Source: an uncultured Bacteroidota bacterium (lineage in GTDB: Bacteria; Bacteroidota; Bacteroidia; Flavobacteriales; Flavobacteriaceae). Taken from it: a DNA stretch of 64,000 nt. A program made the translations under genes and the position numbers. The notes under the pieces were generated by a model. The model worked only from the letters and a program-made list of their open reading frames with translations. It ran no database searches and was not told where the DNA came from. Numbering within the stretch: position 1 is the first letter of the stretch; each line of letters starts with the position of its first letter. Shown here one piece after another: positions 1 to 64,000 of the stretch. The DNA lies in NCBI GenBank assembly GCA_902595825.1, contig CACJRP010000003.1:1-64000 (forward strand). The letters are read 5' to 3'.

Positions 1-696
1 TGGACCTTGTGGACCTGCTGGACCCTGAACTCCAGGAACTCCAGAAATAGATGAAAGGTCAACGCTTTCTGATACAGTAGTATTCTCTGGTAACAGTTGA
101 AGTGTATTTCCTACTAAAGCTGCATTTATAGTTTGACTGTCCGTCCCACTTCCAGCGGGACCTACTGGACCTGTCAAACCTATTTCACCTTTTTCACCTT
201 GCGGACCCTGTTCACCTTGTGGACCTTGTGGTCCGATATCACCCTTTTCACCCTGTGGACCTTTTTCTCCAATTGAATTTAAACTGTAATAAGAGTAAGG
301 AACAAAAGAGAAAACCTGTTCGCTTAAAATTTTATATGTGTTGCATATTCCATCCTCGTTGATTTCTACCCTCAAATATTTTGGATAATTTTTCCAATCA
401 ATCTCAATAAAACTATTTGCAGACCCACCTTCTTGAAAACCATCACCGATTAACAAATTAACATATCCATATTCATCCGTCACTGCAGATTTACTCTCCT
501 GGTATTCTATAGCACCATTATTACCAATTATAGAAAATCTAAGACAAATATTTTTATTGGCAGCTGGTTTCTGAATTAAGTCAACACCTGGTAACTCTTC
601 ATCAATGTAAATAATTGCTTGATATGAAAAAGTCTGTGCGATTAATGAATGTGACATCATTAAATTAAAAGCAATTAAAAATATTAGTTTACGCAT
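1..696 (-). CDS. Secreted protein with collagen-like G-X-Y repeats (partial, C-terminus beyond left edge)
   Basis: Minus-strand frame open from 696 to window edge (232 codons): signal peptide MRKLIFLIAFNLMMSHSLIAQ, globular domain, then GEKGPQGEKGDIGPQGPQGEQGPQGEKGEIGLTGPVGPAG. Absent from ORF track because it runs off the edge. Confidence 0.85.
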   Translation of the reverse strand, partial: MRKLIFLIAFNLMMSHSLIAQTFSYQAIIYIDEELPGVDLIQKPAANKNICLRFSIIGNNGAIEYQESKSAVTDEYGYVNLLIGDGFQEGGSANSFIEIDWKNYPKYLRVEINEDGICNTYKILSEQVFSFVPYSYYSLNSIGEKGPQGEKGDIGPQGPQGEQGPQGEKGEIGLTGPVGPAGSGTDSQTINAALVGNTLQLLPENTTVSESVDLSSISGVPGVQGPAGPQGP

Positions 697-1964
697 AATC
701 TTAATTTGATTTGAAAATTCTCAAAATCTAGTTTTTGTTCAGAATTATTATCCATAGAAAAACTTTTAGATAAATTTAAAAATAGACCAGCAGATACTTT
801 TTTTGAATTATAAAAATTTGAGCCGAATTCAACAAATGGTTTTACAAAGAGACCGTCAAACTCATTATTCTCCCTTAATTTAAATATACTCGAACCAATT
901 TTTTGTTCACCATAGAGGATATGGCTAATCCCAGAACCAGCACTAACATCAAAATTTATCAGATTGAAAATTCGAAATGTCTCTAACGAAAAATATAAAT
1001 TTGTTCCCAAATATGATGTATTCCAATCGTATGAAACATTACCGTCCCCTCCAATTGCATTGTACTGATTCAGTGATAAAGAAGCAGAAAAAAGGAGTTT
1101 TAAAAAAAGTAACTTAAAATTAAAAATACCTCTTTTCCCAATTTCAAAATCAAGACCATCTGAGGACAAAACATTTGGATTTGCGTTTCCTAAACTATTT
1201 GTGAAGTCATATCTTGTTATACTTCTTCCTATCGATATAAACACCCCCGATTTTTCCTTCTCTTCTAATTGATTTTTTTTTATTTCAAGATCATTATTAT
1301 TCTGATCTTCGTTAGAATTTTCTAAAGAATCCGACTTTAGAGAATTATTTTCCAAGGGTAGAATTTTATCTTCATTAGTTATTTCATCGTCTCCTTTTTC
1401 TAATTCCTTTTGATTTGATTCTTCAGTCGGATTTATTTCATTTTGGTTAAATAAATTTTCATCAAGCGTATTTTTTTCTTTAATAGTCTCATCTATTTCT
1501 TCATTTATTTGTGAATTATCCTCCTTCCTTTCTTCTTCTTCCTCTTTGGATTCAATTTCATCCAATTCAGTATTATTTATTTCATTAGTATTTTCATCTA
1601 AACTTTCGGTCGATTGTATCAAGTTTTTTTTGGGAAAGGAAAATTGATACCACAAGTCATTTGTTTTTAAATCATTATCAATTACAAATTTTTCAGCAGT
1701 AATTAAATCCTTAAATGTGCCAACAGAAACTCTGTAGAAACCGTTTTTAACTTCTAATATCTCTGTTCTTTCAAATCCCTTTTGTTTTAATTTTTGTTTA
1801 AGATTGATAGCATTATACTGGTATTTGAAAGATCCTAAAATCACTCTTACCAATTTCCTTACAACTACTTCCTTATCTTCATTACTTGTATTAAAATCTT
1901 GAGCTTGTAGGTGAAAAAAACCTATAAAAAAGATAAAACAATAAAGCTTTTTTACTAGTCGCAT
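684..1964 (-). CDS. SPOR-domain protein with acidic linker and C-terminal outer-membrane beta-barrel-like region
   Basis: Signal peptide; SPOR-like 'RVILGSFKYQYNAINLKQKLKQKGF..NGFYRVSVGTFKDLITAEKF'; E/N/D-rich linker; alternating-hydrophobic C-terminus. Confidence 0.65.
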   Translation of the reverse strand: MRLVKKLYCFIFFIGFFHLQAQDFNTSNEDKEVVVRKLVRVILGSFKYQYNAINLKQKLKQKGFERTEILEVKNGFYRVSVGTFKDLITAEKFVIDNDLKTNDLWYQFSFPKKNLIQSTESLDENTNEINNTELDEIESKEEEEERKEDNSQINEEIDETIKEKNTLDENLFNQNEINPTEESNQKELEKGDDEITNEDKILPLENNSLKSDSLENSNEDQNNNDLEIKKNQLEEKEKSGVFISIGRSITRYDFTNSLGNANPNVLSSDGLDFEIGKRGIFNFKLLFLKLLFSASLSLNQYNAIGGDGNVSYDWNTSYLGTNLYFSLETFRIFNLINFDVSAGSGISHILYGEQKIGSSIFKLRENNEFDGLFVKPFVEFGSNFYNSKKVSAGLFLNLSKSFSMDNNSEQKLDFENFQIKLRLCVN

Positions 1965-2401
1965 TTCTTAATTATTTTTCTAATTACTTTGCTCTTTTCA
2001 AATTCAATTTGCATTAAATAAAACCCCTCGTAAGGAAAGTTATGGTTTACTGTATATAAACCATTAACATCGCTATCTACTAACCCATTAAAAACTTTGT
2101 TACCGTTTAAATTATATATTACAATTTTAACTCCTTTATTCAGTTTAGGCAGAAAAAAGTGCAACTTATCGCAACTGGGGTTAGTGTACTTAAAATCTCC
2201 AAAAAGTAATTCATCATCAATTTTCAATATATCTAAAAAAATAGGTTTGATTTGTGCTACTAAAAATAAACCTGAATTTTCTTTAGAGCTTGAATAAGAA
2301 TTCAAAGAATTTTGAGAATAAATAGTATTATATAAAGTAATTGCAAAGAGAAAGAATATGGCAAATTTCTTTGTCAATTGATAAATGTTTTTGGTTAACA
2401 A
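1955..2401 (-). CDS. Small secreted protein with T9SS type A sorting-like C-terminal domain
   Basis: C-terminus 'GVKIVIYNLNGNKVFNGLVDSDVNGLYTVNHNFPYEGFYLMQIEFEKSKVIRKIIKKCD'. Confidence 0.6.
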   Translation of the reverse strand: MLTKNIYQLTKKFAIFFLFAITLYNTIYSQNSLNSYSSSKENSGLFLVAQIKPIFLDILKIDDELLFGDFKYTNPSCDKLHFFLPKLNKGVKIVIYNLNGNKVFNGLVDSDVNGLYTVNHNFPYEGFYLMQIEFEKSKVIRKIIKKCD

Positions 2402-2590
2402 AATAAATTTATTGATTTAATTTTAAAATGTAAATCTCTTTTCAGATTTTCATTGGTAAGGAAACGTTTTAGGCTAATTTTTTGTCAGGGATTATTTGGG
2501 GATGATGAAAGTAAAAGTATATAAATTTAATACCCTTATTTTATTGGGGTTTTCGTGAAGGGGTGGCCGTTTCCGAATGCTTAAAGATAT

Positions 2591-2627
2591 TTACCAAGGA
2601 AACGCTCTACCCCTGAGCTACATCGGC
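2591..2627 (-). pseudogene. tRNA-Thr(GGT) 5' half, truncated or disrupted after the anticodon loop
   Basis: Minus strand GCCGATGTAGCTCAGGGGTAGAGCGTTTCCTTGGTAA matches the 5' half of a bacteroidotal tRNA-Thr(GGT); following sequence lacks T-arm and acceptor complement. Confidence 0.75.
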
Positions 2628-2651
2628 TTTTTTATATTATTCTCATTTAGG

Positions 2652-2876
2652 TCATGAAGTTTTGGTTCTTAAAATTACAGATATTTTATAAAATTGTATG
2701 GAAACAATTATTACGTTTAAAAAAATAATTGAATATGAAATATCAATTATCCCGTAGGTTAACCATAAAGCAGCACCTACCATGTTAATAATTCTCAACC
2801 ACAACATATTATTTATTAAAAAGGAAATTATAATAAAAAGAGTTGCTGCCCATCCAACAATATCAAGAGTTTCCAT
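2652..2876 (-). CDS. Small membrane protein (YgjV/SemiSWEET-like)
   Basis: 74 aa hydrophobic ORF 'DIVGWAATLFIIISFLINNMLWLRIINMVGAALWLTYGI'. Confidence 0.5.
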   Translation of the reverse strand: METLDIVGWAATLFIIISFLINNMLWLRIINMVGAALWLTYGIIDISYSIIFLNVIIVSIQFYKISVILRTKTS

Positions 2877-2914
2877 TGTTTTAATATTTAATTAAAGTTT
2901 GAAGTTAAAAAATG

Positions 2915-2987
2915 AGCGGGAGACCGGGTTCGAACCGGCGACAATTAGCTTGGAAGGCTAATGCTCTACCAACTGAGCTACTCCCGC
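2915..2987 (-). tRNA. tRNA-Gly(TCC)
   Basis: Cloverleaf by eye: GCGGGAGTAGCTCAGTTGGTAGAGCATTAGCCTTCCAAGCTAATTGTCGCCGGTTCGAACCCGGTCTCCCGCT. Confidence 0.95.
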
Positions 2988-2995
2988 AAACCAAG

Positions 2996-3077
2996 TGGGG
3001 AGAGCAGGATTCGAACCTGCGAAGGTAAAACCAACAGATTTACAGTCTGTCCTCGTTGGCCGCTTGAGTATCTCCCC
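2996..3077 (-). tRNA. tRNA-Tyr(GTA)
   Basis: GGGGAGATACTCAAGCGGCCAACGAGGACAGACTGTAAATCTG...GGTTCGAATCCTGCTCTCCCCA, long variable arm. Confidence 0.95.
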
Positions 3078-3091
3078 AATTAATTATTAAG

Positions 3092-3165
3092 AGCCGATGG
3101 AGGGACTCGAACCCACGACCTGCTGATTACAAATCAGCTGCTCTAGCCAGCTGAGCTACATCGGC
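3092..3165 (-). tRNA. tRNA-Thr(TGT)
   Basis: GCCGATGTAGCTCAGCTGGCTAGAGCAGCTGATTTGTAATCAGCAGGTCGTGGGTTCGAGTCCCTCCATCGGCT. Confidence 0.95.
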
Positions 3166-3338
3166 TTATTTTTATCTAAATAAGGTTAAAAATTCATTCT
3201 CATAATTATTATAAATTTTATAGTAAAATAACAAGCATCAAATGAAATATAAACCACTTTAGAGTGGCAAATATAATTTATTTTTTTGTTTCCAATATTT
3301 AACCCCAAACTTTGTTTTTAAATATTTTTTGTTAGAAT

Positions 3339-5453
3339 TTATAAATCTGAACTAAATGATGAAGCTGGTAATCCCTCTTTGTTAAACAGCGTTCCAACTG
3401 TCCAATTTTTCCATCCGTATCTCACATTTATAGGTCTTTTTACGTCCTTAGAATAAAGTCTAATTCTGTTGCTTACAATTTTAGCGGTAGCTGGATAAAA
3501 CTTTTTATCCTTCCCAGCTATTTCAAAGCCGTTTTCACCTCCTATAAAATCAAGTCCAGATCCCACACTATCGAAGTCTACATAAAGATATCTTCCCTTA
3601 GGTTGATGACTTTTGTATTTTGGTCCAGATGAAACATAGTTAAAACCATACTGTTTGTCAAGAGCTAAAAGAGCTAGTCTTTTACCTACATCTTGTTTGT
3701 TGTGAGGATGAATATCATCCTCCTCCCCTATATCCATTAAAACAGCCATACCGGTGTTTTCTGTTGACTCTAGGGTCTTTCGCTGTGCTTCTCGAACTCC
3801 TAGAGTGCCTTCAGCTGGAAAAGGAGCAATTTGGGCATAATAAAATGGAAAGTCATAACCCCAGGTCTCTCTCCAATCATCTATCATGGCTGAAAATAGG
3901 GTTTGGTATTCGTTATAATTGGATACATTTGATTCACCTTGATACCAAATCGTACCTTTGATGGTGTACGGAATAACGTTTGATAATATTCTATCGAATA
4001 AAATTGAGTATTCATTATGAGTATCAGTGGCAAATCCACGAACTATATTTTCTTTGAAAAAATTCGATCTTTCAAGTAGTTCTTGGTTTTCCAAATTATG
4101 AACAATGAGTCTTCCATCGAGTAAAAAAGCATGATGCTTATATTTAAAAGACTCTATTGGTATTTCAATTTCATCTGAACTATTCCTTATAAAAATCTTT
4201 CCATTAAAACCACCAGGTCCATCCAAATCAGATAGTCTGATAGCCAATATATTTTCACCCTTTCTAAGTAATGATTTTTTTATTGTATAATTTCTTTCTT
4301 CACTCCAGCTAAATGTGTTCCCAACTAGTTCTCCGTTAAAATAAGTTTGGTCAGTATCATCCGCACCTTCTTTGTAAATCAATTGATAGTCAGAAGAAAT
4401 ATCTTCAATATTTACCAAGGTCCTAAGCCAAATAACTCCATTGTTTAATAAAAAATCTTTAGGATCATAAATATTTTCAAATCTTGAGTTTAGGTCACCG
4501 TAACCAGACACCTCATAATTTTTATTCCATTTTTGCCATTTTGTGTCATCAAAATCTGCTTTTGGAAAATGTTTATCATTGAGTGAAAGTAGTTCCCAAT
4601 TTTCCTCAATAGTTCTTTCTTCAGTTATTTTAGGTAAACCAAAAGTATCAAACCCAAAAAGTTCCTTATTTATGTTCGCAACAGAATCATTATAATTTTT
4701 ATAAAATAGTTCCAGCTCTTCACGACTCATACTAATAATTTTTTTTATTTCTTCATTTGGAAGTTTAACAGAGGTAATCTCATTGAGCTTTGCCCGACTA
4801 GTCCATGCTTCAACCCTAGTACCTCCCCAATATGACCCTATTATACCTATAGGAACATTAAGCTCTGAATACAATTCCTTTGCAAAAAAATAACCTATAG
4901 CACTGTAATTTTGTGTGCTAAACGAGTCCTCCTTTTCGGAAGCAGCTTTTGGGTTTACGGTTTTCCATTTCTGAGAATTTACAATTGTCCCTGATAGATC
5001 TGCTGGGTTATTAAAAAACCTTATCTCATTATAGTTAGCATTTTCAATTTCTTCATCTTGACTATCTATGCAGTCTTTACATTGATTTAGCTTCCATTGC
5101 ATGTTTGACTGACCAGATGCGAGCCAAACCTCACCAATTAATACATCCTTATATACAATTGAATTTTTGGAATCATTTACGGCAACCTCATAAGGTCCAC
5201 CAGCAGATGGAGTGACTAACTTCAATTCCCAATTTCCACTTTTATCTGCCTTAGTCGAAGAAGATTTCCCCCAGGTCCCTCTAATTTCAATTTTCTCATT
5301 TGGACTAGATTTTCCCCAAAAAGAGACTTCAGTCTCACGTTGTAAAATCATAAAGTCAGAAAAAACACTTGGCAGGTTTAGATTAATTTTGCTATCACAC
5401 GAAACTGTCGTTATAATAAAAAATACTATATAGATTATTTTTTTTATTTTCAT
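3339..5453 (-). CDS. Sialate O-acetylesterase-like lipoprotein
   Basis: Lipobox TTVSC; 'LPSVFSDFMILQRETEVSFWG', 'GEVWLASGQSNMQW', 'GTIWYQGESNVSNYNEY'. Confidence 0.85.
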   Translation of the reverse strand: MKIKKIIYIVFFIITTVSCDSKINLNLPSVFSDFMILQRETEVSFWGKSSPNEKIEIRGTWGKSSSTKADKSGNWELKLVTPSAGGPYEVAVNDSKNSIVYKDVLIGEVWLASGQSNMQWKLNQCKDCIDSQDEEIENANYNEIRFFNNPADLSGTIVNSQKWKTVNPKAASEKEDSFSTQNYSAIGYFFAKELYSELNVPIGIIGSYWGGTRVEAWTSRAKLNEITSVKLPNEEIKKIISMSREELELFYKNYNDSVANINKELFGFDTFGLPKITEERTIEENWELLSLNDKHFPKADFDDTKWQKWNKNYEVSGYGDLNSRFENIYDPKDFLLNNGVIWLRTLVNIEDISSDYQLIYKEGADDTDQTYFNGELVGNTFSWSEERNYTIKKSLLRKGENILAIRLSDLDGPGGFNGKIFIRNSSDEIEIPIESFKYKHHAFLLDGRLIVHNLENQELLERSNFFKENIVRGFATDTHNEYSILFDRILSNVIPYTIKGTIWYQGESNVSNYNEYQTLFSAMIDDWRETWGYDFPFYYAQIAPFPAEGTLGVREAQRKTLESTENTGMAVLMDIGEEDDIHPHNKQDVGKRLALLALDKQYGFNYVSSGPKYKSHQPKGRYLYVDFDSVGSGLDFIGGENGFEIAGKDKKFYPATAKIVSNRIRLYSKDVKRPINVRYGWKNWTVGTLFNKEGLPASSFSSDL

Positions 5454-5457
5454 ATAA

Positions 5458-6342
5458 TTAGTTTCTAGGATGAGATTTCTTGTAAATAGATTTTATTTTT
5501 TCCATACTGGTGTGCGTATATATTTGAGTAGCGGCAAGTGATGCGTGTCCAAGAAGTTCTTTGACACTATTAATATCCGCACCATGATTAAGTAAATGAG
5601 TAGCAAAGCTGTGACGGAGCATATGAGGGCTTCTTTTAGATTTTGTTGATACTATATTTAGGTAATTATTTACTACTTTATAAACATAAATATTTTTGAG
5701 TTTAATGTTTTTTTCATCTACAAAAAAAAACTCACTTTCAGAACCACTAATTATTTGGTTTTTCAGTTCTTGGAATTTCAATAGTTGAATCTTTAAGGGT
5801 TCAATTACAGGAATAATTCTTTCTTTTTTACGCTTTCCTAAAACTTTTATTTTTTTGTTCACCAAATCAACCGAGACATTTTTGAGATTTGTTACCTCAG
5901 AAAGTCTTAATCCTGTTGAATAAAACAGCTCTATCAATGTTTTTGCCATCATACCCTCATAATCTTTTTTGAAAAAATCACCTTCAAGTAACAGGTTGAT
6001 TTCTTTTTCAGAAAAAGGGACTTGAACTTTTTTTTCTTCTTTTAATGATTTGTGATTTTTTAAAGGACTTTTATCAATTTCGCCTATTTTCAATAGAAAA
6101 TTAAAGTAAGATCTCAATACTGATATTTTTCTGTTTACTGATCTATTACTTAAACCTGATTCTACTAAGCTTACAATCCAGGATCTTATAAAATTATAGT
6201 TGGATGTATTTAAACCTTCATGATCAAATTCTTTTAAACAAAAGTTTTGAAATACTTGCAAATCGTTTTTATATGCAACTATCGTGTTTCTAGAATAGTT
6301 CCTTTCTTTAACTAGATACTCTATAAAACCATTTAAAGACAT
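5458..6342 (-). CDS. xerC: Tyrosine recombinase XerC-like
   Basis: SAM-like N-terminus; catalytic '[11 protein letters not shown]', '[38 protein letters not shown]'. Confidence 0.88.
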
Positions 6343-6400
6343 AATTGTTCTTTAATATAGTAAACTTTTTCAATTTTTGAATTAACCGAAACTTGCAGAA

Positions 6401-6595
6401 CTATTGTAGAAGGGCATCTTTTAGTCTTTGAACGTGCTGAGCTCTTTGAATTCTCGACCTGTTCTTTACTGAAGGCTTTATAAACTGTTTCCTTGTGCGG
6501 AGTTCACGCATTGCACCAGTTTTATCAAATTTTCTTTTAAAACGCTTTAACGCTCTATCTATATTTTCACCTTCTTTTATAGGTATAATTAACAT
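6401..6595 (-). CDS. rpsU: 30S ribosomal protein S21
   Basis: MLIIPIKEGENIDRALKRFKRKFDKTGAMRELRTRKQF. Confidence 0.95.
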   Translation of the reverse strand: MLIIPIKEGENIDRALKRFKRKFDKTGAMRELRTRKQFIKPSVKNRSRIQRAQHVQRLKDALLQ

Positions 6596-6651
6596 ATTTG
6601 AAGATTAGATCTGCAAATATAAGCCTTTATAATAACCTACGAAATTTAAAT

Positions 6652-8202
6652 TTAGTTTGTTTTACTTTTTATCCTATCGATATAGGATGACAGTTCATTT
6701 TTAACTTTAGGATATAAGAGAAATAAGCCGATCATATTAGGGAAAACTAATGCTAAAATCATTGCATCAGAAAAAGCCCATACCGAAGACACGTCTCCTG
6801 CAGCTCCAATCACAATAAATACAAGAAAAATAATTTTATAGGTTAGATCAGCAGCTTTGCTTTTACCAAAAACATACATCCATGATTGTAAACCATAATA
6901 TGACCAAGAAATCATTGTTGAAAGTGCAAAAAGGACTACAGCTACTGTCAAAAAAGGACCAGAAAAGGAAATATACTCAGAAAAAGCAGCTGATGTTATT
7001 CCTGATCCACTTAATTGCAGTCCTTGTATCATCACTGCTGTTCCGTCTCCAACAGTATTCCCATAAGTAAAAATTGTATTATCGCCATTAAAAATAATGA
7101 TTACAAGTGCAGTCATTGTACAAATAACTACAGTATCAATAAAGGGCTCTAATAGAGCTACAAGTCCCTCGGAGGCCGGATAACTAGTAATCACAGCTGA
7201 ATGAGCGATAGATGCAGCGCCAGATCCAGCCTCATTGGAAAAAGCACCTCTTCTAAAACCTTGTATAAGAACCCCAATAAAACCACCAACCCCAGCCGTT
7301 GGTGAAAAAGCCTGAGAAAAAATTAATCCAAAGGCGTCATCAATGAAAGTAAAATTGGAAATGATTATGTATAAGCAAGCTAAAACATAAATTCCTGCCA
7401 TAAATGGGACAATTTTTTCAGTTACTGATGCAATTCTTTTTATACCACCGATTATAATGATTCCAACAACAATCATCATAATTATACCAATAATTGTTCT
7501 CGCACTTCCTCCTGAAATTTCAAAATAGTTCACTAACTGCATAGCTGCTTGGTTGGATTGAGCTGCATTACCACCTCCGAAAGAAGCACCAATACATAAG
7601 ATTGCAAATGTAATACCTAGAATTTTTCCAAGCTTTTCATAACCAATCTCCGTTAATCCTCTCTTAAGATAATACATTGGACCACCATAAACAGTTCCAT
7701 CAGAGCCGATTTCTCGGTACTTAACACCTAGTGTACACTCTACAAATTTTGAAGACATTCCTAGAATACCACAGAGTATCATCCAAAAAGTTGCCCCAGG
7801 ACCTCCAATTGCAATAGCTATTGCTACACCAGCAATATTTCCGTTGCCAACTGTACCTGACATAGCTGTTGCTAAAGCCTGGAAGTGGCTTACCTCGCCA
7901 TTATTAGACCTTTCGGTATCTAACTTATCATATTTTCCCATTACTGTATTCAATGAAATACCAAATCCTCTAATATTTATAAATCCAAAATATAATGTAA
8001 AGAAGCCAGCTCCACCAACAAGTAAAAATATTATTGTTGGTATACCTGTTCCAAAAAACTCATGAAACACTAAATTTTCCCAAAAACTAGATATAGGTTG
8101 GAATGCTTCATTAATGATTTCATCGATTCCTTTTTCGTTAGAAAATAGAGATTTTGAAACCAAAAAAAAGGACGAAAAAATTAAAAATTTGGATTTGAAC
8201 AT
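6652..8202 (-). CDS. Alanine/glycine:cation (Na+) symporter, AGCS family
   Basis: 'ATAMSGTVGNGNIAGVAIAIAIGGPGATFWM', 'RGAFSNEAGSGAASIAHS'. Confidence 0.9.
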   Translation of the reverse strand: MFKSKFLIFSSFFLVSKSLFSNEKGIDEIINEAFQPISSFWENLVFHEFFGTGIPTIIFLLVGGAGFFTLYFGFINIRGFGISLNTVMGKYDKLDTERSNNGEVSHFQALATAMSGTVGNGNIAGVAIAIAIGGPGATFWMILCGILGMSSKFVECTLGVKYREIGSDGTVYGGPMYYLKRGLTEIGYEKLGKILGITFAILCIGASFGGGNAAQSNQAAMQLVNYFEISGGSARTIIGIIMMIVVGIIIIGGIKRIASVTEKIVPFMAGIYVLACLYIIISNFTFIDDAFGLIFSQAFSPTAGVGGFIGVLIQGFRRGAFSNEAGSGAASIAHSAVITSYPASEGLVALLEPFIDTVVICTMTALVIIIFNGDNTIFTYGNTVGDGTAVMIQGLQLSGSGITSAAFSEYISFSGPFLTVAVVLFALSTMISWSYYGLQSWMYVFGKSKAADLTYKIIFLVFIVIGAAGDVSSVWAFSDAMILALVFPNMIGLFLLYPKVKNELSSYIDRIKSKTN

Positions 8203-8277
8203 AATAATTGAATTAAATAAGAAGTCGCTAATATTAAAAATTATTCCCGAAATTCAAATTTTAAACCTATTAGGTTT

Positions 8278-8499
8278 TTATAAATCAAAAACAGAAGTTC
8301 TTTTACCATATAAAAGATCTTTCATTTTTAACCAAAAAGCTAATACCAAATAAATAACAAAACCACCAAAAACAGTCGCAAAAGATGCATATATGAAAAA
8401 CAATCGAACAGACTTTACTTTCATTCCCAAGAAATCAGCTAATCGTGAGCATACAGCAAAGCCATATTTTTCTAGTAAAATTCTCAAATGATATGTCAT
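8278..8499 (-). CDS. PspC-domain small membrane protein
   Basis: 'LEKYGFAVCSRLADFLGMKVKSVRLFFIYASF' PspC-like; ATGA overlap with preceding gene. Confidence 0.6.
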   Translation of the reverse strand: MTYHLRILLEKYGFAVCSRLADFLGMKVKSVRLFFIYASFATVFGGFVIYLVLAFWLKMKDLLYGKRTSVFDL

Positions 8500-8813
8500 C
8501 TAATAGTTTTTTTATATTTTTCCCATTCTAATATTCCACCATCTAAATTAAATGTTTCTTGAAATCCTAATTGGTCAAGAATATTACAAGCTTTTTGACT
8601 TCTAATACCAGATCGACAGTAAACAAAAATTTTAGAGTTTTTATCTAATTTTTCAACTATATTAATAAATTCACTTGGCTTAAGTATATCTGCTAAAATA
8701 GAACCAGGAATAGATTTTTCATCAAATTCCTCCAAGGTTCTAACATCCAAAATTATTTGTTTTTGATCCGAATCTATATTTTTAGACCAAACTTCGCACT
8801 GTAGATTTATCAT
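8496..8813 (-). CDS. Rhodanese-like domain protein
   Basis: 'ILDVRTLEEF...IPGSILAD...KIFVYCRSGIRSQKACNIL'. Confidence 0.85.
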   Translation of the reverse strand: MINLQCEVWSKNIDSDQKQIILDVRTLEEFDEKSIPGSILADILKPSEFINIVEKLDKNSKIFVYCRSGIRSQKACNILDQLGFQETFNLDGGILEWEKYKKTIR

Positions 8814-8890
8814 TTATCAAAAATAACATATGTAAGGAAAATATTCTTAAAGTTTTATCAAGTTTTCTATTTTTACAAAAATAATTAAAA

Positions 8891-9463
8891 ATGAAACTAA
8901 AAACTTTAACATACATAATATTCTTAATTACAGTACTTTCTAGTAATGTTTATTGTCAAGACCTCATACTTGATAACATAAATAGTTCAATTAAATGGAC
9001 TGGAAAGGAAATAACTACAAAAACTCACTATGGTTCATTAAAGTTTGAAGAAGGAAAAATTAGCATGAAAGGAAAAAAAATTATAAGTGGTAAGTTCATA
9101 GTTGATATGAAATCCATAGATTGTGAAGATCTTTCAGGAAAATCCAAAAATTATCTTGAGTCACATTTAAAGTCCGAAGATTTTTTTGGAGTCGAAGATT
9201 ATCCTAAAGCTACTTTATCTATAAAAACCTCTGAATTAAAAAGTGATGGAAATCAGCTCGTAGAAGGTGATATAACAATAAAAGGAATTACTCAACCTAT
9301 AAGTTTTAATATTTTGATTCAAAATAAGGAAGGAAAAGCCAAATTGACCTTTGACAGAACAAAGCACAATGTTACCTATAGATCAGGCAATTTTTTCCAA
9401 AATCTAGGTGATAAATTAATATACGATGATATTGAAATAGAAGCTAGATTAACTTTTAATTAA
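8891..9463 (+). CDS. YceI family periplasmic protein
   Basis: Signal peptide; 'SSIKWTGKEITTKTHYGSLKF', 'GDITIKGITQPISFNI'. Confidence 0.85.
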   Translation: MKLKTLTYIIFLITVLSSNVYCQDLILDNINSSIKWTGKEITTKTHYGSLKFEEGKISMKGKKIISGKFIVDMKSIDCEDLSGKSKNYLESHLKSEDFFGVEDYPKATLSIKTSELKSDGNQLVEGDITIKGITQPISFNILIQNKEGKAKLTFDRTKHNVTYRSGNFFQNLGDKLIYDDIEIEARLTFN

Positions 9464-9489
9464 AAAGTTAAATTGTTTAAATTTTAATA

Positions 9490-9497
9490 TATATTTG
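9490..9497 (+). promoter_or_regulatory. Bacteroidota -7 promoter element (TATATTTG) for the trp leader
   Basis: Exact TAnnTTTG; candidate TTG at 9473-9475 with a short 14-nt spacer. Confidence 0.6.
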
Positions 9498-9501
9498 CAG
9501 C

Positions 9502-9549
9502 ATGAAAATTTTTATTTTTAAATGTTGGTGGTTTTATATGGATTTATAA
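9502..9549 (+). CDS. trpL: trp operon leader peptide MKIFIFKCWWFYMDL
   Basis: 16-codon ORF with tandem Trp codons (9526-9531) directly before the attenuator and trpE. Confidence 0.88.
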   Translation: MKIFIFKCWWFYMDL

Positions 9550-9551
9550 AT

Positions 9552-9610
9552 TCGTGAAAACAATCTCTATTTTTATTTATTGGCTTGTCATCACGACAGG
9601 CTTTTTTATT
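9552..9610 (+). promoter_or_regulatory. trp attenuator: antiterminator and Rho-independent terminator
   Basis: Terminator GCTTGTC(9583-9589)/GACAGGC(9595-9601) followed by TTTTTTATTT; antiterminator TCGTGA(9552-9557)/TCACGA(9591-9596) plus ACAA(9560-9563)/TTGT(9585-9588). Confidence 0.87.
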
Positions 9611-9620
9611 TGAATACGAC

Positions 9621-11024
9621 TTGAAAAAAATAAAGTTTAAAACATATCACAAAAAAATTCTTTCAGATAAACTAACTCCCGTTAGCATTTATTTGAAACT
9701 TAGGGACAGATTTGCAAATAGTCTACTTCTTGAAAGCAGCGATTACGATGTTAACAATAAAAACTTTTCCTATATATGTTGCGAGCCAATAGCATCTATA
9801 AGTATAAGAAATAGAGAAATAACTTACACTTACCCAAGTCAAAAAAAAATAACTACAAAATTCAAAAAAAATGATAGTATCCCATTATTGATAGAAAAAT
9901 TTTCTAAAAAATTTGATTATAATCACAAAAAATACAGCTTCGTAACTAATGGGCTTTTTGGATATATTTCGCACGAAACCATATCACATTTTGAAGATCT
10001 AGATTTAGACAAAAATAAAGATAATATAGAAATACCAGATTTATATTATGCTGTTTATAAATACATAATTTGTATAAGCTTATTTAATCACGAGGCACAT
10101 ATTTTCTGCCACTCAGTAAATGGTGAAAACGACATTAGCGTTATTAATAAACTTTTAATAAGTGATATACCAACAAATTATTCTTTTACTAAAAAAGGCA
10201 AAAAAGTTTCAAATTTTACTGATAAAGAGTTTATTGATCTAGTAAAAAAAGGAAAGGATCATTGTTTTAGAGGAGATGTTTTCCAGATAGTTTTATCAAG
10301 AAGGTTTTCTCAAAGTTTTTATGGAGACGAATTTAATGTCTATAGAGCATTGAGGTCTATTAATCCATCTCCATACCTTTTTTTCTTTGATTACGGAAGC
10401 TTTAAAATTTTTGGTAGTTCTCCGGAAGCACAGATAATAATTGAAAATCGAAGAGCCGAAATACACCCCATAGCAGGAACATTCAAAAGAACAGGAAATG
10501 ACATTAAAGACAAAGAGTTAGCAGAAAAGTTGAAAAAAGATCCTAAGGAAAATAGTGAACATGTCATGCTTGTAGACCTGGCCAGAAACGATTTAAGTAG
10601 AAATGGAACTGAGGTCAAAGTTGAAAAAAACAGACAAATACAATTTTTTTCACATGTTATTCATCTTGTTTCAAAGGTGACAGGAAAACTAAATCCTTTA
10701 ACCAATAATTTTCAGGTTGTTGCTGACACATTTCCCGCTGGTACTTTATCAGGTGCTCCAAAACACATGGCTTTAAAACTTATTGATAAGTATGAAAATA
10801 TTGCAAGAAATTTTTATGGAGGTGCATTAGGTTATTTTGATTTTGAAGGAAATTTTAATCATTGCATTATCATTAGATCTTTTCTAAGTAAAAATCAAAT
10901 TATTCATTACCAAGCAGGTGCGGGTGTTGTTGCAAAATCGAAACCAAAAAAAGAGTTGGAAGAAGTATACAATAAATTGGGAGCTTTGGAAAAAGCATTG
11001 GAAATAGCTGAAAAAATAACATGA
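9621..11024 (+). CDS. trpE: Anthranilate synthase component I
   Basis: Chorismate-binding motifs 'GSSPEAQIIIENRRAEIHPIAGTFKR', 'DTFPAGTLSGAPKHMA'; TTG start at 9621 preferred because the track start (9585) lies inside the terminator stem. Confidence 0.9.
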   Translation: MKKIKFKTYHKKILSDKLTPVSIYLKLRDRFANSLLLESSDYDVNNKNFSYICCEPIASISIRNREITYTYPSQKKITTKFKKNDSIPLLIEKFSKKFDYNHKKYSFVTNGLFGYISHETISHFEDLDLDKNKDNIEIPDLYYAVYKYIICISLFNHEAHIFCHSVNGENDISVINKLLISDIPTNYSFTKKGKKVSNFTDKEFIDLVKKGKDHCFRGDVFQIVLSRRFSQSFYGDEFNVYRALRSINPSPYLFFFDYGSFKIFGSSPEAQIIIENRRAEIHPIAGTFKRTGNDIKDKELAEKLKKDPKENSEHVMLVDLARNDLSRNGTEVKVEKNRQIQFFSHVIHLVSKVTGKLNPLTNNFQVVADTFPAGTLSGAPKHMALKLIDKYENIARNFYGGALGYFDFEGNFNHCIIIRSFLSKNQIIHYQAGAGVVAKSKPKKELEEVYNKLGALEKALEIAEKIT

Positions 11025-11584
11025 AAAAAATATTTGTAGTTGATAATTACGACTCTTTCACTTACAATCTAGTTCACATATTAAGGGACTTAAATTGTAA
11101 TCTTGAGGTTAAAAGAAATGATGACTTTAACTTAGATGAAATAAATGGTTATGATTACATTCTTTTGTCGCCTGGTCCAGGAATACCAAAAGAATCGGGT
11201 TTATTGAATGAAGTAATTAAAAAATATCACAAGACTAAAAATATTTTGGGAGTATGTTTGGGAATGCAAGCAATAGGGGAAGTTTTTGGTGGTGAAATTG
11301 AGAATTTAAAAAATGTATATCATGGAGTTGAAACAAGCATTAAAATCATCAATCACAAAAAATTATTTCTAGATATTCCTGAAAATATAATGGTGGGAAG
11401 ATATCATTCATGGGTTGTTAAGCATCCCTTACCAAGTTGTCTTATTGCAACATCCTTTGATAAGAACGGTTATCTAATGTCCCTTAGACACAAAAACTAC
11501 AATGTCTCTGGGGTTCAATTTCATCCTGAATCAATATTGACAAAATATGGGAAAAAAATTCTTCAAAATTGGATAAATGATTAA
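11021..11584 (+). CDS. trpG: Anthranilate synthase component II (glutamine amidotransferase)
   Basis: 'VDNYDSFTYNLVHIL', 'LLSPGPGIPKESG', 'GVCLGMQAIGE', 'GVQFHPES'. Confidence 0.95.
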   Translation: MKKIFVVDNYDSFTYNLVHILRDLNCNLEVKRNDDFNLDEINGYDYILLSPGPGIPKESGLLNEVIKKYHKTKNILGVCLGMQAIGEVFGGEIENLKNVYHGVETSIKIINHKKLFLDIPENIMVGRYHSWVVKHPLPSCLIATSFDKNGYLMSLRHKNYNVSGVQFHPESILTKYGKKILQNWIND

Positions 11585-12572
11585 TATGAAAAAAACTTTA
11601 GAAAAATTAATATCAAAAGAATATCTAACCGCCTCTGAGGCTGAAAAATGCCTTATTGAAATAACTGAAGGAAAACATCATGATATTCTCGTGTCATCTT
11701 TTTTGACAACTTTTATGATGAGAACAGTATCTATAGAAGAGTTAAATGGTTTTAGAAATGCATTACTTAATTTGTGCATTAAGGTAGATTTGTCCGATTA
11801 CGATACAATTGATTTGTGTGGTACGGGGGGAGATGAAAAAAATACTTTCAATATTTCAACTTTGTCATCTTTTATAACTGCTGGTTCGGGAATTAAAGTT
11901 GCAAAGCATGGTAATTATGGCATTTCTTCGAATTGCGGATCAAGTAATGTCCTGGAATTTTTAGGGATTAGATTTTCCAATGATGAAAGTTACTTAAAAA
12001 ATTGCATCGATAAAGCTGGAATATGTTTTCTTCACGCGCCATTATTTCATCCAGCTATGAAAAATGTAGCTTCTGTTAGAAAAAATTTAGGAATCAAGAC
12101 TTTTTTTAATATTTTGGGTCCGCTTGTAAATCCTGTTAATCCTAAAAATCAACTTACTGGTGTTTATAACCTAGAAACTGCAAGATTGTATGGCTATTTT
12201 TTTCAACAAACAAATAAAAACTACGCAATTACTTATTCATTAGACGGCTACGATGAAATTTCTCTGACTGGCCCAACAAAATTGATTCGAAATTCTGGAG
12301 AGTTTATTTTCGATCCTCATCATTTTGGGTATAAAATTATAACAAAGGAATCCATAAGTGGAGGAAGTAGTGTAGAAAATTCGGCCTTTATTTTCAAATC
12401 TATATTAGAAGGAAATGGTTCTAAGGAGCAAAATAATGTTGTTTGCGCTAATGCAGCGATGGCAATATCTACATCTACAAATTTAGATATTGATGAATCT
12501 ATAAAATTAGCTGAGGATTCATTGTATAATAAAAAAGCTCTCAAATCCTTTGAAAAACTAGTTAAAATTTAA
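11577..12572 (+). CDS. trpD: Anthranilate phosphoribosyltransferase
   Basis: 'DLCGTGGDEKNTFNIST', 'KHGNYGISSNCGSSNVLE'. Confidence 0.95.
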   Translation: MINMKKTLEKLISKEYLTASEAEKCLIEITEGKHHDILVSSFLTTFMMRTVSIEELNGFRNALLNLCIKVDLSDYDTIDLCGTGGDEKNTFNISTLSSFITAGSGIKVAKHGNYGISSNCGSSNVLEFLGIRFSNDESYLKNCIDKAGICFLHAPLFHPAMKNVASVRKNLGIKTFFNILGPLVNPVNPKNQLTGVYNLETARLYGYFFQQTNKNYAITYSLDGYDEISLTGPTKLIRNSGEFIFDPHHFGYKIITKESISGGSSVENSAFIFKSILEGNGSKEQNNVVCANAAMAISTSTNLDIDESIKLAEDSLYNKKALKSFEKLVKI

Positions 12573-12574
12573 AT

Positions 12575-13366
12575 ATGTCTATATTAAAAAATATTGTAAT
12601 TGACTTAAAAAAAGAACTGAAACTTAAAAAAAGTATTATTCCCGTTTCTGAATATGAAAAAATGTCCCTTTTTGCAAGAAATACAATTTCAATGAGTGAT
12701 TCAATTAAAAAGAATAATTTTGGAATTATAGCTGAATTCAAAAGACGTTCTCCATCAAAAAATGAAATTAATAATAAATTATCTGTTCATGAAGTTTGCA
12801 GAAACTATCAAATTTTTGGTGCAAGCGGATTATCGATATTAACTAATTTAAAGTATTTTGGAGGGAGCTTGGAGGACTTAGCATTAGCCAGATCTGCTTG
12901 CACTTTGCCCATATTAAGAAAAGATTTTATAATTGATGAATATCAAATTTATGAGGCTAAAGCCTTTGGTGCTGATACTATTTTACTCATATCTTCAATA
13001 CTTACAAGAGACGAAATAGCCAATTTGTCAAAAAAAGCAAAAGAGTTGAATTTAGAGGTTCTTTTAGAAGTTCATAATAATGAAGAATTAAAAGAAGGGT
13101 TAGTTGAGCACGTGGACATTATAGGAGTAAACAACAGAAATCTGAAATCTTTCAAAACTGATATACAAATTAGTGAAAAACTTTTCAATCAAATACCCAA
13201 TAAATTTTTAAAAATTTCTGAAAGTGGGCTGAATAACGATAATTCAATAAAAAAATTAAAGAAAATTGGATACCAAGGGTTTTTGATAGGAGAAAAGTTT
13301 ATGGTATCCAGTGATCCAGGTAAAGAGTTAAAAAAAACTTTAGAAAATTTAACTTATGAAAATTAA
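12575..13366 (+). CDS. trpC: Indole-3-glycerol phosphate synthase
   Basis: 'IIAEFKRRSPSK', 'PILRKDFIIDEYQIYEAKAFGADTILLI', 'GVNNRNLKSF'. Confidence 0.95.
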   Translation: MSILKNIVIDLKKELKLKKSIIPVSEYEKMSLFARNTISMSDSIKKNNFGIIAEFKRRSPSKNEINNKLSVHEVCRNYQIFGASGLSILTNLKYFGGSLEDLALARSACTLPILRKDFIIDEYQIYEAKAFGADTILLISSILTRDEIANLSKKAKELNLEVLLEVHNNEELKEGLVEHVDIIGVNNRNLKSFKTDIQISEKLFNQIPNKFLKISESGLNNDNSIKKLKKIGYQGFLIGEKFMVSSDPGKELKKTLENLTYEN

Positions 13367-13985
13367 AATTTGTGGTTTGAAGTTTGAATCAAATATTATA
13401 AGTCTTTCTAAATTAGAACCTGATTACATGGGTTTTATTTTTTGGAATAAATCAAAAAGACATGTCAAAGGTTCCACTCCAAATCTCTCAGAAACCAAAA
13501 TAAAAAAAACAGGGGTTTTTGTAAATGCTGATTTTGAAAATATTAAGGCAAAAACTTATGGTCATAAATTAAAGGCAATTCAACTTCATGGGCAAGAATC
13601 TCCTGAATTTTGCAAAAAAATAAAGAATTTAGGAGTTGAAATTATTAAAGCTTTTAGTGTTGATGAAAATTTTAATTTTGATATTTTGGAAAAGTATGAC
13701 TTGTTTAGTGATTATTTTTTATTTGACACAAGAGGGAAATCTCCTGGTGGAAATGGTATTTCCTTCAACTGGGAGATTTTAAGAAATTATAAATACAAGA
13801 AAAAGTTTTTTCTAAGTGGAGGTATAGGTCTAGAAAGCGTTGATGCAATAAAAAAAATAAAAAATCTTGACATACCCTTGTTCTGCATTGATATAAATAG
13901 CAGATTCGAATTAAATCCAGGAAAAAAAAATATAGAATTGATTAAATCTTTTAAAAATAATTTAGAAAATGAAATACAAAGTTGA
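13356..13985 (+). CDS. trpF: Phosphoribosylanthranilate isomerase
   Basis: 'MKIKICGLKFESNI', 'DYMGFIFWNKSKRHV', 'LHGQESPEFC', 'FLSGGIG'. Confidence 0.93.
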   Translation: MKIKICGLKFESNIISLSKLEPDYMGFIFWNKSKRHVKGSTPNLSETKIKKTGVFVNADFENIKAKTYGHKLKAIQLHGQESPEFCKKIKNLGVEIIKAFSVDENFNFDILEKYDLFSDYFLFDTRGKSPGGNGISFNWEILRNYKYKKKFFLSGGIGLESVDAIKKIKNLDIPLFCIDINSRFELNPGKKNIELIKSFKNNLENEIQS

Positions 13986-15150
13986 CGAAAAAGGTTTCTA
14001 TGGCAATTTTGGAGGTGCATACATTCCTGAAATGCTATATCCCAATATAAATGAATTAAAAGTAAATTATCTTAAAATAATAAACTCAAAAAACTTTAGA
14101 AAAGATTTCGAAAAATTATTAGCTGAATACGTAGGGAGACCAACTCCTTTATATTTTGCTGAACGGCTTTCCGAAAAATACAACACAAAAATTTACTTAA
14201 AAAGAGAGGACCTCTGTCATACTGGAGCTCACAAAATAAACAATACTATTGGACAAATTTTGTTAGCCAAAAGCTTAAATAAAAAAAGAATTATTGCTGA
14301 GACAGGAGCCGGACAGCACGGAGTTGCTACGGCAACAGTGTGTGCATTAATGGGAATTGATTGTGTAATATACATGGGCGAGGTTGATATTAAACGTCAA
14401 GCACCAAACGTGGCACGAATGAAAATGCTTGGTGCGCAGGTAAAAGAGGCAAAATCCGGAAGTAAAACTCTAAAAGATGCGACTAATGAAGCAATGAGAG
14501 ATTGGATTAATAATCCAAAAGATACTCATTATATTATTGGTTCGGTTGTTGGTCCACATCCTTATCCAGATATGGTTTCACGTTTACAATCTGTAATTAG
14601 TGAAGAGGTTAAGACACAACTTTTAGAAAAAGAAGGTAGAAATTACCCAGATTACCTTATCGCATGTGTTGGTGGCGGAAGTAATGCGGCAGGTCTTTAT
14701 TATCATTATTTGAATAATAAAAAAGTAAAAATAATAGCAGTTGAAGCAGCTGGTAAAGGAATTAATTCTGGTAAAAGTGCAGCAACAATTAAATTGGGTA
14801 AGATTGGAATTATGCACGGTAGTAAAACATTACTTATGCAAAACGAAGACGGACAAATAATTGAACCTTATTCTATTTCAGCAGGTTTAGATTATCCTGG
14901 TATTGGTCCTCTTCATTCTCATATGTATGAGACAAAAAGAGCAAAATTTGTTTCAGTTAATGATAATGAGGCGATGGATTGGGGGCTAACTTTATCTCAG
15001 ATAGAAGGAATTATACCTGCAATTGAAACTGCCCATGCATTTTCAATTTTGGATACAATGGTTTTCAAAAAAAATGATGTGCTCGTTTTTAATTGTTCTG
15101 GAAGAGGTGACAAGGATTTAGAAACTTACATAAAATACTTTAAACTTTAA
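13969..15150 (+). CDS. trpB: Tryptophan synthase beta chain
   Basis: 'KREDLCHTGAHKINNTIGQ', 'AETGAGQHGVATATVCALMG', 'VGGGSNAAG'. Confidence 0.97.
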   Translation: MKYKVDEKGFYGNFGGAYIPEMLYPNINELKVNYLKIINSKNFRKDFEKLLAEYVGRPTPLYFAERLSEKYNTKIYLKREDLCHTGAHKINNTIGQILLAKSLNKKRIIAETGAGQHGVATATVCALMGIDCVIYMGEVDIKRQAPNVARMKMLGAQVKEAKSGSKTLKDATNEAMRDWINNPKDTHYIIGSVVGPHPYPDMVSRLQSVISEEVKTQLLEKEGRNYPDYLIACVGGGSNAAGLYYHYLNNKKVKIIAVEAAGKGINSGKSAATIKLGKIGIMHGSKTLLMQNEDGQIIEPYSISAGLDYPGIGPLHSHMYETKRAKFVSVNDNEAMDWGLTLSQIEGIIPAIETAHAFSILDTMVFKKNDVLVFNCSGRGDKDLETYIKYFKL

Positions 15151-15911
15151 TGAATCGAATAGAGAAGAAATTAAAGGAAGAAGAAAAAATACTATCAGTT
15201 TATTTTACTGCTGGTTTTCCTAGATTGGATGATACTTTAGAAATTATATCGAAACTAGAAAAGTCTAATGTAGATTTAATTGAAGTTGGGATTCCTTTTT
15301 CTGACCCTCTGGCTGACGGAGAAACTATCCAAAGAAGTTCAAAAAAAGCAATTGGAAACGGTATGACAATACATAAACTCTTTACTCAACTAAAACATTT
15401 AAGAAAAACGGTGAAAATTCCAGTCATACTTATGGGATATTTAAACCCTATTATGCAATTTGGAATTGAAAAATTCTGTCTGAAATCTAAAGAAATTGGT
15501 GTCGATGGATTAATTATCCCCGATCTTCCTATTGAGATATTTCTTGAAGAATACTTTGACCTATTTAATAAGATAAATCTATTTAATATTTTTTTAATAA
15601 CACCTCAAACCTCTGAAGAAAGGATTAAATTAATAGATAGAAATTCAAAAGGGTTTATCTATATGGTGAGCAGTTCTTCAATAACAGGGTCTAAGAAGAA
15701 CTTGGAGGATACAAGCTTTAAATATTTTGATAAAATTTCAAAAATGAATTTAAATAATCCCACGATTGTTGGATTTGGTATAAGCAATCGTAAGACTTAT
15801 GAAAAAGTTATTAGGAAGAGTAAGGGTGCAATAATAGGTTCATCCTTCATTAATTTTATTGAACAAAATAGTTTAGATAATATAGGAGAATTTATAAAAA
15901 AGTTTAGATGA
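15150..15911 (+). CDS. trpA: Tryptophan synthase alpha chain
   Basis: 'LSVYFTAGFPRLDDT', 'IEVGIPFSDPLADGETIQRSS', 'VSSSSITGSK'. Confidence 0.95.
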   Translation: MNRIEKKLKEEEKILSVYFTAGFPRLDDTLEIISKLEKSNVDLIEVGIPFSDPLADGETIQRSSKKAIGNGMTIHKLFTQLKHLRKTVKIPVILMGYLNPIMQFGIEKFCLKSKEIGVDGLIIPDLPIEIFLEEYFDLFNKINLFNIFLITPQTSEERIKLIDRNSKGFIYMVSSSSITGSKKNLEDTSFKYFDKISKMNLNNPTIVGFGISNRKTYEKVIRKSKGAIIGSSFINFIEQNSLDNIGEFIKKFR

Positions 15912-16682
15912 TTACCTTATAAAAACAGGTTCATTTGAATTGTTTGTTTCATTATCACTAAAAGCATATCCAGCTAAATTAAATCCGAGTATTTGTTTTA
16001 AATTTTTTGAATTATTGTCTATTATATATCTAGCCATAAGTCCCCTTGCCTTTTTTGCATAAAATGAAATTATTTTTAATTTACCATTACTATAATCCTT
16101 AAAAATTGGACTTATTATTTGTGCATCTATTTTGCTTGAATCCACAGCGTTAAAATACTCTTTACTCGCTAAATTCAGCAAAATATCACCACTTGATAAT
16201 TCAGAATTAAGGTAATTGGTAACCAAATCGATCCAAAATTCATGAAGATGATTTGATTTTCCTAATTTGATTTTTGTCTTCATTTCGAGCCGATATGGTT
16301 GGATCAAATCAAGGGGTTTTAAAATACCGTATAGTCCAGAAAGTATTCTTAAATTTTTTTGCATTGTTTTTATCTTAGAATCCGAAATTGAATAAGCATC
16401 TAACCCTGAGTATACATCACCATTAAATGTATAAATACATGGTCTAAAGCTAGAATCGAAGTTTAAATTAGATGAAAGTTTGAAATTTTGATTTCTGTTC
16501 CAATTTAACTGAGCTATTTTTTCTGAAACACCAAGCAAACTTCCTAAAGAACCAACAGACATTTCTTTAAGTTTTGAAATAATATCCTTTGATTCTTTGT
16601 AGAAAATTGGATTTGTGAATTTATCAAATGGTATTTTTGATGTTAAGTTCAATGACTTAGCTGGAGAAATTATAATTTTCAT
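15912..16682 (-). CDS. yaaA: Peroxide stress protein YaaA (UPF0246)
   Basis: 'MKIIISPAKSLN', 'FNGDVYSGLDA', 'LSGLYGILKPLDLIQPYRLEM'. Confidence 0.92.
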   Translation of the reverse strand: MKIIISPAKSLNLTSKIPFDKFTNPIFYKESKDIISKLKEMSVGSLGSLLGVSEKIAQLNWNRNQNFKLSSNLNFDSSFRPCIYTFNGDVYSGLDAYSISDSKIKTMQKNLRILSGLYGILKPLDLIQPYRLEMKTKIKLGKSNHLHEFWIDLVTNYLNSELSSGDILLNLASKEYFNAVDSSKIDAQIISPIFKDYSNGKLKIISFYAKKARGLMARYIIDNNSKNLKQILGFNLAGYAFSDNETNNSNEPVFIR

Positions 16683-16745
16683 CGTTTACTTTTGATTTCA
16701 AATTTAATAGCTTTTTTTAGAAATCAAAGTTCAAAATTTGATTCT

Positions 16746-17771
16746 TTAAAGAAAATCTTTATGCCTGGAATATATCCTCCATTTCTTTAAAACTTCTAAA
16801 ATATCCTGAGGTAAATCAGATGTAAATGTCATTTTTTTTTCATTTTCTGGGTGTTTAAATCCAATTGTTTTAGCGTGAAGTGCCTGCCTTGGGAGAATTT
16901 TAAAACAATTGTCGACAAACTGTTTGTATTTAGAAAACCTTGTGCCTTTTAAAATAATATTTCCACCGTATCTTTCATCGTTAAACAATGTATGTCCTAT
17001 ATGTTTCATATGAACCCTAATTTGGTGAGTTCTTCCCGTTTCCAAATTACATTCTACCAAAGTTACATATCCAAACCTTTCAATTACTTTATAATGAGTG
17101 ATAGCAGTTTTACCTATTTCATTTTCAGGATAAACAGACATTCTTAATCTATTTTTTAAATCTCTTGCTATGTTAGCGTTTATGGTGCCATTGTCTTGTT
17201 TAAGATTACCCCATACCAAGGCTTGGTAGGTTCTATCAATAGTTTTATTATAAAATTGGTCAGCAAGACTTTTCATTGCTAGATTACTTTTGGCAACTAG
17301 GATTAGACCACTTGTATCCTTGTCAAGGCGATGAACAAGACCAGGTCTATCATTCGAATTTACAGGTAGGTTTTTGAAATGATATAGTAATGCGTTAACT
17401 AATGTGCCTGTATAATTTCCATGTCCGGGATGAACAACCAATCCTGCTTCTTTATTTATTACTATAAGATGATCATCTTCAAATACAACATTTAATTTTA
17501 TTTTTTCAGATTTTAATAAACTTTCAAAAGGAGGATGAGGCAAGGTTACTTTGACTATATCTTTGGGTTTAATTTTAAAATTAGGTTTTACAGAAATTTC
17601 ATTAACAAATATAAAACCAGATTTGGCTGCCATTTGAATTTTATTTCTTGATAAATTTTCGATCCTATTTATTAGAAATTTGTCTACCCTCAGAGGTTTT
17701 TGTCCAGAATCTGCTTCAAAGGTGAAGTGCTCATATAAATTTTCTTCTTCGATAATCCTATTTTTTTCCAT
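16746..17771 (-). CDS. RluD-family 23S rRNA pseudouridine synthase
   Basis: S4 domain; 'RPGLVHRLDKDTSGLILVAKS', 'LETGRTHQIRVHM'. Confidence 0.92.
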   Translation of the reverse strand: MEKNRIIEEENLYEHFTFEADSGQKPLRVDKFLINRIENLSRNKIQMAAKSGFIFVNEISVKPNFKIKPKDIVKVTLPHPPFESLLKSEKIKLNVVFEDDHLIVINKEAGLVVHPGHGNYTGTLVNALLYHFKNLPVNSNDRPGLVHRLDKDTSGLILVAKSNLAMKSLADQFYNKTIDRTYQALVWGNLKQDNGTINANIARDLKNRLRMSVYPENEIGKTAITHYKVIERFGYVTLVECNLETGRTHQIRVHMKHIGHTLFNDERYGGNIILKGTRFSKYKQFVDNCFKILPRQALHAKTIGFKHPENEKKMTFTSDLPQDILEVLKKWRIYSRHKDFL

Positions 17772-18309
17772 TACCTAAAACCAAATCTATTTTTTTTCTT
17801 TGCCGAAGGGTGTGACCTGGTTTAATTTTTTTGCCTTCGTAACGGATCTCAAGGACCATATCTTTACCAATATTGTTTTTATAAATTAATTCACCAACTT
17901 CAAATCCAACAGCATTTAACAAAGTTTCGGCGTTTCTGAGTGTAACTTGGATAACATTTGGAACTTTTATTTTTTTATATCCAACTGGATTTAATGTTAA
18001 ATAAATTTTCCTTCCTCTTTTTACTTCTCTGTCTTGATTTGGGAACTGATCTAAAACAGTCAGAGGGGGGTAATTTGGGTTATATTTTGCAGAATCCAGA
18101 ATTACAATTTTTAAGGATTCACTTTTGGCAGATTCAATTGCCTTGGATATACTAAGACCGAAGAATTTTGGAACTTTAACATAATTTTTGTGTTGAGTTA
18201 CAAAGCCAAGTCCGAAAAAAATAATAAATGCAACAAGCAGAGTGAAAAAAACTATGTATAGTATATTTTTAAAAAAAACTCGGCTAATTATAAACTTAAA
18301 TAATTTCAT
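17758..18309 (-). CDS. PASTA-domain membrane protein
   Basis: N-terminal TM; repeated PASTA-like segments 'YVKVPKFFGLSISKAIESAKSESL', 'KIKVPNVIQVTLRNAETLLNAVGFEVGEL'. Confidence 0.8.
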   Translation of the reverse strand: MKLFKFIISRVFFKNILYIVFFTLLVAFIIFFGLGFVTQHKNYVKVPKFFGLSISKAIESAKSESLKIVILDSAKYNPNYPPLTVLDQFPNQDREVKRGRKIYLTLNPVGYKKIKVPNVIQVTLRNAETLLNAVGFEVGELIYKNNIGKDMVLEIRYEGKKIKPGHTLRQRKKIDLVLGNGKK

Positions 18310-18384
18310 TTCTCAAAACTATAATATTTTAATTAAAGCAAACAAATTCATCAATTCAATTATTACCTTTATAATTATTTACAG

Positions 18385-19356
18385 ATGAAAGTAATTGGCA
18401 TAGCCTGTGGTGGATATACTTCTGAAAGAGAAATTTCTCTTAAAAGTGGGAATTTTATGTTTAATTTAATTAGGGATTCAAATTTTGAATGCTATAAAAT
18501 TGACATAAATAGAAGTAATTATTTTGCTATTGATAAATCAGGCAACAAATTTTCTTTAAATAAAAAAAACTTCCGATTTTTAATCAATAACGTCAGCATT
18601 TCATTCGATTATATTATAAATTTAGTTCATGGAAGTCCCGGTGAGAATGGAAAACTTACAAAAAAATTTGAAGATTTGGGAATTTCTCACTCTACATGTG
18701 ATTCTTCAATAGCCGAATTAACATTTAACAAAAAAAAATGTTTAGAATTAGCAAAAGAAATTGGTTTAAAAATTGCAAAAAATCAATTATTCGAAAAAGG
18801 TCAAGAAATTAATGAGAAAAAAATTAGAGATAAAATAGGTTTCCCTTGTTTTGTTAAACCTAATCAATCAGGTAGTAGTTTTGGAATCAGTAAAGTATAT
18901 TCAGAAAAAGAATTAAAGCCTGCAATTGAAAAAGCATTAAAAGAGGATAATGAAATTGTTATAGAATCATTTTTAAGGGGAAGGGAGGTTAATGTAGGAG
19001 TATTTAGATTAAATGGAAAGGTAGAAGTTCTCCCATTAACGGAGGTTATTAGTGACAATGATTTTTTTGATTACAAAGCAAAATATGAGGGCGAGTCCGA
19101 AGAAATAACTCCAGCTATACTACCAATTGAACTTGAAAGTAAAGTTAAAAAAGATGCTTTGAATTTGTATAAAAAATTAAATTTAAGAGGAATTACAAGA
19201 AGTGAATTCATATTTAAAGAAAATATTCCTTACTTTTTAGAAACAAATACAATTCCAGGGATGACAAAACAAAGTATCATCCCTCAACAATTTAAAGCTG
19301 CAAAAAAAGACTTGAAAAAAATTATTTTAGCTATGATAAATGAAGCATTAAAATGA
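18385..19356 (+). CDS. ddl: D-alanine--D-alanine ligase
   Basis: 'VHGSPGENGKLTKKFEDLGI', 'FVKPNQSGSSFGISKV', 'FLETNTIPGMT'. Confidence 0.93.
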   Translation: MKVIGIACGGYTSEREISLKSGNFMFNLIRDSNFECYKIDINRSNYFAIDKSGNKFSLNKKNFRFLINNVSISFDYIINLVHGSPGENGKLTKKFEDLGISHSTCDSSIAELTFNKKKCLELAKEIGLKIAKNQLFEKGQEINEKKIRDKIGFPCFVKPNQSGSSFGISKVYSEKELKPAIEKALKEDNEIVIESFLRGREVNVGVFRLNGKVEVLPLTEVISDNDFFDYKAKYEGESEEITPAILPIELESKVKKDALNLYKKLNLRGITRSEFIFKENIPYFLETNTIPGMTKQSIIPQQFKAAKKDLKKIILAMINEALK

Positions 19357-19805
19357 AGAAAGCTATTTTTCCTGGATCGTTTGATCCTTTTACAATTGGA
19401 CATAAAGATATTGTTGAACAAGCATCAAATATTTTTGATGAAATAATTATTGCTGTCGGAAAAAATCCTTCTAAGTCGTGTATGTTTAGTTTAAATGATA
19501 GGATAAGTTTTATTAAAAAATCATTAGGTGCTAATTCAAAAATTAAAATTGAATCTTATTCTGAGTTAACAATAAGCTTTTGTAAATCAAATGACATAGA
19601 ATTTTTAATTCGTGGGTTAAGGAATGTCAAGGACTTTTTGTTTGAAAAAGATATCAAGAATATGCAAGAAACCTTTTCAAATGTTAAATCAATATATTTT
19701 ATATCCGGACCAAATTTTTCTTTTGTTAGTAGTAGTTTAATAAGGGATATTTTAAAACATGGAGGGAAATGTGACCATCTGTTGCCATTTAAATTAAATC
19801 ACTGA
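19353..19805 (+). CDS. coaD: Pantetheine-phosphate adenylyltransferase
   Basis: 'AIFPGSFDPFTIGHKDIVEQA', 'FLIRGLRNVKDF', 'FVSSSLIRDI'. Confidence 0.95.
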   Translation: MKKAIFPGSFDPFTIGHKDIVEQASNIFDEIIIAVGKNPSKSCMFSLNDRISFIKKSLGANSKIKIESYSELTISFCKSNDIEFLIRGLRNVKDFLFEKDIKNMQETFSNVKSIYFISGPNFSFVSSSLIRDILKHGGKCDHLLPFKLNH

Positions 19806-19808
19806 TTT

Positions 19809-20420
19809 TTATTTATTAAAATCAAAATAACTTGAAATTACAAGGTTTATATTCCTATACATTTTATTTTTTAAGGATGGGATAGAGTCTTTGTTAATCC
19901 AAATTGCCTTCTCAATACCTTCTCTTGTTTCTGGGGTAAGTTCCTTATCATAATCTGTTGTCATTAAATACCAAAAGGTCTTCTTTAAACGATACTTTCT
20001 ATTCTTTTTAAAAATATGAAAAGTAGTATTTAAAGGTTTTATTATTGATAAATTTTCAACTCCTGTTTCCTCCTCTACTTCTCTAATTGCTGCATTCTTA
20101 ACATCCTCATTTTTATTTATTCTTCCTTTGGGTAAATCCCATTTTTTATTTCTAAATATAAATAAGTATTGATTTGTATTTAAATTTCTAACTAATCCTC
20201 CAGCAGCTTCAATCAGCTTAAACATGTTAAAAAAATAATACCATAATTTTTCTTCTTTAGAATGATATAAAAAAAGCATTTTTACTTTTTTTGATTTTAA
20301 TACATGAACAATAAATTTTTTATTTGTGAATTTTACGTAAAAAAAAGGTGAATCTTCTTTAGGTGTAGTTATTTCTGTTGTTAGTACTATTGGCTTTTGA
20401 TTAAAAAATACTTTATACAT
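19809..20420 (-). CDS. NUDIX hydrolase
   Basis: Nudix box 'GRINKNEDVKNAAIREVEEETGVE'. Confidence 0.88.
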   Translation of the reverse strand: MYKVFFNQKPIVLTTEITTPKEDSPFFYVKFTNKKFIVHVLKSKKVKMLFLYHSKEEKLWYYFFNMFKLIEAAGGLVRNLNTNQYLFIFRNKKWDLPKGRINKNEDVKNAAIREVEEETGVENLSIIKPLNTTFHIFKKNRKYRLKKTFWYLMTTDYDKELTPETREGIEKAIWINKDSIPSLKNKMYRNINLVISSYFDFNK

Positions 20421-20423
20421 TTG
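20416..20423 (+). promoter_or_regulatory. -7 element TACATTTG for pyrE
   Basis: Exact TAnnTTTG ending 3 nt before pyrE ATG. Confidence 0.5.
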
Positions 20424-20426
20424 TGT

Positions 20427-21068
20427 ATGATTATTGGCGAAAAATTAGCAATTGAAACTGCTGAATTACTTCTACAAGTTAATGCAATAAAATTAAATAT
20501 TGAAAAGCCTTTCACTTGGTCGAGTGGTATAAAATCCCCAATATATTGTGATAACAGGTTAATTCTTTCATATCCAAAAATCAGAAAATTTATATCAAAT
20601 GAAATCTCTAAATTCATAAAGTCTAAATTCCAAAAAGATTTCTATGTAGCGGGTGTTGCTACAGGGTCAATTGCTATAGGAATACTTATTGCAGAAATTT
20701 TGAAAAAACCTTTTATATACGTGCGTCCGAAACCAAAATCTCATGGTGTCGGTAAACAAATTGAAGGGACGATTTTAGAAAAAACCCCTGTAGTAGTTAT
20801 TGAGGATCTCATTAGTACAGGAAAAAGTTCTTTAAATGCTGTAGAAGCTCTAGAAAAAAATGGTATTGATGTATTAGGTGTGTTCGCTATTTTCTCCTAT
20901 GAATTAGAAATTGCTAAAATTAACTTTGAAAAAGCGAATCAAAAGTTCTACTACCTAAGTGATTTCTCTAGACTAATAGAATGTTCAAGAAGGTATATGA
21001 ATCTTTCACAGAAAGATCTTGATAAAGTGAATAAATGGAAGAAAAATCCATCCAACTGGCTTATTTAA
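20427..21068 (+). CDS. pyrE: Orotate phosphoribosyltransferase
   Basis: 'FTWSSGIKSPIYCDNRL', 'VVVIEDLISTGKSSLNAVEAL'; start MIIGEKLA inside the track ORF. Confidence 0.92.
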   Translation: MIIGEKLAIETAELLLQVNAIKLNIEKPFTWSSGIKSPIYCDNRLILSYPKIRKFISNEISKFIKSKFQKDFYVAGVATGSIAIGILIAEILKKPFIYVRPKPKSHGVGKQIEGTILEKTPVVVIEDLISTGKSSLNAVEALEKNGIDVLGVFAIFSYELEIAKINFEKANQKFYYLSDFSRLIECSRRYMNLSQKDLDKVNKWKKNPSNWLI

Positions 21069-21819
21069 AAATAATTTTAATATCTGCAACCCGTGGTGTC
21101 TCTTTTACACCACTTGAATTTAAAATTTGAAACCTCTCATAATCATTAAGTCCCAATATTTTTCCTTTTTTGATGATTCCTTTGATTTCATATTCTATTA
21201 TTTTATTTCTTTGAAAAAAGCATTCATTAAAGTCCTTTTTGAGTAAATCAAAGTCCTTGTAAATGAGTATATTATCATTAAAAATATTTAAAAAATCATA
21301 AAGTATTTTTTTTAAACTAAATGAATCATTAGTGATGATTTTCATCGAAGTTGCATTGAGATTTTTTGGAAAGACAATTTGATTTACATTAATTCCAATA
21401 CCTACAATTGACCCCATCAATTTTTTTCCTTTGTATAAATTTTCTATTAATATCCCTGATATTTTTTTGTTTACTGACAAAATGTCGTTCGGCCATTTAA
21501 TAGACAGATTATTAATTCCATGATAACTTAAAACTTTTTTCACAGATAGTGAGGTGATTAAATTTAAACATAAATATGATGAGAAGAGAATTTTGTTACC
21601 ACCTAAAAATAACGAAAATGTTAAGTTTTTATTAGGGTTAGAATGCCATTTCTTGCTTCCTTGGCCCCTTCCATCAGTTTGATTCTTGACCCAAACCACT
21701 AATCCGTTTTTATGTAGTTGTCTATCATATAATCTTTTTATTTCGTTATTTGAAGAGTCAATGGCATTAATTTTGATTACTTTAAAGGGAATCACAAATT
21801 TGTACTTAATTTTAACCAA
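21061..21819 (-). CDS. birA: Biotin--[acetyl-CoA-carboxylase] ligase
   Basis: 'VWVKNQTDGRGQGSKKWHSNPNKNLTFSL', 'IKWPNDILSVNKKISGILIEN'. Confidence 0.88.
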   Translation of the reverse strand: MVKIKYKFVIPFKVIKINAIDSSNNEIKRLYDRQLHKNGLVVWVKNQTDGRGQGSKKWHSNPNKNLTFSLFLGGNKILFSSYLCLNLITSLSVKKVLSYHGINNLSIKWPNDILSVNKKISGILIENLYKGKKLMGSIVGIGINVNQIVFPKNLNATSMKIITNDSFSLKKILYDFLNIFNDNILIYKDFDLLKKDFNECFFQRNKIIEYEIKGIIKKGKILGLNDYERFQILNSSGVKETPRVADIKIIFK

Positions 21820-21842
21820 TATAATACTTTTGTAAAAAATTA

Positions 21843-22217
21843 ATGGTAATAGAGGCTGAAGGTAAAAATAAATTAATTGAAAAAATTGTGATAGGAATAT
21901 TAGACGTTAAAGGACACGATATTAAAATGATCGATTTAAGAAAAATTGAAAACAGAATTTGTGATTATTATGTTATTTGTTCAGGAAATTCAAACACACA
22001 TGTTTCAGCAATCCTAGAATCTGTTAAAAAAAAGGTCAGTAAAACCATGAAGGAAAAACCATCACATACAGAAGGTGAAGAAAATGCAGAATGGATTCTT
22101 TTAGATTATATTAATGTAGTTGTTCATATTTTTCAAAAACATGTAAGAGATTTTTACAGAATAGAAGAATTGTGGGGTGACTGTAAAACAAACCTAATTC
22201 CAATAAAAAATAACTAA
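21843..22217 (+). CDS. rsfS: Ribosome silencing factor
   Basis: 'CDYYVICSGNSNTHVSAI', 'AEWILLDYINVVVHIFQKHVRDFYRIEELWGD'. Confidence 0.93.
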   Translation: MVIEAEGKNKLIEKIVIGILDVKGHDIKMIDLRKIENRICDYYVICSGNSNTHVSAILESVKKKVSKTMKEKPSHTEGEENAEWILLDYINVVVHIFQKHVRDFYRIEELWGDCKTNLIPIKNN

Positions 22218-22218
22218 T

Positions 22219-24159
22219 ATGTCAAAAAAATTAAGCAAATCTCCAAATTTTAACCCATATTGGATATACGGTACAATCATACTTATCCTTTTAAGTTTAA
22301 GCTTCTTCGGTGAAGGTACCATTCAAGCTTCTAATAAAACCAATACTTCAGATTTTGAAAAGTTTCTTCTTAATGGTGACATAGACAAGGTTCTTATACA
22401 AAATGAAAAAATTGCTAAAATTTTTCTTAAAAGAGAAGCACTAGAAAGAAATGAACATAGAATAGCATCAAAAAAGAATCTCTTAGGACAAATCAATGAA
22501 AGTGGTCCTCATTATTCCTTCGAGTTTGGGGATTTAAAACTTTTTCAAGAAAAACTCGAAAAAGCCAGGTCGAGAAATTTGGATTTTCAATATGAATTCG
22601 TTACTGTAGAAAATAAATTTTTTGACATAATATTGAGTTTCCTTCCAATTATTGTAATAATTGGTGTCTGGATTTTTATTATGAGAAGAATGTCTGGAAA
22701 TGCTGGAGGTGGCGCTGGTGGTCAGATTTTTAATATTGGAAAATCAAAAGCTAAATTATTTGATGAAAAAAAGGATATAAAAATTACTTTCAAAGATGTT
22801 GCTGGTCTGGAAGGTGCAAAAGAAGAGGTCCAAGAGATTGTGGATTTTCTAAAAAATCCAAAAAAATATACAATTCTTGGAGGTAAAATTCCTAAAGGTG
22901 CACTTTTAGTTGGACAACCCGGTACTGGAAAAACTTTATTGGCAAAAGCTGTGGCAGGTGAAGCAAAGGTTCCCTTTTTTTCTTTATCAGGTTCAGATTT
23001 TGTTGAGATGTTTGTTGGTGTTGGTGCCTCAAGAGTAAGAGATTTATTTAAACAAGCTAAAGATAAATCACCCTCTATAATATTTATAGACGAAATAGAC
23101 GCAATTGGAAGAGCAAGAGGGAAAAACAATTTTACAGGGTCAAATGACGAGAGAGAAAATACCCTTAATCAACTTTTAACCGAGATGGATGGTTTTGGAA
23201 CAAATACTAATGTTATCGTTTTAGCAGCCACTAATAGAGCTGATGTATTAGATAAAGCATTGATGAGAGCAGGTAGGTTTGACAGGCAAATTTACGTCGA
23301 TTTACCTGATCTTAGAGAAAGAAAAGAAATCTTTCAAGTTCATCTAAAACCACTAAAGAAAACTAAAACACTAGATATTGACTTTCTTGCTAAACAAACA
23401 CCTGGTTTTTCTGGCGCTGATATTGCAAATGTTTGCAATGAAGCAGCCCTTATTGCTGCTAGGAAGAACAGAAAAAATGTTGGTAAACAGGATTTTTTAG
23501 ATGCTGTAGATAGAATTGTTGGTGGACTTGAAAAGAAAAATAAAATTATTTCTCAAGAGGAGAAGAAAACAATTGCATTTCATGAGGCAGGCCATGCTTT
23601 AGTAAGCTGGCTACTCGAATTTGCTGCTCCATTGGTAAAGGTCACAATAGTACCAAGAGGTAGATCTCTAGGTGCTGCTTGGTATTTGCCAGAAGAAAGA
23701 ATGATAGTCAGAACTGAACAAATGTTAGATGAAATGTGTGCAACCCTTGGAGGAAGAGCTGCAGAGAAAATAATTTTTAATAAAATTTCTACAGGTGCCT
23801 TAAGTGATCTTGAAAAGGTAACCCAACAGGCAAAAGCAATGGTAACAGTTTACGGTTTAAATGATGAAATTGGAAATATAACATACTACGATTCTAGTGG
23901 TCAAAGTGATTATAATTTTTCAAAACCTTACTCAGAAGAAACAGCCCAAACAATTGATAAGGAAATTTCTAAAATTGTAGAAAAACAATTTACTAGAGCA
24001 TGTAAGATAATTAAAACCCATAAGGAAAAATTGGACAAGTTGGCTACTAAATTATTAGAAAAGGAAGTTATCTTTAAAGATGATCTTGTCAAAATCTTAG
24101 GCAAAAGACCCTTCATAGAAAAAAATAACACAGAAATTCCTCCCAAAAAAAATAATTAA
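22219..24159 (+). CDS. ftsH: ATP-dependent zinc metalloprotease FtsH
   Basis: Walker A '[18 protein letters not shown]', '[11 protein letters not shown]', 'HEAGH'. Confidence 0.97.
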
Positions 24160-24163
24160 AAGG

Positions 24164-24733
24164 GTGGGGTTGTTAGGTAAATTTTTTCGTAAAAATAAAC
24201 CTAAAAAAAGCAAGTATCTTCCCGAAAAAAAAGAACCAGTAGACATCTCATTCGTTAAAAAATTTACTTCAAATGGAGGAAAATTCCTCTATTGTGAAAA
24301 TGAAGAAGAATTAAAAACTAATTTTCAAAATATTTTAATTGAGAATCAAATATCTACCTCAGAAGTTTTTTCTTGCGAAGACTCTCTCGTTAACTATTTC
24401 CAAATCAATAATGAAATCATAAATTCTAAGGCCTTTCTAATAAACTGTGATTTTTTAATATCTGATCAAGGTTCCATCATGGTGTCCAATCGTCAGATTT
24501 TGGATAAAAAACTAGATGAGTTACCAAAAATTTTAATAATAATAGCAAACACTTCAGACATTAAAAATGATGTTAGTGATGCTATGAGTGCAATTAAAAA
24601 TAAATATGGTAAATCAATTCCTCTAAATATTACAAATATCCATCCCACAGATACTAAAAAAAACTCAAATTTCATCTCCTATAAAAGAACATCAAAAGAG
24701 TTATATTTGCTTTTAAGGGATGTTAATAAATGA
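24164..24733 (+). CDS. LUD (LutC/YkgG) domain protein
   Basis: 'ISDQGSIMVSNRQILDKKLDELPKILIIIANTSDI'; conserved position between ftsH and cdsA. Confidence 0.65.
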   Translation: MGLLGKFFRKNKPKKSKYLPEKKEPVDISFVKKFTSNGGKFLYCENEEELKTNFQNILIENQISTSEVFSCEDSLVNYFQINNEIINSKAFLINCDFLISDQGSIMVSNRQILDKKLDELPKILIIIANTSDIKNDVSDAMSAIKNKYGKSIPLNITNIHPTDTKKNSNFISYKRTSKELYLLLRDVNK

Positions 24734-25515
24734 AAAATTTTTGGACACGCTTTTTATCAGGTTTGTTGTACGCTTTACTAATAACAATATCTATTTTCTA
24801 TTCTAATATTTCTTTTAAAATATTAATCACAATTTTGTCAACTATTGTGCTTAAAGAATATTTTAATCTTGTCAACCTAGAAAATTACTCTTTCCTATTA
24901 CTTACTTTGTTTTTTATTTGGGCTCCTAAAAATTTAATTATTAATAATTATATAATCATAACTATCTGTGTTGTTTCTTTAATATCTAATATTTATTGTA
25001 CAATTTTACTTTTTTTCAATAGGGGTTTTAAATATTCAAAAATTAATTTTTATTTGTCATCATTATATATAACTACTTCTTTCTTTTTTATGGTTCTAAT
25101 TCATGAACATGGAACCGTTTTTAGTCCTTTATATCTGTTTGTATTTTTTTCTTCAACCTGGGTAAATAATACTTTTGCTTATTTGGTAGGCTCTAAATTT
25201 GGTAAAAATAAAATTCTGGAGGAAATTTCTCCTAACAAAACTTGGGAGGGATTTTTCGGTGGGTTTTTTGCATCATTCACTTTTATATCACTTATGGAAT
25301 ATTATTTTAATCTATTTAATATTTATTGGATAGTTTTAGTAATAATAATACCAGTTGTTTCATTAATTGGTGATCTTCTACAATCATTATATAAAAGAAA
25401 AGCAAAAACAAAGGATAGTGGAAATTTAATACCTGGTCATGGTGGAGCTTACGATAGAATGGATAGTGTTATTTATTCCGCTCTTTATTACTATCTTTTC
25501 CTAAAATTAATTTAG
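24730..25515 (+). CDS. cdsA: Phosphatidate cytidylyltransferase
   Basis: 'SPNKTWEGFFGGFFAS', 'KDSGNLIPGHGGAYDRMDS'. Confidence 0.93.
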   Translation: MKNFWTRFLSGLLYALLITISIFYSNISFKILITILSTIVLKEYFNLVNLENYSFLLLTLFFIWAPKNLIINNYIIITICVVSLISNIYCTILLFFNRGFKYSKINFYLSSLYITTSFFFMVLIHEHGTVFSPLYLFVFFSSTWVNNTFAYLVGSKFGKNKILEEISPNKTWEGFFGGFFASFTFISLMEYYFNLFNIYWIVLVIIIPVVSLIGDLLQSLYKRKAKTKDSGNLIPGHGGAYDRMDSVIYSALYYYLFLKLI

Positions 25516-25517
25516 AT

Positions 25518-26162
25518 ATGTTTCATAAAGAGGGATTTAGAATAATAATTATTTCGCTACTAATAACATCTTGTTTAATTATTTACTTTGAATATTCATT
25601 AAATAGCAATAAACTGAAATTTTTTTTAAGTTTATTTTGTCTCATATTTTTTATCCTAATCCTACAATTTTTTCGAAATCCGAAAAGAAAAATTAAGCTC
25701 AATGATAAGTCAATTTTAGCTCCTGCAGATGGAAAGATAGTAATAATCCAAGAAGTTTATGAAAACGAATTTTACAAAGAAAATCGATTACAGGTTTCTA
25801 TTTTTATGTCGCCATTTAATGTACACGTTACAAGGTACCCTGTTGGTGGTGAAATTATTTTTAATAAATATCATCCTGGAAAATATTTATTTGCATGGCA
25901 TCCAAAATCTTCGGAATTGAACGAGAGAACCTCTGTGGTGATTAAAAACAAATTTTTTGGAAATATTCTTTATAGACAAATAGCTGGTGCTTTAGCTAGA
26001 AGGATAGTAAATTATGCAACTGTTGGAAGGAAAATTAAACAAGGGGATGATTCAGGATTTATCAAATTTGGTTCAAGACTAGATATCTTTTTACCTCTAA
26101 AAACCAAAGTGAGTGTTAGGATCAATCAAAAGGTAAAAGGTGGCATTAGCAAGATAGCATAG
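25518..26162 (+). CDS. psd: Phosphatidylserine decarboxylase family protein
   Basis: 'ILAPADGKIVIIQEV', 'SIFMSPFNVHVTRYPVGGEI', 'GSRLDIFLP'. Confidence 0.9.
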   Translation: MFHKEGFRIIIISLLITSCLIIYFEYSLNSNKLKFFLSLFCLIFFILILQFFRNPKRKIKLNDKSILAPADGKIVIIQEVYENEFYKENRLQVSIFMSPFNVHVTRYPVGGEIIFNKYHPGKYLFAWHPKSSELNERTSVVIKNKFFGNILYRQIAGALARRIVNYATVGRKIKQGDDSGFIKFGSRLDIFLPLKTKVSVRINQKVKGGISKIA

Positions 26163-26163
26163 A

Positions 26164-28791
26164 TTATATTGATGAAATATTCTTCTTTAATATTTCAATC
26201 TTTTTGATCACATCAGATTCCTTTTTTAATTCATTTTCAATTACCTTTTTGGGTGCGTTATCTGTAAATTTTTTATTGTTTAATTTTTTTCTTACAGATT
26301 TTAAAAATCCTTCAGCATAAGACAATTCATTTTCAAGTTTTTCTTGTTCAAGTTTTGAATCTAAATTAAAATTAACTGGAATAGCAAATTCTATGTCTTC
26401 TACAATAAAAGTATAATCTGAAATATCTTTTTCTGATTTTATTGCTTTTACACTTTCTAAATTCCCTAATTTTTTTAAAACTTCAGTAAAAGGCAACTTT
26501 TTTTCATTGCTAATAAATTTTAAATCAAGTGACCTAGTTCCTTTAATAAGTTTTTCTTTTCTAAATTTTCGAATTTCCGAAATGATTTTTTTTGTTCGGT
26601 CAAAATCATTTAAAATTTTTGAATCATACTTTTGTTTAATAGGCCAACTTGTTATCATTATAGATTCTTTTTTTTGGTTTTTTATTTTTTGCCACAATTC
26701 TTCAGTAATAAATGGCATGAATGGGTGGAGTAGTTCAAGATTGATTGAAAACAATTTTTTAATCTTATCTAAAAACTGCTTATTTATAGGCTTTCCTGAA
26801 TCAGGTTTGATCGCTTCTAAAAACCATGAACAAAAATCATCCCATATCAATTTATATATAAGCATTAATGAGTCCGAAATTCTGAAATTATCAAAGTTTT
26901 TATTTACCAGATTTATAGTAGAGTATAGTTTATTTTCATACCATTTTATAATATTTAAATTTTTCTCACTATTTTGATTATTTTCTTCTACTGCCCATGA
27001 AGAAATCAACCTATATGAATTCCAAATTTTATTTGCAAAATTTTTACCTTGCCTGCAAAGTGATTCGTCAAATAATAAATCATTACCTGCCGTAGAACTT
27101 AGCATGAGCCCCACTCTTACAGCATCAGCACCATAACTTTTGATTAATTTTAAGGGGTCAGGTGAATTACCTAGCTGCTTTGACATTTTTTGTCTTTTTT
27201 TATCCCTTACCAATCCAGTAAAATAAATATTTTTAAATGGTTCCACCCCCGTAAATTCATAACCTGAAATTATCATTCTAATAACCCAGAAGAATATAAT
27301 ATCTGGACCAGTCACAAGATCTTGTGTGGGATAATAATATTTAAACTCCGAATTATTAGGTTCACAAATTCCATTAAAAACAGATATTGGCCATAACCAA
27401 GATGAAAACCATGTGTCTAACACATCGGGATCTTGTGTGACTTGACTAGAATCGATATTTTCAAAGCCACTGATTTTTTTGATTTTACTCATAGCTATAT
27501 CCTTACTTTCAGCAACAACGAAATCTTCTTCCCCTTTCCCAAAATAGAAAACAGGTATTCTATGACCCCACCACAACTGTCTGGAAATATTCCAATCTCT
27601 AATGTTTTCAAGCCAATGCTTATATAAATTTTCAAATTTTTTGGGATGAAGATTTACTTTTTTAGTTTTAAAAACTGCATCTAATGCGGGTACTGAAATA
27701 TCATTCATCTTTAAAAACCATTGCTTTGAAATTCTTGGTTCAATTACAACTTTTGTTCTTTCTGAAACTCCGATGTTGTGTTTATAATTTTCAATTTTTA
27801 TTAAAAAGCCTTTTTCTTCTAGTTCCTTATGAATTTTTTTTCTAACATCAAATCTGTCCATCCCTTGATAATGCAAACTATTTTCATTTAGAGTTCCATT
27901 TGAGTTAAAAATATTAATGCTTTTTAGTTTATGTTTTTTTCCTATAAGATTATCATTTAAGTCATGGGCAGGTGTTATTTTTAAGGCTCCTGTTCCAAAT
28001 GTTGAGTCAACGTATTCATCTTCAATAATTGGTATTAACCTGTTTGAAATTGGTACAAAAACTCTTTTACCGATAAGATTTCTATACCTTTCGTCACGGG
28101 GATTAACACACACTGCTGTATCTCCAAAAATTGTTTCTGGCCTAGTTGTGGCAATTGATATTTTATTATTGCTGTTTTCAATTTGATATGAAATGTAAAA
28201 CAATAAACCTTGCTTTTCTACATATATTACCTCTTCATCTGACAAAGTTGTCTCAGCTTTAGGATCCCAATTGACCATTTTATTTTCTCTATAAATTAAT
28301 TTTTTTTCATAAAGTTGAATAAAAACTTTTGTTACAGCTTTGTATAAGTCATCATCTAAAGTGAATTTAGTTCTATCCCAATCGCATGAACACCCTATTT
28401 TTTTTAGTTGCTCTAAGATTATGCCTCCATATTTTTTAGTCCAATCCCAAGCATGCTTTAAAAACTCATCTCTTGAAAGAGATTTTTTTTCAATACCCTT
28501 TTCTTTCAAGTAAGAAACCACCTTGGCCTCGGTTGCTATTGATGCATGGTCTGTTCCAGGAACCCAGCAAGAGTTCATACCGCTCATCCTAGCACGCCTT
28601 ACTAATATATCTTGAATAGTATTGTTTAGCATATGTCCCATATGTAAAACTCCCGTTACATTTGGAGGTGGAATAACAATTGTGTATGGTTTTTTCGAGT
28701 TCGGTTTTGACTGAAAAATTTTTTTTTCTAGCCAATAACTATACCATTTTTCTTCAATTTCAGACGGATCAAACTTTGCGGATAGGGGCAT
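26164..28791 (-). CDS. valS: Valyl-tRNA synthetase
   Basis: 'PPPNVTGVLHMGHMLNNTIQD', 'KMSKQLGNSPDPLKLI'. Confidence 0.96.
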   Translation of the reverse strand: MPLSAKFDPSEIEEKWYSYWLEKKIFQSKPNSKKPYTIVIPPPNVTGVLHMGHMLNNTIQDILVRRARMSGMNSCWVPGTDHASIATEAKVVSYLKEKGIEKKSLSRDEFLKHAWDWTKKYGGIILEQLKKIGCSCDWDRTKFTLDDDLYKAVTKVFIQLYEKKLIYRENKMVNWDPKAETTLSDEEVIYVEKQGLLFYISYQIENSNNKISIATTRPETIFGDTAVCVNPRDERYRNLIGKRVFVPISNRLIPIIEDEYVDSTFGTGALKITPAHDLNDNLIGKKHKLKSINIFNSNGTLNENSLHYQGMDRFDVRKKIHKELEEKGFLIKIENYKHNIGVSERTKVVIEPRISKQWFLKMNDISVPALDAVFKTKKVNLHPKKFENLYKHWLENIRDWNISRQLWWGHRIPVFYFGKGEEDFVVAESKDIAMSKIKKISGFENIDSSQVTQDPDVLDTWFSSWLWPISVFNGICEPNNSEFKYYYPTQDLVTGPDIIFFWVIRMIISGYEFTGVEPFKNIYFTGLVRDKKRQKMSKQLGNSPDPLKLIKSYGADAVRVGLMLSSTAGNDLLFDESLCRQGKNFANKIWNSYRLISSWAVEENNQNSEKNLNIIKWYENKLYSTINLVNKNFDNFRISDSLMLIYKLIWDDFCSWFLEAIKPDSGKPINKQFLDKIKKLFSINLELLHPFMPFITEELWQKIKNQKKESIMITSWPIKQKYDSKILNDFDRTKKIISEIRKFRKEKLIKGTRSLDLKFISNEKKLPFTEVLKKLGNLESVKAIKSEKDISDYTFIVEDIEFAIPVNFNLDSKLEQEKLENELSYAEGFLKSVRKKLNNKKFTDNAPKKVIENELKKESDVIKKIEILKKNISSI

Positions 28792-28917
28792 GAAATTATA
28801 GTTCTCTAAATAATTTTTTATAAAAGTACTTTTAGTTTAATTAAAAAAAAAATAACACTTGGGTCTACTTGTATAAAAAATATCGAAATTTGTATATTAT
28901 TTATGTAAATTAATGTT

Positions 28918-29289
28918 ATGAAAAATTTATTATTCCTTTTTATTGCTTTAAACACGGGTTTTATTTTTTCTCAAGAAGTTGGACCAAAAATAGAATTTAA
29001 ATCTCTTGAAATTAATTATGGTCAAATATCTAAGGGTGATAATGGCGTTAGGATTTTTAAATTTACCAATATAGGATCAATGCCATTGATTATAAATAAA
29101 GTGTATTCATCTTGTGGTTGTACAATACCAAAAAAACCGTCTTCACCAATTAACCCTGGTCAAGAAGACGAAATCCAAGTAAAATATGACACTAACAGAG
29201 TTGGACCAATAAGGAAAACAATAACTGTTCTATCAAATGCTATCAACTCTCCAACAATATCCCTAAAGATAACGGGAAATGTTGAATAG
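28918..29289 (+). CDS. DUF1573 domain secreted protein
   Basis: 'IEFKSLEINYGQISKGDNGVRIFKFTNIGSMPLIINKVYSSCGCTIP'. Confidence 0.85.
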   Translation: MKNLLFLFIALNTGFIFSQEVGPKIEFKSLEINYGQISKGDNGVRIFKFTNIGSMPLIINKVYSSCGCTIPKKPSSPINPGQEDEIQVKYDTNRVGPIRKTITVLSNAINSPTISLKITGNVE

Positions 29290-30304
29290 AGGTTCTGGTT
29301 TGGAAATTAAAAATAATTACTCTCTCGAAAAATTAAATACTTTTGGTTTAGACGTAGCATCAGAATTTTTTTACATCGTTAAAAGTTTAAGAGAATTAAA
29401 AATTGTTTTAAGAGAAAATAAAACAAAAAAAATAACTATAATAGGCGGGGGTAGCAACATTTTATTTACAAAATTTTTAGACGGTCTGTGTTTAAAAATT
29501 GATTTAAAAGGAATAGATGTCGTTGAAGAAAATAAAAACAACGTTGTTGTGAAGGTAATGGCAGGAGAAAATTGGCATGATTTTGTTAAATGGTCTGTAA
29601 ATAAAGGCTTTGGTGGTGTTGAAAATTTATCTTTAATTCCAGGGCTTGTTGGTGCTGCCCCGATACAAAACATTGGAGCCTACGGAGTTGAGTTGAAGGA
29701 TGTTTTTGTAAGCTGTGAAACTGTAAATATTAAGGACCAAACTGAAAAAGAATTTGATGAAAAACGTTGTTTATTCGGTTATAGGACTTCACGTTTTAAA
29801 ACTATCGATAAAAATATTTATGTAATTATATCAATTAAATTAAGATTAACCAAAAAAAAACATAAATACAATATTTCATACGGGTCTGTGAAAGAGGAAA
29901 TCGGTAATAGGAAAATAAACCTAAAGTCGATTTCTAAAGCGGTAATTAAAATTAGAAAGAGTAAATTACCAGATACAAATTTTATAGGAAATTGTGGTAG
30001 TTTTTTTAAAAATCCAGTGATTAACGAAAAAAAATATTTTGAACTAAAAAATATGTATCCATCAATCTCTGCATTTAAAGTTGAAAAAAATCAATATAAA
30101 GTATCAGCAGCTTGGCTGATTGAGTATCTAAAATACAAGGGGAAATCAATTGGTAATGTTGGTGTTTACAAAAATCAAGCATTAGTTTTGGTAAATTTGG
30201 GGGGAGCCACTGGAAAAGAAGTATTATACCTAGCTGATAAAATAACTTCTGAGGTTTATTCTACTTTTCAAATAAGTTTACAACCTGAAGTTGAAATATT
30301 ATAA
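29279..30304 (+). CDS. murB: UDP-N-acetylmuramate dehydrogenase
   Basis: 'IIGGGSNILFT', 'NLSLIPGLVGAAPIQNIGAYGVELKD', 'NCGSFFKNPV'. Confidence 0.93.
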   Translation: MLNRGSGLEIKNNYSLEKLNTFGLDVASEFFYIVKSLRELKIVLRENKTKKITIIGGGSNILFTKFLDGLCLKIDLKGIDVVEENKNNVVVKVMAGENWHDFVKWSVNKGFGGVENLSLIPGLVGAAPIQNIGAYGVELKDVFVSCETVNIKDQTEKEFDEKRCLFGYRTSRFKTIDKNIYVIISIKLRLTKKKHKYNISYGSVKEEIGNRKINLKSISKAVIKIRKSKLPDTNFIGNCGSFFKNPVINEKKYFELKNMYPSISAFKVEKNQYKVSAAWLIEYLKYKGKSIGNVGVYKNQALVLVNLGGATGKEVLYLADKITSEVYSTFQISLQPEVEIL

Positions 30305-30757
30305 TTAGTCTTTACTTTTAGAATCTATATAAATTGTAACTGGACCGTCGTTTTCAATATTTAAAACCATGTCTGCACCAAAAATACCCCTTTTAACCTT
30401 TTTACATAATAAAGATTCTATCTCATCGCAAAAAAAATTGTAATAATTATTAGCTTTTGGTGGCTTCGCTGCGTTCGTGTAGGACGGTCTGCTTCCTTTT
30501 TTGGTTTTAGCAAATAATGTAAATTGGCTGATTATCATTAAATCTCCTTTTACATTAATTAAAGAATTATTCATTAATTTTTTTTCATCACCAAAAATTC
30601 TCAATTTAATTATTTTGTTAGCCAGCCATGAAATATCTTCTTCATTATCATCAATATCAATACCCAAAAGGACAACCATACCATGATTTATTTCTGAAAT
30701 TATTTTCCCTTCTACTTTTACAGATCCATATGAAACTCGCTGAATTACTGCCCTCAT
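30305..30757 (-). CDS. dtd: D-aminoacyl-tRNA deacylase
   Basis: 'MRAVIQRVSYGSVKVEG', 'SQFTLFAKTKKGSRPSYTNAA', 'NDGPVTIYIDS'. Confidence 0.94.
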   Translation of the reverse strand: MRAVIQRVSYGSVKVEGKIISEINHGMVVLLGIDIDDNEEDISWLANKIIKLRIFGDEKKLMNNSLINVKGDLMIISQFTLFAKTKKGSRPSYTNAAKPPKANNYYNFFCDEIESLLCKKVKRGIFGADMVLNIENDGPVTIYIDSKSKD

Positions 30758-30760
30758 TTG

Positions 30761-31684
30761 TTATCTAATTATTTTCTTATCATGAATTAAATTAATATAG
30801 CTTTCATACCTATAATTTGAAATTTCACTCGTTACCAATCTTCTTTTTACCTCACATTCAGGTTCATCTACATGAATGCAATTCTTAAATCTGCAATTTT
30901 TACTAGCCTCAAGTAATTCTGGAAAATATCGATAAATTTCATTTTTTTTCATATCAACTAATCCAAATCCTTTAATACCCGGAGAATCAATTACACGCGT
31001 ATTTTGGTCTATATCATACATTTGAGCAAATGTTGTTGTGTGTTGACCTTTATTGGTTGATTTAGAAACAGATTGTGTTTTGAGGTTTAGTTTTGGATTT
31101 AAAAAATTAATCAAAGTTGATTTTCCAACACCACTATTACCAGAAAAAAGAGTGGTCTTATTTTTTATTAACCCCAGGATTTTTGAAATATCCTTTTTTT
31201 TGTGACAAGAAATCAAAAGACAATTAATATTCAAATTAGTATAAATTTTTCTTATCATTTCAATTTCTTCAAGTTCATCCTTTAGATAGGTATCAGATTT
31301 ACTAAAGACTATTAGAGTTGGTATTTGATAAGCATTTGCGGTAATTAAAAAACGATCAATAAACTCAAAGTAGGTTTTAGGTCTTTTCAATGTAATTACT
31401 AAGATTGCTTGATCTAAATTACTAGCCAGAACATGTGTTTCCTTCGAAAGATTTACTGATCTTCTTATTATATAATTTTTTCGGTGAAAGATTTTAGTGA
31501 TTTCTCCTTTAAATTTCTCCTGAGACTTAATAAATTTTACGTAATCGCCAACAGAAATTGGATTGGTATGTTTTATATTAAGTAAACGTAATTTACCCCT
31601 TGCTGTGCATTCGTACATTTTGTTCTCTAATACACTTTTTACGAGGTAGCTATTGCCGGTTGACTTGTATACAATTCCTTTAAT
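30761..31684 (-). CDS. rsgA: Ribosome small subunit-dependent GTPase A, likely ATT start
   Basis: 'FSGNSGVGKSTLINFL', 'DSPGIKGFGL', zinc-binding C-terminus; conserved N-terminal IKGIVYKSTGNSYLVKS lies upstream of the track ATG and is preceded by an in-frame TAG. Confidence 0.85.
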   Translation of the reverse strand: MKGIVYKSTGNSYLVKSVLENKMYECTARGKLRLLNIKHTNPISVGDYVKFIKSQEKFKGEITKIFHRKNYIIRRSVNLSKETHVLASNLDQAILVITLKRPKTYFEFIDRFLITANAYQIPTLIVFSKSDTYLKDELEEIEMIRKIYTNLNINCLLISCHKKKDISKILGLIKNKTTLFSGNSGVGKSTLINFLNPKLNLKTQSVSKSTNKGQHTTTFAQMYDIDQNTRVIDSPGIKGFGLVDMKKNEIYRYFPELLEASKNCRFKNCIHVDEPECEVKRRLVTSEISNYRYESYINLIHDKKIIR

Positions 31685-31770
31685 TTCCTGTCTTTTGATC
31701 TAAATATAGTCTAGTTATTTAAAACAAACAATTAAACCTTGAATTGCTATATTTGTTTAAAAGTAAAATA

Positions 31771-33285
31771 TTGCTTAAAAAAAAAGTAATTCTAATGATT
31801 TTGGATGGTTGGGGTAAATCCTCAAACCAAAATGAATCGGCAATAGCAAATGCAAAAACACCTTTCATAGATAAACTTCTGGATAAATATTCTAGTGCAG
31901 AATTAATCACTCATGGAAATCATGTTGGCCTTCCAAGCAGTCAAATGGGAAATAGTGAGGTCGGACACTTAAATATATCCGCAGGAAGAATAGTGTATCA
32001 AGATCTGTTAAAAATAGATAATTCTATTTCTGATAAATCATTTAGAGAAAATAAGGTCATTCTTAATGCTATTGATTATTCCAAGAAAAAAAATAAATCA
32101 ATTCATTTAATGGGTTTATTGTCAGACGGGGGTGTGCATTCACATATTAGTCACTTAGAAGAATTATTATTAATTCTTAGAGAAAATTCTTGCACTAAAG
32201 TTTATTTACACCTCTTTACAGATGGAAGAGATGTTGATCCAAAGTCAGGAATCAAATATGTAAAAAAACTAGAATTATTTTTAAAAAAGACAACAGGTAA
32301 AATTGTATCATTAATTGGTCGTTATTATTCAATGGACAGAGATTTGAATTTTGATAGGACAAGAAAAGCATATGAATTGATTGTTAATGGTGTTGGAAGA
32401 AAAACAAACAACTTCAAAAAAGAAATTGAATTATCATATAACAATAACCTAACAGATGAGTTTTTAGAGCCCTTGTTTATAGGAGAAAAAAGTTGTTTAA
32501 TTGGAGAAGGAGATGTTGTTATTTCATTTAATTTTAGATCTGATAGAATGAGGCAAATTACAAGAATGTTGTCGCAGAAGGACTTTTCTTACGATGGATC
32601 AAAGCCACTTAATCTTTATTATTTATCTATGACAAACTATGATGACAAATTGAAAGGTATTAGAATACTTTATGAAAAAGAAAATATTATAAATACTCTT
32701 GGAGAAGTAATTTCAAAAAATGGTAAAAAACAACTCAGAGTAGCTGAAACAGAAAAATATCCTCATGTAACATATTTTTTTAATGGTGGAAGAGAAACTC
32801 CTTTTAAAAATGAAAAACGAATATTATGCCAATCACCTCCAGTAGCAACATATGACTTAAAACCTGAAATGAGCTCTTTAGAAGTAAGGGATGCAGTTGT
32901 CAACTCTATTTTAAAAAATAAATTTGATTTCGTATGTGTAAACTTTGCAAATCCGGATATGGTTGGACATACGGGCGACTTCAATGCAGCAATTAAAGCT
33001 TGTGAATCTGTTGACCATTGCACTAATAAAATAGTTTCAGAAGGAATGAAAAAAGAGTATTCAATAGTTATTATTGCCGATCACGGAAATTGTGAAAAAA
33101 TGAAAAATTCAGATGGGTCACCTAATACAGCTCACACGACTAATCCTGTTCCAATAATTTTAGTAGAAAAGGAAAAAAGAAAAATAATTAATGGTATCCT
33201 AGCAAATGTCGCACCTACTATATTGCAAATCATGGGGATTGAAAAACCAAATGAAATGGATCAAAAATCATTATTATCAAATTGA
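31771..33285 (+). CDS. gpmI: 2,3-bisphosphoglycerate-independent phosphoglycerate mutase
   Basis: 'VILMILDGWGKSSN', 'MGNSEVGHLNISAGRIVYQDLLKI', 'ADHGNCEKM'; TTG start at 31771 preferred because TATATTTG (31748-31755) overlaps the track start. Confidence 0.9.
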   Translation: MLKKKVILMILDGWGKSSNQNESAIANAKTPFIDKLLDKYSSAELITHGNHVGLPSSQMGNSEVGHLNISAGRIVYQDLLKIDNSISDKSFRENKVILNAIDYSKKKNKSIHLMGLLSDGGVHSHISHLEELLLILRENSCTKVYLHLFTDGRDVDPKSGIKYVKKLELFLKKTTGKIVSLIGRYYSMDRDLNFDRTRKAYELIVNGVGRKTNNFKKEIELSYNNNLTDEFLEPLFIGEKSCLIGEGDVVISFNFRSDRMRQITRMLSQKDFSYDGSKPLNLYYLSMTNYDDKLKGIRILYEKENIINTLGEVISKNGKKQLRVAETEKYPHVTYFFNGGRETPFKNEKRILCQSPPVATYDLKPEMSSLEVRDAVVNSILKNKFDFVCVNFANPDMVGHTGDFNAAIKACESVDHCTNKIVSEGMKKEYSIVIIADHGNCEKMKNSDGSPNTAHTTNPVPIILVEKEKRKIINGILANVAPTILQIMGIEKPNEMDQKSLLSN

Positions 33286-33305
33286 GTTTTATTAATTTTA
33301 AAATC

Positions 33306-33869
33306 ATGAAAATTAAATTGTTTTTTATTTTTTTTCTAACACTCACCCAAATAAGTTGTGATTCAAATCTAACTCAAAAAAAGAGCGTTTACTTGAAAAA
33401 AATTCAAATCCCCGACAGTTTGAAAGGAAAAGATCTAGAAGGAAATGAAATTCTTTTAGGTGAGATAAATATTGATCAGCTCAAAGAATTTACAAAACAT
33501 TGGCCAAGCGACTACAATCCCAATTCTGATATACTTGCAAAAATAAAACCCTTAATTAAAAAAATAGGTATAGTTTTAATTATGGGCACATGGTGCGAAG
33601 ACAGCGAGAGAGAAATACCGGGTTTTATTAAGATTTTGGAATCTATAAATTATGATATTAAAAAAATGAGAATCATTGCAGTAGACGAGAATAAAATAAC
33701 ACCAAAATTCATTGAAAAAAATTTTGGATTAATTAATATTCCAACGATAATTTTTTATGATAATGAAAATGAAATTAATAGAATTGTTGAGTTTCCAATT
33801 AAAAGTATTGAAGAAGATATTTTAGATATTCTCTCCGGAAAAACATATACACACGCATATTATAAATGA
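33306..33869 (+). CDS. Thioredoxin-fold lipoprotein
   Basis: Lipobox 'TQISC'; 'IVLIMGTWCEDSEREIPGFIKIL'. Confidence 0.7.
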   Translation: MKIKLFFIFFLTLTQISCDSNLTQKKSVYLKKIQIPDSLKGKDLEGNEILLGEINIDQLKEFTKHWPSDYNPNSDILAKIKPLIKKIGIVLIMGTWCEDSEREIPGFIKILESINYDIKKMRIIAVDENKITPKFIEKNFGLINIPTIIFYDNENEINRIVEFPIKSIEEDILDILSGKTYTHAYYK

Positions 33870-34693
33870 GTGAAATAATACTAAAATCTAGGGATGAAAT
33901 TGAATTGATTAGGGAAAGCTCACTTCTTGTCTCGAAAACTCTTGGTATGTTAGCTAAAGAAATCAAACCTGGGATTACCTCACTGGAGCTAGACAAAAAA
34001 GCTGAAGAATATATTAGAGATAACAAAGCAGAACCTGGATTTTTAGGTTTATATGATTTTCCAAACACTTTGTGTGTGAGTCCTAACGAGCAAGTTGTAC
34101 ACGGAATACCCAACAAAAATATTCTTAAAGAAGGAGACGTGATATCTATTGATTGCGGTGTTTACAAAAACGGTTTTTACGGTGACCATGCATATACCTT
34201 TCCTGTCGGAGAAATTAGTATTGAAATAGAAACTCTTTTAAAAACGACTAAGGAATCTTTATACATTGGCATTGAAAGTTTTAAAGAAGGGAACAGAGTC
34301 GGTGATCTCGGACATTCAATTCAAGACTATTGTGAAAAAAAAGGATATAGTGTAGTTAGAGAACTGGTAGGTCACGGCATTGGGAAAAAAATGCATGAAG
34401 GCCCTGAAATTCCTAACTATGGGTCAAGAGGAACAGGAAAAAAATTCGTTAATGGAATGGTTATAGCTATTGAACCTATGATTAATCTTGGAAGCAAAAA
34501 ACTAAAACAGTTAAATGATGGTTGGACAGTAGTCACATATGACAATAAAGTCTCTGCACACTTTGAGCATAACGTAGCCTTAATTGATGGAAGACCTGAA
34601 TTACTTTCAACTTACAGTTTTATATATGAGGCTATGGGCATTCTAAGTGATGAAGAAAAACCCTTTAAAAAGAGTCATGAAATTAATTCTTAA
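33866..34693 (+). CDS. map: Methionine aminopeptidase type I
   Basis: 'SPNEQVVHGIPNKNILKEGDVISIDCGV', 'GHGIGKKMHEGPEIPNYG'. Confidence 0.96.
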   Translation: MSEIILKSRDEIELIRESSLLVSKTLGMLAKEIKPGITSLELDKKAEEYIRDNKAEPGFLGLYDFPNTLCVSPNEQVVHGIPNKNILKEGDVISIDCGVYKNGFYGDHAYTFPVGEISIEIETLLKTTKESLYIGIESFKEGNRVGDLGHSIQDYCEKKGYSVVRELVGHGIGKKMHEGPEIPNYGSRGTGKKFVNGMVIAIEPMINLGSKKLKQLNDGWTVVTYDNKVSAHFEHNVALIDGRPELLSTYSFIYEAMGILSDEEKPFKKSHEINS

Positions 34694-35435
34694 CTTTTTT
34701 TCGAGACAATTTCTACTAAGGATAAGTTTGTATTTAAGGCCTATTTTAAGAATCCTATACAAAGGCTCAAAATTTGTTGATCCAATTGATGGAAGTTCTT
34801 ATAGAACTTTTTTACCTTATGGTTATAATAGACCCAGAAAAAACGCTTTGTGTCCAGGAACGCTATCTCTTGAACGGCACAGATTGCTGTGGTTGTATCT
34901 TAAAAAAAAAACCAAACTTTTAGAAAAAAATATTTCTGTATTACATGTTGCCCCTGAGATAATTTTTATAAAAAAATTTAAAAAAATTACTAATTGGAAT
35001 TACGTTACAATTGATCTTAAGTCTCCACTAGCTGACATAAAAGCTAATGTGTATAATTTACCATTTAAAGAAAATTACTTTGATCTTATTTTATGCAATC
35101 ATGTTTTAGAACACATTGAAGATGATTACAAAGCTTTAAATGAACTTTACAGAGTAATCAAAAATAAAGGAACCTTGATTGCACAGGTACCTCTTGATAA
35201 GAATCTTAAAACAACCTTTGAAAATAAGGAAATAAAAAATCGAAGAGACAGAAACAAATATTTTGGTCAGTATGACCATTTAAGAGTATACGGTTTGGAC
35301 TTTTACAATAGACTCTCAAACTCAGGTTTTAAACCAAAAAAAGTTGATATTTTAAAAAAAATATCAATAGAGGAAAAAATAAAATATTGTTTACCTAATG
35401 ATGAAGAAATACCAGTCGGGATCGCAATAAAATAA
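34677..35435 (+). CDS. Class I SAM-dependent methyltransferase
   Basis: 'VLHVAPE', 'NLPFKENYFDLILCNHVLEHIEDDYKALNELYRVIK'. Confidence 0.75.
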   Translation: MKLILNFFSRQFLLRISLYLRPILRILYKGSKFVDPIDGSSYRTFLPYGYNRPRKNALCPGTLSLERHRLLWLYLKKKTKLLEKNISVLHVAPEIIFIKKFKKITNWNYVTIDLKSPLADIKANVYNLPFKENYFDLILCNHVLEHIEDDYKALNELYRVIKNKGTLIAQVPLDKNLKTTFENKEIKNRRDRNKYFGQYDHLRVYGLDFYNRLSNSGFKPKKVDILKKISIEEKIKYCLPNDEEIPVGIAIK

Positions 35436-35436
35436 A

Positions 35437-36417
35437 TCACCAATTTTTTGAAGGGTGAGAAACAAACTTTTGACTTTCAGAAATTATCCACAACGCATCC
35501 ACGTCGGGTGTCTTATTAATCAATTTCTTACCCATGTTCAAAGGCATTACCATTAGTGCAGTTGCATAGGCGTCAGCAGTCATGCAATCTAAAGCCTTGA
35601 CTGAAACACTTAAAATATTTGATCTGGCAGGCCTCCCATTCAACGGGTTAATTGAGTGAACATACTTTTGTTTTGTTTCTTTATCAATCCTATACTTTCT
35701 GTAATTCCCAGATGTTGCTAGAGCTTGATTATTTAATTCAATAATATCAAATATTTTTCTAGGTAAAGTTGACTCACTTGGCTTTTCAATACCGACGCTC
35801 CATACCTTTTTTGTTTCTAAATTCTTGCCTCGAGATATTAACTCCCCTCCTATATCAATTAAATGGTTTTTACTTCCTGCTTTTTCAAAATATAAGTTTA
35901 TTTGATCAACTGCATATCCCTTAGCCAATGCATTGAAATCAATAAAAATACTTTTATCATCTTTTATTATTTTTTTATCTTTTGTTAACCTAATTCTAGG
36001 CCAACCAGTTATTTTCATGAGACTGTCTCTTTCCTTTAATCCAATTTTTTTAATTTTTTTATTTGGTCCAAATCCATATGCATTCACCCATGCACCCACT
36101 GTGGGATCAAAGTAACCTTGCGATTTGTACCACATTAAGTTTGCTTTATTAAAGACTTTTTCGAAATGCTCGTCAACAACTATAGTACTATCACCTCTGT
36201 TTATTTTGGAGAGGTCTGAACTAGGCAGGTACGTAGACATAGAATTATTCATAATATTCAAAATTGAATCAATACCTTTTTGAAAATATTCTTTAGTGTA
36301 CCCTATGTCAAGATATTTAACTCTATAATATGAGCCTAACGCTTGTCCATCAATTGAAACAACTTCATGCCTTGAACAAGCTGAAAAAAGAAAAAAAAGG
36401 ATTAAAACTTTTCTCAA
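35437..36417 (-). CDS. apbE: FAD:protein FMN transferase
   Basis: 'DFNALAKGYAVDQI', 'IDIGGELISRGKN', 'DAYATALMVM'; adjacent to nqr operon. Confidence 0.92.
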   Translation of the reverse strand: MRKVLILFFLFSACSRHEVVSIDGQALGSYYRVKYLDIGYTKEYFQKGIDSILNIMNNSMSTYLPSSDLSKINRGDSTIVVDEHFEKVFNKANLMWYKSQGYFDPTVGAWVNAYGFGPNKKIKKIGLKERDSLMKITGWPRIRLTKDKKIIKDDKSIFIDFNALAKGYAVDQINLYFEKAGSKNHLIDIGGELISRGKNLETKKVWSVGIEKPSESTLPRKIFDIIELNNQALATSGNYRKYRIDKETKQKYVHSINPLNGRPARSNILSVSVKALDCMTADAYATALMVMPLNMGKKLINKTPDVDALWIISESQKFVSHPSKNW

Positions 36418-36435
36418 AGGTGATATGAACTGATT

Positions 36436-37731
36436 TTAACCTCCAAAATCATCAAATCGAATATTTTCTGGTGGTATACCAAAATCGTCGGCCATCTTTT
36501 CAACTGCTTGATTCATCATAGGTGGGCCACAGAAATAAACTTCAATATCTTCTGGTGAGTCATGCGTGGAGAGATAAAAATCAATTACACACTGGTGGAT
36601 AAAACCCAAAAATCCGTCGCCTTCGGAGTCCAAATCTTTTTTAACTTTCCAATTGTCTTCCTCTAGGGGTTCAGATAAAGCTACGTAAAATTTAAAGTTT
36701 GGGAAATCTTTTTCAAGGGCACGAAAGTGATCTAGATAAAACAGCTCTCTTTTTGATCTTCCTCCATACCAAAAAGTAACTTTTCGACCTGTTTTTAAAG
36801 TTCTAAAAAGTTGATATAAATGAGAACGCATTGGTGCCATACCAGCACCTCCTCCAACATAAAGCATTTCAGATTCCGAATGGTTAATGAAAAACTCTCC
36901 GAAGGGGCCTGATATAGTAACTTTGTCACCTGGTTTTCTACTAAAAATGTAAGATGATGCTATCCCTGGGTTTAGATCCATCCAATCATTTTTATTTTTA
37001 TCCCAAGGTGGGGTTGCAATCCTAACATTTAACATTACCTCTTTTCCCTCAGCTGGGTATGAAGCCATTGAATAGGCCCTTTCGACTACTTCTTCATTTT
37101 TCATTTTTAAGGACCAAAGATTAAATTTATCCCACTCAAGTTTAAATTTATTTTCGTCCTCAGGGTGTTCATCGGGATGAGCTGAAATATCCATATCCTT
37201 GTAATTTATTTCACATTCGGGAATTTCAATTTGAATGTATCCACCTGCCTTATAATTCATTTCCTCTGGTAACTTAATTACAAATTCCTTAATGAAGGAT
37301 GCTACATTCCAGTTTCTAACTACAGTTGCTTCCCATTTTTTTATACCAAAAACTTCCTCTGGAACTTTAATTGTCATGCTTTCTTTAACCTTAACTTGAC
37401 AACCTAGTCTCCAACCATCAGCAATTTCCTTCCTAGAAAAATGGGGTTTTTCCGTAGGTAGTATTTCGCCTCCACCTTCTAATACTTGGCACCTACACTG
37501 TATACACGTCCCTCCCCCACCGCATGCAGATGGTAGAAAAATTTTATTATTCCCAAGGGTGCTCAGTAAGGTATCACCTGAAGAAACTTTAACTTCATTT
37601 TCACCATTTATTTTCAAAGATACCGGACCAGAAGGTAGTAATTTAGATTTAGCAACTAGTAATAATGTTACTAATAAAAAAATAACACTTGTTAGGACCA
37701 AAACACTCGAAATGATTATTGTAATATCCAT
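36436..37731 (-). CDS. nqrF: Na+-NQR subunit F
   Basis: 2Fe-2S 'LPSACGGGGTCIQCRCQVLEGGGE'; FAD/NADH domains. Confidence 0.96.
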   Translation of the reverse strand: MDITIIISSVLVLTSVIFLLVTLLLVAKSKLLPSGPVSLKINGENEVKVSSGDTLLSTLGNNKIFLPSACGGGGTCIQCRCQVLEGGGEILPTEKPHFSRKEIADGWRLGCQVKVKESMTIKVPEEVFGIKKWEATVVRNWNVASFIKEFVIKLPEEMNYKAGGYIQIEIPECEINYKDMDISAHPDEHPEDENKFKLEWDKFNLWSLKMKNEEVVERAYSMASYPAEGKEVMLNVRIATPPWDKNKNDWMDLNPGIASSYIFSRKPGDKVTISGPFGEFFINHSESEMLYVGGGAGMAPMRSHLYQLFRTLKTGRKVTFWYGGRSKRELFYLDHFRALEKDFPNFKFYVALSEPLEEDNWKVKKDLDSEGDGFLGFIHQCVIDFYLSTHDSPEDIEVYFCGPPMMNQAVEKMADDFGIPPENIRFDDFGG

Positions 37732-37738
37732 TTTAAAA

Positions 37739-38356
37739 TTATAATTTAATTCCCATAAAACTCATAAATCCTATTGCCATTAACCCAGTAATTATGAAGG
37801 TTATCCCTAACCCTTTCAAAGGTGCAGGAACATTAGAATAACTAATTTTTTCTCTAATTGCAGCGATAGCTATAATAGCCAAATACCAACCAACACCTGA
37901 ACCAAAACCATAAACAGCTGATTCAGAAATTCCTGAAAAACTTTTTTGTTGCATAAACAAAGATCCACCAAGAATTGCACAATTTACAGCAATTAATGGG
38001 AGAAAAATTCCAAGCTCCCCGTACAGTGCGGGAGATAATTTTTCAACTATCATTTCAACTAACTGAACCATTGAAGCTATAACTGCTATAAACATGATTA
38101 ATCTTAAAAAACTCAAATCAATAGATAAATATTCATTGCCAATCCAAGAAAGAGCACCAGGTTTTAATAAATAATTGTCTAATAAAAAATTAATTGGAAC
38201 AGTAATGGATAAAACAAAAATTACAGCCAAACCTAAACCATTAGCAGTCTTAACAGTTTTTGACACGGCGAGATAAGAACACATTCCTAGGAAATACGCA
38301 AAAATCATATTTTCAATAAAAATACTTTTGACGATAAGATTTAAATAATATTCCAT
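37739..38356 (-). CDS. nqrE: Na+-NQR subunit E
   Basis: Membrane protein in nqr order; '[22 protein letters not shown]'. Confidence 0.95.
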
Positions 38357-38359
38357 TTT

Positions 38360-39040
38360 TTAGTTTTCTTCAATTAGTTTTCTATTCATTGAACGTTGAA
38401 TCCATATCATTAAACCTACAGTAATTAAGGCCATTGGTGATAAAAGCATAAGACCATTGTTTTCATAACCCATTGCATACATAAAATCTGGTATTACTTG
38501 AAAACCTAAAAGCTTACCTGATCCAAGTAATTCTCTAAAAAACGCTACAATTATTAGAATTATACCATATCCAGCAGCATTTCCAATACCATCAAGAAAA
38601 GATTTCCATACTCCATTACCAAGAGCAAATGCCTCCAGTCTCCCCATAACAATACAATTTGTGATTATTAGTCCAATAAATATTGATAACTCTTTGTAAA
38701 CGTCATACGAATAGGCTTTCAAAACTTGTTCTACCAGTGCAACTAAAGAGGCTATAACAACAAGTTGAACAATAATTCTAATTCTATTTGGAATTAAGTT
38801 TCTTAAAATAGAAATTATGACATTTGATGCACCCATTACAAATACAACTGACAAGGTCATTACCAGTGCTGGTTTTAATTGTACTGTAATAGCCAAAGCT
38901 GAACATATACCTAAAACTTGAACTGTTATCGGGTTGTTATCATCAAGTGGGTCACTTAATAGGGCTCTATTTTTCTTTGAAAATAGAGCTTCACTCTTTT
39001 TATTGATGAAAAACAAATTTGGTTTACTTATACTATCCAT
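38360..39040 (-). CDS. nqrD: Na+-NQR subunit D
   Basis: 'DNNPITVQVLGICSALAITVQLKPALVM'. Confidence 0.95.
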   Translation of the reverse strand: MDSISKPNLFFINKKSEALFSKKNRALLSDPLDDNNPITVQVLGICSALAITVQLKPALVMTLSVVFVMGASNVIISILRNLIPNRIRIIVQLVVIASLVALVEQVLKAYSYDVYKELSIFIGLIITNCIVMGRLEAFALGNGVWKSFLDGIGNAAGYGIILIIVAFFRELLGSGKLLGFQVIPDFMYAMGYENNGLMLLSPMALITVGLMIWIQRSMNRKLIEEN

Positions 39041-39800
39041 TTATTGTATTATCGATTAAATTATTCTTCATTACTACAACATTACCTTCAGATTTATATT
39101 TACTAAAATATAAGATATAATGATTTAGTCTTTCAATTATCATGTCAGAAACTCCGTCTCCAGTGATAGTTGCACCTGATATTGCGTCAACTTCATGATC
39201 ATCTTTATCTAGATTTTTTGGATCATTATTTGATTTTGAAACGCTTATTCCAACAAGTTTTGAATTAGAATTAAAAATTTTTTCGCCTACAAACCTATCT
39301 TGAAACCATTGCTGGGTTATTTCAGCACCTAGTCCAGCGGTCTCCCCTTTATGATCGAAAACAATTCCTTTTATTGTTGACATATCCTCTTCTAATGCTA
39401 CATATCCCCATATTGCATCCCAAAGACCAGAACCTCTAAGAGGAATTATAAAAAATTTTTTTTCGTCCATTTCTGCAACAAAAAGTGGGTATCTCTGCTG
39501 ATCAATATCCTTTTTAATTTCTGTTGAAAGATCAATCAAGAAAGCATTTTTGTTCTCATCAACGGAACCATCTCGTAAAAGTGAAAGCTCGCTTTTAATA
39601 TATTTTTTATAAAGATTTTGGGCTTCATCTCTGGTAGCTTTAATACCTATTGTTGAAATAATATTCTGCATTTTCTCTTTGACAACATTTTCATTTTGTC
39701 TTTCCTTCAAGGATTCGGAAGTTAAAGCCAAAGAAGAGGCAACAATTAGAACCATTAGAAGTGAAAACAAAAAAGTATAAAAATTACTATCCTTATTCAT
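39033..39800 (-). CDS. nqrC: Na+-NQR subunit C
   Basis: 'GRGLWD'-like 'LRGSGLWDAIWGYVAL', FMN site 'DAISGATITGDGVSDMI'. Confidence 0.95.
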   Translation of the reverse strand: MNKDSNFYTFLFSLLMVLIVASSLALTSESLKERQNENVVKEKMQNIISTIGIKATRDEAQNLYKKYIKSELSLLRDGSVDENKNAFLIDLSTEIKKDIDQQRYPLFVAEMDEKKFFIIPLRGSGLWDAIWGYVALEEDMSTIKGIVFDHKGETAGLGAEITQQWFQDRFVGEKIFNSNSKLVGISVSKSNNDPKNLDKDDHEVDAISGATITGDGVSDMIIERLNHYILYFSKYKSEGNVVVMKNNLIDNTING

Positions 39801-39802
39801 TA

Positions 39803-40960
39803 TTAAATTAATTTAATTTTTGACGACTCCCACCTTCGTTGTCTTTTCTTAATATTTCTCTCGATCACATAATGATCTATTGTTGGAGCAAAAACGTTCA
39901 TTAGTAAAATTGCGAGCATTACCCCCTCAGGATATGCTGGATTAAATACTCTTATTAAAATACAAAAGACACCAACTAAGAATCCATATATCCACTTTCC
40001 AGTTTGCGTTTGAGAAGCAGAAACAGGGTCCGTGGCCATAAAAACTATTCCAAAAGCAAATCCTCCTACAACCAAATGATTTATCCAATTGAATTGCATT
40101 AGAGTATTAATCCCCCAAAGATTAAATAAAATGCCTACTAAAGAAGCTCCTAAGATACCTCCAACAATAATTCTCCAACTAGCGACACCCGTAAAAATTA
40201 AAATTATGGCACCTACGATAATCCATAAAGTTGAGGTTTCTGCAATCGAACCGGGGATAGAGCCATTAAACATTTCAGTAAATGTGTAATTAATATTGTT
40301 TCCTGCAGCCAAGTATCCTAAAATTGTTTCTCCTGAAATACCATCTAAACTTGATGCTTCCGAAACCCAAACTTTATTTCCAGACATGTAGGTAGGATAA
40401 GCAAAAAAAGCAAAGGCTCTTGCAGTTAAAGCTGGGTTTAAAATATTCATTCCGGTTCCGCCAAAGGCTTCTTTAGCTATTAAAACTGCAAAAGCTACAG
40501 ATACCGCAACCATCCATAATGGGATGTCAACAGGCATAATCATTGGAATTAGAAGACCTGTTACCAGATAACCTTCATTGACCTCATGTCCACGATATAT
40601 AGCAAATATAAACTCAATAAACAGTCCCACGGCGTAGGATACGGCTATCATAGGAAATATTTTTTTTGAACCATGAAGCATTGCGTCAAAAAAAGTAAAT
40701 TCAAGGTTAGTTTGAATGAAATATTGATAACCAGTATTATAAATACCGTAAAATAAAGCAGGTAACAAAGCTATGATAACAGTAACCATTGTCCTTTTTA
40801 GATCTACAGCGTCACGAATATGTGAACCTGACTTAGTTGTATGATTCGGGACAAAAAGAAAAGTGTCAAAAGCATTAATCGCAGGTGCAAATCTTTCATA
40901 CTTCTCACCCTTGTTAAAAGGTTTTCTAATTTTATCTAAGTTTTTTCTAATAAATTCCAT
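39803..40960 (-). CDS. nqrB: Na+-NQR subunit B
   Basis: 'GGTGMNILNPALTARAFAFFAYP', 'FMATDPVSASQTQTGKWIYG'. Confidence 0.95.
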   Translation of the reverse strand: MEFIRKNLDKIRKPFNKGEKYERFAPAINAFDTFLFVPNHTTKSGSHIRDAVDLKRTMVTVIIALLPALFYGIYNTGYQYFIQTNLEFTFFDAMLHGSKKIFPMIAVSYAVGLFIEFIFAIYRGHEVNEGYLVTGLLIPMIMPVDIPLWMVAVSVAFAVLIAKEAFGGTGMNILNPALTARAFAFFAYPTYMSGNKVWVSEASSLDGISGETILGYLAAGNNINYTFTEMFNGSIPGSIAETSTLWIIVGAIILIFTGVASWRIIVGGILGASLVGILFNLWGINTLMQFNWINHLVVGGFAFGIVFMATDPVSASQTQTGKWIYGFLVGVFCILIRVFNPAYPEGVMLAILLMNVFAPTIDHYVIERNIKKRQRRWESSKIKLI

Positions 40961-40966
40961 AAAACA

Positions 40967-42319
40967 TTAACTTTCTTCATTAATTATTAATTCGATTCCT
41001 TTTTTAATTATTTCTTGAGCTTCAATTTTTGAAGAACTACTAAAGTCTATTAATCCAAAATCTTCGGGAACAACTTCATATATACCTAGTGCTTCCATCC
41101 TTTCAATGTCTTCGTTTAAACAAGCCTTAACCAACTGCATTGGATAAATATCCATTGGAAAAACTTTCTCCATTTCTCCAGTAACAACTATTGCTCTCTC
41201 CTCTCCGTTTAGGTTTGTACTTACCTCCATTTTTTTTTTACTTAAAAATTTTGAAAATGATGTTTTGGACATACTTGGGATAAAATTATCTTTAAATGGT
41301 AACCAACCAAACATTCTGTAGTCTTTCCCCTCAGGAATGATGGTTAGCAAATTATTACTGTAAGACAAGTGGCCATTAATATCCGTGGTTTTACCTGAAT
41401 AAACATCACCATTTATTAGCCTACATTTTTTTGATTTGTCAATATTTATTTTTTTTAATATACTAGAAATCGATGAACCAATTGTAGATGTAAAGTATTG
41501 TGGATTTTTAACGGTCGGACCAACAACAGCAACTGTTCGATCGGAACAAAACTCTCCAGTTTTAAATAAAGATCCAATGTTTGAAACATCTTCAGGTTTT
41601 ACAGTCCAAACTTTTTCACCAGGTGAGATTGGCTTATGGTTGTGAATTTGAACCCCAACATTCCCGGCTGGATGAGGTCCTTTGACCTTTAATAATGTAG
41701 CATCTTTTATATTTTTAAAAAAACTGTTGAAATTTGAGTCTACAGTCAAATAAAGGTTTTCTGTTAGCCTAGACAACATACTTAAACCCAATTGAAAATT
41801 ATCTTTTTTATTTTTTAAAATAAAATCGAAATCAACATCTAACGGTAAGGTTGAATAAGCTGAAATGTAGATAGCTTTAGGCTTATCTTCAGGATGAGCA
41901 ATAATACCATATGGTCTCTGTAAAATAAAAGGCCAGGTACCAGATTTAAGAAGAATCTCTTTAATTTCATCTGCAGAAAAGTTTTTAAAATTTGTTGTTT
42001 TAAATTTTACAGAATCATTATTATTGTCACTGGATATAACAACCTCAAGAACTTTTCTCTTTTCTCCTCTGGATATTGCTAGGATTTCTCCAGATACAGG
42101 TGATACAAAATGTATTCTGGGATTATCTTTGGAAAAAAATAAAGGAGTTCCTTTTTTAACTTTATCACCTTCTCTAACCAAAAGCTTAGGTTTCAGAAAG
42201 AAAAAATCGGTTGGTTTTAAAGCATAGGTATTGGAAAGCTCGGATTCCGATAGAATTTTGTTTGCCTCTCCATTAAGGTTTAAATTAAACCCTTTCCTAA
42301 TTTTTATGTCTACTGACAT
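40967..42319 (-). CDS. nqrA: Na+-NQR subunit A
   Basis: 'IKIRKGFNLNLNGEA', 'KGPHPAGNVGVQIHNHKPIS'. Confidence 0.95.
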   Translation of the reverse strand: MSVDIKIRKGFNLNLNGEANKILSESELSNTYALKPTDFFFLKPKLLVREGDKVKKGTPLFFSKDNPRIHFVSPVSGEILAISRGEKRKVLEVVISSDNNNDSVKFKTTNFKNFSADEIKEILLKSGTWPFILQRPYGIIAHPEDKPKAIYISAYSTLPLDVDFDFILKNKKDNFQLGLSMLSRLTENLYLTVDSNFNSFFKNIKDATLLKVKGPHPAGNVGVQIHNHKPISPGEKVWTVKPEDVSNIGSLFKTGEFCSDRTVAVVGPTVKNPQYFTSTIGSSISSILKKINIDKSKKCRLINGDVYSGKTTDINGHLSYSNNLLTIIPEGKDYRMFGWLPFKDNFIPSMSKTSFSKFLSKKKMEVSTNLNGEERAIVVTGEMEKVFPMDIYPMQLVKACLNEDIERMEALGIYEVVPEDFGLIDFSSSSKIEAQEIIKKGIELIINEES

Positions 42320-42479
42320 ATTCTACTATTTGATTCAAATCGTGCATAAATTTAATAATTAAATATGTCTATTAAAAGATATTTTTAAACTAAATTATAT
42401 AATTTTCTTATTGTCAATAGTGCAATTAACTTAGATTAAAAATTAATACATTTTGAAGTTGATTTTATATATTAGATAA

Positions 42480-43724
42480 ATGAATTTTAGAGTAATTTTT
42501 ATATCATTTTTTTTTTCGCTCAATTTCTTATTTTCTAAAACAAATAATGAACTAGAAAAAAATCCTTTTATCAAAACAGTAGTTTTTTCTGGTGGATCTT
42601 TCAACTCTCAATTCCCAATAATAAAAATGAATCAAGTGCTATCCCTTTCTTTTGATGACGTAAGTGGAGAGGAAAATTTTTATTATTATAAAATAATTCA
42701 TTGTGATTTTGATTGGAACAAAAGTAAACTTTTAAAATCCGAATACTTAGATGGAAATGACAATAACTTAATCCAAGATATAGAAAGCTCTTATGGAACA
42801 CTCCAAAGATATACAAATTATAAATTGTCACTCCCAAATAATGATGTGAGTTTTAAAATTTCAGGAAACTTTAAATTAGAAATTTTAGATGCAGATGATA
42901 ATATAATTCTTAAAAGAAAATTTTTAATATTAAATGAAAAGGTAGATGTGGATTTAAATATTTTCCCATCTCAAAATGAAAATAGATTTTACACCCACCA
43001 AAACGTTCAATTTACAATCGGCACTAGCAAATACGAAATTAGAAATCCAAATGAAGATATAAAAGTAACTATTCTTCAAAATGACCAGTGGGATAATTCG
43101 AAAACCATTTTAAAACCCCAATTCATTGAAAAAGACAGACTTTTATATAGATATGACCAGGAATCAGAATTTGAGGGAGGTAACGAGTATCTGTTTTTTG
43201 ATACTAAAGATTTAAGATCAACTAATCAAAATATCAGTTTCGTTAGAAAAGAAAATATTTACCAACATTTTTTATTTACTGATAACCCAAGATCAAACTT
43301 AAATTATTCAAATTACTCTGATATTAATGGGAATTATATTCCCAACACAATTTTAGGTGAAAATTCTAATAATGAATCTGATTACAGTATAGTATACTTT
43401 AGCCTAGCAAGACAATTTGAAATTGATGACTCAAGAATTTATATCTATGGAAAATTTAACAACTACCAGTTAAATGAAGAAAATGAAATGGTTTATAACC
43501 CAAGTTTGGAGACTTTTGAAGGTGTTTTATTATTGAAGCAAGGTTTTTACAATTATAAATATGTAATAAAAAAAAATAACATGGTTTTTAAAAATCAAAT
43601 CTCAGGTTCATTTTATCAAACTGAAAATAGTTACACTGTTCTAGTTTACAAAAAAGGGTTTGAGGATTTATATGATATGTTAATTGGAGTTGGTCGAACA
43701 AATTCATTTGAGCTCAAATATTAA
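42480..43724 (+). CDS. DUF5103 / type IX secretion system Plug protein
   Basis: 'SFNSQFPIIKMNQVLSLSFDDVSGEENFYYYKIIHCDFDW'. Confidence 0.85.
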   Translation: MNFRVIFISFFFSLNFLFSKTNNELEKNPFIKTVVFSGGSFNSQFPIIKMNQVLSLSFDDVSGEENFYYYKIIHCDFDWNKSKLLKSEYLDGNDNNLIQDIESSYGTLQRYTNYKLSLPNNDVSFKISGNFKLEILDADDNIILKRKFLILNEKVDVDLNIFPSQNENRFYTHQNVQFTIGTSKYEIRNPNEDIKVTILQNDQWDNSKTILKPQFIEKDRLLYRYDQESEFEGGNEYLFFDTKDLRSTNQNISFVRKENIYQHFLFTDNPRSNLNYSNYSDINGNYIPNTILGENSNNESDYSIVYFSLARQFEIDDSRIYIYGKFNNYQLNEENEMVYNPSLETFEGVLLLKQGFYNYKYVIKKNNMVFKNQISGSFYQTENSYTVLVYKKGFEDLYDMLIGVGRTNSFELKY

Positions 43725-43787
43725 TTATCGAACTACTTCTTTTTTTTTTGAAACGTTTTTTAATTAACTTGTTGTAATATTTCTAAG

Positions 43788-44174
43788 ATGTTTCAACAAA
43801 TAACAAAAGGTATAAGAATTTCAGTAGTTACCCAATATAATGGGGACTTCTTAAATGATGGCTTAATTAATTACGCTTTCACCTATACTGTAAAAATTGA
43901 AAATCAAAGTAATGATGTTGTTCAGTTAATTAATAGAAACTGGAAAATATTACAAACAAATAGAAGACCCTATTATGTTGAAGGAGACGGTATAATTGGT
44001 CAAAAACCTATTTTGAAATCTGGCATTTCTCACACTTACAGTTCAAACTGTTTGTTAACCTCACCAATCGGATCTATGAGTGGATTCTATACTATGATTA
44101 ATTTTTCAACTGCTAAAGAATTTGAAGTTGAAATTCCAGTTTTTGATTTGGCAGCAACTTTCACACTCAATTAA
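43788..44174 (+). CDS. apaG: ApaG domain protein
   Basis: 'YAFTYTVKIENQSNDVVQLINRNWKI', 'VEGDGIIGQKPILKSG'. Confidence 0.93.
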   Translation: MFQQITKGIRISVVTQYNGDFLNDGLINYAFTYTVKIENQSNDVVQLINRNWKILQTNRRPYYVEGDGIIGQKPILKSGISHTYSSNCLLTSPIGSMSGFYTMINFSTAKEFEVEIPVFDLAATFTLN

Positions 44175-44184
44175 ATTTTAAATA

Positions 44185-45810
44185 ATGAAAAATAGTTTTA
44201 TTAAAAGCCCTAGGGTCGAAAATGAAGAGGTACTTTTGTATGCACCAGGAAGTAAGGAGAAAAAGGAGGTACTAGAAGCATATCATAATCTTTACAACAC
44301 AAAAATAGATATAAAACTTAAAATTGATGGTAGAGATGTGGATACTAAAAAGAAAAATAAAATGTATCCCCCGCATGAACACAATCACATCCTAGGAACT
44401 TATTCAATAGCAGATAAAAATCATGTTGACTTGGCTATTAAAAGTGCACTTAGTGCTAAAGAAAAATGGAATGATCTAGGATTTTCAGAAAGGGCAAGTA
44501 TTTTTTTGAAAGCAGCTGAACTTATTTGTGGTCCTTACAGAATGATTATAAATGCGTCTACTATGATCGCCCAATCAAAAACAATTCATCAGGCTGAAAT
44601 AGATGCAGCTTGTGAATTTGCTGATTTTCTTAGATTTAACGTGAAATTTGCTGAGGAAATATATAACGAACAACCTGTTTCTTCTGATGGAACTTGGAAT
44701 AAATTGTCTTATCGTCCATTGGAAGGTTTTGTGTATGCAATTAGTCCATTTAATTTTACTGCGATAGGCGGAAATTTATGTGCTGCTCCAGCCCTAATGG
44801 GGAACACTATTGTTTGGAAGCCAAGTGACTATCAAATCTTTTCAGCAAAAATAACAATGGACATATTTGAGGAAGCTGGTCTTCCAAGAGGAGTCATAAA
44901 TATGATTTTTGGTGATCCAGAAATCATTACTGACAAGGTTTTATCTTCAAATGAATTTGCAGGTATTCATTTTACTGGTTCTACTTCAGTGTTTAAAAAT
45001 ATTTGGAAAAAAGTTGGGAACAATATTGATCTTTATAAAAATTACCCCAGGATTGTTGGAGAAACAGGGGGAAAAGATTTTATAATGGTTCATCCATCTG
45101 CAAACGTTAAAGAAGTTTCAACAGCTATAATCCGAGGTGCATTTGAATTTCAAGGCCAAAAGTGTTCTGCAGCGTCCAGAGTTTATCTTCCAAAATCAAT
45201 TGGAAGCGAGGTTTTGGATATGATCGGAAATAAATTAAGTGAAATCAAAATGGGTCCTCCAGATGATTTTCAAAATTTTATAACGGCGGTGATTCACAAG
45301 GATGCTTTTAAAAGACTCAAAAATGCGATTCAAGATGCAAAATCCTCAAAAGAGGTTAAAGTTTTGTATGGTGGAAAATGCGACGATTCGGTTGGTTATT
45401 TTGTAGAACCGACGGTTTTGGTTACTACAGATCCAAAATATGTAACAATGGAAAAAGAATTATTTGGACCTATCGTAACAGTTTATATTTATGACGACAA
45501 AGATTACAGTAAGATTTTAAACCTTGTTGATACAACCTCGAAGTATGCATTGACAGGTGCTATTTTCGCTAAAGACAGATATGCTATCAATGAAGCTTTA
45601 CTTAAATTGGAAAACTCTGCTGGAAATTTTTATATAAATGACAAACCCAGCGGAGCTGTCGTGGGTCAGCAACCATTTGGAGGAGCAAGAGCTTCGGGGA
45701 CAAATGATAAAGCTGGTTCTAAATTAAATTTACTTAGATGGGTTTCCCCGAGACTTATAAAGGAACCTCTACTAACTCCTAAAGACTATAAATATCCTTT
45801 CTTAACATAA
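44185..45810 (+). CDS. pruA: L-glutamate gamma-semialdehyde (1-pyrroline-5-carboxylate) dehydrogenase
   Basis: 'FNFTAIGGNLCAAPALMGNTIVWKPSD', 'ETGGKDFIMVH', 'FEFQGQKCSAASR'. Confidence 0.93.
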   Translation: MKNSFIKSPRVENEEVLLYAPGSKEKKEVLEAYHNLYNTKIDIKLKIDGRDVDTKKKNKMYPPHEHNHILGTYSIADKNHVDLAIKSALSAKEKWNDLGFSERASIFLKAAELICGPYRMIINASTMIAQSKTIHQAEIDAACEFADFLRFNVKFAEEIYNEQPVSSDGTWNKLSYRPLEGFVYAISPFNFTAIGGNLCAAPALMGNTIVWKPSDYQIFSAKITMDIFEEAGLPRGVINMIFGDPEIITDKVLSSNEFAGIHFTGSTSVFKNIWKKVGNNIDLYKNYPRIVGETGGKDFIMVHPSANVKEVSTAIIRGAFEFQGQKCSAASRVYLPKSIGSEVLDMIGNKLSEIKMGPPDDFQNFITAVIHKDAFKRLKNAIQDAKSSKEVKVLYGGKCDDSVGYFVEPTVLVTTDPKYVTMEKELFGPIVTVYIYDDKDYSKILNLVDTTSKYALTGAIFAKDRYAINEALLKLENSAGNFYINDKPSGAVVGQQPFGGARASGTNDKAGSKLNLLRWVSPRLIKEPLLTPKDYKYPFLT

Positions 45811-45814
45811 AAAG

Positions 45815-46429
45815 TTAGAAATCATTTTTTGGTATGTATATGACTTTTTTGGTTTCAAAAAATTCTGACTTGAAACTATTTTTTAATTTGTAAATCTTAA
45901 TGTTAGGGAATTTTTCCTTTTCGTAAACAAGTTCACCCCCTTTCAAATAAATTATTCCAGATTCATCATTATGCGTCAAAATGTTTTTTTTGACAAGCGG
46001 AACAAATTTTTCCATTTTTGTGACAGCACGACCTAAAACAAAATTAAATTTAGATTTTAAATTTTTTACGTCACCAACTCTAGTCTTGACATTTTTGATT
46101 TTTAATTCTTTTTTAATCGAGTCAATAATTTTTATTTTCTTTTCAGTTCTGTCAATTAATGTAAATTCAACTTCTGGAAAAAAAATGGCTAGAGGTATAC
46201 CTGGGAAACCTCCACCAGTTCCAACATCCAATATTCTTGTTTTAGATTTAAATTTGAAAAAAAATGTAATTGCTAAAGAATAACAAATATGTCTTTCGAA
46301 CAAAAAATTTATGTCCTTTCTCGAAATTAAATTGACTTTATAATTCCAATTTTTAAATGATTTTTCAAAAAGCAGAAACTTATCAATTTGTGAATTTGAT
46401 AGTACAGGAAATTTTTTTTTAAGTTCCAC
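45815..46429 (-). CDS. rsmG: 16S rRNA (guanine(527)-N(7))-methyltransferase
   Basis: 'NLISRKDINFLFERHICYSLAI', 'ILDVGTGGGFPGIPLAI', 'GRAVTKMEKF'; GTG start at 46429 inferred (VELKKKFPVLS) since TATGTTTG -7 element spans the track start. Confidence 0.88.
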   Translation of the reverse strand: MELKKKFPVLSNSQIDKFLLFEKSFKNWNYKVNLISRKDINFLFERHICYSLAITFFFKFKSKTRILDVGTGGGFPGIPLAIFFPEVEFTLIDRTEKKIKIIDSIKKELKIKNVKTRVGDVKNLKSKFNFVLGRAVTKMEKFVPLVKKNILTHNDESGIIYLKGGELVYEKEKFPNIKIYKLKNSFKSEFFETKKVIYIPKNDF

Positions 46430-46485
46430 AAATTTTGAAACAATTAATTTATTTTTACATCTAAGATTATACAAACATAACCATA

Positions 46486-47676
46486 ATGAATAAACTTTCG
46501 GAAAGAATTGAAAATTTGCCAGCTTCAGCTACCCTAGCTATGGCAGCAAAAGCTAGAGAATTAAAAAGTAATGGAGTAGATGTAATAAGTTTAAGTCTAG
46601 GCGAACCTGACTTTAATACACCAGATTTTATAAAAGAAGCAGCAATAAAAGCTATTGAAGAAAATTACCACTCATACCCTCCTGTAGATGGATATTTAGA
46701 ATTAAAAAATGCAATTTGTGAAAAGTTTAAAAGAGACAATGGTTTAAATTATAAACCTTCTCAAGTTGTAGTATCGACGGGAGCTAAGCAGTCTATAGCA
46801 AATGTTTGTATGGCTCTTTTAAACAAAGGTGATGAAGTTTTAATTCCCGCTCCTTATTGGGTCAGCTATTCTGCAATTGTTACTTTGTCCGAGGCTAAAT
46901 TCAAAATTATTCCAACTTTAATGGAAAATGGTTTTAAAATAACTCCTGAACAGTTAGAATCAGAATTGACATCAAGAACTAAACTAATAATGTTCAATTC
47001 ACCAAATAACCCTAGTGGTATAGTTTACTCTGAAAAAGAATTAAATGAATTTGCTGTTATACTTAAAGACTATCCCTCCACTTATGTTTTGTCAGATGAA
47101 ATATATGAACATATTATTTATGGAGTAAAACATTTTAGTTTTGCCAATCTACCAAATATGTTCGATAGAACTATAACTGTGAATGGACTCGCTAAAGCAT
47201 TTTCTATGACTGGGTGGAGGATTGGATATATAGGGGCACCAGAATTTATTGCTAAAGCTTGTAACAAGTTTCAAGGCCAAATTACCAGCGCTGCTAATTG
47301 TATAGCTCAAAGATCGGCAATTACAGCTCTTACAGCTCCGGTCTCTAAAATAAAGTATATGATTGATGAATTTAATTCTAGAAGAGAATTAATTTTTGAT
47401 TTAATTTCAAAAATTCCCGGATTTAAACTTTTAAAACCATCAGGAGCTTTTTATCTGTTCCCAGATATTTCATTTTATTTTGGGAAAGAAATAAAAGGTA
47501 AAATAATTAAGGACTCAAATGATTTTGCAATGACTATACTAGAACAAGCAAAAGTAGCAACAGTTTCTGGGGACTCATTTGGAAATAAAAATTGCTTACG
47601 AATTTCATATGCAGCTTCTAAAGATGAAATAATAGAGGCTGTATCTAGGATTAAAAATTTTTTATCAAATAATTAA
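46486..47676 (+). CDS. Pyridoxal phosphate-dependent aspartate aminotransferase
   Basis: 'SLSLGEPDFNTPDFI', 'NSPNNPSGIVYSEKEL', 'NGLAKAFSMTGWRIGYIGAP'. Confidence 0.92.
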   Translation: MNKLSERIENLPASATLAMAAKARELKSNGVDVISLSLGEPDFNTPDFIKEAAIKAIEENYHSYPPVDGYLELKNAICEKFKRDNGLNYKPSQVVVSTGAKQSIANVCMALLNKGDEVLIPAPYWVSYSAIVTLSEAKFKIIPTLMENGFKITPEQLESELTSRTKLIMFNSPNNPSGIVYSEKELNEFAVILKDYPSTYVLSDEIYEHIIYGVKHFSFANLPNMFDRTITVNGLAKAFSMTGWRIGYIGAPEFIAKACNKFQGQITSAANCIAQRSAITALTAPVSKIKYMIDEFNSRRELIFDLISKIPGFKLLKPSGAFYLFPDISFYFGKEIKGKIIKDSNDFAMTILEQAKVATVSGDSFGNKNCLRISYAASKDEIIEAVSRIKNFLSNN

Positions 47677-47677
47677 A

Positions 47678-48754
47678 TCATTTAACAATTACTTTTTCTT
47701 GATGATTAATTGATTCTTGGTGTATTGCTTTAAATAATTTTAACACAAATTCTTCAGATAATCCGTGATTTTCGCCATCAAGCACCATTTTACCAAGGAT
47801 TTCATTCCATCTCTTATTCTGAAGAACAGCAACATTATTTTTCTTTTTCAACTTTCCTATAGAATCAGAAATTTTCATTCTTTCTCCAAGAATTTGAAGC
47901 AGATTTTGGTCAGCTATATCAATTTGTGTTCTTAAATTATATAATTCATCAACATAGTCTTTTTGTTCGATAGTTGTATTTCGAATCTTTAAATCTTTCA
48001 TTATTTGAATCAATCTATTTGGAGTTACCTGCTGTGCAGCATCACTCCACGCATTATCTGGATCTGTATGGCTTTCAATCATCAACCCATCAAAATTCAG
48101 ATCCAATGCCATTTGACTAAGATCGAAAATTAGGTCTCTTCGTCCTGAAATATGAGACGGATCACAAATAATTGGAACATCAGGAAACTTATTTTTTGCT
48201 TCAATAGCAATTTGCCATTCTGGATTATTTCTATACTTCGATTTTCCTTGAGATGAAAAACCTCTATGAATAAGCCCTAATCTACTAATGTCTGCAGACT
48301 GAAGTCTTTCAACAGCACCCAGCCATAATGATAGATCAGGATTAACAGGATTTTTTACAAGAACTATTTTTTCTGTACCATTTAACGAATCGGCTATTTC
48401 TTGAACAATAAAAGGGCTAACTGTTGATCTAGCACCAATCCATAATACATCTATATCGTGTTCTAGTGCCAATTTTACGTGATCTTTGTTCGCTACCTCA
48501 GTAGCTGTTAAAAGCCCCGTTTCTTTTTTAACTCTTTGAAGCCATTTTAAACCTATGGAACCAACACCTTCAAAATTACCAGGTCTTGTTCTCGGTTTCC
48601 AAATTCCAGCCCTAAAGACTGTAACGTCTGTTTCCTTTAATTGATGAGCTATCTTTAAAACCTGTTGCTCGGTCTCAGCGCTGCAAGGGCCCGCAATAAC
48701 AAGCGGATGAGATAAATTAAATTTTTCTAACCAGTCGTTTGTTTTTCTTTCCAT
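47678..48754 (-). CDS. DAHP synthase fused to chorismate mutase type II
   Basis: 'VIAGPCSAETEQQVL', 'FRAGIWKPRTRPGNFEGVG'; C-terminal 'LYNLRTQIDIADQNLLQILGERMKISDSIGKLKK'. Confidence 0.94.
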   Translation of the reverse strand: MERKTNDWLEKFNLSHPLVIAGPCSAETEQQVLKIAHQLKETDVTVFRAGIWKPRTRPGNFEGVGSIGLKWLQRVKKETGLLTATEVANKDHVKLALEHDIDVLWIGARSTVSPFIVQEIADSLNGTEKIVLVKNPVNPDLSLWLGAVERLQSADISRLGLIHRGFSSQGKSKYRNNPEWQIAIEAKNKFPDVPIICDPSHISGRRDLIFDLSQMALDLNFDGLMIESHTDPDNAWSDAAQQVTPNRLIQIMKDLKIRNTTIEQKDYVDELYNLRTQIDIADQNLLQILGERMKISDSIGKLKKKNNVAVLQNKRWNEILGKMVLDGENHGLSEEFVLKLFKAIHQESINHQEKVIVK

Positions 48755-48760
48755 TTTGAT

Positions 48761-49618
48761 TTAATTTTTAGGTTTAATTGTATCAAGTATTTTCTTTAAT
48801 TTATTTGTTTTAATCATTTGATCTTTTAAATCAATATAATTTTCATTTTTAATTTTCAACTCAAATTGTTTAAGATTATCAATATATGCTTTCAAAATTT
48901 TAAGTATATTTTTTCTATTATCTTTAAAAATAGAAGACCACATTTCCGGTGAACTTTTTGCCAATCTTACAGTGGACTCAAATCCACTTCCGGCAAAATC
49001 CAGTATATTTTGATTATTATTTTCGTACTCCATAACTGTCTTTCCAAGCATGAAAGAACTTATATGAGACAAATGTGAAACTATTGCCATTTTTATATCG
49101 TGCTCTTCTGGGTCAATATATCTAATTTTCATCCCCATCAAATTAAAAATTGATTCAGCCCATTGGAGTAAATCAGGTCTTGTCTTATTTTTCTCACAAA
49201 GAATCTGAATTTTTCCATTGAAGAGATTTTCTATACTTGCCTCAGGGCCAGAAAGTTCGTTGCCTGCTATTGGATGAGTGGCTAGAAATTGATCTCTTTT
49301 AGAATGTTTTTCCACAGACTTGCACAAACTAAATTTTGTTGAACCAACATCCCATACTAGAGCATCTTTATTCAAATTATCAAGAATTAAAGGTAAAATT
49401 TTCAAACTTTCACTTACAGGAACAGATAAAATAACCCTATCAGCGATACTTAAATTTTCTAAATTATCGATAATATCAATCACCCCAATATCCTTTGCAT
49501 GTTTAACTCTTGATTCATTTTTATCAATTCCGTGTATTTGAATATTATCTAAAAGATTCCTTAAATCTTTCGACATAGAACCTCCTATTAAACCGGTTCC
49601 AATTAAAAACAATTTCAT
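48761..49618 (-). CDS. tyrA: Prephenate dehydrogenase
   Basis: 'MKLFLIGTGLIGGSMSKDLR', 'ATHPIAGNELSGPEAS', 'VSHLSHISSFML'. Confidence 0.92.
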   Translation of the reverse strand: MKLFLIGTGLIGGSMSKDLRNLLDNIQIHGIDKNESRVKHAKDIGVIDIIDNLENLSIADRVILSVPVSESLKILPLILDNLNKDALVWDVGSTKFSLCKSVEKHSKRDQFLATHPIAGNELSGPEASIENLFNGKIQILCEKNKTRPDLLQWAESIFNLMGMKIRYIDPEEHDIKMAIVSHLSHISSFMLGKTVMEYENNNQNILDFAGSGFESTVRLAKSSPEMWSSIFKDNRKNILKILKAYIDNLKQFELKIKNENYIDLKDQMIKTNKLKKILDTIKPKN

Positions 49619-50763
49619 GATTTCAATCTTTTTAGAACTTGATTCATTTTTCTTGTATCTGTACATAAAGAAATCCTAACATATCCTTCACCTTGAGATC
49701 CAAATATTGATCCAGGAGATATAAAAAAATTATATTTATCCAATAAATGGTCAATAAATTCCTCAGATTTGAGAGAATCATCTAACATTTTACACCATAT
49801 AAACATACCAACACCATTTTTAGAATAAGAAAGATTTAGTTCGCTTGCAATTTCTTCTGCTAATTTTCTTCTTTTATAATACTCTTTATTAAGAGTTTCA
49901 AACCATTTTTGACTACTAGCTAGGGCTTTTATTGCCCCATGCTGAACACAATAAAACATACCTGAATCAAAATTTGATTTTACTTTTAACACAGCATCTA
50001 TGAACTTTGACTGACCTACCATCATACCAACTCTCCATCCAGCCATATTAAACGATTTACTCAGTGAATTCAATTCTATAGCAACTCTTTTTGAGTTTTT
50101 TAATGATAAAATACTCCTAGGTTTTTTATTTAAAATAAAACTATATGGATTATCATTTATTAAAATGATATCATTTTTCTTTGCCCAAGAAATTAGCTCA
50201 TTTAATTTTTTTTCACAAAAATCTGCGCCAGTTGGCATATGGGGATAATTTATCCACATAAGTTTGATGTTTTTTGTGTTTAAAGAATTTAAATCAACCA
50301 TTTTTGGATACCAATTATTTTCCTCTGACAAACTATAATAAAATGTCTCTGCACCCAATAATTTTGTGACCGCGGCGTATGTGGGATATCCTGGATTTGG
50401 AATTAACACACCATCACCCTTATTAAGAAAAGCCATAGAAATGTGCATTACTCCCTCCTTTGATCCCATTAGGGGTAAAATTTCATTGTGGGGATTTATT
50501 TCAACACCATATTGTTTATAATAAAAACTTGAAATAGCCTCCCTAAGTTCCGGTAGGCCGACATAGCTTTGGTACATACTCGATCTCTGATGATCAATGC
50601 TTTCAGACAAAGCTTGTTTTACTTCTAAACTAGGCGATAAATCAGGACTTCCAATGGCCATATTGATTATAGGCCTTCCAGAAGAAATATAACTATTTAT
50701 TTCTCTCATTTTTTTTGAGAAATAATATTCATCCACGTATTTTAATCTTTCGGCTGTAAACAT
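49615..50763 (-). CDS. Class I/II aminotransferase (aromatic pathway)
   Basis: 'INMAIGSPDLSPS', 'LNSLSKSFNMAGWRVGMMVG'; between pheA and tyrA. Confidence 0.9.
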   Translation of the reverse strand: MFTAERLKYVDEYYFSKKMREINSYISSGRPIINMAIGSPDLSPSLEVKQALSESIDHQRSSMYQSYVGLPELREAISSFYYKQYGVEINPHNEILPLMGSKEGVMHISMAFLNKGDGVLIPNPGYPTYAAVTKLLGAETFYYSLSEENNWYPKMVDLNSLNTKNIKLMWINYPHMPTGADFCEKKLNELISWAKKNDIILINDNPYSFILNKKPRSILSLKNSKRVAIELNSLSKSFNMAGWRVGMMVGQSKFIDAVLKVKSNFDSGMFYCVQHGAIKALASSQKWFETLNKEYYKRRKLAEEIASELNLSYSKNGVGMFIWCKMLDDSLKSEEFIDHLLDKYNFFISPGSIFGSQGEGYVRISLCTDTRKMNQVLKRLKS

Positions 50764-51584
50764 TAATTTTTATGTTCTAAGTATTGTCCAATTATTTTAA
50801 ATTCTAAGGCCATGATTTTAAGGATTGAGACCGCTTTTTGAAAAAAATCTATTTTTTCAAATTTCACATCTACAAAAAAAGCATACTTACCTGGTGTTTT
50901 TATAACCGGTAGGGATTGAATCTTAGTAAGGTTTAAAAGACAATCACTTAAAACATTTAATACAGCAGCTAAACTTCCTCTTTGGTGGTCCAAAGTAAAC
51001 TTAAGGGATGCTTTGTCATAAGATATTTTTCCAAATGGCTCGAGATTATTCTTTAAAATAGCAAACCTGGTTACATTATTATTAATTGTCTGAATTGACT
51101 CAGATAAAACGTTTAGATTGTAGGTTTTAGCCGCTTCTTTTGATCCTATAGCTGCAACTCCTTTTAATTTCTCTTTTAAAATTAGTTGAGCAACCTTCGC
51201 TGTGTCAGTAGCCTCTACTAATCTGATATGATCATAATCATTAAAAAATTCCTTACATTGTAAAAGAGCCATGGGATGAGAGTGTACCTCTTTAATATCT
51301 TCCAATGTCTGATTTTTGTAACACATCAAATTATGATCAATAGAAAAATTATATTCTCCTATTACATGCATATTATAGTCGTCAATTAAAGCATAATTTG
51401 GTAAAATTGATCCTGCAATAGAATTTTCAAGAGCCATAACTCCTCTTTCAACTTCCTTTTGTTTTAATTTATCAATAATTTCTTGAAAAGTAATACATTC
51501 AATCACATCTACTGTTGGTCCAAAGTAATTTAGAGCAACTATGTGGTGAAAAGAACCTTTGATACCTTGAATAGCTATTTTCAT
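50763..51584 (-). CDS. pheA: Prephenate dehydratase with ACT domain
   Basis: 'MKIAIQGIKGSFHHIVALNYFG', 'GVMALENSIAGSILPNYALI', 'VTRFAIL'. Confidence 0.93.
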   Translation of the reverse strand: MKIAIQGIKGSFHHIVALNYFGPTVDVIECITFQEIIDKLKQKEVERGVMALENSIAGSILPNYALIDDYNMHVIGEYNFSIDHNLMCYKNQTLEDIKEVHSHPMALLQCKEFFNDYDHIRLVEATDTAKVAQLILKEKLKGVAAIGSKEAAKTYNLNVLSESIQTINNNVTRFAILKNNLEPFGKISYDKASLKFTLDHQRGSLAAVLNVLSDCLLNLTKIQSLPVIKTPGKYAFFVDVKFEKIDFFQKAVSILKIMALEFKIIGQYLEHKN

Positions 51585-51593
51585 TTCATTTAT

Positions 51594-51625
51594 TAAAAAA
51601 AAAAGTCCTGAAAATTCAGGACTAT
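51594..51625 (-). terminator. Rho-independent attenuator terminator before pheA
   Basis: Minus strand AGTCCTGAA-TT-TTCAGGACT followed by a 10-nt T tract; perfect 9-bp stem. Confidence 0.93.
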
Positions 51626-51644
51626 TATTTGCTTAACAACTGTA

Positions 51645-51656
51645 TACTATAGCCCT
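51645..51656 (-). promoter_or_regulatory. Antiterminator/protector segment of the pheA attenuator
   Basis: AGGGCTAT (51649-51656) can pair with ATAGTCCT (51618-51625), one G-U; overlapping ATAGTA (51645-51650) can pair with Tyr10-Tyr11 codons TACTAT (51682-51687). Confidence 0.8.
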
Positions 51657-51714
51657 ACAAATTATTAAAATAAAAGTAGAGATAGTAAGAAGTAGTCGTA
51701 GTAATTGTTCTCAT
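51655..51714 (-). CDS. Leader peptide MRTITTTTSYYLYFYFNNL (Tyr/Phe attenuator)
   Basis: 20-codon ORF with 4 Tyr and 2 Phe codons between a consensus promoter and the pheA terminator. Confidence 0.88.
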   Translation of the reverse strand: MRTITTTTSYYLYFYFNNL

Positions 51715-51722
51715 TTAAGCTG

Positions 51723-51752
51723 CAAATCTAATATCCTGAGAGATAAAAACAA
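51723..51752 (-). promoter_or_regulatory. Promoter TTG-N19-TAGATTTG for the pheA leader
   Basis: TTG 51752-51750, TAGATTTG 51730-51723, 19-nt spacer. Confidence 0.8.
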
Positions 51753-51814
51753 AATATTTAATATGTTAATTGAATAACAATTATTAAATTATATTTTAAA
51801 ATTATAATATAGTC

Positions 51815-53422
51815 ATGTCCAATCTAAAACTAAAAATAACTTTAATATTATCTTTTTTTGTATTTAATAGCTGTCAAAAAAAAACCGAAACAGAAGATTT
51901 AAATGACTTTATCTATTTAGAATCCACTATCGAAAGTCTAATTAATGATTATAAAAATGGGGATATAAAAGCTGTAGAGGTTATAAAAGAATATATAGAC
52001 AGAATTAAAAAAATTGATATAGCTGGTCCTAATCTTAGGTCTATTATACAAATCAATCCCGATGCCGTTAAAATTGCAACCGAACTTGATAATATAGTAG
52101 CTAAAGGTGAGTTGAAGGGTCCTTTACATGGGATACCTGTAATTTTGAAAGATAATATCGACACTGGCGATAAAATGAATACAACAGCAGGTTCAAGAGC
52201 TTTGATTAATTCAAAAGCAAATAAGGACGCATTTATAGTAAAAAAACTGAGAGAGTCAGGCGCGATCATATTAGGAAAAGCAAATTTAAGCGAATGGGCA
52301 AATTTTCGAGGTCAAAATTCAACAAGTGGATGGAGTGGTGTTAACGGTCAAACCAAAAACCCTTATGTATTAACAAGAAATCCCTGTGGCTCAAGCTCTG
52401 GGTCCGGAGTTTCAGTCTCAGCTAATTTAACCGTTTTAGCTGTTGGAACTGAAACTAATGGTTCAATCGTGTGTCCATCAAATGCCAATGGAATAGTAGG
52501 AATAAAACCTACGGTTGGGCTTATTAGTAGAACAGGAATTATTCCTATCTCATTTACTCAAGATACTTCTGGTCCAATGGCAAGAACTCTAACTGATGCA
52601 GTTATAGCACTCAATGCAATGAAAGGTGAAGACCCCTTGGATTCCAAAACATTGTACATCCCTAATAAAAATTTAGACTACACAAAATTTTTGAGACAAG
52701 GAGGGATAAAAAATAAAAGGATTGGAGTATACAATTTACCACTAGGAAATAAATCCAGAAGGAAAGGATATAATGCCGATGTTGACAGTTTATTTAAAAA
52801 ATCAATTAAATTAATTCGTTCACTGGGTGCAGAAATTATCGAGATAGATACAATAAATCATAGAGATAATGGAATCCATTCCTTTAACGTAATGCTTCAT
52901 GAGTATAAAGATGGATTAAACAAATATTTTAAAAATTTAAGAAATGATTCTCAAATAAAGAATTTAGAAGACTTAATTGAATTCAATGAAAAAGATACAA
53001 TTGAACTTAAATATTTTAATCAGGCATATTTAAAACTAGCAAATGAGACAGGTGGGATGAAAAGTGATAAATATAAAAATTCTCTTTTGTTACTTAATAA
53101 ATACAGTAAAGAAGATGGTATTGACAGGGTAATGAACGAACATAATCTAGACGCAATTATATCTCCAACAGGTAGCCCTGCTTGGAGTTCAGATCTTTTA
53201 AATGGTGACAATTATCATATTGGAAGCTCTTCCCCTGCAGCTCGAGCTGGCTATCCAAATATCACAATTCCTATGGGGAATATTCATGGACTTCCAGTTG
53301 GAATTTCATTTTTTGGTAGGGCTTGGAGTGAAAGTAAACTAATTGAAATCGCATTTGATTTCGAACAAGTTTCAAAAGCAAGGATTATTCCGAATTTCAA
53401 ATTAAATGATGAAGATCTTTAG
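51815..53422 (+). CDS. Amidase (amidase signature family) lipoprotein
   Basis: Lipobox 'VFNSC'; 'GPLHGIPVILKDNIDTGDKMNTTAGS', 'NPCGSSSGSGVSVSANL'. Confidence 0.92.
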   Translation: MSNLKLKITLILSFFVFNSCQKKTETEDLNDFIYLESTIESLINDYKNGDIKAVEVIKEYIDRIKKIDIAGPNLRSIIQINPDAVKIATELDNIVAKGELKGPLHGIPVILKDNIDTGDKMNTTAGSRALINSKANKDAFIVKKLRESGAIILGKANLSEWANFRGQNSTSGWSGVNGQTKNPYVLTRNPCGSSSGSGVSVSANLTVLAVGTETNGSIVCPSNANGIVGIKPTVGLISRTGIIPISFTQDTSGPMARTLTDAVIALNAMKGEDPLDSKTLYIPNKNLDYTKFLRQGGIKNKRIGVYNLPLGNKSRRKGYNADVDSLFKKSIKLIRSLGAEIIEIDTINHRDNGIHSFNVMLHEYKDGLNKYFKNLRNDSQIKNLEDLIEFNEKDTIELKYFNQAYLKLANETGGMKSDKYKNSLLLLNKYSKEDGIDRVMNEHNLDAIISPTGSPAWSSDLLNGDNYHIGSSSPAARAGYPNITIPMGNIHGLPVGISFFGRAWSESKLIEIAFDFEQVSKARIIPNFKLNDEDL

Positions 53423-53471
53423 TTTATATGATCAAATTTTACCTTAAGAATCAATAATATTTTTTAAAAAT

Positions 53472-54428
53472 TTAAAAAACAGATTCTGCAATACATTTAA
53501 TATTATCTGAACGTCCCATAGTATAATAATGAAGAAAAGGAACTCCAGCTTTTTTTAGTTCCTTACTTTGTTCAATACACCATTCAATACCAACTTGTCT
53601 AATCTGATCGTTACTTTTACATTTTATAACTGATTTTATTAAGTCATCTGGTAGGTCAACATAAAATCTTTGTGGAAGAACGTTTAGTTGTTTTTTTGTT
53701 GAAATTGGTTTTAACCCAGGAATTATTGGAACGTTGATTTCATTTTCTAAACATTTTTTTTGAAAGTCAAAAAACTTTTGGTTATCAAAAAACATCTGAG
53801 TGACGATGTAATGGGCGCCTGCATCAATCTTTTTCTTCAAAAAATGTATATCACTGTCAAAACTTGGAGCCTCAATGTGTTTTTCTGGATAACCTGAAAC
53901 TCCAATACAAAAGTTTGTTTTTGCGTTATTTTGAATTTCTTCGTCTAAATATTTTCCTTTATTAAGATCATCAATTTGTTTAACAAGATCACTTGCGAAA
54001 GAGTTTCCATCAACACTTGGCTTGAAATATACTTCAGATTTTAATGAATCCCCTCTAAGAGCTACAATATTTTCAATTCCTAAGAAATCTAAATCTATAA
54101 GTAGATTTTCTGTTTCTTCTTTTGAGAAACCTCCACAAAGAACATGTGGAACTGCATCTACATTATATTTATTTTGGAGCGCAGCACATATTCCTACCGT
54201 TCCTGGTCTTTTTCTTATGACATGTTTTTGCAATAAACCGTTATCTAATTCTTTATAGACATACTCTTCTCTATGATACGTAACATCAATAAAAGGTGGT
54301 TTAAACTCCATAAGTGGATCAATTGCATCAAAAATCGATTCAAGATTTTGTCCTTTTAAAGGCGGCAAAATCTCGAAAGTAAATTGAGATGTATTTTTCT
54401 TATCTTTAAAATGATCTATAATTTTCAT
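53472..54428 (-). CDS. metF: Methylenetetrahydrofolate reductase
   Basis: 'TFEILPPLKGQ', 'VDVTYHRE'-like 'IDVTYHREEYV', 'ENIVALRGDS', 'VTQMFFDNQKFFDF'. Confidence 0.94.
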   Translation of the reverse strand: MKIIDHFKDKKNTSQFTFEILPPLKGQNLESIFDAIDPLMEFKPPFIDVTYHREEYVYKELDNGLLQKHVIRKRPGTVGICAALQNKYNVDAVPHVLCGGFSKEETENLLIDLDFLGIENIVALRGDSLKSEVYFKPSVDGNSFASDLVKQIDDLNKGKYLDEEIQNNAKTNFCIGVSGYPEKHIEAPSFDSDIHFLKKKIDAGAHYIVTQMFFDNQKFFDFQKKCLENEINVPIIPGLKPISTKKQLNVLPQRFYVDLPDDLIKSVIKCKSNDQIRQVGIEWCIEQSKELKKAGVPFLHYYTMGRSDNIKCIAESVF

Positions 54429-54431
54429 AGT

Positions 54432-57119
54432 TTAAAAGTTTAAATTTGGTTTTAACCACTTAATAGCACTTTCAAGAGTTATTTTTTTTCTATTTGCATA
54501 ATCCTGTACTTGGTCTTTAGAAATTTTCCCAACTCCGAAATATTTTGCACTGGGATTTGCAAAATAATATCCTGAAACAGAGGCTGCAGGCCACATCGCC
54601 AGACTTTCTGTCAATGAAACACCAATATTTTTTTCAACATTAAGAATATTCCAAATTGTTTGTTTCTCTAAATGATCTGGACATGCAGGATATCCTGGAG
54701 CAGGTCTAATGCCAGTGTATTTTTCTTTAATTAGATCGTCATTGTTGAATTTCTCGTCCGGTGAATACCCCCAATATTTAGTTCTCACAATTTTGTGTAG
54801 ATATTCTGCATAGGCTTCTGCCAATCTATCGGCTAAAGCTTTCACCATTATAGAATTATAATCATCATTTTTATTTTCATAGTGTTTGGATAGTTTGTCT
54901 GCTCCGATACCTGTAGTAACGCAAAAAATACCTATGTAATCGGAATATCCAGTATTTTTAGGAGCAATATAATCAGATAGTGCCAAGTTTGGTTTATCAT
55001 TTCTTTTCATTAGCTGTTGCCTTAGTGTATAAAAAGTTCCCAAAAGTGTTTTTTTATCATTTGAAGAATATACCTCAATATCGTCATCTACAGTGTTAGC
55101 GGGAAATAACCCAAAAATTGATTTTGCTTTAAGAGATTTATTTTTTAAAATTTTTTGAAGCAACTGATTAGCATCAGAAAATAATTCTTTGGCTTGTTGA
55201 CCAACAATTTTATCTTCTAATATTTCTGGATATCGACCATGTAAATCCCAAGATCTAAAAAAGGGACTCCAATCAATATATTCAATTAATTCTTCCAAAT
55301 TTTGATTTTTTGTAATTGTGATTCCCCTGTTCTTAGGTATACTAGGTTTAAACTCTTCCCAATTTAATTTTATTTTATTTTTCCTGGCCGATTTTATGTT
55401 TATAAGTTCTTTTTTAACTTGCCTTTGTAAAAATTTATTTCGGAAATCTTCGTATTCTTTCCTTATTGTTTGTTTATAAACAATTGATGTTTTTTTATTT
55501 AATAAACTCCCCGCCACTGTAACTGCTCTAGATGCATCATTTACGTGTACAACTGGAGTGTTAAGTTCTGGGGCTATTTTGACTGCCGTATGTGCTTTGG
55601 AAGTTGTAGCTCCTCCTATTAATAGAGGAATATTTATTTTCTGTCTTTTTAGCTCCTGAGCTATAAAAATCATTTCATCCAAAGATGGTGTGATTAATCC
55701 AGATAATCCGATGAGATCAACATTTTCATCTTTTGCTGTTTTTAAAATTTTTTCTGGTGGTACCATGACTCCCAAATCTATTATTTCAAAATTATTACAG
55801 CCTAAAACAACACTAACAATATTTTTTCCAATATCATGTACATCTCCTTTAACCGTTGCCATTAGAATTTTGCCTGCAACTTTTTGTTTTCCACTTTCTT
55901 TTCCTGACTCAATGTAAGGTAACAGGTATGAAACTGCGTTTTTCATAACTCTTGCGGATTTAACAACTTGTGGTAAAAACATTTTACCAGACCCAAACAA
56001 ATCTCCAACCACATTCATTCCATTCATTAAAAAGACTTCAATGACCTCTATCGGCTTATTAACAATTTTTCTTGCCTCTTCAACATCATTATGTATAAAT
56101 TCTTCTATACCTTTTACTAAAGAATGAGTAATTCTACCTTGTAAATCTAATTTTCTCCAGGACTTTTCTTTGAGTTTGGTTGTCTTATTTTCATCAGAAA
56201 GGTCTTCAGCAAATTTGAGCAACCTTTGAGTTGCATCATCTCTTCGATTTAATAAAACATCCTCAATATGAAGAAGTAAATTCTTAGGTATTTCGTCATA
56301 GACTTCAAGCATTTCTGGATTTACAATACCCATGTTCATCCCATTTTTAATTCCATGATATAAAAATGCAGAGTGCATTGCTTCCCTGACTAAGTTATTA
56401 CCTCGAAAAGAAAAAGAAACATTGCTAACGCCTCCACTGACACTTGCATAAGGTAAATTTTTTCTTATCCATTTGGCTGACTTAAAAAAATCTACAGCAT
56501 TTGTCTTATGCTCATCCATCCCTGTTGCAACAGGAAAAATATTTGGGTCAAAAATGATGTCTTGAGGAGGAAAATGAACTTTTTTTGTTAAAATTTTGTA
56601 TGCTCTTTCACATATTTCAATTCTCCTCAAATAATTATCTGCTTGTCCATTTTCATCAAATGCCATAATAACTACTGCAGCACCAAATCTTCTGATCTTT
56701 ACAGCATTTTCAATAAATTTCTTTTCACCCTCTTTTAGACTTATAGAGTTCACTACGCACTTACCTTGAACCAGTTTTAATCCAGCCTCTACAACCTCCC
56801 ACTTTGAGGAATCGATCATAATTGGAATTCTAGAAATATCAGGTTCTGAAACAATTAAATTTAAAAATTTTGTCATTGCCTCAACTCCATCAATCATACC
56901 TTCATCCATGTTGACATCCAAAATTTGTGCTCCCCCTTCAACTTGATCCCTTGCAACTTCAACTGCAGATTTAAAATCATCCTCTTTGATATATTTTAAA
57001 AATTTTCTAGATCCAGTGACATTTGTCCTTTCCCCAATATTTACAAAATTTGATTCTGGAGTTATAATCAGAGGTTCTAGACCAGATAACTTTAGATACT
57101 TATCCATTGTCGAATTCAA
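54432..57119 (-). CDS. metH: Methionine synthase, pterin/cobalamin/SAM-activation part
   Basis: '[14 protein letters not shown]', '[35 protein letters not shown]', '[14 protein letters not shown]'. Confidence 0.95.
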
Positions 57120-58099
57120 ATTTTTCTTGGTTTATAATTTCTAGCAATTTCAGCTATTAATCTTATGTGTTCAGGTTTTGTTCCACAACAACCTCCAACT
57201 ATATTAATTATATTTTCTTTTAAATAATTTTCAATAAGCTCTGACATTTCAGTTGCTGTTTGGTCATAAGCGCCAAAGGCATTTGGAAGACCTGCATTTG
57301 GATGTACAGAAGTGTAGGTGTTCGTAATATTTGATAATCTCTTTACATAAGGTAAGAGTTGGTCAGCTCCTAATGCACAATTAAATCCTATACTTAAAAG
57401 TGGGATATGTGAAATTGAAATCACAAATGCTTCCACAGTTTGACCCGACAAGGTTCTTCCACTTGCATCCGTAATTGTACCGCTAACCATTACTGGAATA
57501 TCTAATTTTTTTTCGCTTTTTATTTTATCAATTGCAAATAGAGCCGCTTTAGCATTTAAAGTGTCAAAAATAGTTTCTACAAACAAAATATCAACACCAC
57601 CGTCGATTAAACCTAAAACCTGATCTGAATAGCAGTTTACTAAATTATCAAATGATATAGCCCTGTATCCAGGATCATTAACATCTGGAGATAAACTAGC
57701 TGTTCTATTGGTTGGTCCAATTGAACCGGCAACAAATACCTCAGATTTTTTTGTGCTATTACAAAACTCATCTTTTACCTCTTTAGCAATTTTTGCACCG
57801 GCATGATTAAAATCATACGCGTATTTTTCCATTCCGTAGTCTGCGAGACTTATAGATGTAGAATTAAAAGTATTTGTCTCTATTATATCAGCTCCCGCCT
57901 CTAAATAATCTCTATGTATAGATTTAATTAAATCTGGCATGGTTATGTTGAGCAGGTCATTATTTCCTTTCAATGGCTCTTTATGATTAACAAATCTTTT
58001 TCCTCTAAAGTCATTTTCATCAAGAGAGTGTTCTTGAATCATAGTACCCATTGGTCCGTCTAAAATCATTATTCTTTCATTAAGGATTTTTTCTATCAT
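57116..58099 (-). CDS. metH: Methionine synthase, homocysteine-binding part
   Basis: '[22 protein letters not shown]', '[14 protein letters not shown]', '[14 protein letters not shown]'. Confidence 0.94.
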
Positions 58100-58156
58100 C
58101 TTTGTTATATTTGATTACAAATAATTGAAAAAACAGACTTTTGTTTTTATTAAATT

Positions 58157-58585
58157 CTATATTCTTTTACCGTTTAGAATAATGTTAAAATTTATAGTTG
58201 CAACACTATCTATCATTTTAGAAACTGAGCAGTACTTTTGGTAAGATAATTCTGCGGCTCTTTTGGCCTTTTCACTAGAGATATTTTCTCCATCTATGAA
58301 AATTTCAATATCAATTGAATCAAAAGTTGAAGGAACTTTATCTTTATCTCTGTTACCTAAAACTTTCATTTTTAATGATGTTGGATTGATTTTTTGTTTA
58401 TTCAAAATGTCAATTATATCAATACTACTGCACCCAGCGAGACCCATAAGTAAAACTTCCATTGGACTAACCCCTCCTATGACTCCAGATTTTTTTGATT
58501 TATTGTCTAAAAAAACTCTGTGCCCATCTGTGTTTTTTGCTTCAAATAGATAATCGCTGTTTACTCTTTCTAGTGTTATTTCCAT
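58157..58585 (-). CDS. OsmC family protein
   Basis: 'GGVSPMEVLLMGLAGCSSIDIIDILNKQK', 'KYCSVSKMI'. Confidence 0.88.
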   Translation of the reverse strand: MEITLERVNSDYLFEAKNTDGHRVFLDNKSKKSGVIGGVSPMEVLLMGLAGCSSIDIIDILNKQKINPTSLKMKVLGNRDKDKVPSTFDSIDIEIFIDGENISSEKAKRAAELSYQKYCSVSKMIDSVATINFNIILNGKRI

Positions 58586-59552
58586 TTTTAGATTCAATTA
58601 ATATTTTACTTAAAATTTTCGACATTTTTTCATTTTCTATTAAAAATCCATCGTGCCCGTGAACAGATTGTATAATATGATGATAAATATTTTGTTTAAC
58701 TGACTTGATTAAGTTATAGGTATAAATATCTCTCTCAACAGTAAAATAATAATCACTATCAATACTTACAATATGTATGTTAGATTTAATTTTAGATAAT
58801 ACTTCCTGCGGTTCTTTATCGTCTTCTGTAATGTCTACAGTTGACAATAAGTGATTCATAGCAATATAAGCCTCAAGATTAAATCTTTTTGAGAGACTTT
58901 CACCATGAAATGAAAGCCATTCTTCAACCAAATAGCTGCCCTTTTCATTTTTTTTATTGGAAAATCTATTGTTTAAGGAAATGGGAGTTCTATAACTTAA
59001 CATGGCGTGTATTCTTGCATCTTCGAGTGGATTTTTGGAATTTTTTAAAATTCTTTTTTGTAGATAGGTATTAGCTAAAATCCAGTCCGATGTTTGCCAA
59101 TCACAAGCTACAGGAATAATGTTTTCAGCAAATTTATTTTTTAAAGAAGCCATTTCCCATGTTATACCTCCTCCAATAGATCCACCAACAATTGCAAATA
59201 AACTAGAAACACCCATTTTTTCAAGTCCTAAATAAAATATCTTGGCTATATCCTTACAGCTCAATTCCATATAATTTTCAATTGTTGGATGATAATATCC
59301 GTTGCCAGGTATGTCAAAGGCAATGACAGTGAAATAATTCAGATCAATAGCTTTATCGATCCCAACAATTTCTGACCACCAACCTTTGTCTCCGATTAAA
59401 CTTGAATTACCTGTCAAAGAATGATTTACAAGTATAATTGGTGAATCACCAATTTCTTGACCATATAGTTGATAGGATAAATAAATATTATCAAATACAA
59501 AGCCAGTATTTGATTTAAAATTTTTTATATCGATGCTATCCAATTTTGGCAT
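58542..59552 (-). CDS. metX: Homoserine O-acetyltransferase-like alpha/beta hydrolase
   Basis: 'ILVNHSLTGNSSL', 'GGSIGGGITWEMAS', 'VHGHDGFLIENEKM'. Confidence 0.88.
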   Translation of the reverse strand: MPKLDSIDIKNFKSNTGFVFDNIYLSYQLYGQEIGDSPIILVNHSLTGNSSLIGDKGWWSEIVGIDKAIDLNYFTVIAFDIPGNGYYHPTIENYMELSCKDIAKIFYLGLEKMGVSSLFAIVGGSIGGGITWEMASLKNKFAENIIPVACDWQTSDWILANTYLQKRILKNSKNPLEDARIHAMLSYRTPISLNNRFSNKKNEKGSYLVEEWLSFHGESLSKRFNLEAYIAMNHLLSTVDITEDDKEPQEVLSKIKSNIHIVSIDSDYYFTVERDIYTYNLIKSVKQNIYHHIIQSVHGHDGFLIENEKMSKILSKILIESKNGNNTRKSKQRLSI

Positions 59553-59560
59553 ATTAAAAA

Positions 59561-60832
59561 TTATATTTTTGCAAATGATTGTTTTAAATCTTCTTTTAAA
59601 TCATCCAAGTTTTCAATTCCAACAGATATTCTTACCAGATCAGGTGTAACACCAGTACTTTTTTGTTCGTCGACATTTAATTGTGAATGTGTAGTACTTG
59701 AAGGATGAATTATTAAAGATTTGGTATCCCCAATATTAGCTAGTAGAGCAAATATTTTTGTGCTTTCAGCAACTTTTTTTGCACCTTCAAAACCTTTTTT
59801 TAGACCAAATGTAACAATACCACTTGAACCCTTTTTAAGATATTTATTAGCTAATTGATTATATTTTGATGACTTAAGTCCGGGGTAATTTACCCAACTT
59901 ACCTCACTCTGCTCTTCCAACCATTTAGCAATATTTAATGCATTTTCAGAATGCTTTTGCATTCTAACTTCTAAAGTTTCTAAACCTTGAATTACTTGAA
60001 AACTGTTTAACGGACTTGGTGCACTACCTAAGTCTCTTAAACCTTCAACCCGTGTTTTAGCAATAAACGCTAATGGTCCAAGAGCTTCGTGGTATTTTAG
60101 ACCGTGATAAGAAGGTGATGGTTCAGTAAATTCAGGGAACTTCCCACTGGAATAATCAAAGGTTCCAGCATCAATTATAATTCCTCCCAGAGTAGTTCCA
60201 TTTCCAGTAATATATTTTGTAAGAGAGTGGATGACTATGTTGGCTCCATATTCTATTGGATTTAAAAGTGAAGGCGAAGCTATAGTATTGTCAACTATAA
60301 AAGGGACTTTTGCATCTTTTGCATGCTTACTAATTCCTTCCAAATCAATAACATCTAGCTTTGGATTTCCTAAAGACTCAGCAAAAAACACTTTAGTGTT
60401 TGGCTTAAGAGCATTTTTGAAATTTTCAACATTATCTGGATCAACAAAAGTGGTAGTTATGCCAAATCTAGGTAAAGTATTATTAAGCATATTATATGTC
60501 CCACCATATAGACTATTTGATGCAATAATATGGTCACCTGATTTTAATAATGTCATGAATGTGGTTGCAATCGCTGAAGTTCCAGAAGCAGTAGCTACTG
60601 CAGCAACACCTCCTTCTACAGCTGCCAATCTTTGTTCTAAAACATCATTAGTTGGGTTATTAAGTCTAGTATAAATGTAACCTGACTCAGAGAGCGAAAA
60701 TAAATTTGCCGCATGCTCAGAGTTATTAAAAACATATGATGTTGATTGATAAATTGGTACGGCTCTGGTGCCTTGTGTTTGTTTCACATCATGCCCTGCA
60801 TGAAGTGCCTTAGTTGCTAATTTTAAACTCAT
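59561..60832 (-). CDS. metY: O-acetylhomoserine sulfhydrylase
   Basis: 'LHAGHDVKQTQGTRAVPIYQSTSYVFNNSEHAANLF', 'HSLTKYITGNGTTLGGIIID'. Confidence 0.94.
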   Translation of the reverse strand: MSLKLATKALHAGHDVKQTQGTRAVPIYQSTSYVFNNSEHAANLFSLSESGYIYTRLNNPTNDVLEQRLAAVEGGVAAVATASGTSAIATTFMTLLKSGDHIIASNSLYGGTYNMLNNTLPRFGITTTFVDPDNVENFKNALKPNTKVFFAESLGNPKLDVIDLEGISKHAKDAKVPFIVDNTIASPSLLNPIEYGANIVIHSLTKYITGNGTTLGGIIIDAGTFDYSSGKFPEFTEPSPSYHGLKYHEALGPLAFIAKTRVEGLRDLGSAPSPLNSFQVIQGLETLEVRMQKHSENALNIAKWLEEQSEVSWVNYPGLKSSKYNQLANKYLKKGSSGIVTFGLKKGFEGAKKVAESTKIFALLANIGDTKSLIIHPSSTTHSQLNVDEQKSTGVTPDLVRISVGIENLDDLKEDLKQSFAKI

Positions 60833-60843
60833 TTTTGAAATAT

Positions 60844-62100
60844 TTATTTATTTAAGTAATCATTTATTTTTTTTACATAATTTAAATTTTCCCAAGTAAA
60901 TAAATCCACTTTGTGATTTACTTCTTGATTATTTTTATTTAGAAAAATTTTATTAATTTTTTTATGTTCTCTTCCCATATGACCGTAAGATGAGGTTTCT
61001 AAGTAGATAGGATTTCTTAGATCTAGATTTCTTTCAATTGAGTAAGGCCTCAAATCAAAAATTTTATAGATCATTTCAGTTATTTCTGAATTAGTAAGTT
61101 TAATCTTTGAAGTTCCAAAAGTATTTACATTAATTGAAGTAGGTTCTGCAATTCCAATGGCATAACTCAATTGGACAAGTATTTTACTGGCAATTCCTGC
61201 AGCAACTAAATTCTTTGCTATATGCCTGGCAGCATAAGCTGCACTTCTATCAACTTTGCTGGGATCTTTACCGCTAAACGCACCTCCTCCATGTGCTCCC
61301 CATCCTCCGTATGTATCGACGATTATTTTCCTTCCCGTAAGACCAGTATCTCCGTGAGGCCCGCCTATAACAAATTTACCTGTGGGATTCACAATTATTT
61401 TTGTATTGCCGTTATAGAGAGATCTTATATTTTGTTGCTCATTCTCAAACACACGAGGTAATAGAATTTCGACAACATCCTTTTTGATTTTGTTAACCAT
61501 TTTCTTATCGTTTTTTTCAAAAGGATCATGTTGTGTTGAAATTAATATTGTATCGATCGAGAGAGGATTTCCGTTTTTATCATATTCTACCGTTACTTGA
61601 GATTTAGAATCTGGACGTAAGTATTCAATTAGACTTCCCTGCCTTCTTAAAACAGACAATTCTCTTAGAATTTTGTGTGATAAATCTAGAGTTAAAGGAA
61701 TCAAGTTTTCCGTTTCATCAGTTGCATAGCCAAACATAATCCCTTGGTCTCCAGCCCCTTGATTTTCTTTCACCCTTTTTTCAACACCCCTATTAATGTC
61801 TTCTGACTGAGAATGAATTAAAGAAGTTACTTCACATTCATTTGCGCTAAATTTAATCTTAGAATCAGTATATCCAATTTTCTCAATTGTTTCTCTTACA
61901 ATTTTCTCAATATTTATTTGAGCAGAAGATTTTACCTCACCTGCAACAATTACATTATTTGTTGTTACAAGCGTCTCACAGGCCACTTTACTCTCTGGGT
62001 CAAAAGCTAAATAATTATCCAGAATCGCGTCACTAATTTGATCAGATACTTTATCGGGATGTCCTTCACTAACAGACTCAGAGGTAAAATAGGTATTCAT
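60844..62100 (-). CDS. metK: S-adenosylmethionine synthetase
   Basis: '[25 protein letters not shown]', '[15 protein letters not shown]', '[26 protein letters not shown]'; start corrected to 62100. Confidence 0.96.
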
Positions 62101-62200
62101 TTTATTTGCTTTCAGGAAGGATTTGAAGATTACTTTTGAAAGCAATTCTGCTTTAGCATTTTTTTTTCGAGGTTTGCAATCAGACAAATCCTTCCTCGTA
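62101..62200 (-). promoter_or_regulatory. SAM-II-like riboswitch with downstream expression platform
   Basis: P1 CGAGG(62194-62198)/CCTCG(62168-62172); conserved-looking AUUGCA and GCUAAA; pseudoknot UUGC(62176-62179)/GC(U)AA and UCUG/CAGA; alternative helices described in findings. Confidence 0.82.
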
Positions 62201-62209
62201 ATTTTTTTG

Positions 62210-62242
62210 TAAATATAATAAATTTTGTTAAAAGGTAGTCAA
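62210..62242 (-). promoter_or_regulatory. Promoter TTG-N22-TATATTTA for the metK operon
   Basis: TTG 62242-62240, TATATTTA 62217-62210, immediately upstream of the riboswitch. Confidence 0.5.
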
Positions 62243-62318
62243 AAAAAACCTGCTTAATTTTTTATGTATTAAAATTGGTGTTATTTTAGTGACATACTAA
62301 AACATATTTACTTCATTC

Positions 62319-62933
62319 ATGCACATTGCAATTGCTGGTAACATAGGAGCCGGAAAAACTACACTTACTAAACTACTTTCCAAACACTACAGGTGGCAAG
62401 CTCACTATGAGGAAGTTTTAGAGAACCCGTATTTAGATGATTTTTATCATGAGATGGAAAGATGGTCGTTTAATCTACAAATCTATTTTTTATACAATAG
62501 ATTTAGTCAAATTCTTGACATACAGAAGAGCGGAAAAAAAATTATTCAAGACAGATCAATATATGAAGATGCATATATTTTTGCTCCAAATTTACATTCA
62601 ATGGGTCTACTTACAAAAAGAGATTTTGAGAATTATAAAAACATGTTTTCACTTATGGAAAAATTAGTTAAGGGTCCGGATATTATGATTTATTTAAGAA
62701 GCAGTATTTCAAAACTAGTTGAAAATATTCATCGTAGAGGAAGAGAATTCGAAAACTCAATAAGCATAGATTACCTAAGTAGATTAAATGAACGTTACGA
62801 GGCATGGGTTCAAAATTATGATAAAGGAAAAATTATTTCAATTGATGTAGATAAAGTTAATTTTGTGGATGAACCAAAAGATTTTGGTAATGTAATTAAC
62901 ATTATTGACAAGGAAATTAATGGTTTGTTTTAA
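62319..62933 (+). CDS. Deoxynucleoside kinase family protein
   Basis: 'MHIAIAGNIGAGKTTLTKLLSKHY', 'IIQDRSIYEDAYIFA'. Confidence 0.92.
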   Translation: MHIAIAGNIGAGKTTLTKLLSKHYRWQAHYEEVLENPYLDDFYHEMERWSFNLQIYFLYNRFSQILDIQKSGKKIIQDRSIYEDAYIFAPNLHSMGLLTKRDFENYKNMFSLMEKLVKGPDIMIYLRSSISKLVENIHRRGREFENSISIDYLSRLNERYEAWVQNYDKGKIISIDVDKVNFVDEPKDFGNVINIIDKEINGLF

Positions 62934-62981
62934 TTCAATTAATTAGTCTAAATAAAGTAATCTTCTAATAATATTAAATAT

Positions 62982-62989
62982 TATATTTG
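62982..62989 (+). promoter_or_regulatory. -7 element TATATTTG for hppA
   Basis: Exact TAnnTTTG 15 nt before the ATG. Confidence 0.5.
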
Positions 62990-63004
62990 CCAAAAAAATA
63001 CAGT

Positions 63005-64000
63005 ATGAATCCAATTTACTTTATTCCTATTTCTGGCATTATAGCCCTGGTTTTTGTTTACATCAAAAATAAATGGGTAACATCAAATGATGTTGGATCT
63101 GAAAAGATGGAAAGAATTGCAAAAAATATTTCTGATGGTGCAATGGCTTTTCTGAAGGCAGAATATAAAATTTTAGCTGTTTTCGTTTTCTTTACCTCTA
63201 TTTTATTAGCTATTAAAGGAGAAAATGAGGGTACAAGTTGGTTAGTTTCAGTGTCCTTTTTACTTGGGGCAGTTTGTTCGGCTTTAGCAGGTTTAATTGG
63301 GATGAAGGTGGCTACTAAAGCAAATGTTAGAACTACTGAAGCAGCTAGGCATTCTCTTGGAAAAGCACTTGAAATTGCTTTCTCAGGTGGAACAGTTATG
63401 GGACTCGGAGTTGTTGGATTAGGGGTTCTTGGAATTGGTTCGCTCTTTATAATTTTTTCCGAATTTTTCGATAGTACAGACACTGTTATTAAATTAATTT
63501 CAGGATTTTCTCTTGGAGCATCTTCCATAGCCTTATTTGCTCGAGTTGGTGGGGGTATTTATACAAAAGCTGCTGATGTTGGAGCAGATTTAGTTGGTAA
63601 GGTTGAAGCTGGTATTCCTGAAGATCATCCTTTAAACCCAGCAACAATTGCTGATAACGTTGGTGACAATGTTGGTGATGTCGCAGGTATGGGAGCAGAC
63701 TTGTTTGAATCGTTTGTAGGCTCTATTATAGGGACAATGGTTCTAGGTGCTGCATTTATGAATCTTGATGAGTTTGAGGGAAAAGTGACCAATGCGGTAA
63801 TTTTACCACTTTTTATTGCTGCGACAGGAATAATCATGTCAATAATTGGAACTTTTTTTGTTCGTGTTAAAGAAGGTGGAAGTCCACACAAAGCTTTAAA
63901 TACAGGAGAGTTTTTGTCTGCTTTTTTTGTTTTGATAGCAACATACTTTTTGATTGACTTTTTCCTCCCAAACATTTGGGTTTATGAGGGTAAAGAATAC
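63005..64000 (+). CDS. hppA: Membrane-bound cation-translocating pyrophosphatase (partial, runs off right edge)
   Basis: 'KMERIAKNISDGAMAFLKAEYK', 'GGGIYTKAADVGADLVGKVEAGIPEDHPLNPATIADNVGDNVGDVAGMGADLFES'; open to window end. Confidence 0.96.
   Translation, partial: MNPIYFIPISGIIALVFVYIKNKWVTSNDVGSEKMERIAKNISDGAMAFLKAEYKILAVFVFFTSILLAIKGENEGTSWLVSVSFLLGAVCSALAGLIGMKVATKANVRTTEAARHSLGKALEIAFSGGTVMGLGVVGLGVLGIGSLFIIFSEFFDSTDTVIKLISGFSLGASSIALFARVGGGIYTKAADVGADLVGKVEAGIPEDHPLNPATIADNVGDNVGDVAGMGADLFESFVGSIIGTMVLGAAFMNLDEFEGKVTNAVILPLFIAATGIIMSIIGTFFVRVKEGGSPHKALNTGEFLSAFFVLIATYFLIDFFLPNIWVYEGKEY

Follow-up and report, generated by a model that had tools for sequence, protein, structure and literature searches.

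The trp leader of Escherichia coli is the classical attenuator. In the Bacteroidota, the Bacteroid-trp element (Rfam RF01692) was described by comparative genomics as a cis-regulatory RNA (PMC2864571; Weinberg et al. 2010) and has been noted ahead of the trp operon of Flavobacterium psychrophilum (PMC6414381), a species for which leader-peptide attenuation of amino-acid operons has also been proposed (PMC9723704). In Sinorhizobium meliloti, a member of a different phylum, the leader RNA starts at the ATG of the 14-codon trpL, attenuates trpE(G) and has been shown to have trans-acting roles (PMC7298713). The window analysed here is a 64,000-nucleotide stretch of DNA from an uncultivated marine flavobacterium. 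Directly ahead of its complete trpEGDCFBA operon, which forms one tight run to position 15911, there is an element that is very probably a ribosome-mediated transcription attenuator of that operon; tryptophan synthesis in this organism would then be regulated by a switch of known kind.

Like Bacteroid-trp, the window element is located before trpE and has a leader with Trp codons. It differs in having two adjacent Trp codons (WW) and not the usual three (WWW), a different segment 1 and a shorter linker; in addition, the RF01692 model stops at the 5' arm of the terminator and does not include the antiterminator. With the E. coli trp leader it shares adjacent Trp codons, mutually exclusive 1:2/3:4 and 2:3 pairings and a terminator before trpE, but there is no sequence homology between them, the window antiterminator recruits, besides the 5' arm, the terminator loop and the first part of the 3' arm, and the window leader has a predicted leaderless start with no Shine-Dalgarno region. 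What the element would share with S. meliloti trpL is a start at the leader ATG and the attenuation of trpE; that system differs in its phylum and in having had trans-acting roles shown for it.

A search of the locus with Rfam gave no match at the gathering threshold. For RF01692, which has a gathering cut-off of 49 bits, a full-length alignment over 9479-9606 scored 20.5 bits (E 4.7 in a 201-base search). In 79 of the 121 family genomes the orthologous leader, likewise aligned over the full length of the model, scored above this cut-off, and the scores of such leaders were graded from 84.8 bits down, via 36.9 (G020) and 31.9 (G082), to 25.8 in a member of the window's genus (G066). A covariance model (R1) built from 48 relatives, with the window and its genus left out, found the window element at 49.9 bits (E = 1.9e-9), and the next match in the whole genome reached 18.4 bits. 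The element occupies the same genomic place as the members above the cut-off and is homologous to them; on these two grounds it is orthologous to the Bacteroid-trp elements, even though it does not pass the formal test of Rfam. The Rfam model thus misses divergent members, with about one third of the family genomes under the cut-off though the element is present at almost all trpE loci. Weak Rfam matches to rseX, ctRNA_pT181, JA04 and SNORND104 at the locus were attributed to chance, the similarity being to a terminator plus a U-rich stretch. Some RF01692 matches of about 33 bits and below, in G042, G120 and G053, were not near trp genes; none of these had a Trp leader, and they were discarded.

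Within positions 9490-9609 the order of parts was promoter box, leader, segment 2 (TCGTGA, 9552-9557), A+T-rich linker and terminator (Table 1). The short ORF with Trp codons that the first-pass annotation had reported was present, and dinucleotide shuffling of the window's upstream region produced a WW mini-ORF by chance in 0.16% of cases. All folding was carried out with 37 C parameters, and the leader RNA folded at -23.1 kcal/mol (z = -2.9 against shuffles; 1/200 shuffles). The terminator, previously noted as a 3:4 stem with a T tract, was confirmed as eight pairs (9582-9589/9595-9602) around a loop at 9590-9594, and was the one terminator-like site at the locus, compared to 0.2 in shuffles. 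The antiterminator TCGTGA-AA-ACAA was also found as proposed, with 9552-9557 paired to 9591-9596, 9560-9563 paired to 9585-9588 and a 2x2 internal loop between them; its segment 3 overlaps the 5' arm, the loop and the first bases of the 3' arm of the terminator. The possible 1:2 pairing had been given as five pairs, 9531-9535/9557-9561. These pairs were present, but the fold of 9502-9620 continued the helix through 9537-9544/9549-9556 to 13 pairs with one bulged A. A 1:2 hairpin was located at the same position in near relatives, with its sequence changed. As had been remarked, the program-made ORF list started trpE inside the terminator stem, at TTG 9585; the homologous start is TTG 9621, where the alignments of relatives begin. 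The best NCBIfam match of trpE was TIGR00564, under the cut-off of that family.

Table 1. Coordinates of the attenuator, the trp operon and related leaders (window positions unless a locus is named).
Feature	Position	Strand	Details
-7 promoter box TATATTTG	9490..9497	+	matches Bacteroidota TAnnTTTG; predicted start 9502, the A of the leader ATG
Leader ORF MKIFIFKCWWFYMDL	9502..9549	+	15 codons, ATG 9502, stop TAA 9547-9549; read from sequence
Trp sensor, two adjacent Trp codons	9526..9531	+	from sequence; last Trp codon to segment 2, 23 nt
Segment 1	9531..9544	+	pairs 9531-9535/9557-9561 and 9537-9544/9549-9556; fold of 9502-9620
Segment 2, TTCGTGAAAACAA region	9549..9563	+	core TCGTGA 9552-9557, second block ACAA 9560-9563; pairs with segment 1 or segment 3
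Segment 3	9585..9596	+	TTGT 9585-9588 and TCACGA 9591-9596; duplex -11.0 kcal/mol
Intrinsic terminator GGCTTGTC-ATCAC-GACAGGCT and T tract	9582..9609	+	-10.2 kcal/mol; T tract 9603-9609
trpE, anthranilate synthase component I	9621..11024	+	start TTG 9621; Pfam PF00425, PF04715
trpG, trpD, trpC, trpF, trpB, trpA	11021..15911	+	ORFs, Pfam, NCBIfam
Phe/Tyr leader-peptide attenuator	51731-51604	-	box TAGATTTG, leader MRTITTTTSYYLYFYFNNL (ATG 51714), terminator 51623-51604
Lys-rich leaders	L110 1516-1625; L126 ~1430-1490	-	without Trp codons; G022 and G090, no trpE
WWW leader MRKLTLNTTWWWHSLKQACCFAIGIY	L111 ~1500-1690	+	before stand-alone TrpB-like gene; G054, no trpE ortholog
Orphan WWW leader MKKLQLNMWWWKHEIFIS with terminator	L109 1489-1601	-	G056, no trpE ortholog; no trp gene downstream

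TrpE was found in 121 family genomes, some of them incomplete, and the upstream DNA was read for 108 full trpE loci. A leader ORF with WW or WWW was located directly upstream of trpE in 104 of these; in two of the exceptions (G089, G044) it was displaced by an inserted ORF, one was cut by a contig end with the Trp codons still visible, and one (G035) was without the element. When the two displaced cases were included, the element was present at 106/108 loci, although such counts overstate the number of events, the relatives not being independent observations. With ATG starts only, the leader was found in 101 of 107 loci compared to 0.24 expected from shuffles, and in a separate named set, which spans single-cell and metagenome marine Flavobacteriaceae, Candidatus Arcticimaribacter, Leeuwenhoekiella and Flavobacterium, it was found in 77 of the 78 loci with enough flank. 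The pattern TCGTGA-N-GGCTTGTC-N-CACGACA was present as a single copy in each of 79 of the 121 genomes (backward control, 0); by coordinates, all matches were ahead of trpE save in G022 and G090. The first-pass annotation had named conservation in relatives as the check on its reading, and Trp codons, antiterminator and terminator were all conserved. The terminator does sit between trpE and a YceI-like gene (8891-9463) on the same strand, and it could be a plain intrinsic terminator that insulates trpE from that gene, with the mini-ORF present by chance. This explanation is highly improbable, since it does not account for WW leaders in 104/108 loci, their fixed spacing or the compensated antiterminator, and the upstream genes vary among relatives while the attenuator stays. 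At the two displaced loci (L115 and L116, from G089 and G044, respectively), the ORF or remnant between the attenuator and trpE resembled, by eye, a small GIY-YIG endonuclease.

The spacing between the last Trp codon and segment 2 was 21 or 22 nt in 74 of 83 loci, a constancy to be expected of a spacing that measures a ribosome. The TGA within TCGTGA served as the stop codon in many relatives, and in 40 loci the start of segment 2 preceded the stop by 3 nt. Segments 2 and 3 changed together (TTTGTCGCAAT/ATTGCGACAAG, TGCGATGA/TCATCGCG, TCGCGA/TCGCGA, GCGAG/CTCGC and GGATTCA/TGAATCC), and the predicted antiterminator pairing is kept through these compensatory changes; it is on this evidence that the antiterminator, which the Rfam model lacks, is now defined. 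The mean antiterminator helix score was 16.6 compared to 10.2 for shuffled linkers, with 1.7% of shuffles reaching 16.6. For the 21 most divergent loci the score was 15.0 for a locus's own pairing and 12.3 for cross-locus pairing, a gain that was only moderate because the terminators remain alike. The terminator arms also covaried, with double changes in 5/9 pairs, and the region from the Trp codons to the terminator gave, on average, more stable folds than shuffles did (mean z -1.55, standard error 0.12, n = 95). Of the six core pairs of the antiterminator, the genus mates had lost one (TCGTGT). RNAalifold on a MAFFT alignment recovered the terminator only, due to the mutually exclusive nature of the 1:2 and 2:3 helices and the poor alignment of the linker; pairing was therefore tested locus by locus.

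The pattern of conservation also bears on whether the RNA might bind a metabolite or a protein, as a riboswitch or through a TRAP-like regulator, with the ORF incidental. The 5' region is structured, and Bacteroid-trp is listed by Rfam among the cis-regulatory RNAs (PMC2864571). However, conservation was concentrated on the run of consecutive Trp codons, on how far these lie from segment 2 and on the complementarity of segments 2 and 3, rather than on an aptamer-like core; the leader residues that flank the Trp codons varied freely and the peptide was otherwise poorly conserved. A binding RNA is thus a most implausible reading of the element.

To model attenuation, the ribosome was assumed to cover 12 nt past the start of the A-site codon. 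With segment 1 masked by a stall at the second Trp codon (RNA free from 9542), the antiterminator probability was 0.99-1.00 for nascent ends at 9594-9600, 0.55 at 9601 and 0.06 at 9602, by which point the terminator arm has been completed. A ribosome placed at the stop codon allowed the terminator alone to form. These modelled positions agreed with the earlier proposal that a stall at WW frees segment 2 and that a ribosome at the UAA masks it. For the full-length RNA at equilibrium, the terminator won even when segment 1 was masked (antiterminator 0.04), and the model therefore needs co-transcriptional timing. In the window without a ribosome, the antiterminator still reached up to 0.64 at one nascent length, which means that the 1:2 hairpin does not keep the switch strictly off by default. 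Across 95 loci the mean antiterminator probabilities were 0.95-0.99 for the stalled ribosome, 0.04 for the ribosome at the stop codon, 0.39 for no ribosome and 0.29 for shuffled linkers. At L005 and L097 the stop codon was so far upstream that segment 2 stayed beyond the reach of the modelled ribosome.

The anatomy of the element, its conservation, its compensatory pairing and its modelled folding under masking are demonstrated by these results. The locus has the parts that define the attenuator class, namely an ORF with adjacent Trp codons before a trp gene, a terminator between that ORF and trpE, and an exclusive, compensated antiterminator; masking of segments 1 and 2 by the ribosome was obtained in the model, with the assumed footprint. 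We infer that transcription would begin at, or 1-2 nt from, the leader ATG. If charged tRNA-Trp were scarce, the ribosome would stall at the two Trp codons and cover segment 1, leaving segment 2 free to pair with the emerging segment 3; the terminator would come too late and the polymerase would read into trpEGDCFBA. If tryptophan were plentiful, the ribosome would reach the UAA at 9547-9549 and cover segment 2, and the terminator at 9582-9609 would form and end transcription. The 3'-terminal bases of the transcript are hidden within the polymerase, which would therefore clear the T tract while the antiterminator holds. The switch therefore looks kinetic, with the antiterminator winning in the model only while the 3' arm is incomplete.

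The TAnnTTTG box occupies positions -12 to -5 (PMC9723704), and start sites were predicted from that position. The promoter was called by consensus alone, without a -33 match; no TTG was seen at the usual -33 spacing, the nearest (9473-9475) being 14 nt off. Sigma-70 TTGACA/TATAAT sites, which are not the relevant promoter type, occurred at the locus at chance level only. The first-pass annotation had regarded a start downstream of 9550 as evidence against attenuation; the only promoter box was upstream of the leader ORF, with a predicted start at 9502. The box was 0-18 nt (as predicted UTR) ahead of the leader in 99 of 104 relatives. Predicted UTR lengths were bimodal across all loci, with peaks near 0-1 and 13-14 nt, and were 0-2 nt in the loci most like the window (L128-L160 with enough flank), a group that L146 fits only if a GTG start is taken. 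This comparison predicts that the trp leader ORF is leaderless across the window's marine clade. In F. psychrophilum just 5.5% of mRNAs are leaderless (PMC9723704). The idea of a leaderless leader is not itself new, since S. meliloti is already known to have a leaderless trpL (PMC7298713).

In two genomes that have no trpE (G022 and G090), the trp-type platform was located ahead of a lysC-like aspartokinase. The in-frame leaders, which have non-ATG starts, read ...NKKDKKVHLRRTS and ...KQKDKKIYLRRMS, and these two cases suggest that the platform was re-tuned to lysine; the Lys-leader pattern was found in none of 392 further genomes of the order. It is tentatively proposed, as an idea that may well prove wrong, that the leader forms a portable module: the marine-clade trp leader ORF would be translated leaderless, with the stalling ribosome loaded at the RNA 5' end, and the platform would have been re-tuned to lysine before aspartokinase where trpE was lost. 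The orphan leader of G056 may be a relic or a small RNA. Its retention with a terminator, together with a predicted leaderless start like that of rnTrpL, the 5' end of which is the trpL ATG (PMC7298713), raises the question of whether the leader RNA released by termination, or the leader peptide, has a further role in trans, like rnTrpL/peTrpL of S. meliloti. Such a role is unlikely, given that the orphan may be a mere remnant within an incomplete genome and that the peptide is poorly conserved outside the Trp codons.

The second, Phe/Tyr attenuator of the window was located directly before a prephenate dehydratase-like gene (pheA, 51584-50763), next to which were genes for an aminotransferase, a prephenate dehydrogenase-like protein and a DAHP synthase/chorismate mutase-like protein, all named from their ORF sequences. 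It resembles the trp leader in its promoter box, a leader rich in the product amino acids, its terminator and its biosynthetic operon, and differs in the amino acids and in sequence; the R1 model also matched it (E = 0.075). An F/Y-rich leader was present before pheA in 22 of the 24 genomes examined. A structured pheA 5' element, with no Rfam family, has been mentioned for F. psychrophilum (PMC9723704). The window also carries a SAM-II riboswitch on the minus strand, at 62143-62203 (73.6 bits).
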